Source: Parabacteroides chongii
Lineage (GTDB): Bacteria; Bacteroidota; Bacteroidia; Bacteroidales; Tannerellaceae
DNA length: 64,000 nucleotides
Assembly: GCF_029581355.1 (NCBI RefSeq)
Contig: NZ_CP120849.1
Span: 2,636,501 to 2,700,500 of the forward strand
Direction of reading: 5' to 3'
Notes under the pieces: generated by a model
What the model saw: the letters and a program-made list of their open reading frames with translations, nothing else
Databases searched by the model: none
Told to the model about the DNA's origin: nothing
Program-made: the position numbers and the translations under genes
Shown here: positions 1 to 64,000 of the stretch, in pieces
Position numbering within the stretch: position 1 is the stretch's first letter
Layout of the letters: each line of letters starts with the position of its first letter

Positions 1-779
1 AATTATATCCATTCAACGATAACATGTACTCGAAGAATCCGATGGTCTCTTCTTTCCTTATCGACATGATGAAAGAGCAGCAGGACTATCGTCTATTCTA
101 TTATGCAAAGCCGAGTGAGGCTCAGTTGAAGGCCGGAGTGGCAGCAGACAATTGGGATGTGTTTGTGGGTACTGATGTCAGAGAGGATTTCTCTGTTCAT
201 AAACCTTTATACATTGCAGGTCAATTTTCTTGTGTAAACGATCGCTACAATTATTACCGGCCAGGTGAACCTGTGATACGTCTGGGATATTCGCAACTGA
301 ATTTTATTCTGGCGGAAGCGGTAGTGAGAGGGTGGATTGCTGGTGATGCTTCAACCTATTACAAGCAAGGAATCAAAGCGAGTATGGATTTCATCGTGAA
401 ATATACCCCGGATGAGAATATCTATCACCAGGGACGGAAAATGACTCAGGAAGTTATTAACGACTTTCTAGCCCAACCCTCCATACAGTTGACCGGAGAT
501 AAGGAAGGTGATATTGAAAAGATTATTACACAGCGTTATATTTCGAGCTTTATGCAATACCCATGGGATGCTTATTTCGAATATCGCAGAACCGGATATC
601 CGAAGTTACCGATAAATCCGGCAACCAGCTTGAACACCAATGCAAAGGATAAAATACCGGTACGCTGGATGTATTCTACGGATGAATATTCCTATAATAA
701 AGAGAATGTGGAAGAAGCCGTGGCACGCCAGTATGGAGGAAATGATGAAGTGAATCAATTAATGTGGATTTTAAAATAA
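1..779 (+). CDS. SusD/RagB-like outer-membrane lipoprotein, C-terminal part
   Basis: The reading frame is open from the left edge (first full codon at base 3), so the N-terminus, with its lipobox, lies outside the window. The visible ~259 residues look like the C-terminal half of a SusD/RagB nutrient-binding lipoprotein, probably of the SusD-like_2 type: an 'AEAVVRGW' helix resembling the TPR-like segment where SusD proteins carry 'AEA' motifs, an 'EYRRTGYPKLP' segment (arginine and Gly-Tyr-Pro before the C-terminal loop), and a C-terminus ending in 'NQLMWILK'. SusD proteins sit on the cell surface and deliver ligand to a SusC-type TonB-dependent transporter, presumably encoded just upstream. 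The next gene starts 9 bp later, so the two are probably co-transcribed. The substrate cannot be read from this part. Confidence 0.85.
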   Translation, partial: LYPFNDNMYSKNPMVSSFLIDMMKEQQDYRLFYYAKPSEAQLKAGVAADNWDVFVGTDVREDFSVHKPLYIAGQFSCVNDRYNYYRPGEPVIRLGYSQLNFILAEAVVRGWIAGDASTYYKQGIKASMDFIVKYTPDENIYHQGRKMTQEVINDFLAQPSIQLTGDKEGDIEKIITQRYISSFMQYPWDAYFEYRRTGYPKLPINPATSLNTNAKDKIPVRWMYSTDEYSYNKENVEEAVARQYGGNDEVNQLMWILK

Positions 780-788
780 TAGGTTATT

Positions 789-1691
789 ATGAAACAGTAT
801 CGGTTTTTATTGTTGGTGATTTGTGCTTTCCTGTGTGTCAATGTTTCTTATGGTGCAAAATGGAAAGCAAAACATGTTGTACTGATAGGACTTGACGGTT
901 GGGGAGCCTATAGTGTGGAAAAGGCGGATATACCGAATATAAAGAAATTGATGGCCGACGGTTCTTATACGTTGAAGAAACGTAGTGTATTGCCTTCGTC
1001 GAGTGCAGTGAACTGGGCTTCCATGTTTATGGGAGCGGGACCGGAGCTTCACGGATACACGGAGTGGGGATCACAGAAGCCTGAACTTCCTTCACGTGAG
1101 ATCGGCCATTACGGTATTTTTCCTTCTGTATGGGGACTGTTCCGGGATGCGAATCCCGATGCCGAGATGGGCTATATCTATGAATGGGACGGTATGAAAT
1201 ATCTGGCTGAAATGCAGGCGATGAATAAGGATATAAATATCGCTCCTTCCGAAACGAATCCACGTGGCTGTACGGATGCGGCTGTCGGTTATATCAAAGA
1301 AAAACACCCGGCTTTTGTGGGGATCATCTTTGAGCAGCCTGACGGAACAGGTCATGGGGACGGACATGATACACCGGCTTATTACACTAAAATGAAAGAA
1401 CTGGACGGATATATCGGTGAGATTATACAAGCTGTAAGTGATGCCGGTATGCTGGATGAAACAATCTTTATCGTAACAGCCGATCATGGCGGTATCAATA
1501 AGGGACATGGCGGAAAGACCATGCGGGAAATGGAAACGCCTTTCATTATTTCCGGCAAGGGAGTGAAGAAAGGATATGAGTTCACGGAAAGCATGATGCA
1601 GTTTGATGTCGCTTCTACCATTGCTTATATCTTTAACCTGAAACAGCCCCAGGTCTGGATCGGCAGACCGATGAAACAGGTTTTTAAATAA
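789..1691 (+). CDS. Secreted alkaline phosphatase superfamily phosphodiesterase/pyrophosphatase
   Basis: A 300-residue protein with a signal peptide (hydrophobic residues 6-22). It has alkaline phosphatase superfamily metal-site motifs of the nucleotide pyrophosphatase/phosphodiesterase type: 'LIGLDGWG' (Asp36), a Ser-rich nucleophile region 'LPSSSAVNW' (likely Ser72), 'PDGTGHGDGH' near residue 180 and 'VTADHGGINKGHGG' near residue 230. Known family members cleave phosphomonoesters or phosphodiesters in the periplasm or at the surface. The nucleophile seems to be Ser rather than the commoner Thr. It follows the SusD-like gene by 9 bp, which suggests an uptake system that releases phosphate from an organophosphate ligand. 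A terminator-like hairpin follows. Exact substrate unknown. Confidence 0.8.
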   Translation: MKQYRFLLLVICAFLCVNVSYGAKWKAKHVVLIGLDGWGAYSVEKADIPNIKKLMADGSYTLKKRSVLPSSSAVNWASMFMGAGPELHGYTEWGSQKPELPSREIGHYGIFPSVWGLFRDANPDAEMGYIYEWDGMKYLAEMQAMNKDINIAPSETNPRGCTDAAVGYIKEKHPAFVGIIFEQPDGTGHGDGHDTPAYYTKMKELDGYIGEIIQAVSDAGMLDETIFIVTADHGGINKGHGGKTMREMETPFIISGKGVKKGYEFTESMMQFDVASTIAYIFNLKQPQVWIGRPMKQVFK

Positions 1692-1743
1692 GATAAATGC
1701 TGCTAAAAGCAGATTAGAAAGAACAGATAATAGTCTGTCGGTG

Positions 1744-1790
1744 AATCGGTAGTTACCTGTTGATAAAACGGTAACTATCGATTTTTTATT
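1744..1790 (+). terminator. Rho-independent terminator after the SusD/phosphatase operon
   Basis: A 13-bp inverted repeat (ATCGGTAGTTACC at 1745-1757 with its complement at 770-782 of the same kilobase) encloses a 12-nt loop and is followed by ATTTTTTATTTT. Confidence 0.75.
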
Positions 1791-1843
1791 TTCAGGTAAT
1801 GCCTAATAATAGAATTGGGATAGCTTGTCTGCTTGTATTTGTT

Positions 1844-1851
1844 TATCTTTG
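1844..1851 (+). promoter_or_regulatory. Bacteroidetes -7 box for fbp
   Basis: TATCTTTG matches the TAnnTTTG -7 consensus 25 bp before the fbp start codon. No good -33 TTTG lies at the usual distance, so only the -7 element is claimed. Confidence 0.6.
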
Positions 1852-1875
1852 CAGTCTAAAAGCTTGTAAACATTT

Positions 1876-3876
1876 ATGACGAAAGATATAACACCCGAAT
1901 ATGTGCTTGGTGACTTGCGTTATCTGCAATTACTGGCACGTAGTTTTCCTACCATTGCAGATGCGAGTACGGAGATCATCAATCTGGAAGCGATCCTGAA
2001 TCTGCCGAAAGGAACGGAACATTTCATGTCCGATATCCACGGCGAGCACCAGGCCTTTAACCATGTCCTGAAAAATGCTTCCGGGGCAATCAAGCGTAAA
2101 GTGAATGAGATATTCAGCAATACGCTGCGCGATTATGAAAAGAAAGAATTGTGTACACTGATCTATTATCCGGAGCAGAAACTGGAGCTGGTCAAATGCA
2201 AGGAATCCGATCTGGATGACTGGTTCCTGATCACGCTGAACCAACTGGTGCGGGTGTGCCGGAATGTATCTTCCAAATATACCCGTTCGAAAGTGCGTAA
2301 GGCGCTTCCGAAGGAGTTTTCTTATATCATTCAGGAACTATTGCACGAGTCGTCGGACGAGCCCAACAAATCGGCTTATGTCGACCAGATCATCAAAACG
2401 ATCATCTCGACCGGGCGTGCTAAAGACTTCATCATCGCCATGTGTAACCTGATACAGCGGCTGACGATCGATGTCCTGCATGTGATCGGCGATATATACG
2501 ACCGTGGTCCGGGTGCCCATATCATCATGGATACACTTTGCGACTACCATCATTTCGATATCCAGTGGGGAAACCACGATGTCCTGTGGATGGGGGCGGC
2601 CTCGGGGAATGCAGGCAGCATTGCCAATGTGATCCGTATGTGTCTGCGCTTCGGAAACCTGACAACCCTGGAGGACGGCTACGGTATCAACCTGTTGCCG
2701 CTGGCTACCTTTGCGATGGATACGTATGGGGACGATCCCTGCGAACTGTTTATGCCGAAAAGCAACGGCTCCGATACGGTGTTCGATGAGAAGACCACCC
2801 GGCTGATCTCACAGATGCACAAGGCGATTACAATCATTCAGTTCAAGCTGGAGGGTGAAATCATCCGCCGCCGTCCCGAGTTCGAGATGGACGACCGCCT
2901 GTTGCTTCACCATATCGACCTGAAACGGGGCGTCATCAATCTAGATGGGAAAGAATACGAGCTGAAAGACAAGAACTGGCCTACGCTCAACCCGAAAGAT
3001 CCTTACGCCTTGTCTATCGAGGAAGAAGACCTGATCCGCCGGATACAGCATTCGTTCGAATACAGTGAAAAACTGAAAAAACATATGCGCTGCCTTTTCC
3101 GTCATGGTAGCATGTATCAGGTTTGTAATTCGAATCTTTTGTTCCATGCTTCTGTACCGATGAATACCGACGGTACACTGAAGAGCGTTCGTGTCAATGG
3201 GCAGGAGTATAAAGGGAAGGCTTTGCTGGATAAGGTCGACCAGTTGATCCGTACGGCTTATTTCGATTCGGAGGATTCTCCGGAGAAGGATTTCGCACTG
3301 GATTATATCTGGTATCTTTGGGGAGGAAAAGACTCTCCGCTGTTCGATAAGAGCAAGATGGCGACTTTCGAACGTGCCTTTATCGACGATAAAGAGGTGC
3401 AGAAGGAGGAGAAAGGGGCTTATTATACCTTGCGTGAAGAAGAAAAGATATGCGACATGTTGCTGGATGAGTTTGGTGTGACGGGCGTACATCGCCATAT
3501 CATCAACGGCCATGTGCCGGTACGTTCCATCCAGGGAGAAAATCCGATCAAGGCGAACGGGAAACTGTTGGTGATCGACGGAGGCTTCTCAAAGGCGTAT
3601 CATCCGGAGACGGGTATTGCCGGTTATACGCTGGTTTACCACTCCCGCGGTTTCCAGCTGGTACAGCACGAACCGTTCCTGTCTACCGACCAGGCAATCA
3701 AGGAAGGCCGTGATATCCGTTCCACAACTATTGTAGTTGAGCTGAGTTCCCATCGTCAGATGGTAAAAGATACTGACAAGGGAGCCGACCTGCAACGCCA
3801 GATCCAGGATCTGGAAAAACTACTGTATGCCTACCGTAACGGTTTCATCAAGGAGAAGGAACGTAGTGAGTATTGA
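1876..3876 (+). CDS. fbp: Fructose-1,6-bisphosphatase, class 3
   Basis: At 666 residues this has the unusual length of class 3 (Firmicutes/Bacteroidetes-type) fructose-1,6-bisphosphatases, which convert fructose 1,6-bisphosphate to fructose 6-phosphate in gluconeogenesis. Metallophosphoesterase motifs are present: 'SDIHGEHQ' near residue 52, 'GDIYDRGPG' near 204, 'WGNHDVLWMG' near 230, and 'INGHVPV' near 542 with the C-terminal metal-binding 'VIDGGFSKAYH'. The ATG at 1876 sits 25 bp after a TATCTTTG box. The gene is intact. An ABC permease gene follows immediately, which looks like simple co-transcription rather than a functional link. Cytoplasmic. Confidence 0.95.
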   Translation: MTKDITPEYVLGDLRYLQLLARSFPTIADASTEIINLEAILNLPKGTEHFMSDIHGEHQAFNHVLKNASGAIKRKVNEIFSNTLRDYEKKELCTLIYYPEQKLELVKCKESDLDDWFLITLNQLVRVCRNVSSKYTRSKVRKALPKEFSYIIQELLHESSDEPNKSAYVDQIIKTIISTGRAKDFIIAMCNLIQRLTIDVLHVIGDIYDRGPGAHIIMDTLCDYHHFDIQWGNHDVLWMGAASGNAGSIANVIRMCLRFGNLTTLEDGYGINLLPLATFAMDTYGDDPCELFMPKSNGSDTVFDEKTTRLISQMHKAITIIQFKLEGEIIRRRPEFEMDDRLLLHHIDLKRGVINLDGKEYELKDKNWPTLNPKDPYALSIEEEDLIRRIQHSFEYSEKLKKHMRCLFRHGSMYQVCNSNLLFHASVPMNTDGTLKSVRVNGQEYKGKALLDKVDQLIRTAYFDSEDSPEKDFALDYIWYLWGGKDSPLFDKSKMATFERAFIDDKEVQKEEKGAYYTLREEEKICDMLLDEFGVTGVHRHIINGHVPVRSIQGENPIKANGKLLVIDGGFSKAYHPETGIAGYTLVYHSRGFQLVQHEPFLSTDQAIKEGRDIRSTTIVVELSSHRQMVKDTDKGADLQRQIQDLEKLLYAYRNGFIKEKERSEY

Positions 3877-3883
3877 TTCTTCT

Positions 3884-4918
3884 ATGCAAAAACGAATAAC
3901 CTGGTCTCCCATACTGTTGACCATCCTGATAGTCTTGCTATTTCTAGGGGGGCTGATATATGGTGCCGTATCTATTCCGTTGGAAAGTGTCATCGATATC
4001 CTTTTAGGGAAGGACATCGGCCGTCCGGCATGGCAAAACATCATCCTGCAATCCCGTTTTCCGCAGGCGGTAACGGCGTTGCTTGCCGGTGCTTCGCTTG
4101 CTACCAGCGGGCTATTGCTGCAGACGCTTTTTCGAAACCCGTTGGCAGGTCCCTCTATCCTGGGTATCAGCGACGGTGCAAACCTGGGAGTGGCTGCCAT
4201 CATGCTCTATTTCGGCGGAACCCTCAGTATGGTGACCGAACTGCCCATCAGCGGTTATCTGGCGGTCGTTATCGCCGCCTTTGCCGGTGCTGCCTGTATC
4301 CTGGGACTGATTATCTGGTTCTCTGCGAAGGTAAAGAATAACGTCATGCTCCTCATCATCGGGATTATGATCGGTTATATGGCATCCTCCTTGATCTCCG
4401 TGCTGAATTATTATGCATCGACCGACAAGGTACATGCCTTTGTCATGTGGGGGTTGGGTAATTTCTCGGGTGTCTCCCTGATGCAACTGCCTTACTTCTT
4501 CTTTTTCACGTTGGCAGGTCTGTTACTGGCTATCCTGCTGATCAAGCCGCTGAATGCTTTGCTCCTGGGAGAGATGTATGCCGCCAACCTGGGGATAAAG
4601 ATCAAGCGAACCCGTATCGGGATCCTGTTCTGTACCGGTCTGCTGACGGCTACGACAACTGCCTTTTGCGGTCCCATCTCCTTTATCGGTCTGGCTGTTC
4701 CGCATATCGCCCGTCTGATGCTCGGCTCGTCCAATCATAAGATGCTGGTGCCGGTCACGATGCTGACAGGCTCCTGTATCGCTCTACTCTGTAATATACT
4801 GATGGTCATGCCCGGAACCAACAATATCCTGCCTTTGAATGCCGTAACCCCTATGTTGGGCGCTCCGGTCATTATCTATGTGATCGTGAATCGTAAAAAT
4901 ATCCAATACTTTGACTGA
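3884..4918 (+). CDS. FecCD-family iron/cobalamin ABC transporter permease
   Basis: A polytopic membrane protein (~344 aa from the ATG at 3884) with FecCD/BtuC motifs: 'GLLLQTLFRNPLAGPSILGISDGANLG' within residues 75-105, 'GPISFIGLAVPHIAR' near 270, and a C-terminal 'GAPVIIYVIVNRK'. Family members form the membrane channel for iron-siderophore, haem or cobalamin uptake. A GTG at 3866, overlapping the end of fbp and preceded by AAGGAGAAGGA, is an alternative start that adds six residues. The stop overlaps the start of the ATPase gene (TGATG), showing translational coupling. No substrate-binding protein or TonB receptor is adjacent, so the substrate is open. Confidence 0.92.
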   Translation: MQKRITWSPILLTILIVLLFLGGLIYGAVSIPLESVIDILLGKDIGRPAWQNIILQSRFPQAVTALLAGASLATSGLLLQTLFRNPLAGPSILGISDGANLGVAAIMLYFGGTLSMVTELPISGYLAVVIAAFAGAACILGLIIWFSAKVKNNVMLLIIGIMIGYMASSLISVLNYYASTDKVHAFVMWGLGNFSGVSLMQLPYFFFFTLAGLLLAILLIKPLNALLLGEMYAANLGIKIKRTRIGILFCTGLLTATTTAFCGPISFIGLAVPHIARLMLGSSNHKMLVPVTMLTGSCIALLCNILMVMPGTNNILPLNAVTPMLGAPVIIYVIVNRKNIQYFD

Positions 4919-5961
4919 TGAGGACACAGGAACCTGTCATAGAAGCCAGCCATCTCAGTATCGGCTACCTGCTGAAAGGCGGCAAGCGCAAGGTCATCCA
5001 TGAGGACCTGAACCTGCATCTGCAAGCAGGCGAAGTCACCTGCCTGTTAGGACTGAACGGAGCCGGCAAATCCACTCTGTTGCGTACCCTCTGCGGTTTC
5101 CAGCCCCCGTTGTCGGGCGAGATCCGCCTGATGGGAAAACCGTTGGCATCCTATTCGCAAAGCAACTTTTCGCTGACGGTAGGTGTTGTACTGACGGAGA
5201 AGACAAATGCTGGGGGAATCACCGTTTACGAACTTGTCTCCCTGGGTCGTCACCCGTACACCGGTTTTTTCGGCCAGCTGAAGAAGCACGACAAGGAGAT
5301 CATCGAGCAATCGCTGGAGGCAGCCGGCATTGCCCACAAAGCACAAAATTACGTATCCGAACTGAGCGACGGCGAACGGCAGAAAGCCATGATCGCCAAA
5401 GCCCTGGCACAGCAATGCCCGATCATCCTGCTGGATGAGCCGACCGCTTTCCTGGATGTCACCAGCCGCATAGAGACCATGGTGCTGCTGCATCGCCTGG
5501 CAATGGAACAACATAAAGCCATCCTCCTGTCTACCCATGATCTCGATCTGGCTATCCAGATGGGCGACTGCCTGTGGTTGCAGGAGAAAGGTCGTCCGAT
5601 GGCCTGCGGTACACCCGAAGACCTGATATTGAGCGGTGCTTTCGAGTCTTTCTTCGGAAAGGAAGGTATCGTATTCGATCCCTCCACCGGAAAGCTGAAT
5701 ACGAAAGCTCCGGTCCGTCCGATAGGCGTAGAGGGCGACTTCCTGGTTTCCTACTGGGTGGGGAATGCCCTTATCCGGAACGGTTACCGTCCTGCTCCGG
5801 CAAAAGAGGGACAGGTAAACGTGAATTGCCTGTCTTCCAGTGAGCTTCTGCTGACTATGCCCGATGGAAAAGTGAGAAAACTGGATGGAGTGGCTGCTTT
5901 GGTGGAAGCTGTAAGGGAGGATGTCAGTGACTTGACAGTGTTACGAAGAATGAAAGAATAA
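4918..5961 (+). CDS. FecE/BtuD-type ABC transporter ATPase with C-terminal extension
   Basis: Energises the permease encoded upstream; the two genes overlap at TGATG. Walker A is 'GLNGAGKS' (residues 45-52), the signature is 'LSDGERQK' (near 145-155), Walker B is 'IILLDEPTAFLD' and the switch histidine is in 'LLSTHDLDL'. The core resembles FecE/FhuC/BtuD proteins of about 255-265 residues. This one is 347 residues, with about 85 extra C-terminal residues beginning near 'STGKLNTKAPVRPIG'. That tail has no motif I recognise and could be a regulatory domain. It also occurs in the reading frame without interruption, so it is not a read-through artefact. Cytoplasmic face of the inner membrane. Confidence 0.92.
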   Translation: MRTQEPVIEASHLSIGYLLKGGKRKVIHEDLNLHLQAGEVTCLLGLNGAGKSTLLRTLCGFQPPLSGEIRLMGKPLASYSQSNFSLTVGVVLTEKTNAGGITVYELVSLGRHPYTGFFGQLKKHDKEIIEQSLEAAGIAHKAQNYVSELSDGERQKAMIAKALAQQCPIILLDEPTAFLDVTSRIETMVLLHRLAMEQHKAILLSTHDLDLAIQMGDCLWLQEKGRPMACGTPEDLILSGAFESFFGKEGIVFDPSTGKLNTKAPVRPIGVEGDFLVSYWVGNALIRNGYRPAPAKEGQVNVNCLSSSELLLTMPDGKVRKLDGVAALVEAVREDVSDLTVLRRMKE

Positions 5962-5994
5962 TAAAAGATATAACAAGATAAGTATAGACGAATT

Positions 5995-7347
5995 ATGGCA
6001 AATGAAATAACCTGGCGGTTAGAGAATGAGAAAGTAGGCCGTCTGCTGTTACAGTATGCTATCCCGGCAGTGATCGGGACAATGGTGAACTCCTTATACA
6101 ATATCGTAGACCGTGTTTTTATCGGTCAGGGTGTCGGTGCGCTGGCGATTGCCGGGCTTACGCTGACGTTCCCGATCCTGCTTTTCCTGCAGGCGTTCGG
6201 TATGTTGGTGGGGGCTGGTGCTGCGACGCGTGTCTCCATCCACCTGGGAAGAAAGGCGAACGATATGGCAGAGAAAGTGTTGGGAAATGCTTTCACGCTG
6301 ACATTTATCATCACGCTCGTCACGGTGCTCCCCTGTATGATCTGGATGGAAGACTTGCTGCAGGCCTTTGGCGGTAGCGAACAGACCATTCCTTATGCTA
6401 AAGACTATTTGAATATAGTCGTCCCCGGAACAATCCTTACCTCACTGAGTTTCGGCTTTAATGCCATCATGCGTGCTTCCGGTTATCCGAAGAAAGCCAT
6501 GTTCACCATGCTGATCGGAGCGATCGCCAATGTGGTCCTCGATCCGATCTTTATCTTCTGGCTGGATATGGGGATACAGGGAGCGGCGATTGCTACCATC
6601 ATTTCCATGCTGCTGAGTACCGCTTTCGTGATGAATCACTTTGTTCAGAAAGACAGTATCGTCCGCTTCCACAGGGGAACGTTCAAGCTGGAGGGGCATG
6701 TCGTATGGAATATCCTGACAATCGGTATCTCGCCGTTCGCCATGCAGCTGGCAGGCAGCCTGGTGGTCGTTATCCAGAACTATGCGCTGAAAGTACATGG
6801 CGGCGACCTGGCGTTGGGGGCGAACGGGATCATAACCAGTGTCGGTATGCTGCTGGTCATGCTGATCATCGGTATCGCGCAGGGAATGCAGCCGATTGTC
6901 GGTTTCAATTACGGGGCAGGACATCATAAACGCGTGCAGGATACCTTGTGGCTCGTTATTATTACGGCAACCGTCATTATGGGGATCGGCTGCCTGTGCA
7001 GCGTCCTCTTCCCCGAAGTGATCTCACGTGCTTTCACGAACGATCCGGCACTGATAGAGGTGACGGCGAACGGTCTTCGCATCAGTTTGCTGGTCTTTGT
7101 GGTGGTCGGTTCGCAGATATGTATCAGCCAGTTCTTCCAAAGTATCGGCATCGCCTGGAAAGCCATGTTTCTTAGCCTGAGCCGCCAGTGCCTGTTCCTG
7201 ATACCCGCCCTGCTGGTGTTTCCGAATATCTGGGGACTGGACGGTGTGTGGTATGCATCTCCTTTTTCAGACTTCATTGCAGCCGTAACTGCCTGGGGTT
7301 TCTTGTGGTATCATGTTAAAAACATAAAAAGTAAAGGACTTGATTGA
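5995..7347 (+). CDS. MATE family multidrug/Na+ antiporter
   Basis: A 450-residue inner-membrane protein with two MatE halves and about 12 hydrophobic segments. Recognisable features are 'MVNSLYNIVDRVFIGQGVGALAIAGL' at residues 27-52 and 'IGIAQGMQPIVGFNYGAG' near residue 300, both typical of the DinF/NorM-like MATE group in Bacteroidetes and Firmicutes. MATE proteins export cationic drugs or metabolites using Na+ or H+ gradients. It lies 33 bp after the ATPase gene and may share its transcript. The substrate cannot be inferred. Confidence 0.92.
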   Translation: MANEITWRLENEKVGRLLLQYAIPAVIGTMVNSLYNIVDRVFIGQGVGALAIAGLTLTFPILLFLQAFGMLVGAGAATRVSIHLGRKANDMAEKVLGNAFTLTFIITLVTVLPCMIWMEDLLQAFGGSEQTIPYAKDYLNIVVPGTILTSLSFGFNAIMRASGYPKKAMFTMLIGAIANVVLDPIFIFWLDMGIQGAAIATIISMLLSTAFVMNHFVQKDSIVRFHRGTFKLEGHVVWNILTIGISPFAMQLAGSLVVVIQNYALKVHGGDLALGANGIITSVGMLLVMLIIGIAQGMQPIVGFNYGAGHHKRVQDTLWLVIITATVIMGIGCLCSVLFPEVISRAFTNDPALIEVTANGLRISLLVFVVVGSQICISQFFQSIGIAWKAMFLSLSRQCLFLIPALLVFPNIWGLDGVWYASPFSDFIAAVTAWGFLWYHVKNIKSKGLD

Positions 7348-7418
7348 ACTTCCTGGCATATTATTTGTCTATATAATGAAAAGTGATTCACAAGGTAGTA
7401 ATTATAAAGAATAGAAGT

Positions 7419-7997
7419 ATGAAAAGAGTATTATTATTGCTAGCTGTCCTGCTGTTTAGTGCCGGTTCGGGGACAATGATGGCACAACAGGATAAAGCGG
7501 CTGAAAAGGCTGCTAAAAAAGCGGAGAAAGAAGCTAAGAAAGCTGCAGAAGAAGCTGAAAACATGGCGTTGTTTGAACAGGCTGTCCAGGCTCTTAACAG
7601 TAAAGACTTCGTGCTCGAAGCAGATCGTGTGGAATTTAAACGCGGACGCTTTGTATATGTCACTCCCAGTACCAACTTCGTATCGATGGACGGTAACCGT
7701 GCAACGATCCAGTTGGCATTCAACGGAGCATATGCCGGTCCTAACGGTATCGGAGGGATCACTGTAGAAGGAAACGCCTCGAATGTCGAAATGAAGACCG
7801 ACAAGAAAGGGAATGTCACTTTCAGTATGATGGTACAAGGTGTAGCTGTTTCAGCTAACGTAACTTTCCGTATGGCAAAGGGAACCAACAAATGTACGGC
7901 TACTGTAAGTCCTAACTTCAACAGCAACCGTATCTCATTTACCGGTACCCTGTATCCGACAGAACAATCCAATGTGTTTAAGGGACGTTCCATTTAA
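7419..7997 (+). CDS. DUF4251 secreted protein with charged coiled-coil segment
   Basis: I start this at the ATG at 7419, followed at once by a signal peptide (MKRVLLLLAVLLFSAGSG, cleavage near MMAQQ). Twelve additional upstream codons exist in frame but would put charged residues before the signal peptide. Residues ~25-50 are an Ala/Lys/Glu-rich heptad-like helix ('KAAEKAAKKAEKEAKKAAEE'), followed by a beta-rich globular region ('FVYVTPSTNFVSMDGNRATIQLAF...') matching my recollection of Bacteroidales DUF4251 proteins. Function unknown; expected in the periplasm. A good terminator follows. 192 residues. Confidence 0.8.
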   Translation: MKRVLLLLAVLLFSAGSGTMMAQQDKAAEKAAKKAEKEAKKAAEEAENMALFEQAVQALNSKDFVLEADRVEFKRGRFVYVTPSTNFVSMDGNRATIQLAFNGAYAGPNGIGGITVEGNASNVEMKTDKKGNVTFSMMVQGVAVSANVTFRMAKGTNKCTATVSPNFNSNRISFTGTLYPTEQSNVFKGRSI

Positions 7998-8023
7998 ACA
8001 TATATTGATATACTCTGAATGAA

Positions 8024-8054
8024 GGAGACGTTGCTTTGCGACGTCTCTTTTTTT
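8024..8054 (+). terminator. Terminator after DUF4251 gene
   Basis: GAGACGT (8025-8031) and ACGTCTC (8041-8047) form a stem with a 9-nt loop, followed by TTTTTTTAT. Confidence 0.8.
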
Positions 8055-8055
8055 A

Positions 8056-8063
8056 TATCTTTG
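8056..8063 (+). promoter_or_regulatory. -7 box for groES-like gene
   Basis: TATCTTTG, 29 bp before the ATG at 8093, overlapping the end of the preceding terminator's T-run. Confidence 0.6.
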
Positions 8064-8092
8064 CATTCAACTAACTGATAACACGAACGAGT

Positions 8093-8476
8093 ATGCAATT
8101 ATCAATCGACCAAAAAGACATAGATAAATTTATCATGATAGGCGATAAGGTGCTTGTCAAACCGAAAAATCCGCAGAGTCAGACTAAATCAGGTCTTTAC
8201 TTGCCGCCTACGGTACAGCAGGATAAGATACAGAGCGGTTATATCATCAAGGTGGGTCCCGGTTTTCCCCTGCCTTCGCAGAAAGAAGAGCACGAAGTAT
8301 GGGAAAAGAAAGAGGATGAAGCTGTCCATTACCTGCCACTGCAGGCACACGAGGGTGACCTGGCTGTTTATTTGCAGAATGCCGCCTATGAGATCAAGTT
8401 TAACGATGAAAAGTTCCTGATCGTGCCTCATTCTGCCATTCTGATGCTGCTTCGCGACGAAGGATTGTTCGAATAA
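8093..8476 (+). CDS. GroES-like co-chaperone domain protein
   Basis: 127 residues. The N-terminal 'KFIMIGDKVLVKPKNPQSQTKSGLYLPPT' segment reproduces the beta-barrel start and mobile-loop region of Cpn10/GroES ('D.VLVkp...KT.sGl.lp'), and the end contains '...FLIVPHSAILMLL' in place of the usual GroES C-terminal strand. The middle contains an insertion of charged residues ('SQKEEHEVWEKKEDEAVHY') not found in canonical GroES, so this is probably the Bacteroidetes paralogue annotated as a GroES-family co-chaperone rather than the partner encoded with groEL. No groEL is adjacent. Cytoplasmic, role unproven. Confidence 0.8.
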   Translation: MQLSIDQKDIDKFIMIGDKVLVKPKNPQSQTKSGLYLPPTVQQDKIQSGYIIKVGPGFPLPSQKEEHEVWEKKEDEAVHYLPLQAHEGDLAVYLQNAAYEIKFNDEKFLIVPHSAILMLLRDEGLFE

Positions 8477-8521
8477 AGCCTTTTTCTTTGGCAAAATACT
8501 AATAGATATACTTTTTTGATG

Positions 8522-8529
8522 TATTTTTG
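8522..8529 (+). promoter_or_regulatory. -7 box for nfnA-nfnB operon
   Basis: TATTTTTG at 8522-8529. The longest reading frame of the next gene would start inside this box at a TTG (8527), which argues for the ATG at 8572 as the true start. Confidence 0.6.
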
Positions 8530-8571
8530 CAAGCAAATCAACAAAATAAACTATCAACAGTAGCGATTAGA

Positions 8572-9369
8572 ATGAATAAAATTGTAAGTAAAGAACATTT
8601 CTCTGCCAACGTCGTGAAGCTGGAAGTGGAAGCTCCGCTGATTGCCCGCTCACGCAAGGCCGGTCACTTTGTGATCGTAAAAGTGGGAGAGAAAGGTGAA
8701 CGTATCCCTTTAACCATTGCAGGAGCTGATACTCAGAAAGGAACCATTACCCTGGTGATCCAGGCTGTAGGCGGCTCATCCAAGAAGATCTGCGACTTGA
8801 ACGCAGGCGACTATATTACCGATTTGGTAGGTCCGCTGGGACAGGCTACCCATATCGAGAAGGTTGGAACGGTAGTTTGTGCCGGTGGTGGTGTAGGTGT
8901 AGCCCCGCTGCTGCCTATCGTCGAGGCTTTCCATAAGGCGGGTAACCGTGTGATTGTCATACTGGCTGCCCGTACGAAAGACCTGGTGATCCTGGAAGAA
9001 CAGATGAAAGCCAACTCCGACGAAGTGATCGTGATGACCGACGACGGTTCCTACGGTACGAAAGGACTGGTGACGAACGGCGTGGAAAGTGTGATCAACC
9101 GTGAGAAGGTAGACCTGTGTGTAACCATCGGTCCGGCTATCATGATGAAATTCGTTTCAGCGCTTACAAAGAAATATGAGATACCTACCGTCGCATCCCT
9201 GAATACGATCATGGTAGACGGTACGGGCATGTGCGGCGCTTGCCGTATCACGGTGGGTGGAAAGACCAAGTTCGTCTGTGTGGACGGACCGGAGTTCGAT
9301 GCTCATCAGGTTGATTTCGACGAGATGCTTATGCGTCTGGGTGCTTATAAAGATATTGAAAAGAAATAA
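8572..9369 (+). CDS. nfnA: Sulfide/dihydroorotate dehydrogenase-type ferredoxin-NADP+ reductase, alpha subunit
   Basis: 265 residues from the ATG at 8572. The fold is the PyrK/NfnA class: an FAD-binding barrel ('HFVIVKVGEKGERIPLTIAG'), an NAD(P)-binding Rossmann part ('VVCAGGGVGVAPLLPIVEAFHKAG') and a C-terminal [2Fe-2S] site, 'VDGTGMCGACRI' with cysteines at 221, 224 and 236. With the next gene it should form NfnAB, a flavin-based electron-bifurcating NADH-dependent ferredoxin:NADP+ oxidoreductase. An alternative reading of the same pair is sulfide dehydrogenase, which is the older name for the family. The downstream gene begins 12 bp later, in the usual nfnA-nfnB order. Cytoplasmic. Confidence 0.88.
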   Translation: MNKIVSKEHFSANVVKLEVEAPLIARSRKAGHFVIVKVGEKGERIPLTIAGADTQKGTITLVIQAVGGSSKKICDLNAGDYITDLVGPLGQATHIEKVGTVVCAGGGVGVAPLLPIVEAFHKAGNRVIVILAARTKDLVILEEQMKANSDEVIVMTDDGSYGTKGLVTNGVESVINREKVDLCVTIGPAIMMKFVSALTKKYEIPTVASLNTIMVDGTGMCGACRITVGGKTKFVCVDGPEFDAHQVDFDEMLMRLGAYKDIEKK

Positions 9370-9381
9370 CCACTTAAACAA

Positions 9382-10854
9382 ATGACAACAGCAGAACTAA
9401 TTGCGGCCCGCCGTTCCGAACCCTGGAGGGAAGAGCTGCGCAAGAGCAAAAAAAATAAAGAACGCACGGATATTCCCCGTGTAGAAATGAATGAACTCGA
9501 TCCGGAGTACCGTAGCCATACCCGCCTGGAAGAGGTGAACCTGGGTCTGACAAAAGAACAGGCGATGCAGGAGGCACAACGTTGCCTCGACTGCCCGAAT
9601 CCGACCTGTATGGAAGGTTGTCCGGTAAGTATCAATATCCCGACATTTATCAAGAACATCGAACGGGGTGAATTTCTCGAAGCAGCGAAGGTACTGAAAG
9701 AAACGAGTGCCCTGCCTGCCGTTTGCGGTCGTGTATGTCCGCAGGAGAAACAGTGTGAAAGCAAATGTATCCACCTGAAGATGAAGAAAGCTCCGGTAGC
9801 CATCGGTTATTTGGAACGCTTTGCTGCCGACTATGAACGGGAGAGCGGTCAGATATCTGTGCCGGAAATCGCAGAAAGGAACGGTATCAAAGTGGCCGTG
9901 ATCGGTTCCGGTCCTGCCGGTCTGTCTTTTGCCGGTGATATGGCGAAACGTGGATATGATGTTACCGTGTTCGAAGCGTTGCACGAGATCGGTGGTGTGT
10001 TGAAATATGGTATTCCTGAATTTCGTCTGCCGAACAAGATCGTGGACGTAGAGATCGAAGGACTTCGTAAGATGGGTGTGAAGTTTATCACGAACTGTAT
10101 CGTCGGCAAGACGATCAGTTATGAAGACTTGCGCGAAGGAGGCTTCAAGGGCTTTTTTGCCGCCAGTGGTGCCGGTTTGCCTAATTTCATGAACATACCG
10201 GGTGAGAACCTGATCGGTGTCATGTCGTCCAACGAATACCTGACACGTGTCAACCTGATGGATGCTGCCAATCCCGAGAGCGATACGCCTGTGTTGCAGG
10301 GTAAGAAAGTGGCTGTGATCGGTGGTGGTAACACGGCGATGGATTCTGTACGTACTGCTCGCCGTCTGGGGGCCGAACGTGCCATGATCGTTTACCGCCG
10401 TAGCGAAGAAGAAATGCCTGCCCGTATCGAGGAGGTGAAACATGCCAAAGAAGAGGGCGTGGAATTCCTGACCTTGCACAACCCGATCGAATATATCGGC
10501 GACGAACGAGGCCGTGTTAAACAGATGCGCCTGCAGAAGATGGAACTGGGTGAACCGGATGCTTCCGGCCGCCGCCGCCCCGTACCCATAGAAGGCGCCA
10601 TCGATACGATCGATGTAGACGAAGTTATCGTCAGCGTCGGTGTTTCTCCCAACCCGCTTATCCCGCGTGCTTTCAGCGGCCTGGAAGTGAGCAAATGGGG
10701 CACGATCGTAGTCGATCAGGATACCATGCGTTCGGCGCTGCCGGATGTATATGCCGGAGGCGACATTGTTCGCGGTGGCGCGACGGTGATCCTGGCGATG
10801 GGTGACGGCCGTAAAGCTGCTGCTGCCATGGATGCCGCCCTGCAGGGAAAATGA
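9382..10854 (+). CDS. nfnB: NfnB / glutamate synthase small-chain-like FAD-NADPH oxidoreductase
   Basis: 490 residues. The N-terminus contains two cysteine clusters for [4Fe-4S] centres, 'CLDCPNPTCMEGCP' (about 71-84) and 'CGRVCPQEKQCESKC' (about 115-129). These are followed by an FAD Rossmann motif 'VIGSGPAGLSFAGDMAKRG' (near 172), an NADPH Rossmann motif 'VIGGGNTAMDSVRTARRLGAE' (near 312), and the C-terminal 'YAGGDIVRGGATVILAMGDGRKAA'. It is commonly annotated gltA or gltD, but the 12-bp linkage to an NfnA-type subunit, and the lack of a GltB large subunit, favour the beta subunit of NfnAB. Terminated by a strong hairpin. Confidence 0.9.
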   Translation: MTTAELIAARRSEPWREELRKSKKNKERTDIPRVEMNELDPEYRSHTRLEEVNLGLTKEQAMQEAQRCLDCPNPTCMEGCPVSINIPTFIKNIERGEFLEAAKVLKETSALPAVCGRVCPQEKQCESKCIHLKMKKAPVAIGYLERFAADYERESGQISVPEIAERNGIKVAVIGSGPAGLSFAGDMAKRGYDVTVFEALHEIGGVLKYGIPEFRLPNKIVDVEIEGLRKMGVKFITNCIVGKTISYEDLREGGFKGFFAASGAGLPNFMNIPGENLIGVMSSNEYLTRVNLMDAANPESDTPVLQGKKVAVIGGGNTAMDSVRTARRLGAERAMIVYRRSEEEMPARIEEVKHAKEEGVEFLTLHNPIEYIGDERGRVKQMRLQKMELGEPDASGRRRPVPIEGAIDTIDVDEVIVSVGVSPNPLIPRAFSGLEVSKWGTIVVDQDTMRSALPDVYAGGDIVRGGATVILAMGDGRKAAAAMDAALQGK

Positions 10855-10876
10855 TCTGAATAACTCTATAAATAGG

Positions 10877-10905
10877 AGCCCGGTCCGGACAGGCCGGGCT
10901 TTTTC
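10877..10905 (+). terminator. Terminator of nfnAB operon
   Basis: AGCCCGG (10877-10883) pairs with CCGGGCT (10894-10900) around a 10-nt loop, followed by TTTTTCTTT. Confidence 0.85.
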
Positions 10906-10968
10906 TTTGCATAAATGTTATGAAATGTCTATGTCTTCCAATTTTTAAGAGCTTCCGGTAAAAAGATG

Positions 10969-10998
10969 TTGCAAATGAGAAATTTATTTTTAAATTTG
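10969..10998 (+). promoter_or_regulatory. Orphan consensus promoter for a candidate small RNA
   Basis: TTGC (10969-10972), 18 bp, TAAATTTG (10991-10998). This is the same spacing as the inverton promoters elsewhere in the window. No reading frame of note follows; a terminator lies about 90 bp downstream. Confidence 0.6.
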
Positions 10999-11004
10999 CG
11001 TTTA

Positions 11005-11119
11005 ACTGATCATTCAGAAAAAAGACATATAGAGGTAAAGGTAGTATTTATACAATAGTTATAAATATTAGTGTGTCTATGAAGGGAGGACTATGGCAGA
11101 AATGCTGTGGTCCTTTTTT
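11005..11119 (+). ncRNA. Candidate small RNA of about 115 nt
   Basis: The interval begins about 7 bp after a consensus -7 box and ends at a hairpin (AGGAC at 11087-11091 with GTCCT at 11110-11114, an inner GCA/TGC helix and a GAAA tetraloop) followed by TTTTTT. There is no supported coding sequence; a 15-codon frame from the ATG at 11080 runs straight through the hairpin and is probably chance. I do not recognise the RNA as tmRNA, 6S, SRP or RNase P. The terminator could also serve the converging hepT gene, whose stop is at 11126. Existence as an RNA is inferred from promoter plus terminator only. Confidence 0.4.
11087..11119 (+). terminator. Terminator of the candidate small RNA
   Basis: Stem AGGAC/GTCCT with internal GCA/TGC helix closing a GAAA tetraloop, then T6AT. 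Confidence 0.6.
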
Positions 11120-11125
11120 ATTTAG

Positions 11126-11467
11126 TTATTCTGATTTTAGTAATGCTATTGCTTCTTGTTTTAATTTAGGCAAATGGTTTACAACGATACTCCACAATAT
11201 ATCGATAGACAGACTGTCGTATCCATGTATGATGTAATTACGAGCATCGACGATCTTACGTGAGTTAGTGATTGTAATGTCGGAATTTACTTTTAGGATC
11301 CGGTTCATGGCTTCTCCAATAATTTCAACATTTCTTTCCACTGCGCGTCTAAGGCGTAGATCCCTGTTAAATTCTTCAAATAACTTCGGTTGGTTTTCAA
11401 AGAAACTTTCTATTTCTTCGATGGCCGTTATGATGTCCTGTAAATGTTTTTTTATATAGTTATCCAT
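11126..11467 (-). CDS. hepT: HepT-like HEPN ribonuclease toxin (DUF86)
   Basis: 113 residues from the ATG at 11467, which overlaps the last bases of mntA (ATGGATAA). A longer frame starts at a TTG inside mntA and is less likely. The protein is helical and carries the HEPN catalytic motif R-x4-H in 'ARNYIIHGYDSL' (near residue 80), the site of metal-independent RNase activity in HepT toxins. HepT is neutralised by the adjacent MntA nucleotidyltransferase through AMP addition to a tyrosine close to this motif; a Tyr (HGY) is present. The order antitoxin then toxin, with overlapping ends, is typical. Located next to a tRNA cluster. Confidence 0.85.
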   Translation of the reverse strand: MDNYIKKHLQDIITAIEEIESFFENQPKLFEEFNRDLRLRRAVERNVEIIGEAMNRILKVNSDITITNSRKIVDARNYIIHGYDSLSIDILWSIVVNHLPKLKQEAIALLKSE

Positions 11468-11759
11468 ATAATTGTACTTTAGTTGTGTCAATACTTTCTT
11501 TCAAATATGGGTTTCGTACAGCTTTACCTTCCAATAGATCAACATCTCGTCCTAAAAGGCTTTCCAGTGCGTATTTTAAATCAAAGTAATTATCTGCATA
11601 ATCTTCTAAATTGACACCTTCGAAGTCTACTAACAGATCGATATCACTCTTGTCTGTAAATCGATTAGTAAGTACAGAACCGAAAGCAAACAAATTCTTT
11701 ACCTTATGCTTTTTGCATAAAGCTATAATCTTTGGTAGATAATTGCTGAAGAAGTTCAT
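11460..11759 (-). CDS. mntA: MntA-like minimal nucleotidyltransferase antitoxin
   Basis: 99 residues from the ATG at 11759. The longer frame starts with a TTG at 11783 that lies inside the -7 box CAAAAGTA/TACTTTTG, so it cannot be the real start. The polymerase-beta-type nucleotidyltransferase motif GS-x10-DxD is intact: 'FGSVLTNRFTDKSDIDLLVDF', with the two catalytic aspartates near residues 49-51. The family AMPylates HepT and so silences its RNase. The stop codon overlaps the start of hepT by 8 bp, giving a co-translated pair. Confidence 0.85.
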   Translation of the reverse strand: MNFFSNYLPKIIALCKKHKVKNLFAFGSVLTNRFTDKSDIDLLVDFEGVNLEDYADNYFDLKYALESLLGRDVDLLEGKAVRNPYLKESIDTTKVQLYG

Positions 11760-11780
11760 ATGCCTTGTATTTAGTTGTAA

Positions 11781-11788
11781 CAAAAGTA
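11781..11788 (-). promoter_or_regulatory. -7 box for mntA-hepT
   Basis: TACTTTTG on the minus strand, 21 bp before the mntA ATG. Confidence 0.55.
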
Positions 11789-11877
11789 GATATTATTCTT
11801 TAAAAGAGCAATAGGAGGGATAGACTACAAATAAAAAGCCCCGATATTGCAAGCAATACCGAGGCCTTTTGGAAGCG

Positions 11878-11950
11878 AGCGAAAGACGGGACTCGAACCC
11901 GCGACCCTAACCTTGGCAAGGTTATGCTCTACCAACTGAGCTACTTTCGC
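11878..11950 (-). tRNA. tRNA-Gly (GCC), copy 1
   Basis: 73 nt with a 7-bp acceptor (GCGAAAG/CTTTCGC), D arm GCTC..GAGC, anticodon loop TTGCCAA (anticodon GCC) and T loop TTCGAGT. No encoded CCA. Confidence 0.96.
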
Positions 11951-11965
11951 AATTAAATCAAACTG

Positions 11966-12050
11966 TACTCGAAGCGGGACTTGAACCCGCACAGCCGCAA
12001 TGGCCAAAGGATTTTAAGTCCTTCGTGTCTACCGATTCCACCATTCGAGC
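11966..12050 (-). tRNA. tRNA-Leu (UAA)
   Basis: 85 nt class II tRNA with a variable arm. Acceptor GCTCGAA/TTCGAGT (terminal G-U), anticodon stem AAGGA/TCCTT with loop CTTAAAA giving anticodon UAA. It lies between two identical tRNA-Gly genes. Confidence 0.95.
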
Positions 12051-12069
12051 ATCCCTTCTCTTAGAGATG

Positions 12070-12142
12070 AGCGAAAGACGGGACTCGAACCCGCGACCCT
12101 AACCTTGGCAAGGTTATGCTCTACCAACTGAGCTACTTTCGC
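12070..12142 (-). tRNA. tRNA-Gly (GCC), copy 2
   Basis: 73 nt, identical in sequence to the copy at 11878-11950 and with the same GCC anticodon. It is the promoter-proximal gene of a Gly-Leu-Gly operon. Confidence 0.96.
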
Positions 12143-12162
12143 ATTGTTTTCGTTTGCGTGTG

Positions 12163-12193
12163 CAAAGGTAGATGATTTTTCTTTATTTGCAAA
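12163..12193 (-). promoter_or_regulatory. Consensus promoter of the Gly-Leu-Gly tRNA operon
   Basis: On the minus strand TTTG (plus CAAA 12190-12193), exactly 19 bp, then TACCTTTG (plus 12163-12170). This is a textbook TTTG-N19-TAnnTTTG promoter about 20 bp upstream of the first tRNA. Confidence 0.8.
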
Positions 12194-12209
12194 CAAAATA
12201 GGAACTTTT

Positions 12210-12668
12210 TTAATAATTTCTTATCAATAAAGTCTTATCTGTCTGATCGACACGGTAATGCTGTAAGACCTTAGTTGCTGGACCTTCCATAGGATTGCCC
12301 ACTCCATTCGATATGTCATACTTACTTCCACATTTAGGGCAGACTGCAAAAACCCCATCTTGTACTTCTACTGTTACATTTGAAGATGCTTCATAAGGGC
12401 AGGCTGCATCGAATGCATAATAGACATTTTGAGAACCTCCGTTATTACTGAACCCATTGTATACAAGTATACCACCTAGCCCAAATCTAGCATCGTGTTG
12501 GTTTGTATTTTTCTCTGTGAATATTTTAGACGCTTGAGACGCTTGAAGTCTCCATTCTGTATTTAAATTGACTTCAAAATAAACAGGATAGAGACCTAAG
12601 CTGGGTTCAATGGTTTTACTACAAGAGAGAACCATGAAAGTAAGTAGACAAAAAATAATCCTTTTCAT
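12210..12668 (-). CDS. Rieske-like lipoprotein with altered metal ligands
   Basis: 152 residues with a lipoprotein signal (MKRIIFCLLTFMVLSCSK, lipobox Cys16). The layout resembles a Rieske [2Fe-2S] domain: a first box 'ACPYEASS' and, 20 residues on, a second box 'VCPKCGSKYDISNG', then 'GPATKVLQHYRV', which resembles the usual 'GPA...L..y.v' end of Rieske domains. Canonical Rieske boxes are C-x-H and C-x-x-H; here the two histidines are replaced by Glu and Cys. It may bind a different cluster, zinc, or nothing. It follows argH by 3 bp and is probably transcribed with it, though a functional tie to arginine synthesis is not evident. Anchored to a membrane, probably facing the periplasm or surface. 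Confidence 0.7.
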   Translation of the reverse strand: MKRIIFCLLTFMVLSCSKTIEPSLGLYPVYFEVNLNTEWRLQASQASKIFTEKNTNQHDARFGLGGILVYNGFSNNGGSQNVYYAFDAACPYEASSNVTVEVQDGVFAVCPKCGSKYDISNGVGNPMEGPATKVLQHYRVDQTDKTLLIRNY

Positions 12669-12671
12669 ATA

Positions 12672-14009
12672 TTATGCTAACAGTTCCTTTTCTGCTTCGT
12701 TTACTTTACTAAACGAGAAACCGTCGATAATATTTTGCATCAGAGCAGAAATACTGTCATTGCACAGATTACCGATACTACCTTCGTGTGTATGACTGAC
12801 CGCCTTATTCGGAGTGAATTTACCCGCTTCGATGTTCAGACCGATCTGTTTATAAGCGTCGCGGAAAGGAACACCCTCCAGCACGAGACGATTGACCTCC
12901 TCTACGCTGAACAACAGGGCATATTTGTCATCATCCAAAATATGCTCGTTCACCTTCACTTCGCGCATCATATGCGTCACCATGCGGATGCAATCCTTCA
13001 GCTCGTCGAAAGCAGGCAGGAACACCTCCTTGATGATCTGCAGGTCACGGAAATAACCCGACGGCAGGTTGTTGCATATCAGCGTGATCTGCTGCGGCAA
13101 TCCCTGTATCTTGTTGCATTTCGCACGTGTCAGCTCGAATACGTCCGGATTCTTCTTGTGCGGCATAATGCTAGAACCCGTCGTGAACTGGTCGGGCAGC
13201 TTGATAAACCCGAAGTTCTGGCTGTTGAACATGCAAGCGTCGAACGCCAGCTTCGAAAGTGTTGCGGCAATACCTGCCATAGCGAAAGCCACCGTGCGTT
13301 CCATCTTGCCGCGTCCCATCTGTGCATAGACCACATTGTAATCCAATGCATCGAATCCCAGCAAGTTCGTCGTCATCTGGCGGTTCAGCGGGAAAGAAGA
13401 GCCATATCCGGCAGCCGAACCCAGCGGGTTACGGTTGCAAACCTTATAAGCAGCCTGCATCATCTGCAAATCATCCGCCAGGCTCTCGGCATACGCCCCG
13501 AACCACAGGCCGAATGAAGAAGGCATCGCTATCTGCAGATGCGTATATCCCGGCATCAGTATATGCTTATAACGGTTACTCTGGCTGATCAACACTTCGA
13601 ACAGCCCGTTGGTCAGCTCTACCAATTCCTGTATCTGTGCACGTGTGAACAGTTTCAAGTCCAGCAACACCTGGTCGTTGCGTGAGCGTCCGCTATGAAT
13701 CTTCTTGCCGATATCGCCCAGACGACGTGTCAGCATCAGCTCCACCTGCGAATGGACATCTTCCACGCCCTCTTCGATCACGAATTCGCCGCGGTCTGCC
13801 ACGGCATAGATGTTTTTAAGCTCGGCAAGCAGAACCGTCAGTTCATCTTTTTCGAGCAGCCCGATGCTTTCCAGCATCGTTATATGAGCCATTGAGCCAA
13901 GAACGTCGTATTTAGCGAGGTAAAGGTCCATTTCGCGGTCCCTGCCTACGGTAAATGTTTCGACTTCCTTGTCTACCTGTACATTTTTTTCCCAAAGTTT
14001 CTGAGCCAT
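12672..14009 (-). CDS. argH: Argininosuccinate lyase
   Basis: 445 residues. Cleaves argininosuccinate to arginine and fumarate, the last step of arginine biosynthesis. The fumarase/aspartase superfamily signature 'GSSIMPHKKNPD' is intact near residue 275, with 'HSGRSRNDQVLLDL' near 105 and 'YTHLQIAMPSSFGLWF' near 155 as further substrate-binding blocks. The start ATG at 14009 is 11 bp after the SRPBCC gene, so it belongs to the pyrE operon transcript. Cytoplasmic homotetramer by family knowledge. Confidence 0.96.
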   Translation of the reverse strand: MAQKLWEKNVQVDKEVETFTVGRDREMDLYLAKYDVLGSMAHITMLESIGLLEKDELTVLLAELKNIYAVADRGEFVIEEGVEDVHSQVELMLTRRLGDIGKKIHSGRSRNDQVLLDLKLFTRAQIQELVELTNGLFEVLISQSNRYKHILMPGYTHLQIAMPSSFGLWFGAYAESLADDLQMMQAAYKVCNRNPLGSAAGYGSSFPLNRQMTTNLLGFDALDYNVVYAQMGRGKMERTVAFAMAGIAATLSKLAFDACMFNSQNFGFIKLPDQFTTGSSIMPHKKNPDVFELTRAKCNKIQGLPQQITLICNNLPSGYFRDLQIIKEVFLPAFDELKDCIRMVTHMMREVKVNEHILDDDKYALLFSVEEVNRLVLEGVPFRDAYKQIGLNIEAGKFTPNKAVSHTHEGSIGNLCNDSISALMQNIIDGFSFSKVNEAEKELLA

Positions 14010-14020
14010 AATGCGGAGAA

Positions 14021-14431
14021 TTAATAGGGCAGGGAGGCAATCACAGTTGAAATCTTGTCGAGAGCGTCCTGCAACGGTTTTGATACCATCGGTTTGATAA
14101 ACGGATTCAGATCGGCGCGGATCGTCATTTTCAATCGCGTGTCAGCTTCTTCCACCTGTTTCAGCTGAATCCACAAGAAGAGTGGCACGGGCGAATTGGT
14201 TGTCGTAAATTTGATTGTCTTGTTCGGTTCGCGTTCTACGATCTCGAAGCGTATTTTACCTACGGGATCGACAGCGAAACTGCAAGAGTCGCTGTCGAAC
14301 TCGAAGTCTTTGATTTTATCTTGTGGAATGCGGTCCTTAATCCGTTCCAGGTTGGAAAGGTCGGACAGCATTGCATAGACACGGTCCTCGTTATAGGGGA
14401 TCGTTTTGATATCACTTACAAATTCTGTCAT
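14021..14431 (-). CDS. SRPBCC (START-like) family protein
   Basis: 136 residues from the ATG at 14431 ('MTEFVSDIKTIPYNEDRVY'). A longer frame extends upstream over the end of pyrE and is rejected because it would overlap 40 codons of that gene. The pattern of an initial strand, 'YAMLSDLSNLERIKDRIP', alternating strands ('CSFAVDPVGKIRFEIVEREPNKTIKFTT') and a long C-terminal helix ('MVSKPLQDALDKISTVIASL') is that of SRPBCC hydrophobic-ligand-binding domains, similar to coenzyme Q-binding COG10-like or polyketide cyclase proteins. Ligand unknown. It sits between pyrE and argH, with 16 and 11 bp gaps. Confidence 0.75.
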   Translation of the reverse strand: MTEFVSDIKTIPYNEDRVYAMLSDLSNLERIKDRIPQDKIKDFEFDSDSCSFAVDPVGKIRFEIVEREPNKTIKFTTTNSPVPLFLWIQLKQVEEADTRLKMTIRADLNPFIKPMVSKPLQDALDKISTVIASLPY

Positions 14432-14447
14432 TCCGGATCCTGTAAAA

Positions 14448-15086
14448 TTAAACACCCGGATTCCAGCTGGAAGGGTCTTTACGCCATTCCTGAAGGATTG
14501 AGATTTCAGATTCGTCGATATAATCTGTACGTACTGCTTCTTCCAGGACAGCGTCATAGTTGCTCAGTGTCGTCAGCTGAACTTTAGCTTCCTTGAATGC
14601 TTCTACGGCAACAGGGAATCCATAAGTAAAGATCGCTACCATACCTACTACATCGCAACCGAAATTACGTACAGCCTGTACAGCTTTCAAGCTACTACCT
14701 CCAGTAGACACCAGGTCTTCGATAATAACCACTTTTGAACCCGGTTTCAATTCACCTTCGATAAGATTTTCCAATCCATGATCCTTTGGCGTTGCACGGA
14801 TATAAACAAAAGGTAGTCCCAGTAAGTCGGCTACCAATGCGCCCTGAGCGATTGCTCCTGTAGCTACACCTGCGATAGCATCTGCATTTTCATACTTTTC
14901 GCTAATTACGCGAGCCAGTTCCAATTTGATGAAACTGCGAACAGCCGGATAAGAAAGCGTTTTTCTGTTATCGTTATAAATCGGTGATCTCCAGCCAGAA
15001 GCCCATGTAAACGGATTTGCCGGTTGTAATTTAACGGCTTTAATCTTTAATAATTTCTCTGCAACTAATCTTTCCAGTGTTTTCAT
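14448..15086 (-). CDS. pyrE: Orotate phosphoribosyltransferase
   Basis: 212 residues. Transfers phosphoribose from PRPP to orotate, giving OMP in pyrimidine synthesis. The PRPP-binding loop 'VVIIEDLVSTGGSSLKAV' is at about 118-135, and the substrate segments 'FTWASGWRSPIYNDNRKTLSYP' (about 26-47) and 'ATPKDHGLENLIEG' (flexible loop with Lys) are present. First gene of the run pyrE, SRPBCC, argH, Rieske-like. A TACTTTTG box lies 32 bp upstream. Confidence 0.96.
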   Translation of the reverse strand: MKTLERLVAEKLLKIKAVKLQPANPFTWASGWRSPIYNDNRKTLSYPAVRSFIKLELARVISEKYENADAIAGVATGAIAQGALVADLLGLPFVYIRATPKDHGLENLIEGELKPGSKVVIIEDLVSTGGSSLKAVQAVRNFGCDVVGMVAIFTYGFPVAVEAFKEAKVQLTTLSNYDAVLEEAVRTDYIDESEISILQEWRKDPSSWNPGV

Positions 15087-15117
15087 ACAATCCTACATAT
15101 ATATTTATATCAGTTTG

Positions 15118-15125
15118 CAAAAGTA
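15118..15125 (-). promoter_or_regulatory. -7 box for the pyrE operon
   Basis: TACTTTTG on the minus strand, 32 bp before the pyrE ATG; no convincing -33 element. Confidence 0.55.
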
Positions 15126-15169
15126 GGCAATCAGAATGATATAACCTTGTAGAAGCCGAAAAAAATGAG

Positions 15170-15213
15170 ACTTTTACAACAATTTGAGCCTGATCCTAAG
15201 GGACAGGCTCAAA
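15170..15213 (-). terminator. Terminator of the small protein/GH73/HU operon
   Basis: A 10-bp perfect stem (TTTGAGCCTG at 15183-15192 with CAGGCTCAAA at 15204-15213) and 11-nt loop that contains the stop codon of the small membrane protein, followed on the minus strand by a T-rich run. Confidence 0.75.
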
Positions 15214-15366
15214 TACAGGGTAATCCCTTTCCGTGCCAGGCGGAGCAGCAGGGGCGGGATACGTTTCAGTAACGATAGCTGTTTCATCATCTGCCGATGG
15301 TTTAAAGTGAAACAAAAAGTTCAGCAATGCAAGAATAAATTCGATGATACGTTTGAATTTGGACAT
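15196..15366 (-). CDS. Small membrane protein (56 aa) downstream of lysozyme gene
   Basis: A 56-codon frame read by hand on the minus strand (ATG at 15366, TAG at 15196-15198). The first 22 residues are a basic start plus one hydrophobic helix ('FKRIIEFILALLNFLFHF'), and the rest is a Pro/Ala/Glu-rich tail. It begins 16 bp after the GH73 lysozyme gene and ends within the operon's terminator. Bacteroidales often carry a very short membrane 'smalltalk'-type protein in this position next to an amidase/lysozyme and HU gene. This one is longer than those and similarity is positional. It might act as a holin-like partner, but that is a guess. Confidence 0.6.
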   Translation of the reverse strand: MSKFKRIIEFILALLNFLFHFKPSADDETAIVTETYPAPAAPPGTERDYPVFEPVP

Positions 15367-15382
15367 AAGTATTGATGTTTGT

Positions 15383-15850
15383 TTAGTATATTATTGCGAT
15401 TACTGCCTGTACGGTTTTTTCTATCTGTACCAGGCTGCGGCGGTAGGTTTCGCGGTCATCACCGTTGAGTTCGCTGATGTAGGGACTGTAGGCTATCTCG
15501 CGGGCGTAGGCTTCCGGATTTTTGCTTACCTGCCAGGCCGATCGGTAGTTGTTTCGGATCAGACGGGCGAAATCGAGGAACGAGTTTTCACGTGTGTCGT
15601 ACCGACGGAAGTCGAGCGAATAGGCAGTTGTCTTTACCTGTGTTTTCCTGCCGTGCCAATACTGGTTGCCGGCGCCGTAGGCAGTCATACCAAAGAAATT
15701 GTTACTGCCTGTAGCCAGGTTGCTCGTGCCCCACCCGCTTTCGAAAGCAGCTTGTGCCAATATCACGGAGGGGTTCATGTTGAAAGCCGCTCCCGCCGCC
15801 AGGGCGGCAGGGAGGGAGGCTTTGACGAATTTGATTTGTTGTGCTGTCAT
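15383..15850 (-). CDS. GH73 glucosaminidase / lysozyme-like protein
   Basis: 155 residues from the ATG at 15850 ('MTAQQIKFVKASLPAAL'). The longer frame begins 15 codons upstream in the end of the HU-like gene. It matches the FlgJ/LytG-type glucosaminidase family: 'NPSVILAQAAFESGWGTS' carries the catalytic Glu, followed by 'NNFFGMTAYG', 'FRRYDTRENSFLDFARLI' and a closing 'YSPYISELNGDDRETYRRSL'. These enzymes cleave peptidoglycan glycan strands. No signal peptide is visible, as is usual for phage-type or module-associated lysozymes. Clustered with a small membrane protein and an HU-like protein. Confidence 0.85.
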   Translation of the reverse strand: MTAQQIKFVKASLPAALAAGAAFNMNPSVILAQAAFESGWGTSNLATGSNNFFGMTAYGAGNQYWHGRKTQVKTTAYSLDFRRYDTRENSFLDFARLIRNNYRSAWQVSKNPEAYAREIAYSPYISELNGDDRETYRRSLVQIEKTVQAVIAIIY

Positions 15851-15866
15851 AATACGTTTTTTTAAC

Positions 15867-16310
15867 TTATTCAATAACCGGGCGATCATCGTCATTGTCG
15901 CTTCCCGACTGCCCCGGAGCTTTGTCGATGCGTTCGAGGCTGACCTTTTCGATCATTGCCCGGAGCTTGTCGCCAGGAGTGAAGATGATTTTGGGTTTTC
16001 GGATCATGGAAGCCTGGAAGTCTTTTTCTTCGACTGTGCCCGAGCTGCCGATCGACAGGCGGAAATTGCCCAGCCTGCCCAGCTGTACCACTTCGTTGCG
16101 CAGCAATGCCTCTTCCATGGCACGGATCAGCCCCAGTACGACCAGCGCCACGTCACCGTCGCTTGCTGTCGACCGGTCGGCTATCAGTTCGCAAATCGAG
16201 TCGAAATCCATCTTGCCACTGACCGGCGCCGAGGCGTAATAACGTTTGGCATCGTCGGCAACACCTTTGGTAAGGTCCTTTTTCTGGACCAGTTTGTACT
16301 TTACTGACAT
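15867..16310 (-). CDS. HU-family DNA-binding protein (HU-HIG type)
   Basis: 147 residues beginning 'MSVKYKLVQKKDLTKGVADDAKRYYASAP', the characteristic opening of the Bacteroidetes HU-HIG proteins. The central HU-like fold ('VVLGLIRAMEEALLRNEVVQLGRLGNFRLSIGSSG') contains the 'V.LG.LG.f..s..s.G' pattern. The C-terminal 20 residues are acidic and polar. Such proteins are nucleoid-like DNA binders that are common beside lysozyme, DUF4248 and DUF3987 genes. First gene of a leftward operon with GH73 lysozyme (16 bp gap) and the small membrane protein; divergent from DUF4248 across 212 bp. Confidence 0.85.
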   Translation of the reverse strand: MSVKYKLVQKKDLTKGVADDAKRYYASAPVSGKMDFDSICELIADRSTASDGDVALVVLGLIRAMEEALLRNEVVQLGRLGNFRLSIGSSGTVEEKDFQASMIRKPKIIFTPGDKLRAMIEKVSLERIDKAPGQSGSDNDDDRPVIE

Positions 16311-16364
16311 AGTGTTAAATATTTAAGGGTTAGTGTAATAAATAGCTCTTATAGAACTTCAATA

Positions 16365-16372
16365 CAAAGATA
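16365..16372 (-). promoter_or_regulatory. -7 box for the HU/GH73 operon
   Basis: TATCTTTG on the minus strand, 55 bp before the HU-like gene, within the 212-bp divergent region 16311-16522. I see no clear TAnnTTTG for the rightward DUF4248 gene; TATTATTTG near 16474-16482 has a spacing one base too long. Confidence 0.55.
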
Positions 16373-16522
16373 CTATAGCCTTTACCCGCCAGCGGATGCT
16401 AACGAAAGGTACGTGATGATCAGCGTGTATATTTATTTTGATAATTATTCCCCTTTTGATATACAACGTATGCATATTATTTGTATATTGTAATCAGTTA
16501 ATAACTTAATAAATAAAATATT

Positions 16523-16759
16523 ATGGAGGACAAAAAAAGAGAGATGTCTCCCTGGCGGCGTGCGTATGGTGTAACCGAATTCGCACAATTGTACTTTCCG
16601 GGTCAGACACCGGTGGTGGCTTATAAGCGCATGTGGGAATGGATACGAACCTCCCGTGGTCTCAAAGCAAAGCTCGAAGCGGCAGGATGGGTGAAATTTC
16701 AGAAATTGTACACCCCCAAGCAGGTAGCCGTATTGATCGATCACCTGGGCGAACCTTGA
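16523..16759 (+). CDS. DUF4248 family protein
   Basis: 78 residues. 'MSPWRRAYGVTEFAQLYFPGQTPVVAYKRMWEWI' and 'LKAKLEAAGWVKFQKLYTPKQVAVLIDHLG' match what I know of DUF4248, a small Bacteroidetes protein with a helix-turn-helix-like helical make-up that is nearly always beside a VirE_N/DUF3987 gene. Function unknown; DNA binding is plausible. It precedes the DUF3987 gene by 26 bp, so both are probably on one transcript. Confidence 0.85.
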   Translation: MEDKKREMSPWRRAYGVTEFAQLYFPGQTPVVAYKRMWEWIRTSRGLKAKLEAAGWVKFQKLYTPKQVAVLIDHLGEP

Positions 16760-16785
16760 CCAGGCGTAAATTTAATAAGAAATTC

Positions 16786-19182
16786 ATGAGTGAATTAAAA
16801 AAACAGCAAGTGGAATGCTCATTCTATGAATCGGCATTCAAGACAGCGGTCTGCGTAACCGTCTCGTTGGAGAGTTACCTGGCCGGAGTAAAGAACGGAA
16901 AATACGAGGCTCTCGTCGAACGGCTGCGCAGCTACAAGGCAGCCGGGGATACGGAGCGTGCGGACAACGCCAAGAAAAAACTACCCCTGCTCGTTGCCGG
17001 AGGCGTGATGGAAGGTGGCCGTAAGCTGGAGCACATGGTGCGCTACAGCCGGTGTATAACGATCGACCTGGACGATGTGCCGGGCGACCCTCTCGATTTC
17101 CTGCGTCGGGCTGAGACGCTCGATTATGTGAAGGCGGGGCATATCAGTCCTTCCGGAACGGGAAATAAACTCTTCGTATTGGTAGACAGTTCGCTGCCGG
17201 ACCATGTGACGGCATTCGGATATGTCAGCCGGATGATCGAACGCGACCTGCCCGGCGTAAAAGTCGACGCTTCGGGCAAGGATGCCAACCGCAGCTGTTT
17301 TGTCAGTTACGACCCGGATGCCTTCTACAAGGAGGTTGCGCAGGTAGTGCACGTCCCGGTCGACGAGCTGAAAGCCGAAAAACAACCGGCTGCTCCGGTT
17401 GCCCGTGCCATCAGACGTGGCGGCGGACAACCGGGCGCAAATGCCTTGTCGAACTACATCGACCGCTTTGAGTCGGATAACCCGTTTGCCGACGGTGGCC
17501 GCCACAGCTATCTGGTGCGACTGACTTCGGCGCTGAACAGTGCCGGTTTTGCGGAGTATGAAGTGGAAACCGAATGTCTGCGTCGCTACTGCGAACCGGG
17601 ATTCGGGGAGAAAGAAATCCGGGGAATCGTGGCGGACATTTACCGTCGTTACCGCAGTGCGCACGGCAGTAATCCATATGATCCGTCGAAAGGCGAGAAG
17701 CCGGGAGCTTGTCTCAAAAATCTCAAAAATCTCTCTCCGGCTCCTGATTTTTCCACTCCGGAGGATGATGGCTCTATGGGCTTTGATATTGAAGCCGAAG
17801 ATGCCCGTTTACCCCACTTCGGGAGAGACCTTTTCGACCGTCTTCCGAAGCTCCTCGCGGACGCGGTGGCACCGGCCGGCGACGATACGGAATTTGACCT
17901 GATGCTGCTTGCCGGACTGACCGTTTGCAGCACCGCCTTGCCTGGCGTGACCGGCAATTTGAAGGACGAACCGTATGCCCCGCCGTTTTATACCCTGCTG
18001 ATCGGTCCTTCGGGCAGCGGCAAGGGATGTATCCATGCGATGCACAAGGTAGTGGAACCCTGGCAACGATACGTGGCTGACATGTCGCGCCATGATGTGG
18101 AGCAGTACAAAAAGGAGAAGGAGACCTACGACACGTACAAGTTCCAGCAGCGTTACGGCAAGAAGAAGACCACCGCGGGGCCAGTTCCCACGGAGCCGAA
18201 GCCGGTCTTCCTCAAACAGCTGCACATGAGCGGCTACACCACGACGGCGCGTATGATCGAACAGTTGCATATCAACGACCATTATGCTTCGTTGATGTTT
18301 GAGACGGAGTTGGAGTCGGTCACTGTCACTCTTACGCAGGATTTCGGCGGGTATGGGTATCTTTTGAATCAGATATTCCATCACGAAACGATCAGTAGCT
18401 CGTCGAAGACGAACGGTTCTTTCCTGGTGCGGCGTCCTATGATGGGTCTGTTGGCTACCGGTACGCCGGGCATGCTGGCGCAGCTGGTGCCTTCTACCGA
18501 AAGCGGATTGTTCAGTCGCCTGTTGATTTACAAAATCACGGGTCATACGGAATATCGTCCGCTCACCTCGTCGGACAATGTGCGTCAGAATGCGTTCTAT
18601 TATGACGGGCTGGGGTTGCGCCTGCTCGATATAGCGATTCATTTGGACAAGTCGCCGACCTTTGTCAGCTTTTCCGACAAACAGCGCAAGCGGCTGGATC
18701 GTTATTTCAAACGCGAATATTATAATGTACGCGTGTTCAATAATAATGACGTGGCTTCGGTGGTGCTTCGTCATCGCCTGATAATCTTCCGTATGGCGAT
18801 GGTGCTGACAGCCTTGCGCAAGGGTGAAAGCCTGAGTACGGATGCGCATATCGAGATTTCGGATGAAGACTTCGAAACGGCTTTCCACATCGGCACCCGT
18901 ACGTTGCAGCATTCGCTCCTGATCAGCACTTCGATGAAGCATAGCAAGGCGGAGCATCACTATAAGATTCCGACCATTCAGTTGGATTTGTTTGCCGACA
19001 TGTCGGACGAGTTCCGGATCACCGAGATACTCGAATTGGCGGGCGTCCGCGGAATCAGCCGTGCAACGGTGTATCGGATGCTGAAAAAGGCGCAGGAATA
19101 CAAGCTATTGATCTCAGTAGGAGCGGGTTGCTATCGCAAGACGGAAGAGGGTAAGAATGTAAAAAATTCAGAAACGGATTAG
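16786..19182 (+). CDS. VirE_N (BT4734-like) / DUF3987 primase-helicase-like protein
   Basis: 798 residues from the ATG at 16786; the longest frame starts 51 codons earlier inside the DUF4248 gene. Order of parts: BT4734/VirE_N domain (about 10-210, with 'CITIDLDDVPGD', 'GHISPSGTGNKLFVLVD' and 'DASGKDANRSCFVSYDP', resembling primase-polymerase folds); a PriCT-like helical part (about 230-300); a DUF3987 ATPase-like domain with a P-loop 'LLIGPSGSGKG' near residue 405; and a C-terminal winged-helix-like part ('ISRATVYRMLKKAQEYKLL'). This combination suggests replication-primase ancestry as in mobile elements. No integrase or other mobility gene is nearby. Function in the chromosome is unknown. 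Confidence 0.85.
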   Translation: MSELKKQQVECSFYESAFKTAVCVTVSLESYLAGVKNGKYEALVERLRSYKAAGDTERADNAKKKLPLLVAGGVMEGGRKLEHMVRYSRCITIDLDDVPGDPLDFLRRAETLDYVKAGHISPSGTGNKLFVLVDSSLPDHVTAFGYVSRMIERDLPGVKVDASGKDANRSCFVSYDPDAFYKEVAQVVHVPVDELKAEKQPAAPVARAIRRGGGQPGANALSNYIDRFESDNPFADGGRHSYLVRLTSALNSAGFAEYEVETECLRRYCEPGFGEKEIRGIVADIYRRYRSAHGSNPYDPSKGEKPGACLKNLKNLSPAPDFSTPEDDGSMGFDIEAEDARLPHFGRDLFDRLPKLLADAVAPAGDDTEFDLMLLAGLTVCSTALPGVTGNLKDEPYAPPFYTLLIGPSGSGKGCIHAMHKVVEPWQRYVADMSRHDVEQYKKEKETYDTYKFQQRYGKKKTTAGPVPTEPKPVFLKQLHMSGYTTTARMIEQLHINDHYASLMFETELESVTVTLTQDFGGYGYLLNQIFHHETISSSSKTNGSFLVRRPMMGLLATGTPGMLAQLVPSTESGLFSRLLIYKITGHTEYRPLTSSDNVRQNAFYYDGLGLRLLDIAIHLDKSPTFVSFSDKQRKRLDRYFKREYYNVRVFNNNDVASVVLRHRLIIFRMAMVLTALRKGESLSTDAHIEISDEDFETAFHIGTRTLQHSLLISTSMKHSKAEHHYKIPTIQLDLFADMSDEFRITEILELAGVRGISRATVYRMLKKAQEYKLLISVGAGCYRKTEEGKNVKNSETD

Positions 19183-19395
19183 AGATTTTTGAGATAATTG
19201 AGACAAATGAGTAAATTTGCCCTCGAAACCGTTCTTTTTCTGTTGAGTAGTTATCGACTCTTAAATGCCTAAGCATCCGCGACTTAACGGGTAGGCATCC
19301 GTTCGGAGGGTTTTGCCTGAAAAGGGATAAACTCACTGAATACTAAAATGGCTTGTAGAGTATGATTCTTATTATCTAGAAACGCGAAAATCTGT

Positions 19396-19425
19396 GACGA
19401 GAAAAAACGTACCTTTTTTCTCGTC
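19396..19425. repeat. Left inverted repeat of inverton 1
   Basis: 30 bp. Itself a perfect dyad: arms GACGAGAAAAAA and TTTTTTCTCGTC around the 6-bp centre CGTACC. Confidence 0.88.
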
Positions 19426-19427
19426 AG

Positions 19428-19457
19428 CAAAGGTACTATACTTTTTTAAATCGCCAA
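19428..19457 (-). promoter_or_regulatory. Inverton 1 promoter, currently pointing away from the gene
   Basis: On the minus strand TTGG (plus 19454-19457), 18 bp, TACCTTTG (plus 19428-19435). The box ends 2 bp from the left repeat, so after inversion transcription would start inside the right repeat. Confidence 0.75.
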
Positions 19458-19568
19458 TTATTTTGCTAAATATTTTTCCTGATCTATATCCTTTCTTATC
19501 AGATAGATATAAAACTCTGTACGAAAATCCCCCTTTTCTGAATGTAAGCTAAAGGAGCGCAAAAACGT

Positions 19569-19598
19569 GACGAGAAAAAAGGTACGTTTTCGCTAGTC
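19569..19598. repeat. Right inverted repeat of inverton 1
   Basis: 30 bp; inner arm GACGAGAAAAAA, centre GGTACG, degenerate outer arm TTTTCGCTAGTC. Reverse complement matches the left repeat at 27/30 positions. Confidence 0.88.
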
Positions 19599-19644
19599 AT
19601 TTAGACATTAATTAACACTATTATTAATATTAAATTTATTGATT

Positions 19645-22600
19645 ATGAACAAAAAGTTTTCTACGCTTGTGGCCAGTTTGTTGCTGGCTGGTGCTTGGAT
19701 GACAATGGATGCAGCCGTTGTGAGGGTGAAACCTGCGATCGGTGGCAAGTATGTTGTTGGTATAGCTGGTGAGGCAGAAGGAGAGGTGAGTGCTTGGACT
19801 GGTACTGACATGACTTTGGGTAATGCTGCTACAGTGGATAGTGAAGATGATATGGCTTTCGAGTTGAAGGCTGTTGAAGGTAAAGAAGGGGTTTTTTATC
19901 TGAAAAATGCTGATAACTTTCTTTGTTTTGACTCAGACGGAGAAGGGTACTTGGCATGGAACGAAACTTCTAAATCTAAAATAGAATTCAAGGTTAACGG
20001 TGGCGGACTGGAGTACGTTGGTCTTGAAGAAGGTACTGCAACTTTTTCAGGTAAACTATTGATTGAAGTAGGAGAAACAGGTAGCACCGTACGGTTGCCG
20101 TACGATGGATATGTAAAGCCTGCAAATACAAAAGCCCTTGAATTCTTTGTTTACAACGATGACGTAACGTTTGCTGAAGAAACTCTTGAGTTGCAGGATG
20201 AAGCCAAAACAGGTGAATACTACGTTATCGCTGCTACAGACGAACAGATTTTGACAGACGACGGTGAAGGTAATGTTACTGCCGTTGAAATGACAGAAGA
20301 TGAAGCTGAGCTGGACAACGTACTGTGGACAATCACAACAGGTAAGGCTGCTGACGGTACTACAATTACTTACAAATTAACTAACAAGAAAAGTGGTAAG
20401 TCTTTGGTAATTGAAAACCGTGATAACTTCATTGTTGCAGGTTCTGCTGCACGCTTCACTTTAGGTGTGGGTAACGATCAGTTGCTGGGTGTTAATGGCG
20501 ATGCTTTGGAAGTTAATGTAACAGCAGCCAACTTCGGTGTCTACAAATCACCGGTTGTTAAATTGAACTCTACTAAGCTGAACGATATGTTGAGCGAAGG
20601 TTTCAACATGACCATCAAGAAAACTGCAGCAGGAAAAGAAACTATCGAAGGCCTTGAAGCATTCGCTGGTGACTTGGTAGCTACTCAGAATGACAAAACT
20701 CGTTTCCAAATCAAAAATGGCGAGAAATACATTGCTTTGAACAAAACAGGATGGGATGCAGACAATACTGGTGTTGCACAGAGAAAGACTAAGTTTGTCT
20801 TGACTGATAAAGTGGCTGATGCTTGTTGGTTTGAATTCACCCAGTATGCAGGGACAGCTAGTGAATTGGTGAAAGAAGTAACTGTTTATGAAAAAGAAGA
20901 TGCGACTGAAATGTATGGGAAGCTGTTTATCTCTTCATTGGAAGGTAAACATGTTTTGACTGTTACTCCTGAATTGTATGAATATGAGACCCAGAAGGAA
21001 ACATTGCCGTACATCACTTTGGGCGCTGACAATATCGTTAAACCGGAAGAATTCTTGAAGAACGGTTTCGCTGTTATCAAACAGTTGAACGAAGATGTAG
21101 ACATGTTCGTTGTTGCAACAACTTGTGACAATTCAATAGCATTGGCTGAATCAGTAGTCAACGACGTAGAAAAACAATGGGCTGTTTCTTACGATGTAGA
21201 GAAGAAAGTTTATAAGATGGTGAACCGTGAAAATACAGCTGTTGAAAAAGAAGTTTCTTACACTCTGTTGCGTGAAAACGGTGACAAGAAAGACAACATC
21301 TATGTATATAATGGTACCGAATACGAAATCACATTCGTACCGGTAGACGCAAGCAGTAAATACTACATGTACTTGAGCGAAGGTACAGATAAGAACGATC
21401 CTGACTTGGCTGAAAAGTCATTCGTAATGTCTTACTGGTCTACAGTATTCAACGGTTATGCTAACGTAGCTATCAACGACAAAGATTGGGCATTCATCGA
21501 TACGAAAGCTGTACAGGCTGAATTTACTGCTACAGCAGTTGATACAGTGGCAGCTAAAACGTTGATCAACTACTACGATGCAACTAAGAAAGAATGGCAG
21601 AAGAACGAACCTGTTCTGAAAGCTCCGGTTTACGAGTTTACTGTAGGTGACTTGGATTTCGGTTTGAATAAAGATGGCAAGTTCGCTTTATTGGATGATG
21701 AAGCTACAGCAATGGCTGTCCGTGTTGCCGGCGAACACTTCAACTTGGCTAAAGCTAAAGATATTGAAGGAAAGAACACTGCTAAATGGGATGGTAAAGT
21801 ATATGTAGGTAACAACGACTCTTACATGTATTCTGTAAACTGCTTGTATGACGACAACAAGAACACATTGTTCATGGTAGCTGACAACAACCGTCCGGAA
21901 TACCGTCGTCTGGGTAAGACAGTGAAAGATGGTTATAACGACATGGAAGGTGACTTGAACATCTTGAAGTTCTTCCGTACAAATGATGAAAACCAGTTCT
22001 TGTATGAAAATACAATGAACCGCAACGCTAACAACGGTGCTGCTAGCCTGAACTTCTTAGGTGAAACTAACTTGGCTGACAAGCCTGCTAACGCCCAGCT
22101 GCCGTTCCTGGTGGATACTGCTTACATCCGCAACGAAACACGTAAACCGTTGTATCTGCTGTCTGTACGTAATGAATTTGTAAAAGGAAAAGAAGCTGTT
22201 GCATGTCCGGATCACGGATTCGATCCGAACTGTCCGCACTGGACTGCAGGAACTCCTGACCATCGCACTGGTGCTTACCTGGTAGCTTTGGACGATTCTA
22301 TCGCTACTTATGCACAGGCTAAATATCAGGGTAACATTCGTTTGGCATTCGTTGATGCTACACACGTAGGCGACTCTCTGATCATCGCAAGCTCTAAGTA
22401 TACTGGTACAAAGACTGCTAAGAACGATACATTGAGCTTCGTTAAGAAAGACGGCAAACAGAGAATGAACGCTGCTACATTCGCATTCAAGTTGGTTGAC
22501 CGTGCTGTTGATCCTGAAGGCGACAAGGCTACATTCATTATCGAAGCTGTTCCGGCTAGTGAAAATGGTCCTGCACGTTATGTACGTGTTCACAACACAG

Positions 22601-22899
22601 TACCTGTATTGGTAGACAATATTGCTGAAGCTGCAACATTCGAAGTAATGGCTGCTGCTGAAGGCGAAACAGCAACTTCTAACGAAGGTATCGAAGCAAC
22701 AGGTGTATCAGTTGTTGCAACTAACGGTGCCGTAATCGTTAAGGGTGCTGAAGGCAAGAACGTTGTAATCACTAACGTACTTGGCCAGCAGGTTGCTAAC
22801 ACAGTCGTTTCTTCTTCTGAAGCATCAATCGCAGCTCCTGCCGGTATGGTTGTAGTAGCTGTTGAAGGCGAAGCCGCTGTAAAAGCAATCGTAAAATAA
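19645..22899 (+). CDS. Large secreted surface (S-layer-like) protein 1, phase-variable
   Basis: 1084 residues from the ATG at 19645; the longest frame adds a TTG-Ile before it. Starts with a signal peptide, MNKKFSTLVASLLLAGAW, nearly shared with the genes at 23777 and 61413. The rest is acidic and beta-rich, with spaced sections such as 'LNDMLSEGFNMTIK', 'NRPEYRRLGK' and 'CPDHGFDPNCPHW'. The C-terminal ~60 residues ('IVKGAEGKNVVITNVLGQQ', then 'VVAVEGEAAVKAIVK') resemble a Bacteroidetes C-terminal secretion/sorting-type domain (DUF6383-like in Parabacteroides). Several Asp-Ser/Thr-hydrophobic triplets (DTV, DTA, DSL, DTL, DSI) fit the Bacteroides O-glycosylation motif. Family assignment to P. 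distasonis S-layer glycoproteins is from layout and recollection. Appears OFF in this orientation. Confidence 0.85.
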   Translation: MNKKFSTLVASLLLAGAWMTMDAAVVRVKPAIGGKYVVGIAGEAEGEVSAWTGTDMTLGNAATVDSEDDMAFELKAVEGKEGVFYLKNADNFLCFDSDGEGYLAWNETSKSKIEFKVNGGGLEYVGLEEGTATFSGKLLIEVGETGSTVRLPYDGYVKPANTKALEFFVYNDDVTFAEETLELQDEAKTGEYYVIAATDEQILTDDGEGNVTAVEMTEDEAELDNVLWTITTGKAADGTTITYKLTNKKSGKSLVIENRDNFIVAGSAARFTLGVGNDQLLGVNGDALEVNVTAANFGVYKSPVVKLNSTKLNDMLSEGFNMTIKKTAAGKETIEGLEAFAGDLVATQNDKTRFQIKNGEKYIALNKTGWDADNTGVAQRKTKFVLTDKVADACWFEFTQYAGTASELVKEVTVYEKEDATEMYGKLFISSLEGKHVLTVTPELYEYETQKETLPYITLGADNIVKPEEFLKNGFAVIKQLNEDVDMFVVATTCDNSIALAESVVNDVEKQWAVSYDVEKKVYKMVNRENTAVEKEVSYTLLRENGDKKDNIYVYNGTEYEITFVPVDASSKYYMYLSEGTDKNDPDLAEKSFVMSYWSTVFNGYANVAINDKDWAFIDTKAVQAEFTATAVDTVAAKTLINYYDATKKEWQKNEPVLKAPVYEFTVGDLDFGLNKDGKFALLDDEATAMAVRVAGEHFNLAKAKDIEGKNTAKWDGKVYVGNNDSYMYSVNCLYDDNKNTLFMVADNNRPEYRRLGKTVKDGYNDMEGDLNILKFFRTNDENQFLYENTMNRNANNGAASLNFLGETNLADKPANAQLPFLVDTAYIRNETRKPLYLLSVRNEFVKGKEAVACPDHGFDPNCPHWTAGTPDHRTGAYLVALDDSIATYAQAKYQGNIRLAFVDATHVGDSLIIASSKYTGTKTAKNDTLSFVKKDGKQRMNAATFAFKLVDRAVDPEGDKATFIIEAVPASENGPARYVRVHNTVPVLVDNIAEAATFEVMAAAEGETATSNEGIEATGVSVVATNGAVIVKGAEGKNVVITNVLGQQVANTVVSSSEASIAAPAGMVVVAVEGEAAVKAIVK

Positions 22900-22947
22900 G
22901 AAGTAATTTATAATCAAAATATTCTAAATCAATTACCGCGCATCGTA

Positions 22948-22969
22948 GGGGCGGTTCGCGAACCGCCCC
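22948..22969. repeat. 22-bp perfect GC-rich palindrome (REP-like)
   Basis: A run GGGGCGGTTCG followed immediately by its exact reverse complement, 49 bp after the stop codon of surface protein 1. It is much more GC-rich than its surroundings and lacks a T-run, so it resembles a REP-type element more than a terminator. Confidence 0.7.
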
Positions 22970-22977
22970 ATGATAAT

Positions 22978-23065
22978 TACCCTGCGACAGGCGAACAAGC
23001 GGTGAGATATTAATATTAAAGTAATGAAATAAAAGTTCTTTCTGTCCGACCTCTGTGAAGAGTGA
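22978..23065 (+). other. 3' untranslated segment shared with surface gene 2
   Basis: From TACCCTGCGACAGG through AACAAG, AATACTAAAGTAATGAAA-like and CCTCTGTGAAGAG the sequence parallels 27264-27346 downstream of surface gene 2, then each continues into its own terminator. Confidence 0.65.
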
Positions 23066-23080
23066 AGACAGGTAAAAAGT

Positions 23081-23113
23081 AAGCCCCGACAGGTACTCCT
23101 GCCGGGGCTTTTG
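23081..23113 (+). terminator. Terminator of surface gene 1
   Basis: AAGCCCCG (23081-23088) with CGGGGCTT (23103-23110), plus an inner CAGG/CCTG helix, followed by TTTT. Confidence 0.8.
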
Positions 23114-23142
23114 GGTTGTAGTGCTCTATTTCTACAATGTTT

Positions 23143-23247
23143 TTACAGCTGCACTTCGATTTTCAGTTTGCCACCGAGCCCACGTTCTACGATATCAAAT
23201 AAAGTTTTGAGCGTGATGTTTTCACCATCATTTCGTATGAGGTATTA
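23143..23247 (-). pseudogene. Remnant of an XRE-type antitoxin/regulator C-terminus
   Basis: Read on the minus strand the frame gives 'IRNDGENITLKTLFDIVERG' and then 'LGGKLKIEVQL' before a TAA (23143-23145). This matches the C-terminal tail typical of small Bacteroidetes helix-turn-helix antitoxins ('NITLKTLFDIVE.GLGGKL'). The frame is closed by a stop just upstream (near 23250), so the helix-turn-helix itself is gone. I read it as a degraded gene left between the two surface-protein loci. Assignment is from motif memory only. Confidence 0.55.
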
Positions 23248-23493
23248 TTGACTTAATTTAAGTAAAGAAATTTTGGGGTATAAGGTTTATAGATCGTGTA
23301 ATTGAGTTTATTCATTAGTGAAGAAAAAGTGGTAGAATCCGGCTTTTTTTAGTTTTTGTGCCTTATTTCATGAAAAAAACTCTTTTGAGGGTATTTGTGC
23401 TCGAACACACAATGTTTAAAACACTAAAATTTACGTGATGAAAAACATGGTTTTATATTTTGAAAAACAGTAAGTTATGTAGTGAATTGTAGT

Positions 23494-23523
23494 GACTAAA
23501 GAAAACGTCCCTTTTTTCTCGTC
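23494..23523. repeat. Left inverted repeat of inverton 2
   Basis: 30 bp: degenerate outer arm GACTAAAGAAAA, centre CGTCCC, inner arm TTTTTTCTCGTC. Confidence 0.88.
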
Positions 23524-23524
23524 A

Positions 23525-23554
23525 CAAAAATACGACAATATTTTTAACCGACAA
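23525..23554 (-). promoter_or_regulatory. Inverton 2 promoter, currently pointing away from the gene
   Basis: Minus strand TTGT (plus 23551-23554), 18 bp, TATTTTTG (plus 23525-23532), one base inside the left repeat. Confidence 0.75.
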
Positions 23555-23666
23555 TCATTTAACCAATCTTTTTTATTGTTTATATGTCCTTTCTTATCAG
23601 GATGATAGAAAAACGAGGACGAAGTTATCTCTTTTTTACATGAAATCAAAACCGAACCCAGAAAAT

Positions 23667-23696
23667 GACGAGAAAAAAGGGACGTTTAAATTCGTC
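23667..23696. repeat. Right inverted repeat of inverton 2
   Basis: 30 bp: inner arm GACGAGAAAAAA, centre GGGACG, outer arm TTTAAATTCGTC. Confidence 0.88.
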
Positions 23697-23776
23697 ATTT
23701 GACGATTATCAATGTCTGAGAGGAATTTATAATTCGAATTTTAGTATAGTTTTATTATTAATTAAATTTATTGATT

Positions 23777-26700
23777 ATGAACAAAAAGTTTTCTACGTTG
23801 ATGGCTGTCCTATTGACAGCTGGCGCATGGACGACACTGGATGCTGAAGTTGTAGTGGTTGATGCCCCTGCGATTGGTAAATCTTATGTGTTGGGTTCGG
23901 CAGCACCCGGTGGCAATGATGTAACAAATCTAGTAGTTACAGCTGGTACAGTTACTGCCAACGGAACTGTTGCTGCTTTTGGTCAGGAATGGACTTTAGA
24001 AGCTGTTACTGGTTCTACTACTAATTTTTATTTGAAGAATAGTGCAGGAAGCTATTTGCATGAAGGTACTGGTGCCGATGAGACACAAGTAATAGCAAAT
24101 AAAACTGATGCTACTATTGTACAGTTCAAGTTGAGCGATAACAAAATTGAAGTAGCAGTGGCTGGTACTAGTGGCCTTAATACGGTAGGTCATTTCTTAG
24201 TTGCAAATTCTACAGATTTAAAGACGGCGGCTAGTACGAATGAAATTATCACGTTAGTAAACAAGGCTGAATCTTCATTGGTCTTATCAGAGGGTAGTAT
24301 AGATCAAACTGTAGACTTAGTTGCAAGTCCGGAATTTGGTAAAGATGTGTATTATTTCATCGGGTCTAGCATCACTGCAGCTAATGTGCTGTTCTACGAC
24401 AAAGCTGATAAAACAACAAAACCGAAGCTTGCTTCTGCTCTGACTAGTGCTGAAGTTGATGCTGCTTTATGGAAAATAATAAAAACAACAAAAACTGTAG
24501 GCAGTGAGAAAGTAGACTATTATCAGTTTGTCAATAAAGCAGATCCTAGCATAACTGCAGCTATTAGTAATACTTCTGAGTTCTATGCTAATACAGCTTA
24601 TGCGAATGGTTTTACATTGTTTATCTCTAAAGATGCAGCTGTAACTGACGCTTTTGCTCCTGGCATTGCTACTGCAGCTGCTACTTTCGGTATCTACAAT
24701 GCTACATTAGAAGCATTTAAAGGTGAAACATTGAATGATTTGCTGAGAAATGGTTTCAACCTGACAGTTAAAGTGACTGAAAAGGGTAACGAAACTCTTA
24801 ATGATGTAGCTGCTTTTTCTGGTAAACTGACTGCTGTTAAAGATCTAACTGGTGCGGCTGTGACTACTGAACCTGCTTATTGTCTGAAATCAGGTAACAA
24901 ATTCCTAGTATTGAATACAAAGAAATCTAACAGTAATGGTGATGGTGTATTTGAACTGGTAGAAACTGTGACTGCTGATCATTTGGCATATTTCAGTGTT
25001 ATGCGGAGCAATGCTTATACAGCTACAAATGTTGTTGCTGAATTGCATGTAGCAGCTGCAGCAGATATGCTTAATGCAAAGAAAGCGGTTGTACATAAAA
25101 TCAATAATGCTTATTTCCTGACAGCTAAGGCTACTTTGGGAACAGATGATACACTTCCGTATCTGAGCCTGACATCTTCTAATATCGCTGATTACAAGCA
25201 GTTCCTGGGTAAATTCATGAACATTACTTTTGTAAGTGATGAAACTGAAACTGCTTCGGATATTGCATACAAGAAGAATGGTGTTTTAGCAACTGCTGAT
25301 TATACAGGTAAGGAAGCTGACTATGTAAACAAGAGCACTGTATTATTGACTTCTCCGGAAGCTCAGTGGGCTGTGACTGCTGTTGATGTAAATAAAGCGA
25401 ATAATCCGATGACTTTGACAAACCGCGAAAGTGGTGAAACTGTTACAAATGTTATCTTACGCGAAACTACAGTAAGTAATGAATACCTTGTTGAGTCTGC
25501 TTCTGTAACAAATATGAAAGACGATATTATCAAAATTGCATTTGTAACGAACCGTACTAAGTACGATGGTTTCAGAACTGCAACTGTAAACGAACTGAGA
25601 AATCAGGTATTCAATATCGGTCAGTATCATAACGAAACTGGTAATACAGCTGGTTACTGGGCAGAAAATCATCAGAGCAATGGTACTCACCAGTTAGGTG
25701 TTACTAATAATATTGCAAATGCTGCTGAATGGACTTTGCGCTTGGATAAGAAGTTGAAGAGCGGTAGTGAAATCTCTGAAGTAGATACAGTATTCATCCT
25801 GACTCCGATGGCTACTATACAGAACGGTAAGTTGGTACAAGGTAATGTAGGTGATAAAGATGTAGTTGTCGATACATTGGCAGTTCTTCCGTATCAGATT
25901 CAGAACAAAGCGAACTTGGAATATGTAAGACTGGAAAGTGCTACTAACCTGGATTATTATGTATGTCACGAAGTGGCTGATACTAGAGTTGAAGATCGTT
26001 TCGCCTTGAAGGCAAAACCTAACGGTACATATAATATTGTTACTCTACCTAATCGTCAAAATAATGTTTCTCAAGACGCTCTCGCTGCTGATAAGATATA
26101 TGTAGGTAACAGTAACCAGTGGGGTTCTTTGAAACCGACGGAAACTTATAAAGCTGACGATAACTCTTTGATGGTTCTGAACTTGATCGACAGACCTGAA
26201 TACCGCAAGGTTGCAAAAGCATGGGGTGACGTAGTGAAGATTTATCGCGAAGAATATCCGACAGAAGTATTGTTTGAAAAAGCTGACGTTAAGTCTGTTG
26301 TAGACAATGATACTTTGAGCTTCCTGAATGTGAACAATAGTGTAACTGGTGCAAATCCTGCATTGTTCATCGATACAGCTTATGTAAACCGTGTGGATGC
26401 AGACGGTATCGCTAATACTTGCTACCAGTATCTGCTGGGTCTGAGTGTGAAGGAAGAAACGACAACACATTGTGACTATAATCCGGAACACAATACACCT
26501 GAATGGCTGGAAGCTAACGGTGGTCCGTGCTCTGATGCGAAATCGTTCACAGCATTGAAGGGTCGTTACCTGATCAACCTGATCGATACGGCATATGCTT
26601 ATAAACAGGAACATATGCACAATAATCCGTATATCAATATGATAGAAGCTGACGAAAACCTGGCTAAATTGTCATTCGTAGAAGGTTATCATAAAGATGA

Positions 26701-27211
26701 TACGCTGTATATTACTCGTAAGGGTGGTGAAGTCGTTAAATTGGGTATGGATTCTCCTGACTTCAATGTGGCTAAGTTTGCTTTCCGTTATGTAGATAAC
26801 GATGCAAATTCATTCAAGATCCAGACACAGTACAAAGATTATAGTGCACCTACTAAGGATCTGTTTGAAAAATCTGCAACTAACGAAGGTTACTTACGTT
26901 GGGTGAATGGTACTGTTGTTGTAACTAATAAGTTTACACACGGTGAAACATTCAACATGGAAGAAGCTTACAACGGCAATCCGGTTGCTAACGAACAGGA
27001 ACCTTCTGTAACTACATTCACTGTTATCTCAGGTAACGGTTCAGTAACAATCAAGGGTGCTGCCGGTAAGACTGCTGTGATCAGCAATGTACTGGGTCAG
27101 ACTGTTGCTAGCACGGTTCTGTCTTCTGACGAAGCTCAGATCAACGTTCCTGCTGGTGTAGTAGTTGTAGCTGTTGAAGGCGAAGCTGCTGTTAAAGCAA
27201 TTGTAAAATAA
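23777..27211 (+). CDS. Large secreted surface (S-layer-like) protein 2, phase-variable
   Basis: 1144 residues from the ATG at 23777. Signal peptide MNKKFSTLMAVLLTAGAW is near-identical to that of surface protein 1, and the C-terminus ('TIKGAAGKTAVISNVLGQT', then 'VVAVEGEAAVKAIVK') is close to it as well, whereas the middle is diverged and mostly alignable through short blocks ('LNDLLRNGFNLTVK', 'LIDRPEYRKVAK', 'CDYNPEHNTPEW'). This is the usual picture of a surface-antigen family with conserved export ends and variable exposed body. Paralogue of 19645-22899, probably by tandem duplication. Preceded by an invertible promoter that reads the wrong way here, so it is predicted OFF. No catalytic motif is visible. 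Confidence 0.85.
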   Translation: MNKKFSTLMAVLLTAGAWTTLDAEVVVVDAPAIGKSYVLGSAAPGGNDVTNLVVTAGTVTANGTVAAFGQEWTLEAVTGSTTNFYLKNSAGSYLHEGTGADETQVIANKTDATIVQFKLSDNKIEVAVAGTSGLNTVGHFLVANSTDLKTAASTNEIITLVNKAESSLVLSEGSIDQTVDLVASPEFGKDVYYFIGSSITAANVLFYDKADKTTKPKLASALTSAEVDAALWKIIKTTKTVGSEKVDYYQFVNKADPSITAAISNTSEFYANTAYANGFTLFISKDAAVTDAFAPGIATAAATFGIYNATLEAFKGETLNDLLRNGFNLTVKVTEKGNETLNDVAAFSGKLTAVKDLTGAAVTTEPAYCLKSGNKFLVLNTKKSNSNGDGVFELVETVTADHLAYFSVMRSNAYTATNVVAELHVAAAADMLNAKKAVVHKINNAYFLTAKATLGTDDTLPYLSLTSSNIADYKQFLGKFMNITFVSDETETASDIAYKKNGVLATADYTGKEADYVNKSTVLLTSPEAQWAVTAVDVNKANNPMTLTNRESGETVTNVILRETTVSNEYLVESASVTNMKDDIIKIAFVTNRTKYDGFRTATVNELRNQVFNIGQYHNETGNTAGYWAENHQSNGTHQLGVTNNIANAAEWTLRLDKKLKSGSEISEVDTVFILTPMATIQNGKLVQGNVGDKDVVVDTLAVLPYQIQNKANLEYVRLESATNLDYYVCHEVADTRVEDRFALKAKPNGTYNIVTLPNRQNNVSQDALAADKIYVGNSNQWGSLKPTETYKADDNSLMVLNLIDRPEYRKVAKAWGDVVKIYREEYPTEVLFEKADVKSVVDNDTLSFLNVNNSVTGANPALFIDTAYVNRVDADGIANTCYQYLLGLSVKEETTTHCDYNPEHNTPEWLEANGGPCSDAKSFTALKGRYLINLIDTAYAYKQEHMHNNPYINMIEADENLAKLSFVEGYHKDDTLYITRKGGEVVKLGMDSPDFNVAKFAFRYVDNDANSFKIQTQYKDYSAPTKDLFEKSATNEGYLRWVNGTVVVTNKFTHGETFNMEEAYNGNPVANEQEPSVTTFTVISGNGSVTIKGAAGKTAVISNVLGQTVASTVLSSDEAQINVPAGVVVVAVEGEAAVKAIVK

Positions 27212-27263
27212 GAATTAAAAATCAAATAATTTAGATACCACGCAGCTATGTATACCCGCTAAG

Positions 27264-27346
27264 TACCCTGCGACAGGAGAACAAGTGGTATCAGTAATAC
27301 TAAAGTAATGAAAATAAAGTAACTCTGTTTTACCTCTGTGAAGAGA
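27264..27346 (+). other. 3' untranslated segment shared with surface gene 1
   Basis: Parallels 22978-23065 (TACCCTGCGACAGG ... AATACTAAAGTAATGAAA ... CCTCTGTGAAGAG), showing that the duplication included the 3' flank. Confidence 0.65.
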
Positions 27347-27356
27347 GAGTACAGAA

Positions 27357-27395
27357 AGAAAGCCCGTTTAGAAGTTCTGCCGGGCTTTCTGTATT
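27357..27395 (+). terminator. Terminator between surface gene 2 and comF
   Basis: AGAAAGCCCG (27357-27366) with CGGGCTTTCT (27381-27390), loop 14 nt. It can serve both converging genes. Confidence 0.75.
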
Positions 27396-27416
27396 TTATG
27401 AATATGAGTTGTTTTC

Positions 27417-28103
27417 TCAAGCGATTGCGATCGCCAACACGCTGACCCGTACTCCGGGAATCGCCAGCAGTGCTTCGGCGCAGGCTCCGATGGTGGAGCC
27501 GGTAGTAATGACGTCATCTATCAGGAGAATATGTTTCCCCTCCAGTTCTTTATGGTCTGCGACCGAGAATATATCCTGTACGTTCTGCCAGCGTTCGTAT
27601 GTCTGCCGGCTGGTCTGCGTGTCTGTCTCTTTGATACGGCGGAGGCTGGTGGTATCTATCGGAAGTTTTAAAACACTGTTCAGTCCCCGGGCTATCCATT
27701 CGGACTGGTTGTAGCCGCGCTGCTTCCTCTTCTTGGGATGGAGCGGGACAGGCAAGAGCAGATCCGGGCAATCTGTCAGGAAAGCCTGCCGATAGTTCAA
27801 ACCCGCCATGCGTCCCAGGCGGAAACCGATCTCGCGGTTGTCGTGGTATTTCAGGGAATGAATGAGCTGTTGCACATGGCCGCCTTTTTCGTAATGCAGA
27901 AAAGCGGCTGCCCGGTAAACGGGTACTTTCCCGGCAAACAGATACGTCGCCGGGTTCTCCTTCAAGAAATCATATCCCGTGCGGGGTAGGTCACACAAGC
28001 ATGTTAAGCAGATATGTTCCTCTCCTCCGGTGAGGGGTGTCTGGCATATCATGCAGAGCTTGGGGAAGAAGAGATTCAGCAGGTCATTCAAAATCTTCCT
28101 CAT
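27417..28103 (-). CDS. comF: ComF family phosphoribosyltransferase-like protein
   Basis: 228 residues. N-terminal zinc-ribbon-like cysteines ('CMICQTPL' and 'CLTCLCDLP') precede a PRT fold with the PRPP loop 'HILLIDDVITTGSTIGACAEAL' near residue 185 and the basic 'KKRKQRGYNQSEWIARGL' segment. ComF proteins act in DNA uptake in naturally competent species and are of uncertain role in Bacteroidetes. The start overlaps the end of recX by 20 bp. Cytoplasmic. Confidence 0.9.
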   Translation of the reverse strand: MRKILNDLLNLFFPKLCMICQTPLTGGEEHICLTCLCDLPRTGYDFLKENPATYLFAGKVPVYRAAAFLHYEKGGHVQQLIHSLKYHDNREIGFRLGRMAGLNYRQAFLTDCPDLLLPVPLHPKKRKQRGYNQSEWIARGLNSVLKLPIDTTSLRRIKETDTQTSRQTYERWQNVQDIFSVADHKELEGKHILLIDDVITTGSTIGACAEALLAIPGVRVSVLAIAIA

Positions 28104-28575
28104 AGTCGTTACCGTTGAATAGTTGTTTCAGGCAACGGGAAGCTTCACGGCTCTCAAAACCACGGCCGGCAGCAAAACGCAGAAGTTTGATATAAATATC
28201 CCGGTCGTCTTTCCCTTTGGTCGATTTCTTTTTCGCTTTAAGAGACGATTGGAGGATATGAGTATATTCTGTTTCGTCTATCCCCTCCAGGGCTTCCGCA
28301 CGTATGGGAGCGGGGATGTTTCTTTTTTGAAGTTCATAAGCGATTTTGATGCGTCCCCATTTGTTGAAGCGCAGCTTGTCGTTTACAAAGTAACGGGCAA
28401 ACCGGTGTTCGTCGATGAACTTTTCCTGAAGCAGACGGGCGATGATACGTTCGCCTTCCTCCTGGGTGAGACCGGCTGCTTTGATCTTCTTTTGCACGTC
28501 CTGGATGCAACGTTCGGCTGTCGAACAATAAGCGGCAGCACGGCGCAACATTTCCGCTTCGGTTATCTGTTCCAT
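28084..28575 (-). CDS. recX: RecX family regulator
   Basis: 163 residues of mainly helical repeats. 'AAAYCSTAERCIQDVQKKI', 'IIARLLQEKFIDEHRFARYFVNDKLRFNKWGRIKIAYELQKRNI' and the later 'LLRFAAGRGFESREASRCL' fit the three-helix repeats of RecX, which caps RecA filaments and inhibits RecA. No recA is adjacent. It overlaps prmC (13 bp) and comF (20 bp), forming a tightly packed operon prmC-recX-comF. Confidence 0.88.
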   Translation of the reverse strand: MEQITEAEMLRRAAAYCSTAERCIQDVQKKIKAAGLTQEEGERIIARLLQEKFIDEHRFARYFVNDKLRFNKWGRIKIAYELQKRNIPAPIRAEALEGIDETEYTHILQSSLKAKKKSTKGKDDRDIYIKLLRFAAGRGFESREASRCLKQLFNGNDYEEDFE

Positions 28576-29420
28576 GTCTGTGCCTTTACAAAGCGGTCTT
28601 TCCCGGACAGGTCCTGGATCAGTTCTACGTTCTTAAATTCCATCATGCGCAGCATGTTCACAACGGCTTCACCCATCTGTGAGTTGATCTCCAGATACAG
28701 GTATCCTTTTTTCTTCAGTTTCTGTTCGGCGAAACGCGCAATGCTGTTATAGTACAGCAAAGGATTGTCGTCGGGAACGAACAAGGCGAGTGGCGGTTCA
28801 TAATCGAGGACGTTTTTCTCCATCTCCGCTTTTTCCTTCTCCATCACATAAGGAGGGTTGCTGACGATCACGTCGAACTCATCTTCTATGGAATCGGCTG
28901 TTTTGGATGGTTGAAGAATGTCCCTTTCGTAAAAAAAGAGTTGTACGCGATTATGTATAGCGTTTCTTTGGGCTACCTTCAGGGCTTCCGGCGAAATATC
29001 GAGTGCCGAAACCTGTGATTTGCTCAGTAATTTCCGCAGAGTGATAGCAATACAACCGCTGCCGGTACCAACATCCAGTATGTCGATACTTTTCTTGGGA
29101 TAATCGTGTACGATCAACTCGACCAGTTCTTCCGTTTCCGGACGCGGGATCAGGACTGACGGGTTTACCAGGAACTCGAATCCGTAAAAGTCGGTTTTGC
29201 CGAAAATATATTGGATCGGTTCGTATTTTGTCAATCGTTCTACGATATTGTGAATCTCGGTCTTTTCCTTATCGGATAATTCTTTATCTTTGCAGAGTAA
29301 GAATTGATGCGGCTGGATATCGCACACGCGCTCCATTATCAGGCGAATGAATGCTTTGATTTCACTTAGCGGATAATAATCTTTGAGCGTATTTTGTATA
29401 TAAGCGACAGTCTCAGTCAT
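28563..29420 (-). CDS. prmC: Peptide chain release factor N5-glutamine methyltransferase
   Basis: 285 residues. Methylates the GGQ glutamine of release factors RF1 and RF2. The SAM-binding motif 'IDILDVGTGSGCIAITLRKLL' near residue 115 and the substrate motif 'VSNPPYV' near 188 are intact, and the N-terminal helical domain contains 'YIFGKTDFYGFEFLVNPSVLIPRPETEELV', characteristic of PrmC/HemK. First gene of the operon; a TACTTTTG box lies 18 bp before the ATG. Confidence 0.95.
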   Translation of the reverse strand: MTETVAYIQNTLKDYYPLSEIKAFIRLIMERVCDIQPHQFLLCKDKELSDKEKTEIHNIVERLTKYEPIQYIFGKTDFYGFEFLVNPSVLIPRPETEELVELIVHDYPKKSIDILDVGTGSGCIAITLRKLLSKSQVSALDISPEALKVAQRNAIHNRVQLFFYERDILQPSKTADSIEDEFDVIVSNPPYVMEKEKAEMEKNVLDYEPPLALFVPDDNPLLYYNSIARFAEQKLKKKGYLYLEINSQMGEAVVNMLRMMEFKNVELIQDLSGKDRFVKAQTWNR

Positions 29421-29438
29421 AACAATGTAATTTTAATG

Positions 29439-29446
29439 CAAAAGTA
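29439..29446 (-). promoter_or_regulatory. -7 box for prmC-recX-comF
   Basis: TACTTTTG on the minus strand, 18 bp before the prmC ATG, in the 54-bp gap shared with ribD. Confidence 0.55.
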
Positions 29447-29474
29447 ATGCAAAAACCATTTATACGCAAAGAAA

Positions 29475-30536
29475 ATGGTCGAGGTTGAAAATAAATATAT
29501 GGCGCGCTGTATTTCTCTGGCCCGTAACGGGATCGGGAATGTGGCGCCAAATCCGATGGTTGGGGCTGTGATTGTACATCAGGGGAAAATTATCGGAGAG
29601 GGCTATCACCGGAAATATGGCGAGGCACATGCCGAGGTGAATGCGATCGCTTCGGTCCGTGATGAATCTTTGTTGAAAGAGGCGACGATATATGTGAGCC
29701 TGGAACCCTGTTCTCATTATGGGAAAACACCTCCCTGTGCTGAACTCATCATCAAAAAGCAGATTCCCCGTGTTGTGATCGGATGTCTGGATCCCTTTCC
29801 TGAAGTTTCGGGGAGAGGAGTGAGGATGCTTCGTGAGGCAGGTGTGGAGGTGGTGACCGGCGTGATGGAGGAGGAAGCCCGGGAGTTGAACCGGGTGTTT
29901 ATGACTTTCCAGGAAAAGCGACGGCCTTATATCTATCTGAAATGGGCGCAGAGTGCGGATGGTTTTATGGATCGGCTGCGGACGGATAATTCGTTGCCGG
30001 CTGTCGTGTTGTCTTCTTCGGAGACTTTGCGCAGGGTACATCATTTGCGGGCGAATGTGGCGGCTATCATGGTCGGCACACAAACGGCTTTGCTGGATAA
30101 CCCCTCGTTGACGGTACGCCATTGGGCGGGGAAATCGCCTGTAAGGGTGGCTCTCGACCGGACTTTACGTATCCCGCCTCATTATCATCTGTTGGACGGG
30201 GCGGTGAAAACGCTGGTTTTTACAGCGGTGGAGGCTGTCAGCCGGGAGAATGTGGAATATGTCACGATTGATTTCGGGCAGCCGGTTTTGCCGCAGGTAA
30301 TGCGTGAGTTGTATGTCCGTAAACTGGATTCGTTGATGGTGGAAGGGGGAGCTACGCTTCTCGGTCATTTTTTGGAGGACGGTTTATGGGATCAGATGTT
30401 GGTTGAAACAGCCCCGGTCAATCTGGAATCGGGCGTGAAAGCGCCGGATCTTAGCTGGGTGGCATCTCTGTCGCTGACAGACGTGAAAAAAGTGCAGGAT
30501 CATGTAATCTCTGTTTTTTTACGGAAAAATCAGTGA
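29475..30536 (+). CDS. ribD: Bifunctional riboflavin deaminase-reductase
   Basis: 353 residues. The N-terminal deaminase domain has the zinc site 'HAEVNAIAS' (near residue 52) and 'LEPCSHYGKTPPC' (near 77). The C-terminal reductase domain (from about 150) includes 'KWAQSADGFM', 'VMVGTQTALLDNPSLTVR' and 'LDSLMVEGGATLLGHFL'. It converts the GTP-derived pyrimidine to 5-amino-6-ribitylamino-uracil phosphate in riboflavin synthesis. Divergent from prmC. No FMN riboswitch is seen in the 54-bp upstream gap; other rib genes are not in the window. Confidence 0.94.
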   Translation: MVEVENKYMARCISLARNGIGNVAPNPMVGAVIVHQGKIIGEGYHRKYGEAHAEVNAIASVRDESLLKEATIYVSLEPCSHYGKTPPCAELIIKKQIPRVVIGCLDPFPEVSGRGVRMLREAGVEVVTGVMEEEARELNRVFMTFQEKRRPYIYLKWAQSADGFMDRLRTDNSLPAVVLSSSETLRRVHHLRANVAAIMVGTQTALLDNPSLTVRHWAGKSPVRVALDRTLRIPPHYHLLDGAVKTLVFTAVEAVSRENVEYVTIDFGQPVLPQVMRELYVRKLDSLMVEGGATLLGHFLEDGLWDQMLVETAPVNLESGVKAPDLSWVASLSLTDVKKVQDHVISVFLRKNQ

Positions 30537-30582
30537 GCGAAGTAGTTTAACGGAACTAAAATATTATAAATATTAGCCGATA

Positions 30583-30615
30583 TTGGGAATAAAGCAAAAA
30601 ATGTTTCTACTTTTG
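30583..30615 (+). promoter_or_regulatory. Promoter for the DUF6242 gene
   Basis: TTGG at 30583-30586, about 21 bp, TACTTTTG at 30608-30615. The longest frame of the next gene would begin at the TTG inside the -33 element, so the ATG at 30646 is preferred. Confidence 0.6.
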
Positions 30616-30645
30616 TGGCTTTATATGCAACAAACTTATTTTTGG

Positions 30646-32031
30646 ATGAAAAATAGAATAGTACTATTTGTAGCGGGATGTATTGCATTGTTTCTGTCTT
30701 CTTGTCTGAATTCGGACGATCAGGAGTATGAAATACCTAAGGATTGTCAGATAACGTCTTTTTCTTTAAAAAGTGATTCTGTCAAAGGGTTGGAAGCAGT
30801 GAAGTTTGTGATCGATCAGGTAAACGGACGTATTTTTAATCCGGACTCTATGCCTTTCGGCACTGAGATCGAGAAAGTTGTCTGTACGATATCGCGTGCG
30901 TCCGGGTTGGCTTCTATCGAAGTGACACAGGAGGCGTTGCCGGATTCTACCTTTTTCTGGAATACGGAAGATTCTTTGGATTTTTCCAAGCCGGTTAAAT
31001 TTGTGACGGCTGCGTATGATGGCATCACCAAGAAAACTTATATCGCACAGGTCAATATCCATCAGGTAGTACCTGACTCCATGAGCTGGGAGCTGTATGC
31101 TAGCAACGTGTTGGGATTTCCGGTGAAGGAACAGAAAGTGGTTACCTGGGGAGATCAGGAGAACGAGTACTATTATATGTACGCACAAGCTGCTGATGCA
31201 AGCAAAGGATATTCATTGCACACCTCTTCTGTGTCGAATGCTATCTCCTGGACGGAAATGACGTTGAGCGGGCTGCCTGCTGGCGAAGTCCGTCTTTCAC
31301 AGATGACAGAATATGAGGATGCTTTGTTTGTGCCTACCACAAAAGGGGCACTGTACCGCTCTGTAAACGGACAGGACTGGACTCTGGTCGATCAGTCTAA
31401 TAATGTAAAAGCATTGCTGGGAGCAATCGCAGCAGTCGATAATAATGTATTACAGCAACCTTCGTTCCTGTCTGCCATCGTAGATAATAACGGAACGCTG
31501 GATTTTGCTTATCTGAACGAAGAGATGAAATGGACAATCGGTGATGCCGTTCCTGACGGATTCCCGGTTAGTGGTTTCGGCTCTTTAGCTTCCTATTCTA
31601 CCGGCAGCAAGCAGAACAGTCTGACGGTTGTTGCTGGAAAAGACAAAAACGGTAAATTGCTCAACTCTGCCTGGGCGACTATGAATGGCGGACAGTGGAT
31701 ATTGCTGACAGACGAGGAATCTGACTATTTCGATAAGCGGGAAGGTGTAATACTTTCTGCTTATGATAATAAGTTCTGTCTGATAGGCGGTATCGACGAA
31801 GCAAATAAAGCACGGAAAGATTTATATTTCTCTATAGATGGTGGTGTGACATGGACGTTGTCCGACACATTAACCGTGATGCCGGATAATTATAAAGCAC
31901 GAGGTTTTGCATCGGTATCGGTGGATAAAGATAATTTCATGTTGATTTTCGGAGGAAAAGAGACGAATAATGCAAATGATTTGGATCAGATCTGGAGAGG
32001 TCGCATAAACCGCTTAGGTTTTAAGGATTGA
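30646..32031 (+). CDS. DUF6242-like lipoprotein
   Basis: 461 residues from the ATG at 30646, with a lipoprotein signal ending 'LFLSSCLN' (lipid-anchored Cys20). After a beta-rich N-terminal third ('QITSFSLKSDSVKGLEAVKF...'), the remainder has repeated blades resembling a beta-propeller of BNR/sialidase-like repeats ('YRSVNGQDWTLVD', 'YFSIDGGVTWTLSD'). This matches the Bacteroidales DUF6242 family as I recall it. No enzyme motif. Probably surface or periplasm facing; function unknown. Followed 80 bp on by an outer-membrane protein gene. Confidence 0.75.
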   Translation: MKNRIVLFVAGCIALFLSSCLNSDDQEYEIPKDCQITSFSLKSDSVKGLEAVKFVIDQVNGRIFNPDSMPFGTEIEKVVCTISRASGLASIEVTQEALPDSTFFWNTEDSLDFSKPVKFVTAAYDGITKKTYIAQVNIHQVVPDSMSWELYASNVLGFPVKEQKVVTWGDQENEYYYMYAQAADASKGYSLHTSSVSNAISWTEMTLSGLPAGEVRLSQMTEYEDALFVPTTKGALYRSVNGQDWTLVDQSNNVKALLGAIAAVDNNVLQQPSFLSAIVDNNGTLDFAYLNEEMKWTIGDAVPDGFPVSGFGSLASYSTGSKQNSLTVVAGKDKNGKLLNSAWATMNGGQWILLTDEESDYFDKREGVILSAYDNKFCLIGGIDEANKARKDLYFSIDGGVTWTLSDTLTVMPDNYKARGFASVSVDKDNFMLIFGGKETNNANDLDQIWRGRINRLGFKD

Positions 32032-32111
32032 GAAAGTTCGTGAAGTGTAGTATAATTTTAAGAAGATTTTAGCGTTAGAAAAGAGGTGTAGTAACATAAC
32101 AGCATTGCCAT

Positions 32112-32831
32112 ATGACTTCAACTTTTTTTCAACGGGTTCTTATACTGATACTGCTGGCCGGTTCATTTACCGGTATTCACGCGCAGGAATATAAATATGA
32201 AATAGGCGGAATGGCCGGAGGCGCTTTCTATATGGGGGATGCCAACAAAAATGCTTTCTTCAAAGGAATGAATCCGGCGGTGGGAGCAGTGTTCCGCTAT
32301 AACGCCAACTTCAGATGGGCTTTTAAGGCAAATCTGATGTGGGGACAGGTTTCGGGCAGCACGGAAGGACTGGAGAATGTTTTTCCGGACAATGCGCAGG
32401 CATCGTTTAGCCGTAGCCTGGTGGAGCTGGGCGGACAGATGGAGTTTAACTTCTTTCCGTACAGTGATAAGTTTGATTACGCAGGGGCGAAGCGTTTCAC
32501 TCCATACGTATTCCTGGGACTGGGAATTACATACGGCACAGGGAATGAAGCGTTTTTCGGACCGAATATTCCCTTGGGAGTAGGCGTGAAATATAAGATA
32601 AAGAACAGGATCAACCTGGGTTGCGAGTTCTCTTTCCGTAAATTGTTCGGAGACAATTTCGATGTTACGGACGGAAGCAATGCAATGCTGGATAATCCTT
32701 ATCAGATAAGCGGCAGTTTTTTGAAGAACAAGGATTGGTATTCATTTTTACTGCTATCTGTTACCTGGGACTTCGGTCCGCGTAACAGGCCATGTAATAG
32801 TATAAACAGTAACAGTACGTTTAGATACTGA
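32112..32831 (+). CDS. DUF6089-like outer-membrane beta-barrel protein
   Basis: 239 residues with a signal peptide ending '[13 protein letters not shown]'. Alternating amphipathic strands ('[18 protein letters not shown]', '[16 protein letters not shown]', '[27 protein letters not shown]') and the 'DNFDVTDG' motif fit DUF6089, the small barrel gene that in Bacteroidetes usually precedes uppS and bamA, as it does here (8 bp gap). Function unknown but presumably linked with outer-membrane assembly. Confidence 0.82.
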
Positions 32832-32839
32832 GAAACACT

Positions 32840-33583
32840 ATGTCATTGATAGAGGAAATAGACAAAAATCGCTTGCCGCAACATGTGGCGATTATTATGG
32901 ATGGAAACGGACGTTGGGCCAAAGCACAGGGGAAAGACCGGAGCTATGGGCACCAGGAAGGCGTTGTCTCTGTTCGTAAAGTGGTAGAGGCGGCAACGGC
33001 TATTGGGCTGAAATACCTGACAGTGTATACGTTTTCTACAGAGAATTGGAACCGGCCGGAAGAGGAGGTGAGGGCGCTGATGAGCTTGCTTGTCTCTGCC
33101 ATTCATCGGGAAACACCGGATCTGATGAAAAATAATGTACGTCTGATGGCGATCGGTAATCTGAACCGTCTGCCGGAAGATGCGCATGTAACGTTGCTGA
33201 AATGTATCGAACAAACTTCTGCCAATACGGGGACGACTCTGGTATTGGCTCTTAGTTATTCATCCCGATGGGAAATAACGGAAGCTGTCAGACAGCTCGC
33301 CGTCCTGGTAGAGGAAAAGAAAATAACCCCCAACGATATAACCGAGGCAGTTGTCTCGGACCACCTGACGACTAAAGGCATTCCTGATCCGGATCTTCTG
33401 ATCCGAACCGGAGGAGAAAAACGCATCAGTAACTTTTTGCTGTGGCAATGTTCGTATGCGGAGTTCTACTTTACCGATGTTTTTTGGCCGGCATTCAGAG
33501 AAGAAGAGTTGTATGAAGCTATATTGTATTACCAGCAACGTGAACGCCGTTTCGGTAAGACAAGTGAGCAATTAATCTTATAA
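32840..33583 (+). CDS. uppS: Isoprenyl transferase (undecaprenyl diphosphate synthase)
   Basis: 247 residues. Builds the C55 lipid carrier for peptidoglycan and surface glycans. The cis-prenyltransferase signature '[14 protein letters not shown]' (Asp21) is present, as are '[11 protein letters not shown]' and the C-terminal '[19 protein letters not shown]' and '[11 protein letters not shown]' blocks. Sits between the DUF6089 barrel gene and bamA with gaps of 8 and 14 bp, the standard Bacteroidetes order. Confidence 0.95.
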
Positions 33584-33597
33584 ACAATAGCTGTTAT

Positions 33598-36270
33598 ATG
33601 TACAAAAGAATAGTGCTGTTTTTTATTTTCCTAGGTTTTGCCTGCGGAGCATTTGCCCAGGAAAGTGACACTACCAAGGTTGAAGCACCGGCGGAAGTGC
33701 CGGTCATTAATTACTCGATATCGCCTAAACGGTATAAGATTGCCGATATTAAGGTGACGGGTATTAAGAATTATGATGATTTCGTGTTAATCGGTTTCTC
33801 CGGACTATCGGTCGGCGATGTAGTTACCGTACCCGGCGACGAGATTACAGCAGCGGTAAAGCGTTTTTGGAAACACGGATTGTTCTCGGATGTAAAAATC
33901 CTGGCAACCAAGATTGAAGGCGACGAGATCTGGCTGGAATTTCAGTTGAAGCAACGTCCCCGTATATCGGAAGTAAATTATCATGGTATCAAGAAAGGAG
34001 AGCGGGAAGACCTGGAAGCCAAGCTGGGCTTGAAGAAGGGATTCCAGATCACTCCGAACGTGATAGACCGTACAAAGATCGTTATTCAGAAGTTCTTTGA
34101 CGGCAAAGGTTTTAAGAATGTAGACGTTGATATTGTACAGCGCGACGACTTGTCAAAGGAAGGCGAAGTGATCGTCGATATCAATATCGATAAGAACGAA
34201 AAGACTAAGATTCATCGTATTTACTTTGAAGGAAATAAGGAACTTACTGCCCGTGACCTGAAAAAGGCGATGAAGAAGACAAACGAAAAGTTCAGTCTGC
34301 CGAACGACTGGAAGACCAGTATCCTGGAAGCATTCAGTACGAAGAAGTTTACTACTGAAGAATACGAAAAAGATAAGCAGAACATTATTGCCAAGTATAA
34401 CGAACACGGTTATCGTGATGCCGTATTGCTGGCTGATAGTGTTGTGAACTACAATGAGAAGAAAGTCGATATCTACCTGAAACTGGAAGAAGGAGACAAG
34501 TATTATCTGAAAGACATTCGTTTTGTGGGTAATACACAGTATGCTTCAGATTACCTGGAAGCTATCCTCGGAATGAAGCCGGGTGAGGTGTACAACCAGA
34601 AGAAACTGACCGAACGTCTGTCTACGGATGAAGATGCCGTATCCAATGTGTATTACAATAATGGTTACATCTTCTTTAGTGCCGACCCGGTGGAAGTAGA
34701 TGTGGATAACGACTCCATCTCTTTGGAAGTACGTATCCAGGAAGGTCCGCAGGCTACCATCAACCGTGTAATCATCAATGGTAACGACCGTCTGTATGAA
34801 GATATCGTACGTCGTGAGCTTCGTACCAAACCGGGTATGTTGTTCAGTCGTGAAGACTTGATGCGTTCCGTTCGTGAAATTGCCCAGATGGGACACTTCG
34901 ACCCTGAAAACATGGATCCGAAGCCAATTCCCGATCCGGAAAACGGAACAGTGGATATTCAGTATAACCTGACGTCAAAGGCCAACGACCAGATCGAGTT
35001 CTCGGCAGGTTGGGGACAGACAGGTGTGATCGGTAAGCTGAGTCTGAAGTTTACGAACTTCTCCATGAAGAACTTCCTGAATCCGAAGACCTATAAAGGT
35101 ATCATTCCGCAGGGTGAAGGTCAGACTTTGACATTGAGCGGTCAGACCAACGGACGATACTATCAGGCATACAGTATTTCATTTATGGACCCGTGGTTCG
35201 GTGGCAAACGTCCGAATACACTTTCTGTAAGTGCTTATTTCTCTAAACAGACTGATATCAGTAGTAACTACTATAATAATAGTATGTCTAATTATTATGG
35301 AGGTTATCCTTACTATGGTAGTTATGGCGGCATGTATGGCGGATACTATGGTAATTATGGTGGTTACTATAATAATAACTACGAACTTGCCTATGACCCG
35401 GATAAATCGATCATGATGTTCGGACTTTCTGCCGGTTACGGTAAACGTTTGAGCTGGCCTGATGACTACTTCCAGTTCATGGCAACTTTGAACTATCAGT
35501 TGTATATGATGCATGACTGGGCATACTTCCTGGTTCAAAATGGCAATTGCCATAATATCAACCTGGAATTGATGTTACAGCGTAACTCTATCGACAACCC
35601 GTTGTATACTCGTCGTGGTTCACAATTCTCTTTCTCCGTCAGTGCGACTCCTCCTTACTCTTTGTGGGATGGAAAGGATTATGAAAATATGAGTGACAAT
35701 GATGAAAGTAAATTTAAGTTCATCGAATACCATAAATGGAAGTTCAAAGCAAAGATTTTCTCTCCGTTGGCTCCTATGGCTATCAAACGTACGCCGGTAT
35801 TGATGACCCGTGTGGAATACGGATTCCTGGGATCTTACAACAAACATAAACGTTCTCCGTTTGAAACATTCTATATGGGTGGTGACGGTATGAGCGGATA
35901 TTCCAGTACATACGCAACGGAAACGATCGGTTTGAGAGGTTACGAAAACGGTAGTATCGCCGGTAACGGTGGCTATAACTCGTATGGTTATGCTTACTCT
36001 CGTTTGGCAATGGAGTTACGTTATCCGTTCTTGCTGGAACCGTCTTCTACTATTTACGGTCTAGTGTTTGCTGAAGCTGGTAACGCATGGAGAGATTTGA
36101 AGAGCTTTAATCCGTTTGACTTGAAACGTTCTGCCGGTGTCGGTGTTCGTATCTTCCTGCCGATGATCGGTTTGATGGGTATCGACTGGGCATATGGTTT
36201 CGACAAGGTGGATGGTTCACGTAGTGCAGGTGGTAGTAACTTCCACTTCATTATCGGACAGGAGTTTTAG
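33598..36270 (+). CDS. bamA: Outer-membrane protein assembly factor BamA
   Basis: 890 residues, with signal peptide. Residues ~45-450 hold POTRA repeats (e.g. 'IADIKVTGIKNYDDFVL', 'INRVIINGNDRLYEDIVRRELRTKPG'). The C-terminal barrel has the conserved L6 segment 'TIGLRGYENGS' near residue 778 and ends with an aromatic residue, F, as expected for an outer-membrane barrel. BamA inserts barrel proteins into the outer membrane. An unusual stretch near residues 556-597, rich in Tyr, Gly and Asn, lies in an extracellular-loop position. Fourth gene in an envelope cluster with uppS upstream and two Skp-like genes downstream. Confidence 0.95.
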   Translation: MYKRIVLFFIFLGFACGAFAQESDTTKVEAPAEVPVINYSISPKRYKIADIKVTGIKNYDDFVLIGFSGLSVGDVVTVPGDEITAAVKRFWKHGLFSDVKILATKIEGDEIWLEFQLKQRPRISEVNYHGIKKGEREDLEAKLGLKKGFQITPNVIDRTKIVIQKFFDGKGFKNVDVDIVQRDDLSKEGEVIVDINIDKNEKTKIHRIYFEGNKELTARDLKKAMKKTNEKFSLPNDWKTSILEAFSTKKFTTEEYEKDKQNIIAKYNEHGYRDAVLLADSVVNYNEKKVDIYLKLEEGDKYYLKDIRFVGNTQYASDYLEAILGMKPGEVYNQKKLTERLSTDEDAVSNVYYNNGYIFFSADPVEVDVDNDSISLEVRIQEGPQATINRVIINGNDRLYEDIVRRELRTKPGMLFSREDLMRSVREIAQMGHFDPENMDPKPIPDPENGTVDIQYNLTSKANDQIEFSAGWGQTGVIGKLSLKFTNFSMKNFLNPKTYKGIIPQGEGQTLTLSGQTNGRYYQAYSISFMDPWFGGKRPNTLSVSAYFSKQTDISSNYYNNSMSNYYGGYPYYGSYGGMYGGYYGNYGGYYNNNYELAYDPDKSIMMFGLSAGYGKRLSWPDDYFQFMATLNYQLYMMHDWAYFLVQNGNCHNINLELMLQRNSIDNPLYTRRGSQFSFSVSATPPYSLWDGKDYENMSDNDESKFKFIEYHKWKFKAKIFSPLAPMAIKRTPVLMTRVEYGFLGSYNKHKRSPFETFYMGGDGMSGYSSTYATETIGLRGYENGSIAGNGGYNSYGYAYSRLAMELRYPFLLEPSSTIYGLVFAEAGNAWRDLKSFNPFDLKRSAGVGVRIFLPMIGLMGIDWAYGFDKVDGSRSAGGSNFHFIIGQEF

Positions 36271-36372
36271 TTAATTGAGAATTAAAAATTGAAAATTGAT
36301 AATTGGTTATGCTGTTAAAGTGTTAATTGTGTATTATTAATTTTCAATTTTCAATTCCCCATTTTCAATTCT
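36271..36372. repeat. AT-rich inverted repeat built from TTGAAAA/TTTTCAA units
   Basis: Left arm (about 36274-36302) and right arm (about 36333-36372) are mutually complementary runs of short units (GAGAATT, AAAATTG). The same unit type forms the repeat at 57903-57985. It separates bamA from skp1 and may end transcription, but has no clean T-run. Confidence 0.6.
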
Positions 36373-36374
36373 CT

Positions 36375-36382
36375 TATCTTTG
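36375..36382 (+). promoter_or_regulatory. -7 box for the first skp-like gene
   Basis: TATCTTTG, 33 bp before the ATG. The longest frame of the next gene starts at a TTG inside this box and is therefore rejected. Confidence 0.6.
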
Positions 36383-36415
36383 CGGTCAGAGAGTGAAACT
36401 ATAAAAAGAAAGCGT

Positions 36416-36934
36416 ATGAAGAAGATTATTGTTTTGAGTTGTATGATGCTCCTCTGCTCTTTTGCCGGTATGGCGCAAAAGTTTGCTTTGATAGATACGG
36501 AATATATTTTGAAAAATATTCCGGCTTATGAAATGACAAATGAACAGTTGAGCCAGATATCGAAGAAATGGCAGAACGAAGTGGAGGCGCTCCAGCAGGA
36601 AGCACAGAATATGTATAAGACTTATCAGAGTGACCTGGTGTTCCTTTCTGCCGAGATGAAAACAAAGCGTGAAGAAGAGATCGTGAAGAAAGAACAGGAA
36701 GCACAAGATCTGAAACGCCAATATTTCGGACCGGAAGGTGAGTTATATAAGAAACGTGAGAGTTTGGTGCAGCCTATCCAGGATGAAATATATAATGCGG
36801 TGAAAGAAATATCGGAAGACAAAGGGTATCAGCTGATTCTCGACCGTGCTTCTGTTATGAATAATATTATTTTTGCTTCTCCGAAAATAGATATCAGTAA
36901 TGAAGTGCTGTTAAAGTTAGGATATTCAAAATAA
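36416..36934 (+). CDS. OmpH/Skp family periplasmic chaperone 1
   Basis: 172 residues from the ATG at 36416, with a signal peptide (MKKIIVLSCMMLLCSFAGMAQ). The mature part starts 'KFALIDTEYILKNIPAY', matching the Skp core, and continues as a long charged coiled coil ('KKWQNEVEALQQEAQNMYKTYQ') to a C-terminal 'GYQLILDRASVMNNIIF' strand that closes the trimer body. Skp holds unfolded outer-membrane proteins. A paralogue follows at 37003, and bamA precedes, so the three act in outer-membrane assembly. Confidence 0.9.
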   Translation: MKKIIVLSCMMLLCSFAGMAQKFALIDTEYILKNIPAYEMTNEQLSQISKKWQNEVEALQQEAQNMYKTYQSDLVFLSAEMKTKREEEIVKKEQEAQDLKRQYFGPEGELYKKRESLVQPIQDEIYNAVKEISEDKGYQLILDRASVMNNIIFASPKIDISNEVLLKLGYSK

Positions 36935-36939
36935 ATGCT

Positions 36940-36947
36940 TACATTTG
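36940..36947 (+). promoter_or_regulatory. -7 box for the second skp-like gene
   Basis: TACATTTG, 55 bp before the ATG, with no matching -33 element. Confidence 0.4.
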
Positions 36948-37002
36948 TGCGCTTTATGCACAAAAATATGATTGATTAATAACAAGTAATATTTTATAGA
37001 AA

Positions 37003-37506
37003 ATGAAGAAACTGATTATTTTTTTGTTGATGATCCTGCCGTTAGGCGTTTTTGCTCAGGAAGCTAAAGTAGCAATCGTAAATTCAAATGAAATTATGGC
37101 TGCAATGCCGGAATTGACTGCTATGCAGGAAACGATGAAGCAGATGAATGACAAATATGCTGGCGAGATGAAGACGATGGAAGATGAATGGCAGAAGAAA
37201 TATGCTGATTATATCGCTCAACAGGATTCAATGACTGAAAATATCAAAGTAAGAAGAATGCAGGAATTGCAGGATATCGAACAGCGTGTTCAGAACTTTA
37301 CACAGGTAGCTCGTCAGGATATGGACAAAAAACAGCAGGAACTGTTGGCTCCGATCCAGGACAAGATCAGAACAGCTATCAAGGCAGTAGGTGATGAAAA
37401 AGGCTATGCTTATATCTTCGATAACAATCCTGGTATCGTTCTTTATACTGGTAATTCAGCAATTGATGCAACTCCGCTGGTAAAAGCTAAATTAGGTTTG
37501 AAATAA
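37003..37506 (+). CDS. OmpH/Skp family periplasmic chaperone 2
   Basis: 167 residues with signal peptide (MKKLIIFLLMILPLGVFAQ). 'AKVAIVNSNEIMAAMPELTAMQE' and the coiled-coil arms ('KTMEDEWQKKYADYIAQQDSM') correspond to Skp, and 'KGYAYIFDNNPGIVLYTG' to the C-terminal strand. It is a diverged paralogue of the preceding gene, which suggests mixed or specialised chaperone trimers. A terminator follows before murI. Confidence 0.9.
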   Translation: MKKLIIFLLMILPLGVFAQEAKVAIVNSNEIMAAMPELTAMQETMKQMNDKYAGEMKTMEDEWQKKYADYIAQQDSMTENIKVRRMQELQDIEQRVQNFTQVARQDMDKKQQELLAPIQDKIRTAIKAVGDEKGYAYIFDNNPGIVLYTGNSAIDATPLVKAKLGLK

Positions 37507-37528
37507 TCGATTCTAATTAGGATATAAC

Positions 37529-37566
37529 AAAGGATGCCTTTCTATGGAGGGGCATCCTTTGTTGTA
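37529..37566 (+). terminator. Terminator of skp genes
   Basis: AAAGGATGCC (37529-37538) with GGCATCCTTT (37551-37560), 12-nt loop, followed by GTTGTATT. Confidence 0.8.
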
Positions 37567-37586
37567 TTATAAAAGAAGGAAGAAAT

Positions 37587-38420
37587 ATGTTTTCACAACA
37601 AACAGGACCGATCGGAATTTTTGATTCCGGCTATGGCGGGTTGACTGTCTTCGATAAGATACGTCAGGCCATGCCGGAATATGACTATATTTATTTAGGA
37701 GACAATGCACGTGCTCCGTATGGGCAACGTTCGTTTGAAGTTGTTTACCGGTTTACGCGTCAGGCGGTGTTGAAGTTGTTTGAAGAGGGTTGCCAGTTGG
37801 TTATTCTGGCATGTAACACGGCTTCGGCAAAGGCATTGCGATCCATCCAGCAGCTCGATCTTCCCGGGTGGGATACGGAACGCCGTGTGCTGGGGGTTAT
37901 TCGTCCGACAGTGGAAATAATGGATCAGGTCAGTGTGACCAAACATGTCGGTGTTTTGGGTACTTCCGGTACGATCTCTTCACAATCCTATTCCCTCGAA
38001 ATAGGTAAAATGTTTCCGCATATGAAGGTGACCGGCGAAGCTTGTCCGATGTGGGCTCCTTTGGTTGAGAATAATGAGTTCGATTCGCCGGGAGCAGACT
38101 ATTTTGTGAAAAAGCATTTGGAGCATATTCTTTCCATCGATCCACAGATAGATACTTTGGTACTGGGATGCACGCATTATCCTCTTTTAATGGGTAAAAT
38201 CAGACAATATTTGCCGGATGGGGTTACCGTACTCCCACAAGGAGAATACGTGGCAGAAAGTCTAATAGACTACTTAAAAAGACATCCGGAGATGAACAGG
38301 CGGCTTACACGTGGTGGAGAATGTCGTTTTCTAACGACAGAATCGGCTGTAAAGTTTTCAGATGCAGCTTCTGTCTTCTTGAATGATCCGATAGAGGTAG
38401 AACAGATATCCATCGATTAA
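37587..38420 (+). CDS. murI: Glutamate racemase
   Basis: 277 residues. Makes D-glutamate for peptidoglycan. The two catalytic Cys motifs are present: 'LVILACNTASAKAL' (near residue 76) and 'LVLGCTHYPLLMG' (near 195), with the N-terminal 'IFDSGYGGLTV' substrate loop. Start ATG at 37587 follows an AAGAAGGAAG-like purine run. The next gene, an M15 peptidase, begins 9 bp downstream and is probably in the same operon. Confidence 0.95.
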   Translation: MFSQQTGPIGIFDSGYGGLTVFDKIRQAMPEYDYIYLGDNARAPYGQRSFEVVYRFTRQAVLKLFEEGCQLVILACNTASAKALRSIQQLDLPGWDTERRVLGVIRPTVEIMDQVSVTKHVGVLGTSGTISSQSYSLEIGKMFPHMKVTGEACPMWAPLVENNEFDSPGADYFVKKHLEHILSIDPQIDTLVLGCTHYPLLMGKIRQYLPDGVTVLPQGEYVAESLIDYLKRHPEMNRRLTRGGECRFLTTESAVKFSDAASVFLNDPIEVEQISID

Positions 38421-38429
38421 ATAGTGTTT

Positions 38430-39098
38430 ATGAGTTGGCAAAAGTATGTTTTCCTGTTGCTGATACTGTGTTTTAGTCCGTTCAGTAGTGCGGAGGAGCT
38501 GGATACTTATTTGCGTAATAAAGGGCTGGTGGATATTTCGACTTTGGACTCTACTATTTGTGTACAATTGATCTATGCGACATCCGACAATTTTATGGGG
38601 AAAGCCGTTTACTCGGGAATAACACGTGCATGGCTTCACCCGGATGCGGCAAAAAAGCTTGTGGCTGCACAACAATTATTGAAAAAAGAGCAGCCCGGTT
38701 TAACGCTGGTTGTATATGATGCCGCCCGCCCGATGTCGGTACAACGAAAAATGTGGGCACTTGTGCGGGGAACAGACAAAGTGAATTATGTGAGTAACCC
38801 GGCGAATGGAGGAGGACTGCATAATTACGGGATGGCAGTAGATGTCACTATCCTGGATGAAGCGGGCGTAGCTCTTCCTATGGGAACGCCTTTTGATTTC
38901 TTTGGTGAAGAAGCCCATACGAATAATGAAGAGGCTTTATTGAATGCTGGTAAGATAGATCGTACAGACTATGACAACCGGCGGTTGCTACGTCGGATTA
39001 TGAAACAGGCCGGATTCCGCATCATTCCATATGAATGGTGGCATTTCAATGCTTGTAGCCGGGCGGAAGCCCGGCAAAGTTATTCGGTACTGGATTAA
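38430..39098 (+). CDS. M15-family D-Ala-D-Ala dipeptidase (VanX/DdpX-like)
   Basis: 222 residues from the ATG at 38430; a GTG two codons upstream is possible. Signal peptide 'YVFLLLILCFSPFSSAEEL'. The zinc-site motifs of M15 are 'GGLHNYGMAVDVTI' (His and Asp ligands) and 'YEWWHFNA' (catalytic Glu, His ligand), and 'VVYDAARPMSVQ' contains the expected Arg. It hydrolyses D-alanyl-D-alanine or similar cell-wall peptides in the periplasm. Position after murI suggests a role in wall recycling; no van regulators are present, so vancomycin resistance should not be inferred. Confidence 0.88.
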   Translation: MSWQKYVFLLLILCFSPFSSAEELDTYLRNKGLVDISTLDSTICVQLIYATSDNFMGKAVYSGITRAWLHPDAAKKLVAAQQLLKKEQPGLTLVVYDAARPMSVQRKMWALVRGTDKVNYVSNPANGGGLHNYGMAVDVTILDEAGVALPMGTPFDFFGEEAHTNNEEALLNAGKIDRTDYDNRRLLRRIMKQAGFRIIPYEWWHFNACSRAEARQSYSVLD

Positions 39099-39463
39099 TT
39101 GATATTCTTTCCGAAAGGAGTCAGTGCGAGGGCTGCCATTTTAAAATGCTGCCTACCCCAGGGAATACCGATGATTGTGATACATAACAGCAAACCGAAC
39201 CCGAGATGGGTCAGGCAAATCCAGAAACCTCCCAATATAATCCAAAGTATGTTCATGATGATACAAAGGCAACCGCCCGAATTTCCATTATCTGTAACGG
39301 TACTCCCGAAAGGCCATAATGCCAGTAGTGCCAGTTTAAGGGTCTGTAACCCGAAAGGAATCCCAATGATCGTGATCATCAGTAGCAGGCTTGAAATCAG
39401 ATATTCAATACTGGTAATCAATCCGCCGAATATTAGCCAAATGAGGTTGCCTAAAAATTTCAT
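39095..39463 (-). CDS. YccF-family inner-membrane protein
   Basis: 122 residues, almost wholly hydrophobic, made of two similar halves, each with 'TIIGIPFG'/'TIIGIPWG' and ending in 'ALWPFG' or 'ALTPFG'. This internal duplication is diagnostic of the YccF domain family. Function unknown; inner membrane. Converges with the M15 gene with a 4-bp overlap of the stop codons. Confidence 0.85.
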   Translation of the reverse strand: MKFLGNLIWLIFGGLITSIEYLISSLLLMITIIGIPFGLQTLKLALLALWPFGSTVTDNGNSGGCLCIIMNILWIILGGFWICLTHLGFGLLLCITIIGIPWGRQHFKMAALALTPFGKNIN

Positions 39464-39487
39464 ATGTCTCTGAATTTATCGTTTTCA

Positions 39488-39517
39488 CAAATGTAGCATA
39501 ATTCTCATTAAAAGCAA
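39488..39517 (-). promoter_or_regulatory. Promoter for yccF-like gene
   Basis: Minus strand TTGC (plus 39514-39517), 18 bp, TACATTTG (plus 39488-39495), 24 bp before the ATG. Confidence 0.65.
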
Positions 39518-39520
39518 TAG

Positions 39521-40777
39521 TTATTGAGCCTTAAACGAATAGGCATTGCTCATACTGTCTAACTCCGCAAGCACTTGTTGTTTTACGATCTGGAAGCTGT
39601 CGCGAAGTTCCGGCTTGACAGGAAGTGATGGAGGTGCTTCCATATTCAACGGGTTGATCGGTTGTCCGTTCTTATGTACACGGAAGTCCAGGTGAGGACC
39701 CGTTGAAAGGCCGGTCGAACCGACATAGGCGATCACTTCGCCCTGCTGAACATGGCTACCCACCTGTATGCCTTTGGCAAACTTGCTAAGGTGCATATAG
39801 GTTGTCGTATAGACTGAGTTATGTTTTACTTTCAAAAAATTTCCTCCGCCATTCTGATATCCTTTTGCGATCACAGTTCCGGCTCCGATACTTTTGACCG
39901 GAGTGCCGACCGGAGCTGCATAATCGACCCCGTGATGTGCACGGTAGCGTTTCAAAATCGGATGGAAGCGGGCATTGGTAAAACGTGAAGTGATACGGAA
40001 GATATCCAGCGGTGCCTTCAGGAAAGCTTTCCGGAGAGAATTACCATCCTGGTCGAAATACTCGAAGACGCTGTCCTGTGTAAAAGGAATGGCTACAAAA
40101 TCTTTACCCTGGTGGGTGAAGACTGCTCCCTGGATACCGCTTATATTTAAAGCGGTGGTATCATCGATATAAGCAATGTCGTAGAGTACGCGGAAAGAAT
40201 CCCCTTCCTTTACATCGTAAAAGTCGATTTGCCAGGCAAAAACATCGGCAATATTAATTGCCAGCAACGGGTTTACACCTTTTGATTGCAGCACGTTCCA
40301 TAGGGAGGAATTGATTGTTCCTTCCACATATTGTCGCTTTAAAGTGATCGGTTTGTTAAATTCATAGGCACTGATCGTATCACCGGTAAAGTCGATTACG
40401 GCATAGTCCGTCTTCGTTTTGGCAAAAGCGATATAGCGGATTTGGGCGGCACTATCCTGCATACTGAATGTATAATAGTGCATTCCTGCCTGTAATTTAG
40501 TTGGGTCCAGTACCTCGATTGACGAGCGGCTGATGCTGTCCGCTATCAGGGCAGAGAAACCCAGGTTTGAGAAAATGGCGGCAGGATTGTCTCCGTTTTT
40601 CATCTTGTATTCTTTGATATCCAGCGTGTCGATACAGATGCCGTATTGATATGCGCGTTGCACACTGTCGATCCATTCGCTGTCAACTTCTTCTTCGCAT
40701 TGTTTAGGTGTGTTTTTGCAGGAGATACCTAATATAAACAGTAAAATCAAAATAGGTGCAATGCCCGATCTCATCAT
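39521..40777 (-). CDS. M23-family peptidase lipoprotein
   Basis: 418 residues with a lipoprotein signal ('ILLFILGISCKN', Cys20). The C-terminal LytM domain (about 270-390) has 'RAHHGVDYAAPVGTPVKSIGAG' (H-x3-D zinc ligands), 'VYTTTYMHLSKFAKG' and 'STGPHLDFRVHKNGQPINPL'. In the last block the canonical H-x-H is H-L-D, replacing the usual zinc-ligand His; I recall this form from other Bacteroidetes M23 proteins, so it may be a family trait. The N-terminal part is a two-repeat region similar to OapA-type proteins. Likely a peptidoglycan endopeptidase or a wall-hydrolase regulator in the periplasm. Confidence 0.86.
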   Translation of the reverse strand: MMRSGIAPILILLFILGISCKNTPKQCEEEVDSEWIDSVQRAYQYGICIDTLDIKEYKMKNGDNPAAIFSNLGFSALIADSISRSSIEVLDPTKLQAGMHYYTFSMQDSAAQIRYIAFAKTKTDYAVIDFTGDTISAYEFNKPITLKRQYVEGTINSSLWNVLQSKGVNPLLAINIADVFAWQIDFYDVKEGDSFRVLYDIAYIDDTTALNISGIQGAVFTHQGKDFVAIPFTQDSVFEYFDQDGNSLRKAFLKAPLDIFRITSRFTNARFHPILKRYRAHHGVDYAAPVGTPVKSIGAGTVIAKGYQNGGGNFLKVKHNSVYTTTYMHLSKFAKGIQVGSHVQQGEVIAYVGSTGLSTGPHLDFRVHKNGQPINPLNMEAPPSLPVKPELRDSFQIVKQQVLAELDSMSNAYSFKAQ

Positions 40778-40809
40778 TATATCCTCATTTATAGTTTGTT
40801 CGTCGGGTG

Positions 40810-40817
40810 CAAACTTA
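40810..40817 (-). promoter_or_regulatory. -7 box for the M23 peptidase gene
   Basis: TAAGTTTG on the minus strand, 32 bp before the ATG. Confidence 0.45.
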
Positions 40818-40928
40818 CAGAAAATAATGTAAATGCTCAGAAGGATAGGAGCGGCAGAGTGAAAATGGATTGTTAATGTTAACTAAATCCAGTACTTTTG
40901 GGGAACAATTTCGACGGATTTAGCGTCT

Positions 40929-40936
40929 TATCTTTG
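40929..40936 (+). promoter_or_regulatory. -7 box for the META-domain genes
   Basis: TATCTTTG, 27 bp before the ATG at 40964. Confidence 0.6.
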
Positions 40937-40963
40937 TAAGTGATATAACAAATAGTATAGAAT

Positions 40964-41389
40964 ATGAAAAGAGTGATTTTTTATGTATTGATGCTCCCGA
41001 TGGTACTTGGGATGATGATTTCTTGTTCTGAAGCCAAAACAGATGCAAAGAAACTGGAAGGTAAATGGAATGTAATAGAAGTAAAAGGTGAAAAGATTCT
41101 GAAAGAAGGATTACCTTATATGGAATTTGATATGGCACAAAATAAATTGCATGGAAATGCCGGTTGCAACATGTTCAATTCTTCTTTTACGTTAGATGAC
41201 AAGGACATTTCTTCAATCACGATAGCACCGGGTGCTGCTACCATGATGGCTTGTCCGGACATGGCGACAGAAGATGCTATCATGCAGGCGATGGGTAATG
41301 TGAAAGCTGTAAAAGCCGGTAGCTCAGAGAATGAAATGGTGTTAGTAGACCAGGACGGTAATGTTCTGCTTGTCTTATCTAAAAACTAA
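40964..41389 (+). CDS. META domain lipoprotein 1
   Basis: 141 residues. Lipoprotein signal with 'GMMISCSEA' (Cys21). The mature part is one META domain like HslJ: 'LEGKWNVIEVKGE', 'LHGNAGCNMFNSSF' and 'MMACPDMATEDAIMQAM', with the conserved Asn-Ala-Gly-Cys-Asn loop. HslJ-type proteins are heat-inducible or wall-associated but without a defined activity. The paralogue begins 5 bp after its stop, so both are on one transcript. Confidence 0.88.
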   Translation: MKRVIFYVLMLPMVLGMMISCSEAKTDAKKLEGKWNVIEVKGEKILKEGLPYMEFDMAQNKLHGNAGCNMFNSSFTLDDKDISSITIAPGAATMMACPDMATEDAIMQAMGNVKAVKAGSSENEMVLVDQDGNVLLVLSKN

Positions 41390-41394
41390 AGGAA

Positions 41395-41841
41395 ATGAAG
41401 AAGTATCTATATCTATGCCTGGCAGTTGTAGGGATAGCCGTATTTGCTTCCTGTAAATCTCAAAAAGCAGTGGTTGCTTCCTATTCAGACCTGGATGGTG
41501 AATGGAGCGTGGTGGAACTGAACGGTAATAAATTAGATCCGGACAAAAGTAACCAGCTTATCGTCATAGACGTAGCGCGCAACCATCTGTCCGGAAATGC
41601 AGGATGCAACCGTATGAACGGCAGCATTGAATATTCTGAAGCCCGGAAGAACATCATCAAGTTTCCGCAAGTAGCGACAACGCGCATGGCCTGTCCGGAA
41701 TTGAAAGGTGAACAGGAGTTTCTGGAAGCTTTGAACAAAGTAGTTCGTTTTGAAGCGGAAGGCGATGTCAAACCAGTGAATACAGTAGCCTTTTACGGTA
41801 CCGATAATGGCAAACTGATGGTTATTGAAAAGAAGAAATAA
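41395..41841 (+). CDS. META domain lipoprotein 2
   Basis: 148 residues, lipoprotein signal 'AVFASCKSQ' (Cys20), and a META domain with 'LDGEWSVVELNGN', 'LSGNAGCNRMNGSIEY' and 'ATTRMACPELKGEQEFLEAL'. It is a tandem paralogue of the preceding gene with the same loop. Terminated by a strong hairpin. Confidence 0.88.
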   Translation: MKKYLYLCLAVVGIAVFASCKSQKAVVASYSDLDGEWSVVELNGNKLDPDKSNQLIVIDVARNHLSGNAGCNRMNGSIEYSEARKNIIKFPQVATTRMACPELKGEQEFLEALNKVVRFEAEGDVKPVNTVAFYGTDNGKLMVIEKKK

Positions 41842-41856
41842 GTAATTTCATAAAAA

Positions 41857-41892
41857 GGAGAGGTGGCCCTGTTGAAGGAGGCCACCTCTTTG
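41857..41892 (+). terminator. Terminator of META genes
   Basis: AGAGGTGGCC (41859-41868) with GGCCACCTCT (41880-41889), 11-nt loop. Confidence 0.8.
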
Positions 41893-41986
41893 AGATTTAA
41901 GGATTAAACATAAAGTTTTGTCGCATATTCCCACGCCAAAAGGAATTAAACGTATTATGTCCATCAGAAAACCATCAATAATTTTT

Positions 41987-42622
41987 TTATAGAGTGAAAG
42001 CGTAATTGCATAGTTTTACAACTTGGTCTATGGAGTTAAAGTCTACCTGATTCTCTTCCATGTATTTTTTTAATTGTTCTTTTTGTTTCGGGAATAGTTT
42101 TAAAAACTGTTTTTCTGTGGAAAAACGTTTTAACCGTTTGTTTATATCGAGATAGAATTGATATCTTATATTTGCTAATTCTATATTATTTGTATTATCT
42201 TCTATTCCATATGAATAGAGGTTTGAGTAGCTGTCTACAGAAGCGGTTTCTGTTTTTCCTCCCATTGATAAATTCTTCTTGATTCTTTTTTCTCCTATAT
42301 ATTGGATGAGTATGATGGGATCGTTTTGTATGACTTCGGCAGCTTCATTTCCTGATATTAGGCGGAAGGTCCTGTTGCCCGCTTTGATGGAGACAATCAT
42401 GCCTGGATCTGTAAATTCTTTTTTCTCATTATCTTTATCAATGAAGATAAATTCGTTTTTGAACAAATCATAATTGGTAGGTACTTGAAATACTTTTCCA
42501 TCTTTATAATAGATATAAGAGCTTGTAAAGTCGGGGAATAGATATTGATCTTTTTTCTCTTGACTCCAAAGCGTTGTTGGTATTACCAATAATATAGCTA
42601 AAACAATAAAAGCGTGTCTCAT
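41987..42622 (-). CDS. Secreted protein of unknown function
   Basis: 211 residues with a signal peptide (MRHAFIVLAILLVIPTTLWSQ). I do not recognise a family. The mature part starts with a short beta-rich section ('LFPDFTSSYIYYKDGKVFQVP') and ends in a Lys-rich helical section ('FLKLFPKQKEQLKKYMEENQ') with a final 'LCNYAF'. It lies alone between the META terminator and the SusC/D-type operon, on the operon's strand but beyond its terminator, so it is transcribed separately. Base composition is more AT-rich than its neighbours. Confidence 0.75.
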   Translation of the reverse strand: MRHAFIVLAILLVIPTTLWSQEKKDQYLFPDFTSSYIYYKDGKVFQVPTNYDLFKNEFIFIDKDNEKKEFTDPGMIVSIKAGNRTFRLISGNEAAEVIQNDPIILIQYIGEKRIKKNLSMGGKTETASVDSYSNLYSYGIEDNTNNIELANIRYQFYLDINKRLKRFSTEKQFLKLFPKQKEQLKKYMEENQVDFNSIDQVVKLCNYAFTL

Positions 42623-42649
42623 GTCTTTTTTTTAGTCTTCTGATGAGGG

Positions 42650-42687
42650 ATAAAAAAGGAGTGTGTATTGGTTTAACACACTCCTTT
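42650..42687 (-). terminator. Terminator of the SusC/SusD operon
   Basis: AAAGGAGTGTGT (42655-42666) pairs with ACACACTCCTTT (42676-42687); on the minus strand it is followed by TTTTTTATC. Confidence 0.85.
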
Positions 42688-42697
42688 GTATTTTGTG

Positions 42698-43504
42698 TTA
42701 CCAGGTTGTATACGATGTATTTGCTTGTGCAAATTCAGGGGTTACTTCTAACAGATGAACTTGAACTTCATACAAACGTTGCGCTTGCGGAACACCATCC
42801 GGACGTATTGCGATATTCTTTACAAGATACTGTTGGGGTTTGGTGTAGTCACCCGGAGTACCTAACTGAGGTGCACCGTTGACCGGTTCCACTGTGCAAG
42901 AATAGGAATTTGCCCAAATGAATTCTAATACCATTTCGTGTTGTTTTACAGGCATGACTACGTAACGGAACATATCCTCTTTAGCGCCAGCAGATTCACT
43001 TTCAATCTTTTCGATGTAGGCATACGGTTTAACTGATTCGCTATCGAAAGCTGATTTAATGAAAGCATGTCCTTTGTTAGGTGTTCCATAGCCTACTTTG
43101 TCGTAAGAAAATAGATGGATGATGTACTTCTTACCTTCCGGTGCAGAACTGTCATCTACTATTTCGAGCGTGTTTTTGACCATTGTTTTTTCACCGGGAG
43201 CCAATGTCTTACCTAAAATAGTAATATTTCCCTCAGTGACGTTTGTATATTCGGTTTCACCCAGGAAAGCAGGAATATATGATTTAGCCAAAAAATAATC
43301 CAACCACTGTCCGGAAGTTCCGTAATTGATTTGCCATACTTTGTTTTTGAACAATTCACGCGGGCGGTTTCTCATATATCCGCTTCCCAAACCAAGTTCG
43401 CTGTAAGCCGATTCTGGAACTTCGTCCCATACGATTCCGCTTTGGCAACCGGACAAGCTGGTTAAACCGAGTGTCAATGCTAATACTATATTTTTAAGTT
43501 TCAT
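42698..43504 (-). CDS. PUL-associated surface lipoprotein
   Basis: 268 residues with lipobox 'TSLSGCQSG' (Cys20). No recognised family, though 'WLDYFLAKSYIPAF', 'APGEKTMVKNTLEIVDD' and a C-terminal 'YEVQVHLLEVTPEF' suggest a beta-sandwich. Its place, 21 bp after susD and last before the terminator, is where PUL operons often encode a surface glycan-binding protein (SGBP), so it may bind the same ligand as the SusC/D pair. It has no catalytic motif. No glycoside hydrolase is present in the operon, which leaves the ligand open. Confidence 0.72.
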   Translation of the reverse strand: MKLKNIVLALTLGLTSLSGCQSGIVWDEVPESAYSELGLGSGYMRNRPRELFKNKVWQINYGTSGQWLDYFLAKSYIPAFLGETEYTNVTEGNITILGKTLAPGEKTMVKNTLEIVDDSSAPEGKKYIIHLFSYDKVGYGTPNKGHAFIKSAFDSESVKPYAYIEKIESESAGAKEDMFRYVVMPVKQHEMVLEFIWANSYSCTVEPVNGAPQLGTPGDYTKPQQYLVKNIAIRPDGVPQAQRLYEVQVHLLEVTPEFAQANTSYTTW

Positions 43505-43525
43505 ATTTCTGATTATTTGATACGA

Positions 43526-45511
43526 TTAGTTATAACTTCTGTTTTCCCATCCCGGATTCTGTACAAAGTTGTGATTTGTCTCCAATGTGGATTTTGCAAA
43601 CGGCAATTTGTAGAATACGGCATTATTGAATTTACGATTATAGTAAGTCGTTTGATCAACCGGACGGATTTCAAAATAAGGCGTGAAGTATTTAGGATCA
43701 TCTTTTGGTGCCAAATAGCCGTTTTCGCCAACCTTTTCACTTTCGATACCTTTACGGAAGATAAACATGCCTTTAGTCGGTTTGTTTAATTCGTCGATCG
43801 TTGTCTTACCCTCTGATTCTCCCCATCTTATCAGGTCAAAGTAACGCTGTGCAGGTACTTCATATGCAAATTCGATACGGCGTTGCAACTTGTATTCTTC
43901 CCACAAGTCGTGACCGACTGCTGATGCGTCGAAATTGTCTAAACCGGCGCGGTTACGAATCTGATTGATATACTCTCTTACTTCGTTTTCTTTGCCTCCT
44001 AATTTATAAGCAGCTTCTGCACAGTTCAACAATGCTTCGGCATAACGTACCATGAAGTAGCAAGCCGAAGATTGGGTGTAGTTTACTGTTCCGTTTTCGT
44101 TGTAACGACCAATGGTGTATTTGGCAGCATAATAGCTGGTCACAGTCGATTGGGCAGCACCGGTAATATCCAGTTTTTCTGTGTGTTTATAATATGTACC
44201 CAAAGCACTGTATTTTTCTGTTTTGGTGAATTCGGAATTGTCGATCCATGTACGAATCAGATACCTTTCATTTTCATTTCCTGCATAATAAGAGCTGTCG
44301 TAAAGGATAGTTGCGTAAAAACGTTTATCTCTGTCCTTATACATATCCAAATAGTTTTCGCTGGTTGCTGTCAATTGGCCTTTTGAGTTTTGGGTAATAC
44401 CCATTTCTTGAGCTTGGGTTGTTTTCCACCATTGCATCCATTTGCCAGTCGCTTTGTCTTTCTGGTAATAGCAGTCTACCAATTCTTGAGTAGGATAAGC
44501 ACCTCCACGACCTCCTTCCCAATCTGGAGCAAAGTCAGTTGTTCCACCATACATTTTTGCCCAAGATACCGGATGCGAATAATTGGCCGGATTGAAACCT
44601 GAACGATTTATCTCGTTGAACATCACCGGCCAAATAGATTCGGCGGATGTATGTCCTTTTGAACCATTGAATAATTGCGCATAATCCGGGTCCAGTTCAT
44701 ATTTACCTATGACAGCTTTAGCGGCATCGTAAGCCATTTGGTAATAATGTTTGGCATCTTTGGTGAATTTGTACATCGCTTTGCTTTCTGCCGAGCCGTT
44801 CAGTTGGTCGTATAACCCTTTGGCTGAAGCTTCTGCAGCAGCAGCAGCATTCAGAGCAGTTCGCGATTTTAAGATTTGTACGGCATCAGCGTTGATCAGG
44901 CCTAATGTCGGTTGGCTTGATACTTTTTTAAACAACTCCAACGATTTGTCGTAATCGGATAAAATCTGATCAAAAACCTCTTCGCGTTTGTTCTGTGGAA
45001 GCATTGTTTCATCGAAAATTGTCATCGTCTCAATGATGATCGGCAGGATGCCCCAATATCTTTCCATATCGGCATAGAACAACCCGCGGAAAGCATACGT
45101 TTCTGCCAGCAATTGGCTTAATTCGGCTTCTGTGATACCTGGTACTTCCGGAATGCGTTCGATGGCCATGTTGGCTTGACGTATTCTTTTGTATCCGTCA
45201 CCCCAAGGTGCACCGATTAGACCGATACCGTTCTGTTCATCGTAATATCTGTTGTTGAAGTCATGCTGGCGGAATGTATTCTGGTCGCGGTCGATGTTTC
45301 CACAAGCATTGTCAGACCATTGTTCTGCTTGGAATTGTTGGTTGGCACCAGCCGGAGCCCATAAGTAGAACTGGTTCACAAATGCACGCGACAATTGTGG
45401 ATTTGTCCAAAACTGATCTTCGAATACTGAGGTTGTCGGTTCGATTCCCAGTGGGTCACAACTGGATAAGCAAACCGCAGCAAATAAAGCTATTATATTT
45501 AATTTCTTCAT
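43526..45511 (-). CDS. SusD/RagB-type outer-membrane lipoprotein
   Basis: 661 residues, lipobox 'AAVCLSSCDPLG' (Cys18). It follows the SusD pattern: N-terminal 'SVFEDQFWTNPQLSRAFVNQFY', TPR-like helices ('ETYAFRGLFYADMERYWG' near residue 140), 'MVRYAEALLNCAEAAYKLGG' near 510, and the C-terminal SusD domain with 'IRNRAGLDNF', 'IEFAYEVPAQRYFDLIRWG' and 'YNRKFNNAVFYKLPF'. It captures ligand at the surface for the SusC partner. The gap to susC is 20 bp. Confidence 0.94.
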   Translation of the reverse strand: MKKLNIIALFAAVCLSSCDPLGIEPTTSVFEDQFWTNPQLSRAFVNQFYLWAPAGANQQFQAEQWSDNACGNIDRDQNTFRQHDFNNRYYDEQNGIGLIGAPWGDGYKRIRQANMAIERIPEVPGITEAELSQLLAETYAFRGLFYADMERYWGILPIIIETMTIFDETMLPQNKREEVFDQILSDYDKSLELFKKVSSQPTLGLINADAVQILKSRTALNAAAAAEASAKGLYDQLNGSAESKAMYKFTKDAKHYYQMAYDAAKAVIGKYELDPDYAQLFNGSKGHTSAESIWPVMFNEINRSGFNPANYSHPVSWAKMYGGTTDFAPDWEGGRGGAYPTQELVDCYYQKDKATGKWMQWWKTTQAQEMGITQNSKGQLTATSENYLDMYKDRDKRFYATILYDSSYYAGNENERYLIRTWIDNSEFTKTEKYSALGTYYKHTEKLDITGAAQSTVTSYYAAKYTIGRYNENGTVNYTQSSACYFMVRYAEALLNCAEAAYKLGGKENEVREYINQIRNRAGLDNFDASAVGHDLWEEYKLQRRIEFAYEVPAQRYFDLIRWGESEGKTTIDELNKPTKGMFIFRKGIESEKVGENGYLAPKDDPKYFTPYFEIRPVDQTTYYNRKFNNAVFYKLPFAKSTLETNHNFVQNPGWENRSYN

Positions 45512-45531
45512 TTTATTTAATTCTTATGTGA

Positions 45532-48500
45532 TTACAATGTTAATGTCGCACTTAGTGTGAATGAACGCTGAGTAGGATAACTACCTAATTTGTTTCCACC
45601 CCAAATAGAGTTTGCAGGGATGTATTCCGGGTCGGTCAAGTTATGGAACGGATTATCTTTCTTTACCCAAGTGAATACATTGTTGGCAATAAAGTTGACT
45701 TGCAATCCTTTAATAACGTCAACGTTCTTCAGTACACGGCGTTTCAAGTCATAACTGACACTGATATTTTTCAGCTTCAGATAAGAAGCGTCATATACCC
45801 ACATATCGATAAAGCTATAACCCCATGCGATACCAGAATTAGTCGCCATTGGTAATTTATTGTCAACCGGGTTACCAGGTGTATAGGATTCCGGATATAA
45901 GAACTTACCGTAATTATAGAAATAATCCTGTTGTGAACGTGCCGGAGAGGTAACGTCACCACTTACGCTGGATGCTCCCTGGAAGAAGAGTTCAACACTG
46001 AATTCTTTCCAACCGGCTCCTAAGGTAATACCGTAAAGTGTTTGCGGAGTCGTACCACCACCCTCGATAAAATGATAGTCAGGAATACTCGAAGAACCAT
46101 CTTTATTGGCATCCACTATTCTCGGTGTACCGATATGTTGGTTACGAGACGGGTTCAGGTATGACCAATACATATCTTCGTAGGAAGTAAAAATGCCGTT
46201 GGTAGGCAAACCATACGTATAGGTCGGTTGATGGATATTCTTACCTAAGTCATTCCAGTTAGTATAGTAATAATCTTCCGATTTGTCGGCATGTCTTACG
46301 GCTACCTCTTCCCAGTGAGTGAAGTTTGCACCGAGACGGTAGGTGAAATCTCCGATCTTATCATTCCAGTTCAGTGAAAATTCAACACCACCTTTGTGTC
46401 GGGTTACGTAAGGAGCGTTCATCTTAGGTGTGTTGGGCAAACCAAGAATCGGGGTATAGACAATTTCCGGGTTCATGTCGATTTCCTCTCCTTTGTTCAG
46501 ATACAGATACGTGTCGAACGATCCCGTTAAACGTTCTTTGAAGAATCCGAAGTCGACACCGCCACTGATCTGTTGTGATTCACCCCATGTCAGGTTACTG
46601 GATACGTTTGATTCTGCCCAGGCTGTGTTGGCTGACATATTTTCACCTAACAGAACTCTTCCGCTTTGCATCGCATATTGGTTCATGTAGCTGAAGGGTT
46701 TTGCCAATTCGTCACCCACCAAACCATAACCAGCACGGAGCTTGAATGAACTGATGATGTCCTTGTTAATGATATTCTTGATGAACTCTTCTTCCGTCAA
46801 TACCCAACCTGCAGATGCTGCATAGAAGAATCCCCAGCGTTTGTCCGGATGGTAGCACAACGAACCGTTGTAGTTGGCACTCAACTGCAACAGGTATTTA
46901 CTGGCATAGTCATAAGTGACACGACCTACCCAAGAGGCAGAGCCCCATAATCCTTCCGTTCCATCAACTTTGTTCATGCTGGCTCCGGCTTCAATCTGCG
47001 GATTGAAAATTGTCGGATAACCTTTTGCTTGAGCGTATGTGTAGTTGGTATGACGTTTCTGGCTGGTATAGTTGACCATGGCCGTCAAGTTGTGCTTGCC
47101 GAAAGAACGGGTGTAGTCCGCCTGCAAAATACCGGTTGTCAGAGAGTAGTTGTTCCACGACTGTGCTAAATTGGCATCGTTTGCATTATAAGCACTCTCT
47201 TGGGTTGCATACGGGTTACCGTATACTCCGACTTCCGGATGATTGAATGTCTTGTTCATGGAGTTACTGTAGTTGAAGTTGACACTTCCACTGACAGAAA
47301 GCCCTTCTACCCAAGGCAAGCTCCATTTCAGACCGATGTTGGTTTGTAGACGGTAATCGTTGGTATTGTTGAAACCTGTACGTAAACGGGAATCCAAACC
47401 TCCCGCTTTTTCCAAACCGGTTGTCCACTTTTGAGGAGATTTATACATTTCCTGTCCTTCAATCAAGATATTGTTAAAGATACCGTCACCTCCTGCCGGT
47501 TGGTTCTTTTTAGCCATTACGCCATTCAGGTTTAAGGTGAATTTCAGACTCTTGTCTTTCAATAGATAAGCATCTGTGTTGACGATGGCATTGTATTGTT
47601 CGTAATCGTATGTGTCACTGATACCGTTTTGCTTCATATACCCTAGACTGGAGTAGTATCTTACTCTTTCGCTACCACCGCGTACGCTCAGATTGGTTTG
47701 GGTCATCGGTTGGGTATGGTCAAAGTAATCCCATGCGTTATAGTTTCCGTAGTAGTTTTCTATATCACCACCCTGTGTTACAAACGGGTTGAATAGGTCG
47801 TTCACTTGGTCCAGCGTATATCCCATTCCGTACTTTTGGTTTACCATATCGGTTATCTGTTGACGGCCGTATCCTTGTTCTTTCAAATGTCCCATGTAAA
47901 ATTTGGACATTTCTGTGTTGTTGAAAAATGGGCTTTCTCTTAGGGTTGCGGCTGCGATTTCATTCTTTGTATTCACATAATCCCATGTGTTCATAGCTTT
48001 GGGCTTGTAAGATGGAGTCATTATGGTCATTTTCTGGCTAAAAGAAATTTCCAGCTGCCCTTCTTGCCCTTTCTTGGTAGTCACAACGACTACACCATCC
48101 TTTGCACGCGGACCGTACACAGCAGTTGCGGAAGCATCCTTCAGGATACTCATGGAAGCGATGTCGTCCGGACGCAAACGGTTGAAGAATACTTCACCTT
48201 GATCTGTTTCCATCACAACATCATCAATTACATACAAAATCTTGCTACCGCCACGAATCCAGATTTTGGAAGTTTCACCCGGAGCTCCTGAACGTGCCTG
48301 CGTGATGATACCTGATACACGTCCACCTAATCCATCACTAGGGGAGGTTACTGGTAGCTTAGCGATTGATTCTACTTTTACGTTAACGGCAGCAGCAGTT
48401 AATGTTTTTGTTTTCTGTACACCGGCAAAACCGGTTACAACCACTTCGTCCAGGGCTTGCGAGTCTTCTGCTAACTTAACATTAATGGATGGTTGTCCTG

Positions 48501-48804
48501 TGTACTTGATTTCCTGGGTGGTATAACCAACGAAAGATATCTGGATGATACTTCCATTTTTTACTCCCTCTAATGTAAAATTACCGTCTATGTCGGTAAT
48601 AATACCGTTTGTGGTTCCTTTTACAATTACAGATGCGCCGGTAACTGGACCGAATTCATCCTCTACTGTTCCTGTTACTTTCCCATTTTGTTGAGAAATG
48701 TTCACGCTCGATCTGATTGGTGTCGTTTCGGCATTCATGTCACTGGGTGAACATAATATACCTGCAAACAAAATCAAACCAACTGGTTTAAAGTTTTTTA
48801 GCAT
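45532..48804 (-). CDS. SusC/RagA-type TonB-linked outer-membrane transporter
   Basis: 1090 residues. After the signal peptide comes a carboxypeptidase-like regulatory domain ('GKVTGTVEDEFGPVTGASVIVKGTTNGI', about 40-120), then 'DEVVVTGF' and the plug ('GRVSGIITQARSG', 'IWIRGG.K.LYVIDDVV'), the plug end 'ASATAVYGPRAKDGVVVVTTKKG', and a large barrel ending 'YPTQRSFTLSATLTL'. No extra N-terminal sigma-regulator (STN) domain is seen, so control by an anti-sigma relay is unlikely. Pairs with SusD at 43526-45511. Probably transcribed from the invertible region at 49387-49564 through the HU-like gene. Confidence 0.94.
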   Translation of the reverse strand: MLKNFKPVGLILFAGILCSPSDMNAETTPIRSSVNISQQNGKVTGTVEDEFGPVTGASVIVKGTTNGIITDIDGNFTLEGVKNGSIIQISFVGYTTQEIKYTGQPSINVKLAEDSQALDEVVVTGFAGVQKTKTLTAAAVNVKVESIAKLPVTSPSDGLGGRVSGIITQARSGAPGETSKIWIRGGSKILYVIDDVVMETDQGEVFFNRLRPDDIASMSILKDASATAVYGPRAKDGVVVVTTKKGQEGQLEISFSQKMTIMTPSYKPKAMNTWDYVNTKNEIAAATLRESPFFNNTEMSKFYMGHLKEQGYGRQQITDMVNQKYGMGYTLDQVNDLFNPFVTQGGDIENYYGNYNAWDYFDHTQPMTQTNLSVRGGSERVRYYSSLGYMKQNGISDTYDYEQYNAIVNTDAYLLKDKSLKFTLNLNGVMAKKNQPAGGDGIFNNILIEGQEMYKSPQKWTTGLEKAGGLDSRLRTGFNNTNDYRLQTNIGLKWSLPWVEGLSVSGSVNFNYSNSMNKTFNHPEVGVYGNPYATQESAYNANDANLAQSWNNYSLTTGILQADYTRSFGKHNLTAMVNYTSQKRHTNYTYAQAKGYPTIFNPQIEAGASMNKVDGTEGLWGSASWVGRVTYDYASKYLLQLSANYNGSLCYHPDKRWGFFYAASAGWVLTEEEFIKNIINKDIISSFKLRAGYGLVGDELAKPFSYMNQYAMQSGRVLLGENMSANTAWAESNVSSNLTWGESQQISGGVDFGFFKERLTGSFDTYLYLNKGEEIDMNPEIVYTPILGLPNTPKMNAPYVTRHKGGVEFSLNWNDKIGDFTYRLGANFTHWEEVAVRHADKSEDYYYTNWNDLGKNIHQPTYTYGLPTNGIFTSYEDMYWSYLNPSRNQHIGTPRIVDANKDGSSSIPDYHFIEGGGTTPQTLYGITLGAGWKEFSVELFFQGASSVSGDVTSPARSQQDYFYNYGKFLYPESYTPGNPVDNKLPMATNSGIAWGYSFIDMWVYDASYLKLKNISVSYDLKRRVLKNVDVIKGLQVNFIANNVFTWVKKDNPFHNLTDPEYIPANSIWGGNKLGSYPTQRSFTLSATLTL

Positions 48805-48851
48805 AACATGTGTTTTTTAATAATACTTTATTTTGGAATAATACATAAAGT

Positions 48852-49370
48852 CTAGGCAAACAATTCCGACTGTCGGAACAAGACTTCTCCGTTCAAACCG
48901 CCGCCAGGAGTGATTTGATTGTTTTCACTTCCTGTTGTTACATCTGTCACTTTTGTTATGACCGGTAGACCTTCAGATGTGCCGGATACTATTACAGTTA
49001 TATTTTTCAACTCTTTTTTTAATTCGGTTTTAGGAGTACAGCGGAGAGTGACACTGTTTTTCGCCGGATCAAATTTGGTATCTGGTCCGATGAATGGTCC
49101 GTCAATCCCTAACGAGTTGGTGACAAATCCAAACTCGACTGTAGAGGCATTGTAAAGTTCTGTTTTGGCCTGCTCTTTTAAAGCGTTGTTAGCACTCTCA
49201 AGTTCCGATGCAGAAAATTTACTGTTAACAGCTGCCAATTGGCAGAGATCTTTTATTGATCGGTTTGCTTGATAGATTACATTAAAAGTAAAATCGTCTT
49301 CACGTTCAGTTAATTTGTTCGGTGTTAATTTACCAGTAATGCTTCGCATTTTAGGATTTGTTAATGTCAT
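48852..49370 (-). CDS. HU-domain/DUF4469-type protein, apparently truncated
   Basis: 172 residues. The N-terminal ~125 residues look like the HU-like DNA-binding domain found in Bvu_2165-type proteins ('LTEREDDFTFNVIYQANRSIKDLCQLAA', 'LKEQAKTELYNASTVEFGFVTNSLGIDGPF'). That family normally continues into a C-terminal DUF4469 immunoglobulin-like domain starting around 'NNQITPGGGL', but here the frame stops 14 residues later with an unrelated tail. It may be a truncation or a short form. It is the first gene after the invertible segment, with susC starting 47 bp later, and could be a regulatory leader gene of the PUL. Confidence 0.65.
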   Translation of the reverse strand: MTLTNPKMRSITGKLTPNKLTEREDDFTFNVIYQANRSIKDLCQLAAVNSKFSASELESANNALKEQAKTELYNASTVEFGFVTNSLGIDGPFIGPDTKFDPAKNSVTLRCTPKTELKKELKNITVIVSGTSEGLPVITKVTDVTTGSENNQITPGGGLNGEVLFRQSELFA

Positions 49371-49386
49371 AATATAATTGATTTAA

Positions 49387-49409
49387 TTAGTTCGTAGAGA
49401 ACTAGGGTA
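49387..49409. repeat. Left inverted repeat of inverton 4
   Basis: 23 bp containing AGTTCGTAGAGAACT, a 5-bp-armed dyad. Confidence 0.72.
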
Positions 49410-49541
49410 TATATGACCTTATTCTGCATTAAAAGAGTGATTTTTATTGAAATTTATATTCGGGAAAACTGATTTTGTAAACTTTTTATCGGAAATAGGA
49501 CACATTATGTCGATATTTTTTTTAATATTTGCAAAATAATT

Positions 49542-49564
49542 AACCATAGTACTCTACGAACTTA
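49542..49564. repeat. Right inverted repeat of inverton 4
   Basis: 23 bp containing AGTACTCTACGAACT; its reverse complement matches the left repeat at 19/23 positions. Confidence 0.72.
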
Positions 49565-49786
49565 GGTCTTTTGGAAAAGTTATTTTCTTAGTATGTTATT
49601 AAGGGCTGTTTTTTTATTCTTTTTAATTCCAATAAATCTGTGACTTGAATGTTGGTATTGTTGCTGCGGAAACTTTTTTCGCAAACAATATAGAGGTTAG
49701 ATATTTATGTTTATTTTGATTAAAAATAATCAAGCAGGTAAGATTGGTATTATGTTCTCTCTTAATTATAATAGAATTCTATGTAA

Positions 49787-52045
49787 TTATAATTTCCCAG
49801 GAATCTTTAAAATAAATCGGCTCCCATATCCTATTTCCGAAGAAATCAGGATATCTCCTTCCAGTCGTTCGGCAATGGTTTTACAGATGGAAAGACCTAA
49901 ACCTGTACCCTGGGCAAATTCATCTTGTTTGTAAAAACGTTCAAACACTTTATCGATAGCCTCCTGGGAAATTCCAATGCCTGTATCTTCTACATAGATA
50001 TAAACATTGTTTTCTTCCTTTTTGTATTGATATCCCAGTTTGATATATCCGTCTTTAGTGAATTTAACTGCATTATTTATGAAATTCGTAATCACTTGTG
50101 TAAACCTGAGACGGTCGACATGGACTTCGATAGTGGAAGAAGGAGCGTCCTTGATAAACTGAAGATGTTCCGGGATAAGCAAAAGATGGGTCTGATATAT
50201 CTCGTCGATCAGATCATTTAATTTGAATGTTTCAAAGCTGAATGTCATACGGCCGGATTCGATGCGCGACAACTCCAGGATATCATTGATCAGTTTTAAA
50301 AGCAGATCACTGTTTTTATTGATCGTCTCTTTAAATATCTCTTTTTCTTCTTCCGTGATATCGTTCTCTTCCTGTAACAGATTGGAAAATCCAACGATTG
50401 CATTTAAAGGAGTTCGTATTTCGTGACTCATATTTGCCAGAAAAGCAGATTTCATTTTATTGGCTTCTTCGGCCTTTTCCTGTAAGATCATCAACTTTTC
50501 CTCTTTGTCTTTGAATGATTGTATATTCAGACACAGACCTATAACCGTTTGTTCGGAGTCGACCATCTCCTCACTGTGATTATAACGAAGTTCCCACCAG
50601 CAATACCCTTTCCCATCAAAACTGAACCGGCATTGGATGGTCGTCTCATCCCATTGTCCGGTGTAAATATCCCGGATATGACTGCGCAAATGTTCCCGGT
50701 CATCCGGATGTGTTATGGCTAATAGTTCAGTAAGAGACATATCCCTCGGCGTGACCTGGTTAGCCGCAAAGAAATCATTTTCAAAAATGAAGAGTCCTTT
50801 TTCCAGTTTCCATGCATAGGTATTACCACCTTCCAGCGCGAGTCTCAGAAACCGTCTTTCCTTAAATAAATTAATCTGTATTTGTTTTTTGCGGTTGAAC
50901 TCACGCCTGTACATGAGAATTAACTTGATAATAACATAGATGATCAATATCAGAAATAAACTCCCCCCAATGATCATCGCTTTATGATAACGTTCATAAA
51001 ATGGGAGATTATAGATGATGCAGCCTTCCGGCAAATCTTCTTTCTTAATGTTGAAGCGTTCCATTTCGTTCCAGTCGAAAGCATATACTTTCGGACTTTC
51101 CATAATAGAATAGTTGGTGGGAGACGCTCCGGACAAGATGTCGGCGGCCCGCGCAGAAACAATATCTGTCTGTATATCCAAAGTCGTGAAGTATCCTCCG
51201 GTGATCCCTTTGTCATCATTGAATCCGTTGTTGATCACTGTGAAATTAGGAACATTTGCCAGGCGCCCTATCGTCAGCACATCAAAATCGAGGATGATTT
51301 GCAAACAGGCCGTATACGGTTTGTTCTGGAAAATGGCTAACAGGCTTTGGGCTGAAAGAAAAGCTGTTTCAGTCGTGTATAAGACAGATTTCCCTGGTTC
51401 ACCCGGGCAAATTTCCTTAGGATATTCATTCCTTTTTTGATGGTACAAACCAATACGTAAACTTCTTCCTGTGCCTCTGATCTCTTCCTGGATTGTTTTG
51501 AATGACTCCCTGCTCATGAAACGGGCATTCTTGAAAAACAGAATATTGGAAGCACCATATAATTTTTCTATCAGTTCGATTGTTTTCAAGTAATTAGGCT
51601 TATCCCAAAAACCGGTGAAGTTGAGATGTTGTTCCAACAAAGCCCAGTTGGGAAAGTTTACGGCGGAAAAGACGACAGGCTTGGTTTTTCCAAGCGGATG
51701 GCCGCAGGCCATTAAGGTATAAGTTGCCTGATCGTCATTAACCAAAATAATATCTGGATCCCAACTATTTATGGAATCTAAATAGTGGTACATGCGGGTG
51801 TTTTCTTCCTGCTCATTGTAACGTTCGCAATCCAGAAAGAACGTCTTCATATTTACCAGGATATCTTTTTTCTTCAATTTTTGGGCAATCAGATCGCTAA
51901 ACCTGGAGTAGTTTATAAGGTCTTCCGTGTACGACTGGATAATAAGCACCTTATAGGGGGAGTTGCTACCGGCAGCCTCTATATAACCTTTTATTCCAAT
52001 AGCGAATAAAAAGAAGAACAGCAATATGTGCCAAAAACGTTTCAA
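49787..52045 (-). CDS. Membrane sensor histidine kinase with ABC-substrate-binding-type sensor domain
   Basis: 752 residues. After a signal/anchor segment, residues ~30-340 resemble the periplasmic substrate-binding fold of ABC_sub_bind (PF04392) sensors ('YKVLIIQSYTEDLINYSRFSDLIA', 'PDIILVNDDQATYTLM', 'PVVFSAVNFPNW'). A transmembrane helix (about 353-377) leads to a PAS-like domain (about 395-510), a HisKA dimerisation helix with phospho-acceptor His541 in 'ANMSHEIRTPLNAIVGFS', and a HATPase domain ending 'FAQGTGLGLSICKTIAERLEGDI'. No receiver domain and no adjacent response regulator. It lies upstream of, and on the same strand as, the SusC/D operon, separated by 416 bp; a regulatory link is possible but unproven. 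Confidence 0.9.
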   Translation of the reverse strand: MKRFWHILLFFFLFAIGIKGYIEAAGSNSPYKVLIIQSYTEDLINYSRFSDLIAQKLKKKDILVNMKTFFLDCERYNEQEENTRMYHYLDSINSWDPDIILVNDDQATYTLMACGHPLGKTKPVVFSAVNFPNWALLEQHLNFTGFWDKPNYLKTIELIEKLYGASNILFFKNARFMSRESFKTIQEEIRGTGRSLRIGLYHQKRNEYPKEICPGEPGKSVLYTTETAFLSAQSLLAIFQNKPYTACLQIILDFDVLTIGRLANVPNFTVINNGFNDDKGITGGYFTTLDIQTDIVSARAADILSGASPTNYSIMESPKVYAFDWNEMERFNIKKEDLPEGCIIYNLPFYERYHKAMIIGGSLFLILIIYVIIKLILMYRREFNRKKQIQINLFKERRFLRLALEGGNTYAWKLEKGLFIFENDFFAANQVTPRDMSLTELLAITHPDDREHLRSHIRDIYTGQWDETTIQCRFSFDGKGYCWWELRYNHSEEMVDSEQTVIGLCLNIQSFKDKEEKLMILQEKAEEANKMKSAFLANMSHEIRTPLNAIVGFSNLLQEENDITEEEKEIFKETINKNSDLLLKLINDILELSRIESGRMTFSFETFKLNDLIDEIYQTHLLLIPEHLQFIKDAPSSTIEVHVDRLRFTQVITNFINNAVKFTKDGYIKLGYQYKKEENNVYIYVEDTGIGISQEAIDKVFERFYKQDEFAQGTGLGLSICKTIAERLEGDILISSEIGYGSRFILKIPGKL

Positions 52046-52093
52046 TGAGTATTCCGTTATTAACCCTGCACTGTAAGTTTAATATTATAATAA

Positions 52094-52133
52094 ACAGTGT
52101 TATGCATGTAATATAATCAGGGCATAACACTGT
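52094..52133. repeat. 12-bp perfect inverted repeat in the kinase 5' leader
   Basis: ACAGTGTTATGC (52094-52105) and GCATAACACTGT (52122-52133) with a 16-bp spacer. It lies between the -7 box at 52159-52166 and the kinase ATG at 52045, so it could be an operator or a leader hairpin. Confidence 0.65.
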
Positions 52134-52158
52134 CGTCCTATTCTTTGTTACGAGTGAG

Positions 52159-52166
52159 CAAAGATA
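52159..52166 (-). promoter_or_regulatory. -7 box for the sensor kinase gene
   Basis: TATCTTTG on the minus strand, 113 bp before the kinase start, giving a leader of about 105 nt. Confidence 0.5.
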
Positions 52167-52191
52167 ATTAAAAACCAAATAAAATCAACGG

Positions 52192-53403
52192 TTATTGGCT
52201 CTTTGTTACTTTTTGCGGATAATCCGGATACAGCAGGTACTTTTTTCTCATTTGCTTGTACTTGTCCAGTTCCGGTTTCCAGCTGTCACGGATCTCTTCT
52301 TCCGATAATCCCCTGACAATTTGATAACGGAGTTCCTTGGTTCCGGCCAGCAGGTCGAACCATTGCGGGCGGGAGAAAAAGAAAGCTTGTTCGTTCCCGG
52401 CTTTATTGTAGAAGTCAAGGAAGAAATGCAGCGTTAATCCTCCCTCGAAAGGATATTCCCGAAGATCGATACCGTAACACTCCTTGTCTTTCTGTAATGG
52501 ATTCGTGTCGAAACCGGGCAATGATACGGGCGTGAAAGTAAAGTCTCCATATTTTCGGTCCGGAAATCCGATCACCTGGAACGGGTAATAGGTGCCTCGG
52601 CCGATACTGATATTGGTCGCTTCAAAAAAGCATAAAGAAGGATATAGCCGGATCGACTGGTCGTTCGGCAGGTTGGGAGACGGCTTGACCGGTAACCAGT
52701 AAGGATCGCCATGCCGCCAGTTTTCCATCTTGACGATATGGAGCTTACAGCTGTCCGGATTGCTTTTGAGCCAGCCCTCGCTGTTGATCATCCAGGCAAG
52801 CTCTCCGACCGTCAAACCATGCAACAATGGAATCGGGTCGACACCGACAAACGATTCAAAGCCTTTCTGACGCACCGGACCGTCTACGAAGTCATTCGGA
52901 TTCGGACGGTCGAGCACAAGAAATTCAATGCCGTTCTCAGCACACGCCTCCATGACATAATGCATTGTACTTATATATGTATAGAAACGTGCGCCTACAT
53001 CCTGAATATCGAATACAACCACATCCAGTCCGCTTAACTGCTCGGCTGTCGGTTTTTTGTTTTTACCGTAGATGGAAACAATAGGAATACCGGTTTTAAA
53101 GTCACGACTGTCTTTTACCTCTTCACCTGCATCGGCGGTTCCCCGGAAACCATGTTCGGGGGCAAACACTTTTTTTACCCGGATACCCTGGTCTACCAGT
53201 GCGTCCAGCAAATGTTTCTGTTGTTTTTCCAGGATCGAGGTCTGGTTGACGACTAATCCGACCTGTTTGTCTTTCAGTAAGCGAGTGATCACATCCATAC
53301 GTTCGGCCCCTAAAACCAAAGCACCCTGAGTTGTTGCCGCCTGCAGTTCTGCTGTGAGTAATATGCCGATAAACCAAAGTGTAAGCCTGAAAACTGTTTT
53401 CAT
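52192..53403 (-). CDS. NamZ-like exo-beta-N-acetylmuramidase (DUF1343)
   Basis: 403 residues from the ATG at 53403; the longest frame starts 13 codons earlier close to the promoter. Signal peptide 'MKTVFRLTLWFIGILLTAELQA'. DUF1343 motifs are 'VGLVVNQTSIL', 'KKVFAPEHGFRGTADAGEEVKDS', 'VVFDIQDVGARFYTYISTMHYVMEA' and 'FLVLDRPNPNDFVDGPV'. NamZ (GH171) releases N-acetylmuramic acid from peptidoglycan fragments, feeding MurNAc recycling. Bacteroidetes such as Tannerella depend on MurNAc salvage, which fits. Assignment to the family is firm, exact specificity is not. Confidence 0.88.
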   Translation of the reverse strand: MKTVFRLTLWFIGILLTAELQAATTQGALVLGAERMDVITRLLKDKQVGLVVNQTSILEKQQKHLLDALVDQGIRVKKVFAPEHGFRGTADAGEEVKDSRDFKTGIPIVSIYGKNKKPTAEQLSGLDVVVFDIQDVGARFYTYISTMHYVMEACAENGIEFLVLDRPNPNDFVDGPVRQKGFESFVGVDPIPLLHGLTVGELAWMINSEGWLKSNPDSCKLHIVKMENWRHGDPYWLPVKPSPNLPNDQSIRLYPSLCFFEATNISIGRGTYYPFQVIGFPDRKYGDFTFTPVSLPGFDTNPLQKDKECYGIDLREYPFEGGLTLHFFLDFYNKAGNEQAFFFSRPQWFDLLAGTKELRYQIVRGLSEEEIRDSWKPELDKYKQMRKKYLLYPDYPQKVTKSQ

Positions 53404-53430
53404 AATCCGTATCCAACTGTTTATTGCCTG

Positions 53431-53438
53431 CAAAAGTA
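53431..53438 (-). promoter_or_regulatory. -7 box for the namZ-like gene
   Basis: TACTTTTG on the minus strand, 27 bp before the ATG. Confidence 0.5.
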
Positions 53439-53557
53439 GCAAATGTTCGCCTTATTGAAGCTATGAAACGGTTAAATGTGTTTACATTTAACATGTTTGA
53501 CTTGAACTATCAGGCTTCTTTTTGTGTTGGATTATTACAAACAAAAAGAATAATCAT

Positions 53558-53740
53558 ATGGCAACAAGACTTCCAAAAATCAAAGAAAAAGCGAAAACCG
53601 AGGCTTTAGTGTTAGATCATAAAGAAGATCGGTATCCGGTACAACAGGTGTCTACTGAAGGTAAAGTAACAAAGAAAAAGGTGAAAGATGCCGTTAAGGA
53701 GATTAATCCGGATTTGAACAGCCTCGGATGCAGAGGTTAG
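53558..53740 (+). CDS. Small conserved-looking basic protein, unknown function
   Basis: 60 residues from the ATG at 53558 ('MATRLPKIKEKAKTEALVLD'). Lys/Glu/Asp-rich with no signal peptide or membrane segment. I do not recognise a family. It is preceded by an AT-rich leader with AAAAAGAATAATCAT and stands alone between the divergent namZ-like gene and the HD hydrolase gene. The even use of codons and a clean ATG favour a real gene over chance. Confidence 0.6.
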   Translation: MATRLPKIKEKAKTEALVLDHKEDRYPVQQVSTEGKVTKKKVKDAVKEINPDLNSLGCRG

Positions 53741-53825
53741 TATTTTATCGGCCGGATAATGGATAGCCAATATAAAATATCAGTATCTTCGCAGTCGGAT
53801 CGGTTAAAAATAAAGCGTAGATAAA

Positions 53826-54368
53826 ATGAATCCTATTGATATTATATCCAAATATTATCCGGCAGGATCGGATGCCTACCATATCCTGGTAACCCATAGC
53901 CGGAGCGTGACGGAGAAAGCATTGAGCCTGGCACGTATGCATCCGGAAATGAATCTGGACATTCCTTTCATTGAAGAAGCAGCCATGCTTCACGACATCG
54001 GTATCTTTCTTTGCAATGCACCGGAGATCGGTTGCCTGGGTGATGCCGAATATATTTGTCACGGCTATCTGGGTGCCGACCTGATGCGTAAAGAAGGTTT
54101 TCCCCGGCATGCACTGGTCTGTGAACGCCATACAGGGACCGGGATAACGGCGGAAATGATAGAAGAAAGACATCTTCCGCTTCCGTCGCGTGTAATGGTT
54201 CCGGTATCGTTGGAAGAGCAGCTCATCTGTTTTGCCGATAAGTTTTACAGTAAGACAAAACTGGATAAGGAAAAGCCGGTTGAGAAAGTAAAACAGAGCC
54301 TTTCCAGGTATGGAGAGGAGACCGTTATACGTTTTGATAACTGGTGTAAACTCTTTTTAGGGGAATAA
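53826..54368 (+). CDS. HD-domain phosphohydrolase
   Basis: 180 residues. The HD motif 'AAMLHDIGIFLC' (His56-Asp57), upstream 'VTHSRSVTEKALSLAR' (His ligand), and 'HALVCERHTGTGIT' with 'QLICFADKFYSK' downstream match HDIG-type metal-dependent phosphohydrolases. Small proteins of this type act on nucleotides or phosphorylated metabolites; the substrate is unknown. A TATCTTCG element near 53784 is one mismatch from the -7 consensus. Cytoplasmic. Confidence 0.85.
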   Translation: MNPIDIISKYYPAGSDAYHILVTHSRSVTEKALSLARMHPEMNLDIPFIEEAAMLHDIGIFLCNAPEIGCLGDAEYICHGYLGADLMRKEGFPRHALVCERHTGTGITAEMIEERHLPLPSRVMVPVSLEEQLICFADKFYSKTKLDKEKPVEKVKQSLSRYGEETVIRFDNWCKLFLGE

Positions 54369-54394
54369 AAGCTAAAGGGCTCATTAATTTATTA

Positions 54395-54402
54395 TACATT
54401 TG
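54395..54402 (+). promoter_or_regulatory. -7 box for lptD
   Basis: TACATTTG, 98 bp before the lptD start; the GTTGACA-type inverted repeat lies between. Confidence 0.45.
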
Positions 54403-54416
54403 CACGCTGTAACGAT

Positions 54417-54495
54417 TCAGTTGACAGTTGACAGATGACGGATGACAGTGGCTTCATCTCCTATCTGTCAACTGTCAACTGTCAACTGTCAACTT
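54417..54495. repeat. Inverted repeat built from heptamers GTTGACA/TGTCAAC
   Basis: Left arm: tandem AGTTGAC/AGATGAC/GGATGAC units (54417-54450); right arm: tandem AACTGTC units (about 54463-54495). The arms are complementary, with a short loop, and would form a long hairpin in the lptD leader. Confidence 0.7.
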
Positions 54496-54500
54496 AATTA

Positions 54501-57233
54501 ATGAGACACAGAGGGCTATTTATCCTATTATATTTCCTCACCGGGGCTTTGATGATGTATTCGCAGGAGCTGGTTGCCCCGCGGGATACCGTATTGCCTG
54601 TCATAGGGGATACGATAGCGACAGCTGTCACCGATAGTACGGTCCTTGCTTCCGATTCTACTCAGTCTAAGCAGGTAGGACTGGATGCTCCGGTTATTTA
54701 TCAGGCAAAAGACTCTATGGTGATGACAGCCGGTAACTGGGCATATCTGTATGGTGAAGGAGATGTCAAATACCAACAGATCGGGCTGCAGGCGGAGAAT
54801 ATCGAGATGAGCCTGGACAGCAGCCTGGTGTTTGCCAAATTCGGTCTTGACTCTATTGGTGAAGAGTTCGGTTATCCCTTGTTTAAAGACGGGGATCAAG
54901 AGTATGAATCTAAAACGATGCGATATAACTTCAATACCAAGAAGGGATATATCACGGATGTGATCACCCAGCAGGGGGAAGGTTTTGTTACTGCCGGACG
55001 CACGAAGAAGATGGACGACGATGTGCTGAATATGGTGGGCGGTAAGTATACTACCTGCGATGAACACGATCATCCTCACTTTTATATTCAGATGACAAAG
55101 GCGAAGGTCCGTCCCAAAAAGAATATTGTGACCGGACCGGTTTACATGGTAATAGAAGATGTTCCTTTGTATCCGATCGGCTTGCCTTTCTGTTTCTTCC
55201 CGTTTTCGAGTACCTATTCGTCGGGTGTGATCATGCCAACCTATGCCGACGACTCCCAGCGGGGTTTTGGTCTGCGTGATGGTGGGTATTACTTCGCACT
55301 GAGCGATTATATCGATTTGGCTGTGACGGGGGAGGTCTATACGAAAGGTTCCTGGGGGCTTCAGGCGCAATCATCTTATAAGAAGCGATATCGTTTTTCA
55401 GGGAATTTCAATGCAGCTTACCAAGTAAGTAAGTATGGGGATAAAGGATTGGCAGACTATAGCTTGTCGAAAGACTTCCGGTTGAACTGGACGCACAGCC
55501 AGGACCCGAAAGCCAATCCGTACCGGACTTTCTCGGCTAGTGTCAATTTTCAGACATCCAGCTTCGACCGTAACAGTGCCTATGGTATCTACAACCCTAA
55601 TACGACGAACAATACAAAAGGTTCCAGTATCAATATAACACAGCGTTTTCCGAATAATCCGTTGACGCTTTCGGCAACCATGAACGTGAACCAAAATTCC
55701 AAGGACTCGATGATCTCTATGACATTGCCTGACCTGACCATTACTTTGAGCCGTATATTCCCCTTTAAGCGGAAGAATCCGGTCGGTAAAGAACGCTGGT
55801 ATGAGAAGATCTCCATGAGTTACTCCGGATATTTCAGAAATAGCATCACGACAAAAGAAGATCAGCTGTTCAAGTCGAACCTTATCAAAGACTGGAAGAA
55901 CTCTTTTGAACATAGCATTCCGGTCAGTGCTACATTTACGGCATTCAAGTATATCAATATCTCTCCTTCGTTCAACTACAAGGAAAGCTGGTATACCAGC
56001 AAGATCACTCAACAGTTCGACCCGCAGCTGAACAAGCTGGTAAATCGGGATACGACTTACGGATTCTATCGTATTTATAATTATAATGCATCTTTATCGG
56101 CATCTACAACACTGTATGGTTCTTATAAACCGCTACCTTTCCTGGGAGATAAAGTGCAGATGATTCGCCATCGTATGGAACCGTCGATCAGTATCAGTGC
56201 CGCTCCTGACTTTGGCAGCAGTATTTTCGGGTTCTATGATCATTACCAGTATATCGATACCAATGGCGATCCGATCGACTATGTGTATTCTCCTTTTGCC
56301 CACAACGGTTCTATTCCTAGCGGAAAGCAGGGAAGCCTGAACTTCTCGTTGGATAACAATGTCGAAATGAAGATCAAATCAGACAAGGATACTACCGGTT
56401 TCCGTAAGATCAGTCTGATCGACAAGTTATCATTGGGCATGAGCTATAATATGGCGGCAGATTCTTTCAAGTGGAGTGACTTGTCTGTCGGGTTACGTTT
56501 GAAGTTCTCGAAGAGTTATACCTTGAATCTGAACGGGCAGTTCGATACCTACACCTATGGTGCAGATAAGAACGGAAAACCGATTCGACTGGATATTCCC
56601 CGTTGGAAAGCCGGTAAAGGTATCGGGCGTTTACGTTCGACAGGAACCAGCTTCTCTTATACTTTCAATAACGATACCTTCAAGAAATGGTTCGGAGGTG
56701 AGACGGACAGTAATATCCCGGAAGATAATGTGGGTGACGGAGAACTCGAAAATCTGACTGCGGAAAACCAGGACGGAGAAAATCCGGATGGCGAAGGAAA
56801 GTCTGAAGGCGGACGTTTGCGCGGCAAGAAGAAAGATACCGGTGAGTATGATGCCGACGGTTATCTGATCTCGAAGATCCCCTGGAGCCTTTCTTTCAAT
56901 TACAGTATGCAGTTGCGTTACGGTGATTTCGATCCTAACCGGTTAGAGTATAAGTATAAGCTGACGCATGCCCTGAGTTTTAACGGAAATATTCAGCCGA
57001 CGAAGAACTGGAGCTTTAATTTCAATGCCACGTACGATTTTGACAATAACAAAATTTCGTTCATGACATGTAACGTGACACGTAACTTGCACTGTTTCCA
57101 GATGTCTGCAAGCTTTGTACCTGTAGGGCCTTATAAATCATATACATTCTCTATTGCGGTAAGCTCTTCGCTGCTGAAAGACTTGAAGTATAACCAGAGT
57201 AGCTCTGCCCGGGAAGGACAGAGCTGGTATTAA
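54501..57233 (+). CDS. lptD: LptD-like LPS-assembly outer-membrane protein
   Basis: 910 residues with signal peptide (MRHRGLFILLYFLTGALMMYSQ). The region 'YQAKDSMVMTAGNWAYLYGEGDVKYQQIGLQAENIEMSLDSS' (about 70-110) is an OstA/LptA-like beta-jellyroll, followed by 'KGYITDVITQQGEGFVTAGRTK' and 'PVYMVIEDVPLYPIGLPFCFFPF', which are conserved in Bacteroidetes LptD. The C-terminal two thirds form a large barrel with many aromatic strands. It inserts lipopolysaccharide/lipo-oligosaccharide into the outer leaflet. An acidic, low-complexity stretch ('NLTAENQDGENPDGEGKSEG' near 755) is probably an exposed loop. Converges with ung without a gap. Confidence 0.88.
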   Translation: MRHRGLFILLYFLTGALMMYSQELVAPRDTVLPVIGDTIATAVTDSTVLASDSTQSKQVGLDAPVIYQAKDSMVMTAGNWAYLYGEGDVKYQQIGLQAENIEMSLDSSLVFAKFGLDSIGEEFGYPLFKDGDQEYESKTMRYNFNTKKGYITDVITQQGEGFVTAGRTKKMDDDVLNMVGGKYTTCDEHDHPHFYIQMTKAKVRPKKNIVTGPVYMVIEDVPLYPIGLPFCFFPFSSTYSSGVIMPTYADDSQRGFGLRDGGYYFALSDYIDLAVTGEVYTKGSWGLQAQSSYKKRYRFSGNFNAAYQVSKYGDKGLADYSLSKDFRLNWTHSQDPKANPYRTFSASVNFQTSSFDRNSAYGIYNPNTTNNTKGSSINITQRFPNNPLTLSATMNVNQNSKDSMISMTLPDLTITLSRIFPFKRKNPVGKERWYEKISMSYSGYFRNSITTKEDQLFKSNLIKDWKNSFEHSIPVSATFTAFKYINISPSFNYKESWYTSKITQQFDPQLNKLVNRDTTYGFYRIYNYNASLSASTTLYGSYKPLPFLGDKVQMIRHRMEPSISISAAPDFGSSIFGFYDHYQYIDTNGDPIDYVYSPFAHNGSIPSGKQGSLNFSLDNNVEMKIKSDKDTTGFRKISLIDKLSLGMSYNMAADSFKWSDLSVGLRLKFSKSYTLNLNGQFDTYTYGADKNGKPIRLDIPRWKAGKGIGRLRSTGTSFSYTFNNDTFKKWFGGETDSNIPEDNVGDGELENLTAENQDGENPDGEGKSEGGRLRGKKKDTGEYDADGYLISKIPWSLSFNYSMQLRYGDFDPNRLEYKYKLTHALSFNGNIQPTKNWSFNFNATYDFDNNKISFMTCNVTRNLHCFQMSASFVPVGPYKSYTFSIAVSSSLLKDLKYNQSSSAREGQSWY

Positions 57234-57896
57234 TTACCACTCTATCGGTTCTTGCCCGGTGGCTATCAAATAATCATTTGCTTTACTGAAATGTTTGTTC
57301 CCGAAAAATCCCCGGTAAGCGGAGAGGGGAGAAGGGTGTGCCGATTTCAATATCAGATTGCGTGAAGCATTAATGACCGCCCCTTTGCGTTGTGCATATG
57401 AGCCCCAAAGGATATAAACGATGTGGCTGCGCTCTTCTGCCAGTGTACGGATCACGGCATCGGTAAATGTTTCCCATCCCCGGTTCTGATGTGAGCCTGC
57501 CTGGTGTGCACGGACTGTCAGGGTGGCGTTCAATAGCAGAACACCCTGGTCTGCCCAACGCAAAAGGTTTCCGCTTGGTGGCATGGGTTTGCCTAGGTCG
57601 CTTTCTATTTCTTTGAAAATATTGATCAGGGAAGGAGGATAAGGCGTTCCGTCCTGCACGGAAAAGCAAAGGCCGTGTGCCTGTCCGGGTTCGTGGTAAG
57701 GGTCTTGTCCCAGAATGACCACTTTCACTTTATCGAAAGGACAATGTTCGAAAGCATTAAAGATGTATGGTCCGGGAGGATAGACAGCACCGTGGCTGTA
57801 TTCTTGTTTTACAAAGTTGATTAACTCTTTGAAATAATCTTTTTCAAATTCGGGGGCTAACCGCTCTTTCCAGCTTTGTTCGATCTTTACGTCCAT
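57234..57896 (-). CDS. ung: Uracil-DNA glycosylase
   Basis: 220 residues from the ATG at 57896 ('MDVKIEQSWKERLAPEF'). A longer frame of 24 codons runs through the intergenic repeat at 57903-57985 and is rejected. Motifs: 'VVILGQDPYHEPGQAHGLCFS' (catalytic Asp near 63), 'GVLLLNATLTVRAHQAGSHQNRGWE' and 'LKSAHPSPLSAYRGFFG' (catalytic His). Excises uracil from DNA in base excision repair. The stop abuts the lptD stop. Confidence 0.96.
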   Translation of the reverse strand: MDVKIEQSWKERLAPEFEKDYFKELINFVKQEYSHGAVYPPGPYIFNAFEHCPFDKVKVVILGQDPYHEPGQAHGLCFSVQDGTPYPPSLINIFKEIESDLGKPMPPSGNLLRWADQGVLLLNATLTVRAHQAGSHQNRGWETFTDAVIRTLAEERSHIVYILWGSYAQRKGAVINASRNLILKSAHPSPLSAYRGFFGNKHFSKANDYLIATGQEPIEW

Positions 57897-57902
57897 AACT
57901 TT

Positions 57903-57985
57903 ATAATTGAAAATTGAGAATTGAAAATTGAGAATTGAGAGTTGCTTTTGGGTATTTTCAATTCTCAATTCTCAATTTTCAATTA
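57903..57985. repeat. Inverted repeat built from AATTGAG/AAAATTG heptamers
   Basis: Left arm about 57904-57940 and right arm about 57955-57985 are complementary tandem heptamers. The repeat lies between ung and asnA and reaches the end of asnA. Same unit type as at 36271-36372. Confidence 0.72.
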
Positions 57986-59020
57986 AATTAATAGCATTCC
58001 TGCAGCACGGGCTTCCTGACGCATATCTTCCGGCCAGATACTAGCCTGGATCTCACCGATATGAGCTTTGCGCAGATAGAACATACACAAACGGCTTTGT
58101 CCGATACCGCCGCCGATACTCTGAGGCAGTTCACCGTTCAGCAGGCGTTTGTGGAAGTAGAGTTCTCTCTTTTCTTCAGCGTTGGAGAGCTTCAGCTGAC
58201 GTTCCAGCGCTTCCTTATCTACACGGATACCCATTGAAGAAAGTTCGAGCGAGCGGTTCAATACATCGTCCCAAACGAGTAAGTCACCGTTCAGTCCTAC
58301 CTGTCCGTTTTCTGCTACAGTCGACCAGTCGTCGTAGTCAGGAGCACGTCCGTCATGTTTCTCTCCGTTGCTCAGCTTGCATCCGATACCGATGATGAAG
58401 ACTGCGCCATATTCTTTGGCGATAGCGTCTTCCCGTTCTTTCGGTGTAAAGGTAGGATATTTTTGCAACAAATCCTCGGAATGTATGAAATGAATATGCT
58501 GGGGAAGTGTCGGCCGTATTTGCGGAAACATCTCATAAACCAGATATTCGGTACGCACCATGGCTGCATATATACGTCGTACGACCTCTTTCAGATATTC
58601 GACATTGCGTTCTTTGGGGCTCATCACCCGTTCCCAGTCCCACTGGTCGACGTATAATGAATGCAGGTTACCCAGTTCTTCGTCAGAGCGGATGGCATTC
58701 ATATCGGTATAAATGCCGTACCCTTCTTCGATATTATAGTCTGCTAAAGTGAGGCGTTTCCATTTCGCCAAAGAGTGTACGATTTCGGCTTTGGAATCGT
58801 TCAGGTCTTTGATCGGAAATGTGACAGCTCGTTCGGTTCCGTTCAGGTCATCGTTGATTCCCATCCCTTTAAGAACGAACAAAGGTGCCGTGACACGACG
58901 CAGGCGTAACTCCGAAGACAGGTTTTGCTGGAAAAAGTCTTTGATTTTCTTGATTCCCATCTCTGTTTGCGACAGGTTTAGCAAAGCCTTATATCCCGCA
59001 GGTTTAATTAAATAGCTCAT
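57983..59020 (-). CDS. asnA: Aspartate--ammonia ligase
   Basis: 345 residues. Makes asparagine from aspartate and ammonia with ATP to AMP. AsnA motifs: 'NDDLNGTERAVTFPIKD', 'LHSLYVDQWDWERVM' and the C-terminal 'SIGGGIGQSRLCMFYLRKAHIGEIQASIWP', which is the class-II aminoacyl-tRNA-synthetase-like motif 3. The gene has its own consensus promoter. Its stop falls within the repeat between it and ung. Confidence 0.96.
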   Translation of the reverse strand: MSYLIKPAGYKALLNLSQTEMGIKKIKDFFQQNLSSELRLRRVTAPLFVLKGMGINDDLNGTERAVTFPIKDLNDSKAEIVHSLAKWKRLTLADYNIEEGYGIYTDMNAIRSDEELGNLHSLYVDQWDWERVMSPKERNVEYLKEVVRRIYAAMVRTEYLVYEMFPQIRPTLPQHIHFIHSEDLLQKYPTFTPKEREDAIAKEYGAVFIIGIGCKLSNGEKHDGRAPDYDDWSTVAENGQVGLNGDLLVWDDVLNRSLELSSMGIRVDKEALERQLKLSNAEEKRELYFHKRLLNGELPQSIGGGIGQSRLCMFYLRKAHIGEIQASIWPEDMRQEARAAGMLLI

Positions 59021-59057
59021 ATACTTGTTGTGCTTTGTGTTTGTAAAATATGCGACG

Positions 59058-59087
59058 CAAAGATAATGATTAATGGCAAAATAGCAA
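59058..59087 (-). promoter_or_regulatory. Promoter of asnA
   Basis: Minus strand TTGC (plus 59084-59087), 18 bp, TATCTTTG (plus 59058-59065), 37 bp before the ATG. Confidence 0.7.
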
Positions 59088-59206
59088 TGTTGAAGCCTTT
59101 TTTATTTGCAAAATGGCAGTATATGTGGTAAAGTGTGTTGCAAATTATCAAAACTTATGTTGTAGGGCAGAAAAAAGAAAGAGATATAAAACTCTTCTGC
59201 CGTTCG

Positions 59207-59238
59207 TTTGGTTTCTTCCGATATTATAATTACTTTTG
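59207..59238 (+). promoter_or_regulatory. Promoter of tRNA-Arg
   Basis: TTTG (59207-59210), 20 bp, TACTTTTG (59231-59238), 10 bp before the mature tRNA 5' end. Confidence 0.75.
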
Positions 59239-59248
59239 CCCCGTCTTT

Positions 59249-59321
59249 GGCCTGGTAGCTTAGTGAATAGAGCGTCAGATTCCGGTTCTGAAGGTCGAGG
59301 GTTTGAATCCCTCCCGGGTCA
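59249..59321 (+). tRNA. tRNA-Arg (CCG)
   Basis: 73 nt. Acceptor GGCCTGG/CCGGGTC (with G-U pairs), D arm, anticodon stem TCAGA/TCTGA with loop TTCCGGT giving anticodon CCG, and T loop TTTGAAT. No encoded CCA. Confidence 0.92.
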
Positions 59322-59344
59322 CGGTTTAAAGTATTTTTGTAAAT

Positions 59345-59376
59345 GGCGATGCCTCTTTTTAGAGGTGTCGCCTTTT
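59345..59376 (+). terminator. Terminator of tRNA-Arg
   Basis: GGCGATGCCTCT (59345-59356) with AGAGGTGTCGCC (59361-59372), 4-nt loop, then TTTT. Confidence 0.8.
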
Positions 59377-59482
59377 GCGTTTTATATGTGTACCAACATA
59401 TTACGCGCCTGCTTAAATAAGAATTGTTTAACAAATCTTTACGGCGATTTTCGGGGAATAAATCGTTTTTGGGTCTCCTTTC

Positions 59483-59563
59483 TTATTTGAAAATTGCAAT
59501 TAGAATAGGGAATACGAAAAGAGTAAAGCAGCCCAATAAGGCAGTCGTTATTATCCAGTGCAT
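59483..59563 (-). CDS. Possible 26-aa membrane peptide
   Basis: An ATG-to-TAA frame on the minus strand (ATG at 59563) encoding a short start followed by one hydrophobic helix ('TALLGCFTLFVFPILIAIF') and a terminal Lys. Peptides of this kind are found as type I-like toxins or small regulators. I see no promoter on the minus strand, and a hairpin at 59592-59611 lies upstream, so this may be chance. Confidence 0.25.
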   Translation of the reverse strand: MHWIITTALLGCFTLFVFPILIAIFK

Positions 59564-59587
59564 TTGTACTGTAACATAGTTTGACGA

Positions 59588-59613
59588 AAAAGGGGAACCA
59601 ATTGGTTCCCCCT
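59588..59613. terminator. Bidirectional terminator downstream of hicB
   Basis: A 20-bp perfect palindrome (GGGGAACCAA followed by its complement, 59592-59611), flanked by A-rich and CTT sequence on either side. Confidence 0.7.
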
Positions 59614-59656
59614 TGTTATGTGAGCGGTACAGGTGTTCAATTAAAAATAGCTCTTT

Positions 59657-60061
59657 TTAAAACTGGACCAGACTCATTTTAGTTACGATCTCGTTGAATT
59701 TGTCTTGTATGGCTGCCTTTTGTTTTTCGGAAGCAAAAGCCAGTCCTTCTTTATATTTGCGCATCAATGAAGGATTAATCCCGACAGCTTGTGCAAATTG
59801 TGATACATTGAAGAAAGGAAAGGTTTTAAAAAAACCGGAAAAGTCATATTTGTAATCTATCGATATATTTTCCGTATACCATTCCGGAAACACACCTTTC
59901 TTTTCTTTGTAAAATTCGGCTTGTTCGTTTAGTACGTCTACAAAGTCATTTTTAGCCTCCTGCTCAGTCAGACCGTACCCGTACGCACCTTGTACAGATT
60001 TGGTGTAAACACCATAGCCGCCGTCTTCTGCTTTTTCGATAATTGCTACAATTGTTTTCAT
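59657..60061 (-). CDS. hicB: HicB-type antitoxin
   Basis: 134 residues. The N-terminal partial RNase-H-like HicB fold is 'IVAIIEKAEDGGYGVYTKSVQGAYGYGLTEQEAKNDFVDVLNEQ', and the C-terminal 60 residues look like a helix-turn-helix ('NVSQFAQAVGINPSLMRKYKEGLAFASEKQKAAIQ'). HicB neutralises the HicA mRNA interferase and represses its own operon. It lies 62 bp downstream of hicA on the same strand, in the order hicA-hicB. The palindrome upstream of hicA is its likely operator. Confidence 0.88.
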   Translation of the reverse strand: MKTIVAIIEKAEDGGYGVYTKSVQGAYGYGLTEQEAKNDFVDVLNEQAEFYKEKKGVFPEWYTENISIDYKYDFSGFFKTFPFFNVSQFAQAVGINPSLMRKYKEGLAFASEKQKAAIQDKFNEIVTKMSLVQF

Positions 60062-60123
60062 ACAACAGATTTTTTGAGGTTTAGTCCAATTAAAGCCACT
60101 CCCCGAAGGGAGTGGCAGAACTT

Positions 60124-60309
60124 TTACTTTTTCAGTCCGGCATCCTTCATCATCGATTCAAGTGTACCTTTTGGTATTTCTTTGCTCGGATGACGTCCGA
60201 CAGGAATGAAATAGTCGAAGTCCGGGTGAACATACTTGTGATGTTTCTTACCCTTACTGATTGTCCAGCCTGCGGCTTCAATCAGTTTGTAAAACTCGGA
60301 ATACTTCAT
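60124..60309 (-). CDS. hicA: HicA-type mRNA interferase toxin
   Basis: 61 residues: 'EFYKLIEAAGWTISKGKKHHKYVHPDFDYFIPVGRHPSKEIPKGTLESMMKDAGL' shows the double-stranded-RNA-binding-like HicA fold, with the conserved 'S.G.HHKY' segment containing the catalytic histidine and the 'H.. KEIP.GT...I.KDAGL' ending. HicA cleaves mRNA and is bound by HicB. First gene of hicAB, with a consensus promoter 34 bp upstream. Confidence 0.9.
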   Translation of the reverse strand: MKYSEFYKLIEAAGWTISKGKKHHKYVHPDFDYFIPVGRHPSKEIPKGTLESMMKDAGLKK

Positions 60310-60342
60310 TGTGTAAAAGAACTATTATTTAATTGAACACTG

Positions 60343-60374
60343 CAAAAGTAACATATTTGTTCCAAACGACCAAA
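60343..60374 (-). promoter_or_regulatory. hicAB promoter
   Basis: Minus strand TTTG (plus CAAA 60371-60374), exactly 20 bp, TACTTTTG (plus 60343-60350). A full consensus promoter. Confidence 0.78.
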
Positions 60375-60405
60375 TATAAAAGTAACAAATTTGTTACTTT
60401 TATAT
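60346..60405. promoter_or_regulatory. Candidate HicB operator pair
   Basis: A perfect 32-bp palindrome at 60374-60405 (core GTAACAAATTTGTTAC) touches the upstream edge of the -33 box. A second, imperfect copy (GTAACATATTTGTTCC, 60348-60363) overlaps the -7 box. The centres are 34 bp apart, about three helical turns. This layout is what is expected of autorepression by a helix-turn-helix antitoxin. Confidence 0.7.
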
Positions 60406-60531
60406 CACTTCGTAGAATGTTCCTGTAATTTCAGGGTGTATTCCGTCGTTGGTAATCCGGTATTCCAGTTCTTTACAAATAAATAGCTTATTATTTAGCA
60501 GAAATTGCGCTTGTATGTATATGACGGGCAT
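60400..60531 (-). CDS. Possible 43-aa protein upstream of hicAB
   Basis: An ATG-to-TAA frame on the minus strand (ATG at 60531) beginning 'MPVIYIQAQFLLNNKL' and containing 'EYRITNDGIHPEITGTFYEV'. The make-up is protein-like rather than random, but I do not recognise the family, and it has no clear promoter. It ends within the palindromic operator. It may be a small gene, or the tail of a degraded one. Confidence 0.35.
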   Translation of the reverse strand: MPVIYIQAQFLLNNKLFICKELEYRITNDGIHPEITGTFYEVI

Positions 60532-61088
60532 TTAAATTAATACCAGCCAAAACGAATTTTCATCCCGAACAATGAATCATTCTATGATTATCGAACGAAA
60601 GGAGAACAATTATCAAATGAAAGAAGCATATATGTGCTTTATTCGTTTGATATATATCAAACGCAAAGACGTTCGAATACAAATCCGATTTTCAGTTTTT
60701 ACCTTTACTTTGTAATAACCGTTATTATTACGGAAACCTAAAATAATATTGGATTATCATACATAGCTTAGGGGGATAAGTCCAAAGATTATTATAGAAT
60801 AACCAAACGGCTTTCAAGAAAAATATCAACTATTTTTATAGTTGTACAATCGCGTACATTATATATAAAGCAACACCTCTGAGAATACAAAACAGATATT
60901 AAAACTTAAGATGCTATTATACAGTGATTTACAATTGCTGAAAAGAATGTGGTGAAAATCAAGCTTAACTTTCAGTATTACAGTATTTTATCCTTAAATA
61001 AACTGGAATGTTAAAATTGTGGTAAAATGAGGTGTGAAATGATATTTAATAGATTGGTATATAATGAATTAAAGTGTTAAAATAGAAT
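60532..61088. other. 557-bp non-coding stretch before inverton 3
   Basis: AT-rich; no supported gene. It contains a 20-bp perfect palindrome at 60644-60663 and otherwise nothing I can identify. Confidence 0.7.
60644..60663. repeat. 20-bp perfect palindrome
   Basis: CGTTTGATAT followed by its exact complement. Possible operator, no gene immediately adjacent. Confidence 0.6.
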
Positions 61089-61118
61089 GGCTAATTTAAA
61101 CGATCCTTTTTTCTAGTC
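61089..61118. repeat. Left inverted repeat of inverton 3
   Basis: 30 bp: degenerate outer arm GGCTAATTTAAA, centre CGATCC, inner arm TTTTTTCTAGTC. Confidence 0.86.
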
Positions 61119-61119
61119 A

Positions 61120-61149
61120 CAAAGGTACAACTAGTTTTTAAACCTGCAA
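61120..61149 (-). promoter_or_regulatory. Inverton 3 promoter, currently pointing away from the gene
   Basis: Minus strand TTGC (plus 61146-61149), 18 bp, TACCTTTG (plus 61120-61127), one base inside the left repeat. Confidence 0.75.
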
Positions 61150-61259
61150 TTCTTTTCAAATTTATTTTTGCAAATATATAGTCTTTCTTATCAACTACAT
61201 AACAAAGTTTGTATGAAATTATCACTTTTCAGTATAAAATAAAAATTCACTCAAAAAAT

Positions 61260-61289
61260 GACTAGAAAAAAGGATCGATAAAACTAGTC
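61260..61289. repeat. Right inverted repeat of inverton 3
   Basis: 30 bp: inner arm GACTAGAAAAAA, centre GGATCG, outer arm ATAAAACTAGTC. Confidence 0.86.
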
Positions 61290-61412
61290 ATTTTACTAAA
61301 CACCTTTTAACAAACACAAAATTAGGGGAAGAAAGGGATAAAGGTGTAGAGTAAGATTCACAAGATTTATGACGCTATTTTAACACTATTATTAATATTA
61401 AATTAAAGAATT

Positions 61413-64000
61413 ATGAACAAAAAGTTTTCTACATTAGTAGCTACACTGTTGGCTTCGGGTGGATTGTTCTACGCTGTAGACGCAATGATCTTACCGGCAA
61501 ACGACGGGGTAGCTAGAACGTATGTGACAACTAGAACTGGCTCGGATGCAGCCCAGTCGACGGAAAAAATCCTTTCTTGTAATCTCAAAAATGTGGATGC
61601 ATTTAAGACTGCATGGACGTTGGTGGATGCTTCTTCTGACACACCATCGGTTACTGATGGAGATGGCGGTCAAGAAGCAGCCAAATCCTACAATTTGCAA
61701 GTAGCCGGTGCTGAAGGATGGTTCCTGTGTGAAAATGGCATTCAGTATGTAGGTAAGACAGAAACTCAAGAGGCAGAAGGAAATGAAACTGCAATACCTT
61801 TGGTAATTACTGTGGGTGAAGAAGGTGCAGTAAATCTCTACATTGCTGAAGAAGATGGTTCTTTTACAGTAAAGACTGTGAATGCTACTGATGCAGTAGC
61901 ACTTGAAGGAGATGGAGACAAGACTACTCCTGCAGCGAATGCATTCTTGTATACAGATGAAAGCACTCCTTATACAGAAAAAAGTGTAGAGAATCTAAGT
62001 ATACTTTCTTCTGGTGAGGGTGATGGTAATGTTGCATTAGTAACTAAAAACGAAAGCGAAGACGATGTTGAAATTCAGTCCGAAGATGTTACTTTTGACA
62101 TTATTGTAGACGTAGAAATCGTTAAGTCAGAACTGGCAGAGAATGCTCCGGGTGCAGATGTTCCGGGCATGGGTGATGTTGCTGTTTCTGTTGCAGAAGA
62201 CGGTACAATAACTGTTACCAGCGATGTAACAGCTATTCCTGCCCCGACTACTGTTGCTATTGGAGACAATGTTCTTTCTGTTCAAAACGGAAAAGTAGTT
62301 TATTTGACAGAAGATGATGCTGAAAAAGCAGATTCATGGGTATTGGTAGATAGCAAATACAAGAATGTCACTCTTGAAAAACTGGGTGAAACAAAGATCT
62401 GGCTGCAGGCAACTGCAGGTCTTAAATCAACAGATGCTGCTCCTTTTGTTTTGGTAGAGAAAGCTAAAGCTTCTACATTTACACTAAAACAAGGTGAAAA
62501 AGCAACTGTTGTGACTGACGGAAACTCAGTAAATATATCTAGCGTTGCTTTAAAAACAACCGGTGTATCTACGGCTGCCACTATTGATGATGCCAATAAA
62601 GATATTCTTTTGACTTCTGTTGCATCCGGAGATGTAGTGCTTTTGGGTAACGGTACTCAATTTGCAGGTGAAGACGGATCACTCGAAAAGGCAACTCTTT
62701 GGGTAGTAAGCAAGACTGCAACGACAACTGACGGAACTTATCGTTATTCTTTCAAAAAGAAAGATGCCAATACTTATTTCACAGTTGAAGGCGAAACCGA
62801 ATTTACTGCGGAAGACTATAAAGGAAGCTTTGCTTTAAAAGCTACAAATGGAAAATATGTAAGTATTGGAGAGGATGGAACACCTTCTTTGGTTGATCCA
62901 TCTACTCCTTCTGCTTTGTTTAGCATTCCTGCAGATGCAAAGGCATTCACAGCTAAACAAATCCTTTCAGACTTCGGTACACTGACAAGCTTCAACCTGT
63001 CTTTGTGGGATGAAAAGGATGGCGTTTCTACATTGGTTCAGAACCCGTTTGAAGATGCTGATTTGGTTCCGGTATGTTACAACAGTACTAATAAGACGTT
63101 CACTCCGATCACGGTAGATAATGCTAGCTCATTTACTGATACTGAGCTGAAAACTTTCTTACTGAAGAAAGGCAACAGCTACATCGTAGTTGAAACAACT
63201 AAAGATTCTGAATGGAGTAACATTAACTCTGAGTTGATCGCTGGTGGTTACAAGTTCGTAACACTGAGCGAGAAAGCGATGGCTGAAGTGATGAAAAACG
63301 GTAAATGGAAAGATGCCACTTATGCTCCTTACTTCACATTCAACTTCGATGCAAACAAAGTAGCAAACGGTGAAGCAACAGCTAAAACTCCTATCTATTC
63401 AATTCAGGTATCTGATTATAGTAAAACGAGTGTAGGTGATGTTTCTACATTTACTATCAAGACTGGTGCACAAGCAGGTACTTATCTGACAACTTCTAGT
63501 AAACAAGCTTATTGGGCATATGCTGAATTCAGTGCAAACAACGCTGTACGCGGTGATTCTGACAAGGATTACAATCCGCTGAACATGAAGTATGTGAACA
63601 TTACGTTTGTAAATCATTCGGATGTAACATACAAAGATGGTACTAAGACTATCAAATTGAATGGTAAGGTTTTGGGTGCGGAAGCTAAACCAGCTGATGC
63701 TGCTAACTTCCTGTTCGATAAACCGGAAGGACAGTGGGCTGTTCAAATGACTGCTGCTACAGGTGATTTGTCTAAGGGACAATCATTGGGTGACAATGTT
63801 TACGGCTTTACTTTCGTAAACCGTGAAAACAATAACGAAAAGTATGCTGTAAGCAAGATATATTACCTGGGTAACAACAAATATGCTGTAGCTTATACCG
63901 GTGGTTCTGCTAAATTTGCTCAATGGAACGGTTCAGCTTTGCTTCGCGATACAATCGCAATCACTCCGGTTGAAACTGCTTTGAAAAATAACGCTGTTCA
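61413..64000 (+). CDS. Large secreted surface (S-layer-like) protein 3, phase-variable, incomplete at window edge
   Basis: The frame is open from the ATG at 61413 to the right edge (862 codons seen), so the C-terminus is missing. It starts MNKKFSTLVATLLASGG, sharing the signal peptide of surface proteins 1 and 2, and the 5' leader (TAACACTATTATTAATATTA) is identical to that before gene 1. The body is acidic, Thr/Ser/Ala/Val-rich and beta-like, with blocks parallel to the other two ('FNLSLWDEKDG', 'YKFVTLSEKAMAEV', 'GFTFVNRENNNEKY'). The N-terminal 130 residues appear unique. I place it in the same family. It has its own invertible promoter region, predicted OFF. Confidence 0.82.
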   Translation, partial: MNKKFSTLVATLLASGGLFYAVDAMILPANDGVARTYVTTRTGSDAAQSTEKILSCNLKNVDAFKTAWTLVDASSDTPSVTDGDGGQEAAKSYNLQVAGAEGWFLCENGIQYVGKTETQEAEGNETAIPLVITVGEEGAVNLYIAEEDGSFTVKTVNATDAVALEGDGDKTTPAANAFLYTDESTPYTEKSVENLSILSSGEGDGNVALVTKNESEDDVEIQSEDVTFDIIVDVEIVKSELAENAPGADVPGMGDVAVSVAEDGTITVTSDVTAIPAPTTVAIGDNVLSVQNGKVVYLTEDDAEKADSWVLVDSKYKNVTLEKLGETKIWLQATAGLKSTDAAPFVLVEKAKASTFTLKQGEKATVVTDGNSVNISSVALKTTGVSTAATIDDANKDILLTSVASGDVVLLGNGTQFAGEDGSLEKATLWVVSKTATTTDGTYRYSFKKKDANTYFTVEGETEFTAEDYKGSFALKATNGKYVSIGEDGTPSLVDPSTPSALFSIPADAKAFTAKQILSDFGTLTSFNLSLWDEKDGVSTLVQNPFEDADLVPVCYNSTNKTFTPITVDNASSFTDTELKTFLLKKGNSYIVVETTKDSEWSNINSELIAGGYKFVTLSEKAMAEVMKNGKWKDATYAPYFTFNFDANKVANGEATAKTPIYSIQVSDYSKTSVGDVSTFTIKTGAQAGTYLTTSSKQAYWAYAEFSANNAVRGDSDKDYNPLNMKYVNITFVNHSDVTYKDGTKTIKLNGKVLGAEAKPADAANFLFDKPEGQWAVQMTAATGDLSKGQSLGDNVYGFTFVNRENNNEKYAVSKIYYLGNNKYAVAYTGGSAKFAQWNGSALLRDTIAITPVETALKNNAV

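Follow-up and report, generated by a model that had tools for sequence, protein, structure and literature searches.

The segment at 19395-19599 is, with a probability of about 0.88, an invertible-promoter cassette that serves an S-layer-type protein with a DUF6383 domain (surface protein 1, SP1) and is turned by an unlinked serine invertase of the Mpi class. It lies in the window, the whole 64-kb stretch of Parabacteroides DNA analysed here, and is one of three such cassettes there. The anatomy fits the invertible promoter originally predicted at this place, and homologous cassettes exist in both orientations in related genomes.

In the proposed mechanism, each 32-nt arm of the cassette would form a dyad bound by a dimer of a small, trans-acting Mpi-class serine invertase encoded elsewhere. 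The two dyads would come together in a synapse, looping out about 173 bp; both strands would be cut around the two central bases, and the halves would rotate and rejoin, leaving the 141-nt interior reversed. In the orientation shown the promoter would fire away from SP1 (OFF). After a flip, transcription would be expected to begin within the right arm or immediately past it, about 70-80 nt ahead of the ATG, and the gene would be ON, presumably leading to display of the protein at the surface. The same enzyme, or its paralogues, may serve a set of cassettes found across the genus.

Anatomy of the cassette and its sisters in the window

The arms of the SP1 cassette are 32 nt each and complementary at 29 of 32 positions. 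The 30-bp repeats of the original prediction (27 of 30 paired, enclosing 143 bp) are the same repeats less one base at each end. The single promoter placed beside the left repeat was also found: the interior holds exactly one match to TTG-N18-21-TANNTTTG, running from 19457 to 19428 of the minus strand, and one base separates it from the left arm. Its full sequence, TTGGCGATTTAAAAAAGTATAGTACCTTTG, is of the Bacteroidota type. In the window copy it faces away from the gene, and a computed flip moves the end of the -7 box to 19566, 78 nt ahead of the ATG, in agreement with the predicted distance of about 80 bp.

Table 1. Features of the three cassettes and the genes behind them (window coordinates).
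Feature	Position	Strand	Remarks
SP1 cassette, left inverted-repeat arm	19395..19426	+	dyad centred on TA, the proposed crossover
SP1 cassette, invertible interior	19427..19567	n/a	141 nt
SP1 cassette, promoter TTG-N19-TACCTTTG	19428..19457	minus	points left, OFF
SP1 cassette, conserved element CTTTCTTATC (GATAAGAAAG on promoter strand)	19491-19500		upstream of promoter; similar in other cassettes
SP1 cassette, right inverted-repeat arm	19568..19599	+	central dinucleotide TA, as in left arm
Short AT-rich leader to ATG	19600..19644	+	last part common to sister gene 2
SP1	19645..22899	+	1084 aa, open frame; C-terminal DUF6383 (Pfam PF19910, residues 1010-1083)
Cassette 2, left arm	23493..23524	+	central dinucleotide TC
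Cassette 2, promoter TTG-N19-TATTTTTG	23525..23554	minus	OFF
Cassette 2, right arm	23666..23697	+	
Surface protein 2 (SP2)	23777..27211	+	1144 aa; C-terminal DUF6383
Cassette 3, left arm	61088..61119	+	central dinucleotide AT
Cassette 3, promoter TTG-N19-TACCTTTG	61120..61149	minus	OFF
Cassette 3, right arm	61259..61290	+	
Surface protein 3	61413..64000	+	862 aa read, open to window end; C-terminus, with any DUF6383, beyond window

Pairs of arms matching at 28 or more of 32 positions with a spacing of 60-300 nt occur three times in the whole 64 kb, namely at the SP1 cassette and at two alike, and no further repeats of this kind are present in the window. Five simulated windows (first-order Markov) contain none at 28/32. 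With up to three mismatches allowed, the half-site motif is matched six times, against 0.03 matches expected from shuffles.

The two sister cassettes (23493-23697 and 61088-61290), absent from the original prediction, precede paralogues of SP1. Their promoters (TTG-N19-TANNTTTG) abut the left arm and point left, and all three cassettes of the window are OFF. At the DNA level SP1 and SP2 share a 5' unit (67% over 389 columns) made up of cassette, leader and signal-peptide start, and a 3' unit (71% over 367 columns) made up of the C-terminus and nearly 190 nt past the stop; the alignable pieces of the two proteins are 29-30% identical. In the profile scan DUF6383 was the one domain recognised in the product. 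The surface location of DUF6383 proteins is probable from the family and from a signal-like N-terminus. A search of genome contigs with SP1 found no relative, and a search of viral contigs with the right flank returned nothing.

A promoter-like TTG-N20-TAAATTTG beginning at 19189, outside the cassette, could transcribe SP1 in either orientation. When tested against shuffles, matches of this sort occur near the chance level (3 of 73 cassettes, with 1.6 expected). Immediately upstream of the cassette lies a DUF3987/BT4734-like gene (16633-19182). Similar DNA is found beside several other cassettes, in P. gordonii (C1:1441167), P. goldsteinii (C84:161815) and P. timonensis (C8:3020925), as if it travelled together with them.

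Crossover sites and candidate recombinases across the genus

The genomes compared most closely are those of P. gordonii (G001; L002), P. goldsteinii (G002; L003), a Parabacteroides metagenome-assembled genome (MAG; G003; L004) and P. timonensis (G038). The PrmC protein of the window is 93% identical to that of P. faecis and 85% identical to those of P. gordonii and P. goldsteinii. A strict cassette pattern is present in 4 of 38 genomes of the genus. A wider pattern, applied to 12 chosen genomes, was matched at 45 places and at 16 in a reversed control; the two counts are almost the same in G004 (3 and 3) and G016 (4 and 5). Judged by eye, arms are recognisable at 40 of these 45 places and missing at 5, and the central dinucleotides of the two arms are equal at all 40 of the former and unequal at all 5 of the latter. 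Of the three large genomes, that of P. gordonii gave 21 cassettes, that of P. timonensis 20 and that of P. goldsteinii 17, the last figure excluding an artefact at L137.

Cassettes of the same type also stand before genes whose products have N-termini unlike those of S-layer-type proteins (L124-L127, L134, L143, L144 and L156), and the same recombination sites seem to serve loci beyond S-layer-type genes. At L137 in P. goldsteinii (C11:119576-119938) three recombination sites follow one another, two of them separated by a run of N, and adjoin a cassette (L138) whose interior is nearly identical. Sites in direct orientation at this locus could also delete DNA. A separate set of genes (L208, L210, L211, L218, L219 and L224) encodes proteins with MNKKFSTL-type starts behind a different common upstream region, in which inspection by eye showed TTATTCC ... 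GGAATAA together with an inverted repeat that is longer but imperfect. No cassette of the SP1 kind lies upstream of these six.

Serine recombinases make a staggered cut of 2 bp. The arms were compared in 74 measured pairs from the window, P. faecis (L001) and the four genomes named above, after a 75th pair had been dropped as a direct-repeat artefact of the three-site locus. The two central bases of the dyad differ between loci and in none of the 74 pairs within a locus; in 2000 shuffles of arms between loci, central mismatches averaged 48 and numbered at least 37 every time. Among the 74 pairs, the two arms disagree in 4 at column 14 and in 6 at column 19, the columns on either side of the central four bases, and in 32-51 at the outer columns 24-26. 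A second search, in which pairing was blind to the central bases, found them equal in 93 of 94 pairs, with one artefact omitted; shuffling within genomes gave 38.5 equal pairs on average and 52 at most. The single unequal pair is mis-registered, the same locus being equal in the first measurement. All of these counts include orthologues and paralogues more than once. Across loci the central dinucleotides include AA, AT, AC, GT, GA, TT and TA. A centre that is free between loci yet locked within each pair is what a serine invertase would require, and it points to a 2-bp crossover.

The best surviving alternative, itself very improbable, is inversion by a tyrosine recombinase (Tsr type) whose overlap would be the complete 6-bp core. 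Excerpts of PMC12118408 and PMC3090145 name tyrosine invertases as the drivers of many invertons in Bacteroidales, and the 6-bp core is mostly equal within a locus. Against this reading, columns 14 and 19 differ within some pairs and the central two bases never do. No integrase occurs among the 10 proteins scanned with profiles (SP1, SP2 and eight neighbours, flanking genes included), and the repeats published for loci with adjacent integrases look different.

Serine recombinases (PF00239) are encoded in 35 of 38 genomes of the genus, and three small ones are common to P. gordonii, P. goldsteinii and P. timonensis: A (200 aa), B (198 aa) and C (214 aa). A passes the NCBI model for 'master DNA invertase Mpi' with 323 bits against a cut-off of 272; B and C match that model below the cut-off (180 and 188). 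Close relatives of A carry that name in Parabacteroides records. The nearest solved structures to the recombinases are distant entries called DNA-invertase (4m6f and 3uj3). None of A, B and C is encoded in the 64-kb window. In the three genomes that share them, none adjoins a half-site with at most one mismatch, the closest seen lying about 15 kb away in P. gordonii, which fits a master enzyme acting in trans. Families A, B and C or their relatives occur in genomes with cassettes and in others. Judging by these relatives, the enzyme acting at the SP1 cassette would be a candidate invertase of the Mpi class.

The spacing of the arms, measured centre to centre, clusters near 142, 152, 163, 173 and 185 bp and falls on helical turns. 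Clustering of 93 interiors at 80% identity left 56 representatives, and the 24 of these that are not in the main class kept the same phase at a period of 10.5 bp (R 0.56; -2.71 vs -2.99 rad). This test was devised after the data had been seen, and periods of 10 to 12 bp fit about equally well.

Orientation of cassettes and loci without arms

L162 in P. timonensis and L129 in P. goldsteinii are orthologous, having the same flanks and the same gene. As assembled they are identical at 319 of 414 columns, and with one interior reversed at 377 of 397; the P. timonensis copy is ON and that of P. goldsteinii OFF. Two paralogues of a single genome (L276 and L274 in G017) are 97% identical when one is flipped and 44% identical unflipped. 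The orientation differences in these two pairs therefore indicate that the segment turns round in this family. The SP1 cassette itself very probably flips, switching SP1 on and off; we infer this inversion from sequence comparison, the single orientation known for the locus being OFF.

Among 73 S-layer-type cassettes, 68 are OFF, 3 are ON and 2 are unclear (68 of the 71 readable ones are OFF), and no genome has more than one ON. This tally is a subset: from eight additional genomes 40 loci were taken, of which a stricter rule retained 23. The unclear cases are the artefact at the three-site locus L137 and L130, which is mis-registered here and OFF in the other measurement. L172 reads OFF with its gene on the correct side, the opposite choice giving ON, and L175, which reads ON at a contig start with no gene in view, was left out. 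For L176 the gene side first taken is probably wrong: its flanks and interior run parallel to those of L153 and L141, whose gene lies on the opposite side from that first choice. Two cassettes with a visible gene that do not belong to the S-layer-type set, L124 and L259, read ON. With 68 OFF to 3 ON, many copies could perhaps flip rarely. The contig ends of the MAG that fall just upstream of S-layer-type ATGs were considered as breaks due to mixed orientation and rejected, as they lie in a leader repeated between genes.

Slightly less probable again than a tyrosine recombinase is decay, in which the sites are intact, inversion has been lost in this strain and SP1 is permanently silent. The sole copy seen is OFF, and proteins 99-100% identical to SP1 exist, with their upstream DNA outside the comparison. 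Yet the arms, their 2-bp centre and the reading frame of SP1 are all intact, and the OFF state alone is no sign of decay, because nearly all S-layer-type cassettes in related genomes are OFF too.

In each of the closely compared genomes at least one S-layer-type gene, at a place common to them (L284 in G001, L285 in G002, L286 in G038 and L287 in G003), has the same promoter and upstream element facing it. These loci are without arms (the best candidates reach 19-20 of 32, where SP1 reaches 29) and are here called locked ON. Of the 71 readable S-layer-type cassettes, 67 carry the upstream element, GATAAGAAA(G/A), and it turns with their promoter; of 17 readable cassettes that precede other genes, 1 carries it. 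In the locked-ON loci it starts 42-43 nt ahead of the TTG box. Inversion by Hin uses an enhancer bound by Fis. Because the conserved element of the SP1 cassette is kept in the locked-ON loci, which lack arms, a role in transcription is more likely for it than one as a recombination enhancer.

Least probable of all is that the repeats are fixed operators or hairpins rather than recombination sites and that the promoter serves a leftward transcript: the left arm of SP1 is by itself a near-perfect palindrome and 68 of 71 readable S-layer-type cassettes share one orientation, but two clean orientation differences between close homologues, the armless loci in which the same promoter points at the gene, and the helical spacing of the arms all argue against it.

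Known switches and the surface coat of Parabacteroides

The SP1 cassette is one of many such switches in the genus, and the kind is already known. The precedent cited in the original prediction exists: the title of a 2007 study by Fletcher et al., found in reference lists, reportedly concerns phase-variable surface glycoproteins of P. distasonis. Judged by that title, the likeness lies in the genus, a family of surface glycoproteins and phase-variable expression; the species of the window is closer to P. faecis than to P. distasonis. In a review table DgpA and DgpC are entered as S-layer glycoproteins, a presumed identity, and the accessible part of PMC5903667 records numerous inversion sites in P. 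distasonis on the basis of reads.

The repeats of B. fragilis were reportedly described as hin-like by Patrick in 2003. For that species it is established, according to passages of PMC5903667, PMC3090145 and PMC8375218, that master serine invertases act on promoters at scattered sites. There, the unlinked master serine invertase Mpi (FinA) acts on at least thirteen regions holding the promoters of scattered surface loci (PMC5903667, in part). The Mpi repeat, given as ARACGTTCGTN in an extract of PMC8375218, partly resembles the AACGNNCG centre of Parabacteroides cassettes. By eye, the SP1 arm AAACGTACCTT agrees with only 8 of its 10 specified letters, and relatives read AACGTACGTT and AACGTTCGTT. 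In contrast to the B. fragilis system, the targets in Parabacteroides are mostly single large surface proteins, and the arms are extended TGAC-N-AG-A6 dyads whose central dinucleotide varies by locus. In Salmonella, Hin is a small serine invertase that acts on paired 26-bp hix sites (PMC4817059, excerpt) and whose gene sits within its own invertible segment (PMC5903667, excerpt), whereas no invertase adjoins the SP1 cassette. A literature search returned no title or opening of an abstract on helical spacing or the central dinucleotide in Bacteroidales. No account in print of the locus-specific 2-bp centre, the helical spacing or the locked-ON site was found in listings, and in passages of the papers named here and of PMC11892184, from a literature collection that includes a minority of subscription papers.

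Between P. goldsteinii and P. timonensis the locked-ON locus is 94% identical in its flanks, 87% in the block of promoter and leader and 94% in the block at the 3' end of the gene, while the proteins are only 30% identical over 880 residues. The locus in P. gordonii has the same arrangement, with flanks at 84-87%; that of the MAG was compared in part, its contig starting 339 nt upstream and its frame reading 421 aa. Such a pattern suggests an expression site with turnover of the coding body. No near-identical body that could be a donor was found among the cassette genes at hand, which are mostly incomplete; we hypothesize that bodies are exchanged between the locked-ON site and silent copies. 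A third conserved S-layer-type gene (L288 in P. gordonii, L289 in P. goldsteinii and L290 in P. timonensis) has a fixed upstream region and proteins that are 84-94% identical.

A surface coat of two tiers, with silent genes controlled by invertons beside a locked-ON expression site that receives exchanged bodies, is a speculative and rather doubtful reading whose parts are to be taken jointly. In the first tier, each larger genome would keep a dozen or more silent S-layer-type genes behind Mpi-type invertons, nearly all of them OFF and at most one ON, with the 2-bp crossover code limiting exchange between loci. In the second, the body would be swapped between conserved blocks, with promoter, leader and signal peptide on one side and DUF6383 and the 3' block on the other, and the silent genes would be possible donors. 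If this reading were true, antigenic variation would draw both on the flipping of promoters and on the exchange of bodies at one fixed site of expression.

With the SP1 cassette comes a well-defined set of promoter inversions that spans the genus and lies in front of large surface proteins of gut Parabacteroides. Natural pairs of ON and OFF copies occur in this set, the crossover dinucleotide can be read from the sequence, and three invertases are candidates. Two questions become testable with it: whether the 2-bp centre stops the many sites of one enzyme from recombining together, and why nearly all copies are OFF while one locus is locked ON.
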